Of a stretch of DNA of 10,618 bases, positions 1-10,618 are shown piece by piece. The stretch spans positions 1 through 10,618 of the forward strand of contig JAFZQQ010000285.1 in the NCBI GenBank assembly GCA_017620315.1, given 5' to 3'. A program made the translations under genes and the position numbers. Position 1 is the first letter of the stretch, and each line of letters starts with the position of its first letter. The DNA is from Oscillospiraceae bacterium (GTDB lineage: Bacteria; Bacillota; Clostridia; Oscillospirales; Oscillospiraceae). Under the pieces are notes generated by a model. It made no database searches. It was not told the origin of the DNA and worked only from the letters and a program-made list of their open reading frames with translations.

Positions 1-137
1 ACCTTCCCTTTCAGGGAAGGCAAAAAGGAAACTCATTCGTCTGCGCTTCGCGCAGCCACCTTCCCTTTCAGGGAAGGCAAAAAGGAAACTCATCCGTCTG
101 CGCTTCGCGCAGCCACCTTCCCTTTCAGGGAAGGCAA
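1..137. repeat. 57-bp tandem repeat array, 2.4 copies
   Basis: Two full 57-bp units (1-57 and 58-114) are followed by a partial third (115-137) that matches the first 23 bases and then diverges into the leader of the next gene. The full copies differ at one base only (T37 versus C94). Each full unit contains two perfect inverted repeats with the same TTC loop: an 8-bp stem (CCTTCCCT/AGGGAAGG) and a 6-bp GC-rich stem (CTGCGC/GCGCAG). The array is cut by the window edge and may extend upstream. It looks like a REP/BIME-type intergenic palindromic element of the kind common in Firmicutes genomes; that class assignment is inference. The near-identity of copies implies recent duplication or gene conversion. 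Confidence 0.9.
116..134 (+). other. Hairpin just upstream of the operon's first gene
   Basis: The third repeat copy keeps only the first palindrome: an 8-bp perfect stem (116-123 with 127-134) and a 3-base TTC loop. It ends 11 bases before the AAGGAG ribosome binding site at 146-151. No T-run follows, so it is not a standard intrinsic terminator. In a read-through transcript it would form a stable structure close to the ribosome site. Equivalent stems lie at 2-20 and 59-77, and the second palindrome type lies at 41-55 and 98-112. A regulatory role is inference. Confidence 0.6.
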
Positions 138-162
138 TATACAACAAGGAGAGAAAACGCCC

Positions 163-2175
163 ATGAACGCAATCGAACTGGCGCGCCGGATGGCGCAGCT
201 CGGCGAAACGCAGGACGCGCTGCGCGCCTATGCCGTCGCGCTGAGCGGCAATCTTACCGCTCGCGAGCAGCTTGAGGCGGCAGTCTTCATCATGAAGAAC
301 GGCGGAGACTACAAGATCGCCTATTCCACCTTTGTCGGCCTCTACAACGCGGGGCAGTACAAAAGCGACATCATGCCCATGATGCGCACGGCGTTTCTCG
401 AACCGAATCTCAAGCTTCTTAAAAGCCGCTACGAGCGCAACTGCAAGGCGCTTTCCAAATACCTCTTTATTTCTCGTAAGGATTTTATACCCTTCGATGA
501 GTTGCCGCTCATCTTTTTCCCATATGACGACCACAGCGGCTATGTGCCCTATGATTCTCGGACGGACAGCTTCCGCGGCTTTGTGAATGTGAAAGAGACC
601 GTCATTCACCATTACTTTTTCAAGGATCTTGAAAAGCCAATCCTGGCGAGCGACGTTTACAGCCAGTATGAACTGGAATATTTGAACGACAACGTTCGAA
701 AGAGCGAGTGGATCGGACGTGAGAACCATATCTATCTGCATTATACCGACTGGGCGGAGTTCTGCTCCTATCTCACGGTGCTGACACTCAAGCAGCTTTT
801 GGAAGATCAGAAGTTTATCTTCCTGTTCGGGGACGAGCTTTCGGACTACCCCTATGACTTCAAGGAGCGTTACGGAGTCGATTACAGCCAATATCCCGTC
901 AAGCCGATTGGAATCCGCGAGGTCAATAAGCTGATCTGGCACACACAGCTTTCCAGCGACAACGGCGGCGACTTCTTCAACGAGGTTTTTGACTACCATC
1001 CAAACCTTCTTTGCTTTACATCAGTTATCTTTGACACGATAATGAAAGTCTCGGGAGACCTAATCAATCAGCTGCGGGAGCGCAAGGCAAAAAATGAATT
1101 GGGTTCGGCAACTATTGATTTCGATACCATCGGGACGGTTCACTTCGGCAATGAGCTTTGTACCCTGACAAATCCGACCTATAAGGATGTGCTGGTGGCA
1201 TGCTATCTCTCATTGAATGAGCAAAACGACGGACTGGATTTGAACAGTCGTATCGCGCCCGCGCTCTTCTTCCAGCCGCATTTCTATAATTTGGAGTATT
1301 CTGTCGATATTGACGAGAATGGGAATTCTGTTTTGACCTCCGACAAACTGGACGAAATAATGGAATCCCCAATCTTTCGCGATTTTAAGTATATAAAGAC
1401 CTTTACGCCGATGCGACGCTTCACGACTGCTTATGCCGCTACGCTGCGATATATGGTTGGGACAAACCGCGCACTGGAGCAGCGTGGAGCGAGAACCGGA
1501 AAATGGGAGACCATCAGCGATGTTGCCACAAGCTACGCTGTAAACCGCAGCTTTATGCGCGATCCGGACAGCCGCCTTTACCGCGACGCGGTAATTGTGC
1601 GGTTTGAAGACGGAAAGCTGAACCCAAAAGCGACCTTTACCAAGCTTGCTGAGTTTCTGGATATCCCATATACAGAAAGCATGACCTACTGCTCACAAAT
1701 GGGCAAGCACGACGTTGAGACCGCAGCGGGCAACGCAATCGGCTTTGATCCGGTCACGGTATACCGTACCTATGACGAGTTTGTGGATGACGCGGATCGT
1801 TGTTACATTGAATTTTTCCTGCGCGACGCGTATGAGTTTTACGGTTATGATTTCCACTACTATGACGGCAAGCCTGTGGATGTGGAGCGCATAAAAGAGT
1901 GGCTGGTCGAGTTCAAGAAGCTGGATCACTACGTCGAGGTTACCTGGCGAAATGCCTTGCGCGAAACGGAAAATGAGGATGGGACGCAGACAAGCGAGGA
2001 AGAGGCGGAAAATCTTTTAACGGTTGTTATGTACAACCTTATGATGAATCGTCTGCGCCTCTCCGAAAAACTCTTGAAGGGATTGAACTTCCTCAACAAG
2101 CGCAACCAGCCGCTTTCGATGATACCACTGCTGCAGCCCGACCCAGAGCTGCTTGACCAGCCGATCTATCACTGA
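163..2175 (+). CDS. Large sulfotransferase-like protein with helical N-terminus (putative transferase)
   Basis: This 670-residue protein starts at ATG 163, 11 bases after an AAGGAG site. Residues 1-60 look helical and TPR-like, with repeated Ala/Leu spacing. The best functional clue is residues 475-500: a hydrophobic strand ending in VRFED (479-483), then NP (487-488) and a KLAEFLDIPY helix. This matches the late core of sulfotransferases (VRYEDL...P...L..FLGIP). KTFTPMRR (412-419) could correspond to the 3'-phosphate-binding R-P/S segment. I see no clear N-terminal PAPS P-loop (SGTT/S type), so the domain is divergent or permuted, and residues 60-400 are unassigned. No signal peptide or membrane segment is visible, so it should be cytoplasmic. 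It is 14 bases upstream of a CysC-like kinase, the enzyme type that makes 3'-phosphonucleotide donors. I infer a group transferase acting on a glycan or on flagellin. A glycosyltransferase cannot be excluded. Confidence 0.5.
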   Translation: MNAIELARRMAQLGETQDALRAYAVALSGNLTAREQLEAAVFIMKNGGDYKIAYSTFVGLYNAGQYKSDIMPMMRTAFLEPNLKLLKSRYERNCKALSKYLFISRKDFIPFDELPLIFFPYDDHSGYVPYDSRTDSFRGFVNVKETVIHHYFFKDLEKPILASDVYSQYELEYLNDNVRKSEWIGRENHIYLHYTDWAEFCSYLTVLTLKQLLEDQKFIFLFGDELSDYPYDFKERYGVDYSQYPVKPIGIREVNKLIWHTQLSSDNGGDFFNEVFDYHPNLLCFTSVIFDTIMKVSGDLINQLRERKAKNELGSATIDFDTIGTVHFGNELCTLTNPTYKDVLVACYLSLNEQNDGLDLNSRIAPALFFQPHFYNLEYSVDIDENGNSVLTSDKLDEIMESPIFRDFKYIKTFTPMRRFTTAYAATLRYMVGTNRALEQRGARTGKWETISDVATSYAVNRSFMRDPDSRLYRDAVIVRFEDGKLNPKATFTKLAEFLDIPYTESMTYCSQMGKHDVETAAGNAIGFDPVTVYRTYDEFVDDADRCYIEFFLRDAYEFYGYDFHYYDGKPVDVERIKEWLVEFKKLDHYVEVTWRNALRETENEDGTQTSEEEAENLLTVVMYNLMMNRLRLSEKLLKGLNFLNKRNQPLSMIPLLQPDPELLDQPIYH

Positions 2176-2180
2176 GGAGG
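2174..2180 (+). promoter_or_regulatory. Ribosome binding site GAGGAGG fixing the kinase start
   Basis: GAGGAGG overlaps the TGA stop (2173-2175) of the upstream gene. An ATG at 2181 abuts this site with no spacer and cannot be used efficiently, whereas the in-frame ATG at 2190 has a 9-base spacer. The kinase therefore begins MKTGTVYFF, which also sets its P-loop at the normal short distance from the N-terminus. The overlap suggests translational coupling. Confidence 0.8.
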
Positions 2181-2189
2181 ATGTTTACC

Positions 2190-2696
2190 ATGAAAACAGG
2201 AACCGTTTACTTTTTCACAGGGCTTTCCGGCGCGGGAAAGACCACGCTCGGCGGCGAGTTTTACCGCAGAATGAAGGCGCGCAAAAACGACGTTGTGCTG
2301 CTCGACGGCGACCAGATCCGCGTTGTGTACGGCTCGGACTTCGGATATTCCACCGCCGAGCGCAAAAAGGCCGCGGGTTACGATATCCGCCTGTGCAAGG
2401 TGCTGTCCGATCAGGGCATCGATGTGGTCTACTGTGCCATCTCGATGTATGACGAGGTGCGCGACTGGAACCGCGCGAATATCCCCAACTATAAGGAGAT
2501 CTACGTCAAGGTCAAAATGGAGACGCTTTACAAGCGCGACCAGAAGGGGCTTTATTCCGGCAAGGTGCCGGAGGTCGTTGGCGTCGACCTGCCGTGGGAC
2601 GAGCCGAAGACGCCGGATTTTGTCATCGAGAACGACGGACAGGAGACGCCCAAGTATATCGTCGACCGGGTGGAAAAGCAGCTTGGCCTGTGCTGA
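2190..2696 (+). CDS. CysC/APS-kinase-family nucleotide 3'-kinase (substrate possibly a CMP-phosphonate)
   Basis: This 168-residue protein has the adenylylsulfate kinase fold in order: P-loop GLSGAGKTT (11-19), DGDQIR (39-44, matching DGDNVR), FGYS (51-54), R58, ISMYDEVRD (84-92, matching ISPYRADRD), RDQKGLY (116-122) and VDLPWDEPKTPDFVI (132-146). APS kinases phosphorylate the ribose 3'-OH of APS to give PAPS. Odd points: it lacks the roughly 30-residue N-terminal extension, and an ungapped alignment replaces the family ENIRR segment after R58 with KAAGY (60-64), so the Asn that contacts APS is Ala61. No ATP sulfurylase gene is present, while two cytidylyltransferase-type domains and PEP mutase are. 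Campylobacter jejuni Cj1415 is a CysC homologue that phosphorylates CDP-phosphoramidate. By analogy this enzyme may act on a CMP-phosphonate. Family assignment is firm; substrate is inference. Confidence 0.85.
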   Translation: MKTGTVYFFTGLSGAGKTTLGGEFYRRMKARKNDVVLLDGDQIRVVYGSDFGYSTAERKKAAGYDIRLCKVLSDQGIDVVYCAISMYDEVRDWNRANIPNYKEIYVKVKMETLYKRDQKGLYSGKVPEVVGVDLPWDEPKTPDFVIENDGQETPKYIVDRVEKQLGLC

Positions 2697-2706
2697 GGAC
2701 CGGAAT

Positions 2707-4002
2707 ATGAAAACGGTTTATACCTGCTTTTGCACCGATGTGATCCACGAGGGGCATTTGAATATCATAAACGAGGCGAAGAAGCTCGGCTCGGTGACGG
2801 TCGGCGTGCTTGCCGACGCCGCGAGCATTCGCTATAACCGCTTTCCGCTGGTCAGCCTTGAGGATCGTGTCAAGATGGCGGAGGCGATACCCGGCGTCGA
2901 CCATGTTGTCATACAAAACGAGATCATGTATGACGAGGTCTTTGCACAGCTTCACCCGGACTATATCGTTCACGGCGACAACTGGGAGCTGCCCTCCATG
3001 CAGGCGATACGCCGCAATATTATCAAGCTGACCGAGCAATACGGCGGAGAGCTGGTGGAGATCCCGTATACGCAGAACGACGCGGTTCAGAAGAACGACC
3101 GGCAAATGATCGAGAAGCTTGCCATGCCGGAATTCCGCCGCGGACGCCTGCGCAAGCTGCTGAAAATGGTGCCGATCGTCAAGACCATCGAGGTACACAG
3201 CGGACTGACCGGGCTGCTGGCGGAGAAGACGGTCGTGGTCGACGGTGAGGTGATCGACCAGTTTGACTGCATGTGGATATCCTCCCTTTGCGACAGTACC
3301 GAGAAGGGAAAGCCCGATATCGAGCTTGTGGATATGACCAGCCGCTTCCGCACGATAGAAGACGTTATGGAGGTCACGACAAAGCCCATCATCTTTGACG
3401 GCGATACCGGCGGGCTGACAGAGCACTTTGTCTATACTGTACGTTCTTTGGAACGCATGGGGGTCAGCGCGGTGATCATCGAGGACAAGACGGGGCTGAA
3501 AAAGAACAGCCTGTTCGGGACGGAGGTCGTTCAGACGCAGGCGAGCATTGAGGACTTTTCCGCAAAAATAGCGGCAGGGAAAAAAGCGCAGCTCTCTGAC
3601 GATTTTATGATCATTGCCCGAATTGAGAGCTTGATACTTGAGCACGGAATGGAGGACGCCCTTAACCGTGCGCGTGCGTTTGTCGCCGCGGGGGCCGACG
3701 GGGTCATGATCCACAGCAGAAGAAAGGAGCCCGACGAGGTTTTGGAATTCTGCGACAAGTTCCGGTCGGAAAACAAACATACGCCCATTGTTGTTGTGCC
3801 CAGTTCTTACAATTCCGTTTCGGAGGAAGAGCTTGCCGCACACGGGGCTAATATTTGCATTTACGCCAACCAACTGCTTCGGGCTGCTTTCCCGGCAATG
3901 GAGAACGCGGCGAAGAGCATTTTGAAGCATCACAGAGCAAAAGAGATAGACAGCGAGCTTATGCCGATCAAGGATATCATTACACTGATCGACGAGCTGT
4001 GA
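2707..4002 (+). CDS. pepM: Phosphoenolpyruvate mutase with N-terminal cytidylyltransferase-like domain
   Basis: This 431-residue fusion catalyses PEP to phosphonopyruvate, the C-P bond-forming first step of phosphonate biosynthesis. Residues 1-130 are a CTP-transferase-like domain with HEGH (14-17, the HxGH nucleotide site) and HGDNW (89-93). Its C-terminal ISSTxIR signature is not visible: residues 121-131 read YTQNDAVQKND. Residues 145-430 are the mutase: EVHSGLTG (162-169), WISSLCDST (190-198), DGDTGG (231-236, metal-binding Asp pair), the diagnostic EDK(X)5NS (259-268), ARIES (304-308), H336 and VVVPSSY (362-368). All residues expected for mutase activity can be found, and EDK(X)5NS separates it from isocitrate-lyase relatives. 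I chose ATG 2707 because it follows GAGGA at the upstream stop by a normal spacing and gives the family N-terminus; the frame is open further upstream but overlaps the kinase. Ten bases separate it from the kinase gene. Confidence 0.95.
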   Translation: MKTVYTCFCTDVIHEGHLNIINEAKKLGSVTVGVLADAASIRYNRFPLVSLEDRVKMAEAIPGVDHVVIQNEIMYDEVFAQLHPDYIVHGDNWELPSMQAIRRNIIKLTEQYGGELVEIPYTQNDAVQKNDRQMIEKLAMPEFRRGRLRKLLKMVPIVKTIEVHSGLTGLLAEKTVVVDGEVIDQFDCMWISSLCDSTEKGKPDIELVDMTSRFRTIEDVMEVTTKPIIFDGDTGGLTEHFVYTVRSLERMGVSAVIIEDKTGLKKNSLFGTEVVQTQASIEDFSAKIAAGKKAQLSDDFMIIARIESLILEHGMEDALNRARAFVAAGADGVMIHSRRKEPDEVLEFCDKFRSENKHTPIVVVPSSYNSVSEEELAAHGANICIYANQLLRAAFPAMENAAKSILKHHRAKEIDSELMPIKDIITLIDEL

Positions 4003-4017
4003 CAAAAGAGGAACAGT

Positions 4018-4743
4018 ATGTACGCCATCCTTTCGGATATCCATGGCAACCTTTTTGCGCTGGAAGCGGTTGCCCGGGATATGGAACGCTTTGCGGTCGA
4101 AGGCATAATTTTGCTGGGCGATCTGATCGATTACGGTATGCAGTCGAATGAGGCCGTGGAGTTTATCGAATCAAAATGGGAAGATAAGCTCGTTTGCAAT
4201 CTTTGGGGCAATCACGAGCGGGCGATCCTTACCCCGGACTTTACGCGCTTTTCAAGTCAGCGAGGCGTTGAGAGCGCAAAGCATACCGCGACTGTGCTCA
4301 CTGAGAAAACGCGGCGATATCTGTGCGATTGCCTTGTCCGCGAGGGGCACACGGAGCTTGTGCTTGCGGGAAGACGTGTTCTTGCGGTGCATGGCTCGCA
4401 GGAGGACGTTTATTGGAAGGCGATAGCTCCGGGAAATCTTCGGGGGGATTACTGCGGTTATGATCTTGTCCTTTCCGGGCATTCGCACTATTCGCATTTT
4501 TTCCAGACGTTTTACGAGACGGAGGATCCGGACAGACGAAACCGCCATGCAACGTTTTTCATCAATCCCGGCTCGGTCGGGCAGCCGCGGAACCATAATC
4601 CGGCGGCGCAGTATGCGCTTCTTGATCCGGCAACAATGAGCGTGGATCTGCGTGCGGTCGAGTATGACGTTTCCACTGCGATGTTGCTTTTCGACGGGAG
4701 TGTGGATGATTTTTACCGGGCGCGGCTCAAATACGGCGTGTAA
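4018..4743 (+). CDS. Calcineurin-like metallophosphoesterase (YfcE/MJ0936 type)
   Basis: This 241-residue protein carries the complete metallophosphoesterase motif series: SDIHGN (6-11), GDLIDYG (34-40), GNHE (64-67), HGS (125-127) and GHSHY (154-158), followed by NPGSVGQPR (183-191), typical of the small YfcE/MJ0936-like branch. Such enzymes bind two metals (usually Mn, Fe or Ni) and cleave phosphomono- or diesters in the cytoplasm. It follows pepM by 15 bases with an AGAGGA site and is presumably co-translated. The substrate cannot be read from sequence. In this context, candidates are a 3'-phosphonucleotide released by the sulfotransferase-like enzyme, a phosphorylated phosphonate intermediate or a sugar phosphate. 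These are inferences; the fold is not in doubt. Confidence 0.9.
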   Translation: MYAILSDIHGNLFALEAVARDMERFAVEGIILLGDLIDYGMQSNEAVEFIESKWEDKLVCNLWGNHERAILTPDFTRFSSQRGVESAKHTATVLTEKTRRYLCDCLVREGHTELVLAGRRVLAVHGSQEDVYWKAIAPGNLRGDYCGYDLVLSGHSHYSHFFQTFYETEDPDRRNRHATFFINPGSVGQPRNHNPAAQYALLDPATMSVDLRAVEYDVSTAMLLFDGSVDDFYRARLKYGV

Positions 4744-4761
4744 CAGGGAGGGGAGCAGACG

Positions 4762-5772
4762 GTGAACAGACTGTATGTGATCAGCGGTGTAGCGGGGATG
4801 ACAGGCAATGAGCTGGTCAGACAGATACTGACAGACGATTCGCGGGATCATGTGGTCGGTTTTGATAATTTTTTTGCATCTTCGATCGAAACGGTCAAAG
4901 ACCGAATCGACGATGAACGATTTGATTTTTTTGAGTACGACTTGAACCGTCGGGATCAAATGGAGCAAATTGAACGCATAGTTCTCTCCAAAAGGGGGGG
5001 GGTTGATGAGACGGTTTATATTAATTGCGCCGCGGTGGTCCACACAGAGCATTTTTACCATGTCTATGAGACCTTTGAAACAAATGTCGAGGGAATGAAC
5101 GGGTTCCTTCAGCAGGCAGTCCGTGTCGGGGCTGAGAAGTTTATCAACTGCTCGACCTCCGAGGTCTATTCCATGAACTCCTGGAACGAAAACGGCGGCG
5201 TCCGGGAGGACGATTATATCACAATGGCGGATGCCGAACACAGCCAACGGACAAGCTATGCGACAGGAAAGCTGCTCACCGAGTTTTTTATAAAGGACGC
5301 AGTGGACGCGGGAAAGATCAAGGGCTGTTCCATCCGTTTCGCGAATGTATACAGCCGAAACGAGCGGTTTGCGAAACACATCATCCCATATATCATCAAC
5401 AGCCTGAAAAAGGACGGAAAGGTCGTGCTGCTGGAAAACAGCAAGAAAAATCGGCGCACTTTCCTGAATAACTATGACAGCTGCAGTGCGGTTCTTGCGC
5501 TGGTCAACACGGACAGCGCTCTGGATGGAACGATCTACAACGTGGCGACGGATGAGGAGATATCCATTATCGAGCTTGCCAAACTCTGCGCACGCAAGAT
5601 GGGTATCGATTCCCCGGTTATTGAGTTTTCCGGATACCGGGAGTCCGATCCCGAACGCCGCTTGCTGTCCACGGAAAAGATACGCTCGCGCACTGGCTGG
5701 CGCGCGAACGTGAGCCTTGACAAGGGGCTTGGCGAATGTATCAGGAACTATCTTCGGGAAGGTGAAGCATGA
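4762..5772 (+). CDS. NAD-dependent epimerase/dehydratase (extended SDR)
   Basis: This 336-residue protein starts at GTG 4762 after a GGGAGGGGAG site. It has the extended-SDR signature: Rossmann GVAGMTG (9-15) with D35 after strand 2 (NAD preference), CAAVVH (89-94), STSEVY (131-136) with the catalytic Ser/Thr, and YATGK (166-170) with the catalytic Tyr/Lys. It also has RFANVYS (192-198) and DPERRLLSTEKI (307-318), the sugar-nucleotide-binding tail seen in UDP-hexose epimerases and dehydratases. It most likely modifies an NDP-sugar in the cytoplasm, perhaps the sugar to which a phosphonate is attached. The 5' third is AT-rich, with T7 runs at 4869-4875 and 4926-4932, and a run of nine G lies at 4994-5002. 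The stop overlaps the next start by 4 nt. Exact substrate unknown. Confidence 0.88.
   Translation: MNRLYVISGVAGMTGNELVRQILTDDSRDHVVGFDNFFASSIETVKDRIDDERFDFFEYDLNRRDQMEQIERIVLSKRGGVDETVYINCAAVVHTEHFYHVYETFETNVEGMNGFLQQAVRVGAEKFINCSTSEVYSMNSWNENGGVREDDYITMADAEHSQRTSYATGKLLTEFFIKDAVDAGKIKGCSIRFANVYSRNERFAKHIIPYIINSLKKDGKVVLLENSKKNRRTFLNNYDSCSAVLALVNTDSALDGTIYNVATDEEISIIELAKLCARKMGIDSPVIEFSGYRESDPERRLLSTEKIRSRTGWRANVSLDKGLGECIRNYLREGEA
4994..5002 (+). repeat. Poly-G tract (G9) inside the epimerase gene
   Basis: Nine consecutive G follow four A and are read in frame as AGG-GGG-GGG-GTT (Arg-Gly-Gly-Val, residues 78-81). One extra G brings a TGA into frame immediately after the tract. Loss of one G leads to a TGA at 5096-5098. 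Either slip would truncate the protein before its catalytic Tyr/Lys. Tracts like this are classic slipped-strand contingency sites in surface-glycan genes of Campylobacter and Neisseria; use as a switch here is inference. Confidence 0.7.
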
Positions 5773-6530
5773 AAACTGCCATCATCACTGTCGCGGGAAT
5801 ATCAAGCCGGTTCAACCGGGGGATCGCGGAAGAGAATAAAGTGCTGAAGGCAATCTACAGTGAGGGCGGAAGAAAGGATACACTGCTTTATCATCTGCTG
5901 AAGAACTGTGCCTATGCGGACAGCATTGTTCTGGTGGGAGGATACAGGTTTTCTGCGCTTACGGAGTATGTAGAAACACTTCGCGCCGAGTTCCCGCAGG
6001 TCGTAACGGTGTTTAATGAGCATTATGCGGAGCTTGGCTCCGGCTACAGCCTTTATCTCGGCGTAAAAGAGGCGCTGCGTCTGAATGCGGATGAGGCGCT
6101 GTTTGCGGAGGGCGATCTGGATGTTGACCGGGAGTCGTTCGCTGAGGCTGCTGCATCATCGAGAGCCGTGCTTACCTATACGAATGAACCGATTTATGCG
6201 AATAAGGCGGTCGTCCTCTATGAGAATGGGGAGGGACGGTATAAATATGCCTTCAACAGCGCGCATGGTCTGTTGACGATAGATGAACCGTTTTCCTGTA
6301 TCCTGAATTCCGGACAGATTTGGAAGTTTACGGATATGGAGGCGCTGGACGAAGCGAGCGAGCTGTTCTTCCACGAAGAAAGAGAAGATACCAACCTGGC
6401 TATAATCCGGCGATACGTTGACAACCTTTCCCAGGATGACGTGAAGCTGGTCCGGCTGAAGCAATGGACAAACTGCAATACAAGAGATGACTACCGGCTT
6501 ATAATGAACAGATGGAGGAGTGAACAGTGA
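5769..6530 (+). CDS. Nucleotidyltransferase, LicC/PntC-like (candidate CTP:phosphonate cytidylyltransferase)
   Basis: This 253-residue protein starts at ATG 5769, inside an ATGA overlap with the epimerase stop. It belongs to the NTP_transferase superfamily: AGISSRF (9-15) is the nucleotide-binding loop (usual form AGxGxR), K24/K27 follow, and EGDLDVD (114-120) supplies the metal-binding Asp. NEHYAELGSGYSLYLG (83-98) resembles the substrate loop of choline-phosphate and 2-aminoethylphosphonate cytidylyltransferases, and NCNTRDDY (235-242) matches the family tail motif NxxTxxDy. Known PntC enzymes convert CTP plus 2-aminoethylphosphonate to CMP-AEP, the activated form for attachment to glycans or lipids. 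With PEP mutase and phosphonopyruvate decarboxylase in the same operon, a phosphonate substrate is more likely than phosphocholine. A sugar-1-phosphate substrate remains possible. No membrane segment is visible. Confidence 0.75.
   Translation: MKTAIITVAGISSRFNRGIAEENKVLKAIYSEGGRKDTLLYHLLKNCAYADSIVLVGGYRFSALTEYVETLRAEFPQVVTVFNEHYAELGSGYSLYLGVKEALRLNADEALFAEGDLDVDRESFAEAAASSRAVLTYTNEPIYANKAVVLYENGEGRYKYAFNSAHGLLTIDEPFSCILNSGQIWKFTDMEALDEASELFFHEEREDTNLAIIRRYVDNLSQDDVKLVRLKQWTNCNTRDDYRLIMNRWRSEQ
6514..6520 (+). promoter_or_regulatory. Ribosome binding site GGAGGAG supporting a GTG start
   Basis: GGAGGAG lies 6 bases before GTG 6527, whose last three bases of the GTGA overlap form the upstream stop (6528-6530). 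No better-placed ATG is present, so the dehydrogenase start is GTG with translational coupling. Confidence 0.75.
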
Positions 6531-7711
6531 AATCGCTGCAAGAGAGACTGACCTGCGTCGAAAAACATGTCAAGGCGCATAATATCACTGTGATGATCAT
6601 CGGACTGGGCAGCGTGGGTACGTATCTGCTGGATTATATCGTCAGCAGAAACGACGAGGATATCAGAATTGTTGTCGTGGGGCGAAACCACGAAAAGATG
6701 GAAAAGAACGTAAATATCGTTCGCGTTGCCGCACTGATCCGTGGGCTTAACAGAACCCATATTGAGATCGAGGCGGATGTCGATTTGAACGATATCTCTG
6801 CGATACAAGCCGCTGTTGATAAGTATAGGCCGGATTTTATTGTGAATTCGAGCCGTGCATATCCGGGATTGAAATATGGCAGCATCAGCTGGTCGAACGT
6901 CAGGGCATATGGAATCTGGACGCCGCTTGCGATACGCTTTACAAAGAATGTGATGGAGGCGTGCGAACGTGCGGATACGGACGCGTTGGTCATTAACACA
7001 TCATATTCCGATGCGGTGATTCCATGGCTCAAGAGCGCTGGCAAGCCGTATCCGGACTTCGGAAGCGGAAATATGAACCATCTTGTGCCGAGAATTCGGT
7101 TTGCTGTTGCGGAGATGCTTAACGTAAAGGATTTTTGGAATGTAGATGTGGTGTTTGCCGCCGGGCATTTCCATGACGTTTGTATCAGCAAGGAGGGGCA
7201 GACCGAGGGAGTATATTTGCCGCTTGCCGTATACTACCGAGGCGAGGAACAGAAACTCGAACAAAGCGAGATATTCCGCAGATGCAAGATCGCTATGCCG
7301 GTCGATGCTCAGCGCAATATGATGAATGCGTCCAGCAACTATCAGATAATCGACGCTGTAATCAATGCGATACGAACAGGCAAGGAGCAACGTGTGTTTT
7401 CGCCCGGCGTCTTCGGAGAAATCGGCGGATATCCCGTACGGATAGGCTATAAGGACAGCGCACTCGACGCTTGGATCGACGAATCCGTGTTCAGCTTCGA
7501 GACGATGAACAAGGCGGACAGGGCGTCTATGGCTCTGGACGGTATCGAGGATGTAACCGACGGTACGCTGATATATACGGACGCGTTGATTGCAAAAGCG
7601 AAGAAAGCATTTGGCGTTGAACTGCCAAAACGTGTGGCGTTCAACGAGATCGATGAAACGGCGGGCTTTATTATCGACAAGATCATAACACCGCAGTTGT
7701 CAAAGCAGTGA
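6527..7711 (+). CDS. Uncharacterised NAD(P)-binding dehydrogenase with LDH/MDH-like motif order
   Basis: This 394-residue protein is not one I can name. After a short N-terminal helix it has a Rossmann motif VMIIGLGSVGTYLL (22-35). The second strand ends VVVGRN (49-54) with Arg rather than Asp, which favours NADP. Further along, the order of motifs recalls lactate/malate dehydrogenases: INTSYSD (156-162, position of the NPVD segment), GSGNMNHLVPRIRFAVAE (179-196, position of the G-x-LDsaRfr helix) and AAGHFHD (211-217, position of the GEHGDS catalytic His). Saccharopine-dehydrogenase-type annotation would also be plausible. It overlaps the upstream nucleotidyltransferase by 4 nt and ends 7 bases before phosphonopyruvate decarboxylase. 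A redox step on a phosphonate intermediate, for example phosphonoacetaldehyde or phosphonopyruvate, is a reasonable inference but unproven. Confidence 0.65.
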   Translation: MKSLQERLTCVEKHVKAHNITVMIIGLGSVGTYLLDYIVSRNDEDIRIVVVGRNHEKMEKNVNIVRVAALIRGLNRTHIEIEADVDLNDISAIQAAVDKYRPDFIVNSSRAYPGLKYGSISWSNVRAYGIWTPLAIRFTKNVMEACERADTDALVINTSYSDAVIPWLKSAGKPYPDFGSGNMNHLVPRIRFAVAEMLNVKDFWNVDVVFAAGHFHDVCISKEGQTEGVYLPLAVYYRGEEQKLEQSEIFRRCKIAMPVDAQRNMMNASSNYQIIDAVINAIRTGKEQRVFSPGVFGEIGGYPVRIGYKDSALDAWIDESVFSFETMNKADRASMALDGIEDVTDGTLIYTDALIAKAKKAFGVELPKRVAFNEIDETAGFIIDKIITPQLSKQ

Positions 7712-7718
7712 GGGCGCA

Positions 7719-8843
7719 ATGGACGTAAAACGCTTTATTGCCCTTCTGGACGCCGGGTTTTACACCGGCGTGCCGGACAGCCTGCTCAAGCCGCTGTGCG
7801 ACTGCCTGCTGGACGAGTTAGGCGAGGACCCGCGCAGGCATGTTATCGCCGCGAACGAGGGCAACGCCGTCGCGCTTGCCGCGGGATACCATCTCGCAAC
7901 GGGTAAAACCGCGGCGGTGTATCTGCAAAATTCCGGCGAGGGCAACATCGTAAACCCCCTTGCGTCGCTGTGCAGCGACAAGGTTTACGGCATACCGCTC
8001 ATTCTGGTCGTCGGTTGGCGCGGCGAGCCGGGAGTGCACGACGAGCCCCAGCACATATATCAGGGCGAGGTGACGCTTCGTCTGCTGGAGGACATGGACG
8101 TAAAGACCTTTGTGCTTTCTCCGGATACCTCGGAGGCGGAGGCCGGGGCGGCGCTTGAGGAATTCCGCCCCCTGCTCGCGCAGGGAAAGCAGGTCGCCTT
8201 TGTCGTGCGAAAGGGCGCGCTCAGCTATGACCGGAAGGTGAACTACGAAAACGGGAACACAATGCGCAGGGAGGAGATCATCCGGCAGGTGCTCGCCGTA
8301 AGCGGGGACGATCCGGTCGTATCCACGACGGGGAAGGCAAGCCGCGAGCTCTTTGAGCTGCGCGAGGCGTCGGGCGAGGGCCACGGACGCGACTTTCTGA
8401 CCGTCGGCTCGATGGGGCACAGCTCGTCCATCGCACTTGGCATAGCTTTGCAAAGACCGGATAAACGGGTATGGATCGTCGACGGCGACGGCGCGGCGCT
8501 GATGCACATGGGCGCTATGGCGGTCATCGGAGCGATAAAGCCGAAAAATATAGTGCACATCATCATCAACAACGGCGCGCACGAGTCGGTCGGCGGGCAG
8601 CCTACGGCCGCGGCGCAGCTGGATCTCGTTCAAATAGCCAGAGGCTGCGGCTATCCGTGCGCCGAGTCGGTCTCTGACCCCGAAGGTCTTTCCGCCGCGC
8701 TGGCGGCAGCGAGGGACGGCGACAGACTGACGCTTATAGAGGCAAAATGCGCCATCGGTGCGAGGAGCGACCTCGGCCGCCCAACGACGACGGCGAAGGA
8801 AAATAAAGAAAGCTTTATGGAACACCTGAGAGCGGGCCGGTGA
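7719..8843 (+). CDS. ppd: Phosphonopyruvate decarboxylase (TPP-dependent)
   Basis: This 374-residue enzyme decarboxylates phosphonopyruvate to phosphonoacetaldehyde, the irreversible step that pulls the unfavourable PEP mutase equilibrium forward. Family motifs appear from end to end: TGVPDSLLKP (16-25), NEGNA with the TPP-activating Glu47 (46-50), YLQNSGEGN (68-76), WRGEPGVHDEPQH (100-112), STTGKASRE (202-210), GSMGHSSSIALG (230-241), the TPP/Mg motif GDG (256-258) closing at NN (284-285), HESVGGQPT (288-296) and GARSDLGRPT (347-356). Length matches Ppd/AepP rather than the 550-600 residues of general TPP decarboxylases, and WRGEPG plus SVGGQPT argue against sulfopyruvate decarboxylase. ATG 7719 follows TGAGGG, which overlaps the upstream stop. 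It is separated from pepM by four genes but lies in the same transcriptional direction and run. GC content is higher than in the preceding genes. Confidence 0.95.
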   Translation: MDVKRFIALLDAGFYTGVPDSLLKPLCDCLLDELGEDPRRHVIAANEGNAVALAAGYHLATGKTAAVYLQNSGEGNIVNPLASLCSDKVYGIPLILVVGWRGEPGVHDEPQHIYQGEVTLRLLEDMDVKTFVLSPDTSEAEAGAALEEFRPLLAQGKQVAFVVRKGALSYDRKVNYENGNTMRREEIIRQVLAVSGDDPVVSTTGKASRELFELREASGEGHGRDFLTVGSMGHSSSIALGIALQRPDKRVWIVDGDGAALMHMGAMAVIGAIKPKNIVHIIINNGAHESVGGQPTAAAQLDLVQIARGCGYPCAESVSDPEGLSAALAAARDGDRLTLIEAKCAIGARSDLGRPTTTAKENKESFMEHLRAGR

Positions 8844-8876
8844 CCGCGCGATCACGACACACAGGAGGGCTTAGCC
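8844..8876 (+). other. Short leader between decarboxylase and flagellin with strong RBS
   Basis: The 33-base gap holds a strong AGGAGGG ribosome site (8863-8869), 7 bases before ATG 8877. I see no terminator stem-loop and no good -35/-10 or sigma-28 (TAAA-N15-GCCGATAA) match here or in the last 60 bases of ppd. Read-through from the phosphonate operon into flagellin is therefore possible. Confidence 0.55.
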
Positions 8877-10592
8877 ATGCGTATCAAAAACAACATAGAC
8901 TCAATGAGGTCCTACAGAAACTACAGCACAAACAACAAGGGGCTATCAAAGGATCTTGAAAAGCTCTCCACGGGCTACAAGATCAACCGCTCCGCGGACG
9001 ACGCCGCGGGGCTGGCGATATCCGAGAAGATGCGGGCGCAGATCACGGGTATCGAGGGGGCGGTCAAGAACGCGAAGGACGGCATAAGCCTTGTCCAGAC
9101 CGCCGAGGGCGCGCTGACGGAGGTCCACGGCATCCTTGACCGTATGACAAGCCTTGCCGAGCAGTCTGCCAACGGGACTTACGACAACGAGGTCGACCGT
9201 GCGCAGCTGCAAAAGGAGGTCGAGTCTCTCAAAAGCGAGGTCGACCGCATTGCCGATTCGTCCAACTATAACGGCATCAAGCTGCTCGACGGCTCGCTCA
9301 ACGGCGGCGCGGTTTCGCTCGGCGGCGTCAGCCTTGAGGGGCGCAACGTCTCACATACGCAGGCGGGGAGCCTGAAGACAGGTGTTCTTCTGACCGATTT
9401 CAGTGCCATAGACCCCGTGAATGCATCGATCGACTATATCAGGCTGGACGGCAAAACGGTCGAGATCAATTATGCCGACAACAAAGATGCACGCGAGCTT
9501 GCAGGCTTTCTCAAGAACAATCTGAACACCGTGACGCCTGACGAGGTGCTTGAAACGGTCGCTGAGAAATTCGAGAAGATCATTAACGAGTCGGCGACCG
9601 CACAGGGCGTCAACGCCTCGGTGAAGGTGCGCGTTGAGGCGGTGAACGGAAAACTGGTTTTCGAGAGCGCGAACAAGACTCCCGCCTCGGAGTTTTCGTA
9701 CATCGGAAACAATGCGACCGACGAAAACGACGCGAAAAACGGAGTGATGCACTCGCTGCTGGAGGGCAGCACGGGTCAGGCGAACCACGCGGTGCTCGGC
9801 CCCTCGCAGAACACCTATGACGGAAATAAAGTCGATACGGCGGACAAGTTCCATATGACGATAAACGGCGTGTCCGTGGGCGTTTCCGTGCCCTCGGCCA
9901 TAAATGACGGCGAAGCGATGAGCAGCGCCGCCGCCAAGCTTACCACCGCGGTACAAAACGCCGTAGGCGATTACAACAGCGCAAGAGGACTCAGCGAGGG
10001 CGTATATGACGAAAAATCCGGGCTTACCGGACTTACGAAAAATGAATTTACGGTAAAAGAAGGGGATAACGGAAACTTCCAGGTCTTGTATTCCGGGAAG
10101 GAACCGGTAGAATTCAGCTTTTCCGATGTCGGCGAGAGAACGGTCGCCCAGGGCCTCGGCCTTGCGACCGGAGGCAGCTCCGGCGGAGCCGGCGCGCTGT
10201 CGCTCCAGATCGGCGACACAGCGGAGGATTACAATAGCGTGTGGGTCTCGGTCGAGGATATGCACACGACTGCGCTGGGCATCAAGAGCGTGGACGTCAG
10301 CACGCAGAACGGCGCATCCGAAGCGATGAAGTCGATCAAGGAAGCAATCAACAAGGTCTCCGACGCACGCGGCGGTCTCGGCGCGCTGCAGAACAAGCTT
10401 GAGCATACGATCGGCAACCTCGGGGTCATGCGAGAGAACATCCAGAACGCCGAATCGCTGATCCGTGACACTGACGTTGCCGAGCAGATGATGAGCTATA
10501 CAAAGAACAACATCCTCAATCAGAGCGCGCAGGCGATGCTTGCGCAGGCAAACCAGCTGCCGCAGGGCGTGATGCAGCTGCTTCAGGGATAA
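8877..10592 (+). CDS. fliC: Flagellin (flagellar filament protein)
   Basis: This 571-residue flagellin is exported by the flagellar type III system and polymerises into the filament. The N-terminal D0/D1 region (1-140) has KDLEKLSTGYKINRSADDAAG (26-45), QTAEGALTEVHGILDRM (74-90) and NYNGIKLLDG (130-139). The C-terminal D1/D0 region (about 439-571) has LSLQIG, ALGIKSVDVS and NAESLIRDTDVAEQM (524-538), and ends in LPQGVMQLLQG. The middle (about 141-438) is variable and surface-exposed; two segments (182-215 and 322-362) read like flagellin inner domains, and a GGSSGGAGA linker (432-440) joins it to the D1 helix. The central part is rich in Ser, Thr and Asn and has no Cys. It follows ppd by 33 bases with AGGAGGG at 8863-8869. 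No convincing sigma-28 promoter lies in the gap. As the last gene of a surface-modification operon it is the natural candidate substrate. Confidence 0.97.
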   Translation: MRIKNNIDSMRSYRNYSTNNKGLSKDLEKLSTGYKINRSADDAAGLAISEKMRAQITGIEGAVKNAKDGISLVQTAEGALTEVHGILDRMTSLAEQSANGTYDNEVDRAQLQKEVESLKSEVDRIADSSNYNGIKLLDGSLNGGAVSLGGVSLEGRNVSHTQAGSLKTGVLLTDFSAIDPVNASIDYIRLDGKTVEINYADNKDARELAGFLKNNLNTVTPDEVLETVAEKFEKIINESATAQGVNASVKVRVEAVNGKLVFESANKTPASEFSYIGNNATDENDAKNGVMHSLLEGSTGQANHAVLGPSQNTYDGNKVDTADKFHMTINGVSVGVSVPSAINDGEAMSSAAAKLTTAVQNAVGDYNSARGLSEGVYDEKSGLTGLTKNEFTVKEGDNGNFQVLYSGKEPVEFSFSDVGERTVAQGLGLATGGSSGGAGALSLQIGDTAEDYNSVWVSVEDMHTTALGIKSVDVSTQNGASEAMKSIKEAINKVSDARGGLGALQNKLEHTIGNLGVMRENIQNAESLIRDTDVAEQMMSYTKNNILNQSAQAMLAQANQLPQGVMQLLQG

Positions 10593-10618
10593 TGCTATAC
10601 CTCCCGCGCCTCGCATGG

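What the first reader, a model, noticed from the sequence alone, without database searches (positions are those of the whole stretch)
2190..10592. Phosphonate biosynthesis operon directly joined to a flagellin gene: possible phosphonate-modified flagellum
PEP mutase (EDK(X)5NS) and phosphonopyruvate decarboxylase (WRGEPG, SVGGQPT) are both unmistakable, and a PntC-like nucleotidyltransferase sits with them. All are co-directional, with flagellin only 33 bases after ppd and no visible terminator between. Flagellins are known to carry nonulosonic acids and other glycans; phosphonates are known on capsules, exopolysaccharides and lipids. A dedicated phosphonate tailoring operon ending in its own flagellin would be an unusual filament decoration.
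Basis: partly seen in the sequence, partly recalled or inferred. Interest (0 to 1): 0.82.

Follow-up and report, generated by a model that had tools for sequence, protein, structure and literature searches.

The report
Flagellin operon with phosphonate-making genes
A gut-type bacterium carries genes for making a rare carbon-phosphorus compound in one unit with a flagellin gene and a transferase-kinase pair that in relatives usually sits beside flagellin, which suggests that its flagella carry that compound; no chemistry has been measured.

Summary
The genes are as described: PepM with a fused cytidylyltransferase domain, Ppd, and flagellin 33 bp after ppd. The run really begins one gene earlier with ST670 (163-2175), an uncharacterised TPR/sulfotransferase-fold protein whose best solved matches are protein-tyrosine sulfotransferases, then an APS-kinase-like gene (APSK). 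In relatives flagellin lies within 400 bp upstream of ST670 in 29 of 34 cases, and APSK within 400 bp downstream in 30 of 33. Behind APSK sits an exchangeable donor module: phosphonate in 9 of 34 APSK loci, else polyol-phosphate, phosphoramidate or sulfate types. ATP sulfurylase was not found in 26 of 27 APSK genomes. So APSK probably 3'-phosphorylates a CMP-linked head group, as Campylobacter Cj1415 does, and ST670 transfers it to flagellin. Against: the window's PepM cassette usually lives away from flagellin (1 of 80 closest loci). No AEP aminotransferase was found, so the phosphonate may be hydroxyethylphosphonate. 2-AEP on flagellin is known in C. difficile, where no pepM is reported. New: a dedicated, repeatedly assembled flagellin-phosphonate operon and a testable transfer mechanism.

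The parts
1..137 (.). 57-bp tandem repeat, 2.4 copies, at the cut end of the contig, just before ST670
163..2175 (+). ST670: N-terminal TPR-like helices and a sulfotransferase-fold domain (about 248-567); proposed transferase acting on flagellin
2190..2696 (+). APSK: APS-kinase-like 3'-kinase of the PRK05541 type
   Evidence: PF01583 97 bits; PRK05541 167.4, cut-off 127; TIGR00455 108.9, cut-off 138.7
2707..4002 (+). PepM with N-terminal cytidylyltransferase domain
   Evidence: TIGR02320 400.5 bits; N-terminus matches chain 5x3d_A E 3.6e-27, deposited as phosphoenolpyruvate phosphomutase
4018..4743 (+). metallophosphoesterase
   Evidence: PF12850 66 bits
4762..5772 (+). SDR (dTDP-glucose-4,6-dehydratase-like)
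   Evidence: PF01370 93 bits
5769..6530 (+). DUF6564 putative nucleotidyltransferase
   Evidence: PF20202 299 bits; NTP_transf_3 24.7, cut-off 27
6527..7711 (+). NAD(P)-binding protein with lactate/malate dehydrogenase fold; candidate reductase of a phosphono-oxo compound
7719..8843 (+). phosphonopyruvate decarboxylase Ppd
   Evidence: TIGR03297 471.8 bits
8877..10592 (+). flagellin, 571 aa
   Evidence: PF00669 138 bits, PF00700 86 bits; sister to the ST670-linked flagellin of same-genus genome G300

Best explanation
This is a flagellin-modification operon, probably of an Oscillospiraceae member, whose donor module makes a phosphonate. PepM and Ppd turn PEP into phosphonoacetaldehyde. The dehydrogenase-fold protein (6527-7711) probably reduces it, perhaps to 2-hydroxyethylphosphonate. 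A cytidylyltransferase (the PepM N-terminal domain and/or DUF6564) makes CMP-phosphonate. The APS-kinase-like enzyme adds a 3'-phosphate, giving a PAPS-like donor. The sulfotransferase-fold protein ST670 then moves the phosphonyl group onto flagellin or a sugar on it, leaving 3'-phospho-CMP. Shown: genes, order, predicted folds, linkage in relatives, ATP sulfurylase not found. Inferred: substrates, donor, acceptor and product. The window flagellin is probably the second one of the operon, with another cut off upstream of ST670.
For: Flagellin within 400 bp upstream of ST670 in 29 of 34 and APSK within 400 bp downstream in 30 of 33 (one of these loci, L203, came from a flagellin search). A nucleotidyltransferase (ATP sulfurylase counted) follows APSK in 27 of 34 APSK loci, window included (annotation). 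ATP sulfurylase PF01747 in 1 of 27 APSK genomes, and there inside a flagellin-ST670-APSK operon; CysN over cut-off in 0 of 27. That one APSK scores best with TIGR00455 (135.0, just under its cut-off) and is 36% identical to the window's. The APSK tree follows the donor module: 9 changes against a mean of 20.5 and a minimum of 17 in 200 shuffles. Two loci carry a phosphoramidate-like gene set, the pathway in which Cj1415-1418 make CDP-phosphoramidate 3'-phosphate (PMC11800397 passages). A PHP protein occurs in 16 of 34 loci; the three tested score best with RNase RNM and 3',5'-nucleoside bisphosphate phosphatase models, under their cut-offs. The ST670 model matches protein-tyrosine sulfotransferases. 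The quick PepM tree suggests several separate joinings.
Against: The closest PepM loci with the same cassette lack flagellin, ST670 and APSK, so the cassette itself is not flagellin-specific. No AepZ over cut-off in G000, G106, G222, G613. The donor loop reads NGGDF in 33 of 35 ST670s, the ATP-sulfurylase-linked one included, so it does not tell donors apart. ST670 also exists without APSK (L180, L194). Seven of 34 APSK loci show no nucleotidyltransferase after APSK. In G613 PepM lies upstream of flagellin and its APSK groups with the PHP-only kind. No PHP gene was found in the window. PAPS_reduct-family (CysH/CysD-type) proteins ring in 11 of 26 genomes and were not sorted further. The ST670 and flagellin trees also follow the module beyond all 200 shuffles, so shared descent of whole operons could explain much of the APSK signal. 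Several genomes are incomplete, G000 among them. Foldseek TM-scores for ST670 are modest (0.25 by query, 0.53 by target).
Confidence: 0.53

Rival explanations
1. The phosphonate decorates flagellin, but by a separate glycan route: ST670-APSK does one constant job, and a glycosyl- or LicD-type transferase elsewhere moves CMP-phosphonate to the flagellar glycan, as in a C. difficile-like type A glycan.
For: 2-AEP sits on GlcNAc of FliC in C. difficile (PMC8861647 passages); an ST670-free flagellin-LicD-LicD-AepZ-NTPT-Ppd-PepM run exists in L110.
Against: No glycosyltransferase or LicD Pfam hit in the window; APSK tracks the module and the two phosphoramidate-type ST670s differ at the donor loop.
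Confidence: 0.2
2. True PAPS sulfation of flagellin by ST670 and APSK; the phosphonate genes serve something else.
For: L186 has flagellin-ST670-APSK-ATP sulfurylase-flagellin; the ST670 fold is that of PAPS enzymes; PAPS_reduct-family proteins occur in 11 of 26 genomes.
Against: ATP sulfurylase not found in 26 of 27 APSK genomes, CysN over cut-off in none of 27; the L186 APSK stands apart from the other 31 in the tree, with scores of the other kind in the three checked.
Confidence: 0.1
3. The PepM cassette makes a phosphonate for another surface polymer and landed beside flagellin by chance.
For: Same cassette without flagellin in relatives; 79 of 80 closest loci show no flagellin in the stretch held; ST670 and most cassette genes have lower GC than flagellin.
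Against: PepM recurs with APSK in 8 other genomes, by several separate joinings in the quick tree.
Confidence: 0.13
4. Assembly chimera at ppd-flagellin.
For: Flagellin ends are conserved; the best database match to the window's flagellin is 63%, although PepM and ST670 were found at 100% with a longest contig of 12,408 bp.
Against: Flagellin and ST670 share the sister genome G300 of the same genus; Ppd upstream of flagellin also in L238, and flagellin at both ends in L186.
Confidence: 0.04

Closest known systems
2-AEP-modified type A glycan of C. difficile FliC (PMC8861647, passages)
   Same: phosphonate on flagellin of a Clostridia member, shown by MS
   Different: pepM survey negative there and source unknown; here a dedicated pathway is beside flagellin, but nothing is measured
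Phosphonyl tailoring (PepM/Ppm, PntC; PMC6697681, passages)
   Same: PepM fused to a PF01467 cytidylyltransferase, Ppd, CMP activation
   Different: carbohydrate or lipid acceptors presumed there; a word search of the text finds no flagell or sulfotransferase; here APSK and a sulfotransferase-fold protein are added
Campylobacter MeOPN pathway, Cj1415-1418 (PMC11800397, passages)
   Same: ends in a CDP-linked donor with a 3'-phosphate; a similar gene set by Pfam/NCBIfam names is present in L197
   Different: capsule, not flagellin; different head group in the window; sequences not compared
Tyrosylprotein sulfotransferase (TPST)
   Same: fold; protein substrate
   Different: TPR-like N-terminus, altered loop (my reading), no ATP sulfurylase found in most genomes
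Clostridial flagellar glycosylation islands (C. botulinum FGI, PMC2674064, passages)
   Same: variable gene sets beside flagellin
   Different: nonulosonic and capsule-type genes there; here a recurring ST670-APSK core with exchangeable donors

Membership tests
PepM-dependent phosphonate biosynthesis | EDK(X)5NS motif and equivalog score | tested here: met
PepM-dependent phosphonate biosynthesis | phosphonopyruvate decarboxylase partner | tested here: met
   TIGR03297
PepM-dependent phosphonate biosynthesis | C-P compound produced | not testable with these tools
   needs 31P NMR or MS
AEP tailoring (PntC/AepZ type) | AepZ/PhnW aminotransferase | tested here: not met
   none in the window; best in G000 40.9 bits, cut-off 360.8; MAG is incomplete
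Flagellin | both terminal domains | tested here: met
PAPS sulfotransferase | sulfotransferase fold | tested here: met
   predicted model
PAPS sulfotransferase | Pfam sulfotransferase score over cut-off | tested here: not met
   no hit for the window; two of five homologs scanned give 12.4 of 22 and 14.7 of 27
PAPS sulfotransferase | 5'-phosphosulfate loop | tested here: inconclusive
   reads NGGDF in 33 of 35; equivalence to the TPST loop is my reading, motif recalled
APS kinase (true) | TIGR00455 equivalog cut-off | tested here: not met
   108.9 of 138.7
APS kinase (true) | source of APS in the genome | tested here: inconclusive
   no PF01747 or CysN in G000, but G000 is 68.6% complete; not found either in 25 other APSK genomes
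Cj1415-type nucleotide 3'-kinase | activity on a CDP/CMP-linked group | not testable with these tools
   Cj1415 sequence was not held; only gene context in L197 and L232 considered
C. difficile type A / AEP flagellin | phosphate-linked GlcNAc on N-methyl-Thr and its gene set | not tested
   genes not compared

The most novel reading that the evidence does not exclude
ST670-APSK is a general flagellin head-group writer: one sulfotransferase-fold transferase family and one 3'-kinase family take whatever CMP- or AMP-linked group the neighbouring module makes (phosphonate, phosphoramidate, polyol phosphate, sulfate) and put it on flagellin from a PAPS-like 3'-phosphonucleotide donor.
Probability: 0.4. 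Interest if true: 0.92.

Novelty: new variant of a known kind. Interest (0 to 1): 0.8.

Why it matters
The later steps of phosphonyl tailoring are called enigmatic (PMC6697681, passages), and the origin of 2-AEP on C. difficile flagellin is left open (PMC8861647, passages). This operon type names a candidate acceptor, donor form and transferase for such a step, and predicts that sulfotransferase folds can move groups other than sulfate. It also suggests that gut bacteria vary flagellar chemistry by swapping donor modules.

Tried and rejected
PepM-flagellin linkage as the main signal: rejected, since only 1 of the 80 best-matching GTDB loci (of 410 relatives found; 330 not seen) has flagellin in the stretch held.

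P-loop residues as a marker of donor type: no help, as NGGDF is the same in phosphonate and sulfate operons.

Sigma-28 promoter before the window flagellin: the best match is no better than shuffles (130 of 200 reach it), and the motif seen in congeners was not found in the window at up to 2 mismatches. Single matches in congeners are also not significant by themselves.

Carboxyspermidine-dehydrogenase-like reading of 6527-7711: only E 0.025; the model has an LDH/MDH fold instead. A GH4 glycosidase is also in the list (rank 35), so a dehydrogenase role is not certain.

CysD by PF01507: 11 of 26 genomes ring, three APSK genomes with 69-111 bits (G284, G360, G106); this family does not separate CysD from CysH and kin, so I used CysN.

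ST670 outside the order: the class-level sample gave 1 of 391, the window's own genome.

Prior reports were searched. Among what was listed, the C. difficile paper is the only one in which I saw a phosphonate on flagellin. Most listed papers were not opened, and one search listed 10 of 363. In PMC2674064 and PMC4519771 the phrase methyl phosphoramidate occurs only in the reference lists; PMC6429109 gave a reference-list passage.
Full report
What is there. The window is a whole 10,618-bp contig of a 68.6%-complete MAG. Among named flagellin relatives the nearest is Oscillibacter (58%); a same-genus flagellin contig (G290, 145,416 bp) has the length of one named Ruminococcaceae/Oscillospiraceae. 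So I infer Oscillospiraceae. Nine genes run one way: ST670 (163-2175), APSK (2190-2696), PepM with a fused cytidylyltransferase-like domain (2707-4002), metallophosphoesterase, SDR, DUF6564, an oxidoreductase, Ppd (7719-8843), flagellin (8877-10592). No terminator-like site is listed in the gap, and no congener-type flagellar promoter motif is found in the window.

First test, PepM. TIGR02320 is over cut-off in 12 of 300 family genomes, G000 included. In 5 of these 12 (G000, G050, G284, G106, G222) PepM lies with APSK and mostly ST670; flagellin is seen on the contig in 2 (G000, G050), and the other three contigs end first; the remaining 7 show none of these genes in the stretches held. Among the 80 best GTDB loci of 410 found, flagellin occurs in 1, ST670 and APSK in 0. 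The closest relative, L044 (88% identical PepM), has the same MPE-SDR-DUF6564-oxidoreductase-Ppd cassette without flagellin. So the cassette looks like a general one that was brought to this operon.

Second test, ST670. It matched in 22 of 400 family genomes, 12 of 394 order genomes (G000 in both) and 1 of 391 class genomes, its own; several matches are fragments, and some of these (in G203, G329, G360:C48, G697) were not fetched. In 29 of 34 copies with at least 100 bp upstream, a flagellin end lies within 400 bp upstream on the same strand; in 30 of 33 with at least 300 bp downstream, an APSK-bearing frame starts within 400 bp (the window is not in these counts; L203 came from the flagellin search). 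In L203 a methyltransferase gene lies between ST670 and APSK. Exceptions: L194 (two copies), L195, L197 (flagellin 5.3 kb upstream) and L236 for flagellin; L180 and the two L194 copies for APSK. The window contig starts only 162 bp before ST670, where that flagellin would be; L186 shows flagellin at both ends of such an operon.

Donor modules. I assigned 34 loci with APSK (window included; L195 and L196 have partial or broken frames; L038 was found only through PepM) by local phmmer, with Pfam/NCBIfam for selected genes. Phosphonate in 9: window, L035, L038, L040, L012, L181, L182, L227, and L238, where it lies upstream of flagellin. IspD/ribitol-type cytidylyltransferase in 10. CTP_transf-oxidoreductase in 3. 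SDR-DUF2284-NTPT in 3. A methyl-phosphoramidate-like set in 2: L197, with a GATase best matching gamma-glutamyl-CDP-amidate hydrolase, below its cut-off; and L232, where no GATase was seen. ATP sulfurylase in 1 (L186). In 6 more no nucleotidyltransferase was found; APSK is fused to a methyltransferase in all 4 of these that were scanned, and PHP follows. L238 likewise has none after APSK, which leaves 27 of 34 with one (ATP sulfurylase counted). PHP occurs in 16 of 34; of three scanned, the best NCBIfam models are 3',5'-nucleoside bisphosphate phosphatase (L182) and RNase RNM (L040, L187), below cut-off. In five phosphonate genomes AepZ is in the operon and over cut-off, so these should make AEP.

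What APSK does. True sulfation needs ATP sulfurylase. Of 35 genomes searched (26), 27 carry an APSK locus. PF01747 is in 1 of these 27, G362, inside its second flagellin operon; CysN over cut-off is in none of the 27 (G203, which has one, is known here only for an ST670 fragment). PF01507, which covers CysD and CysH kin, rings in 11 of 26 and was not resolved. The nine order genomes are 91-100% complete. The G362 sulfate-operon APSK scores best with TIGR00455 (135.0, cut-off 138.7) and is under the PRK05541 cut-off, while window, L197 and L235 are over the PRK05541 cut-off. The APSK tree follows the module: 9 changes for 9 labels against a mean of 20.5 in 200 shuffles; ST670 11 against 17.1; flagellin 10 against 13.6; no shuffle reached any of the three. 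So the signal is strongest in APSK but not confined to it, and shuffles do not allow for relatedness. Within one genome APSK goes with the module, not the genome: G362 (L182/L186), G677 (L226/L227), G690 (L229, L230/L232). In Campylobacter, Cj1415-1418 make CDP-phosphoramidate 3'-phosphate, called the likely donor (PMC11800397 passages). That Cj1415 is annotated as an APS kinase is recalled.

Is the contig sound? Flagellin and ST670 both fall as sister to genome G300 of the same genus (SH-aLRT 99 and 88). Flagellin GC matches another G000 contig (0.575 and 0.569), while ST670 and most cassette genes are lower, 0.50-0.54 (APSK 0.572 and Ppd 0.623 are not). Against: PepM and ST670 were found at 100% with a longest contig of 12,408 bp, but the flagellin had no match above 63%; I cannot explain this.

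Verdict. Phosphonate on flagellin is likely but unproven. I call it a new variant of flagellin modification with a new candidate transfer chemistry.

Noticed in passing
L186 (G362:C34): Flagellin-ST670-APSK-ATP sulfurylase ... flagellin: a candidate protein-sulfation operon for flagella.
   Followed up: partly
L197 (G405:C6), L232 (G690:C11): Methyl-phosphoramidate-like gene sets with flagellin; their ST670s are the two of 35 that differ at the donor loop.
   Followed up: partly
L110 1622-11296: Flagellin-LicD-LicD-AepZ-NTPT-Ppd-PepM run in which no ST670 was found: a second, separate flagellin-phosphonate arrangement.
   Followed up: partly
L187, L191, L226, L235: APS-kinase-like domain fused to a methyltransferase, followed by a PHP phosphoesterase, with no nucleotidyltransferase found; substrate unknown.
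   Followed up: no
L040 8395-9822: Radical SAM-cytidylyltransferase fusion between PepM and Ppd; a homolog follows PepM in L012.
   Followed up: no
L073, L087, L092, L112: Records titled Methanobrevibacter or Desulfovibrio carry the clostridial-type PepM; perhaps misbinned contigs.
   Followed up: no
window 1-137: 57-bp tandem repeat at the contig end; may be why the assembly broke there.
   Followed up: no
window 8877-10592: Window PepM and ST670 are in the protein database with a 12,408-bp contig; no match above 63% was found for the window flagellin.
   Followed up: partly
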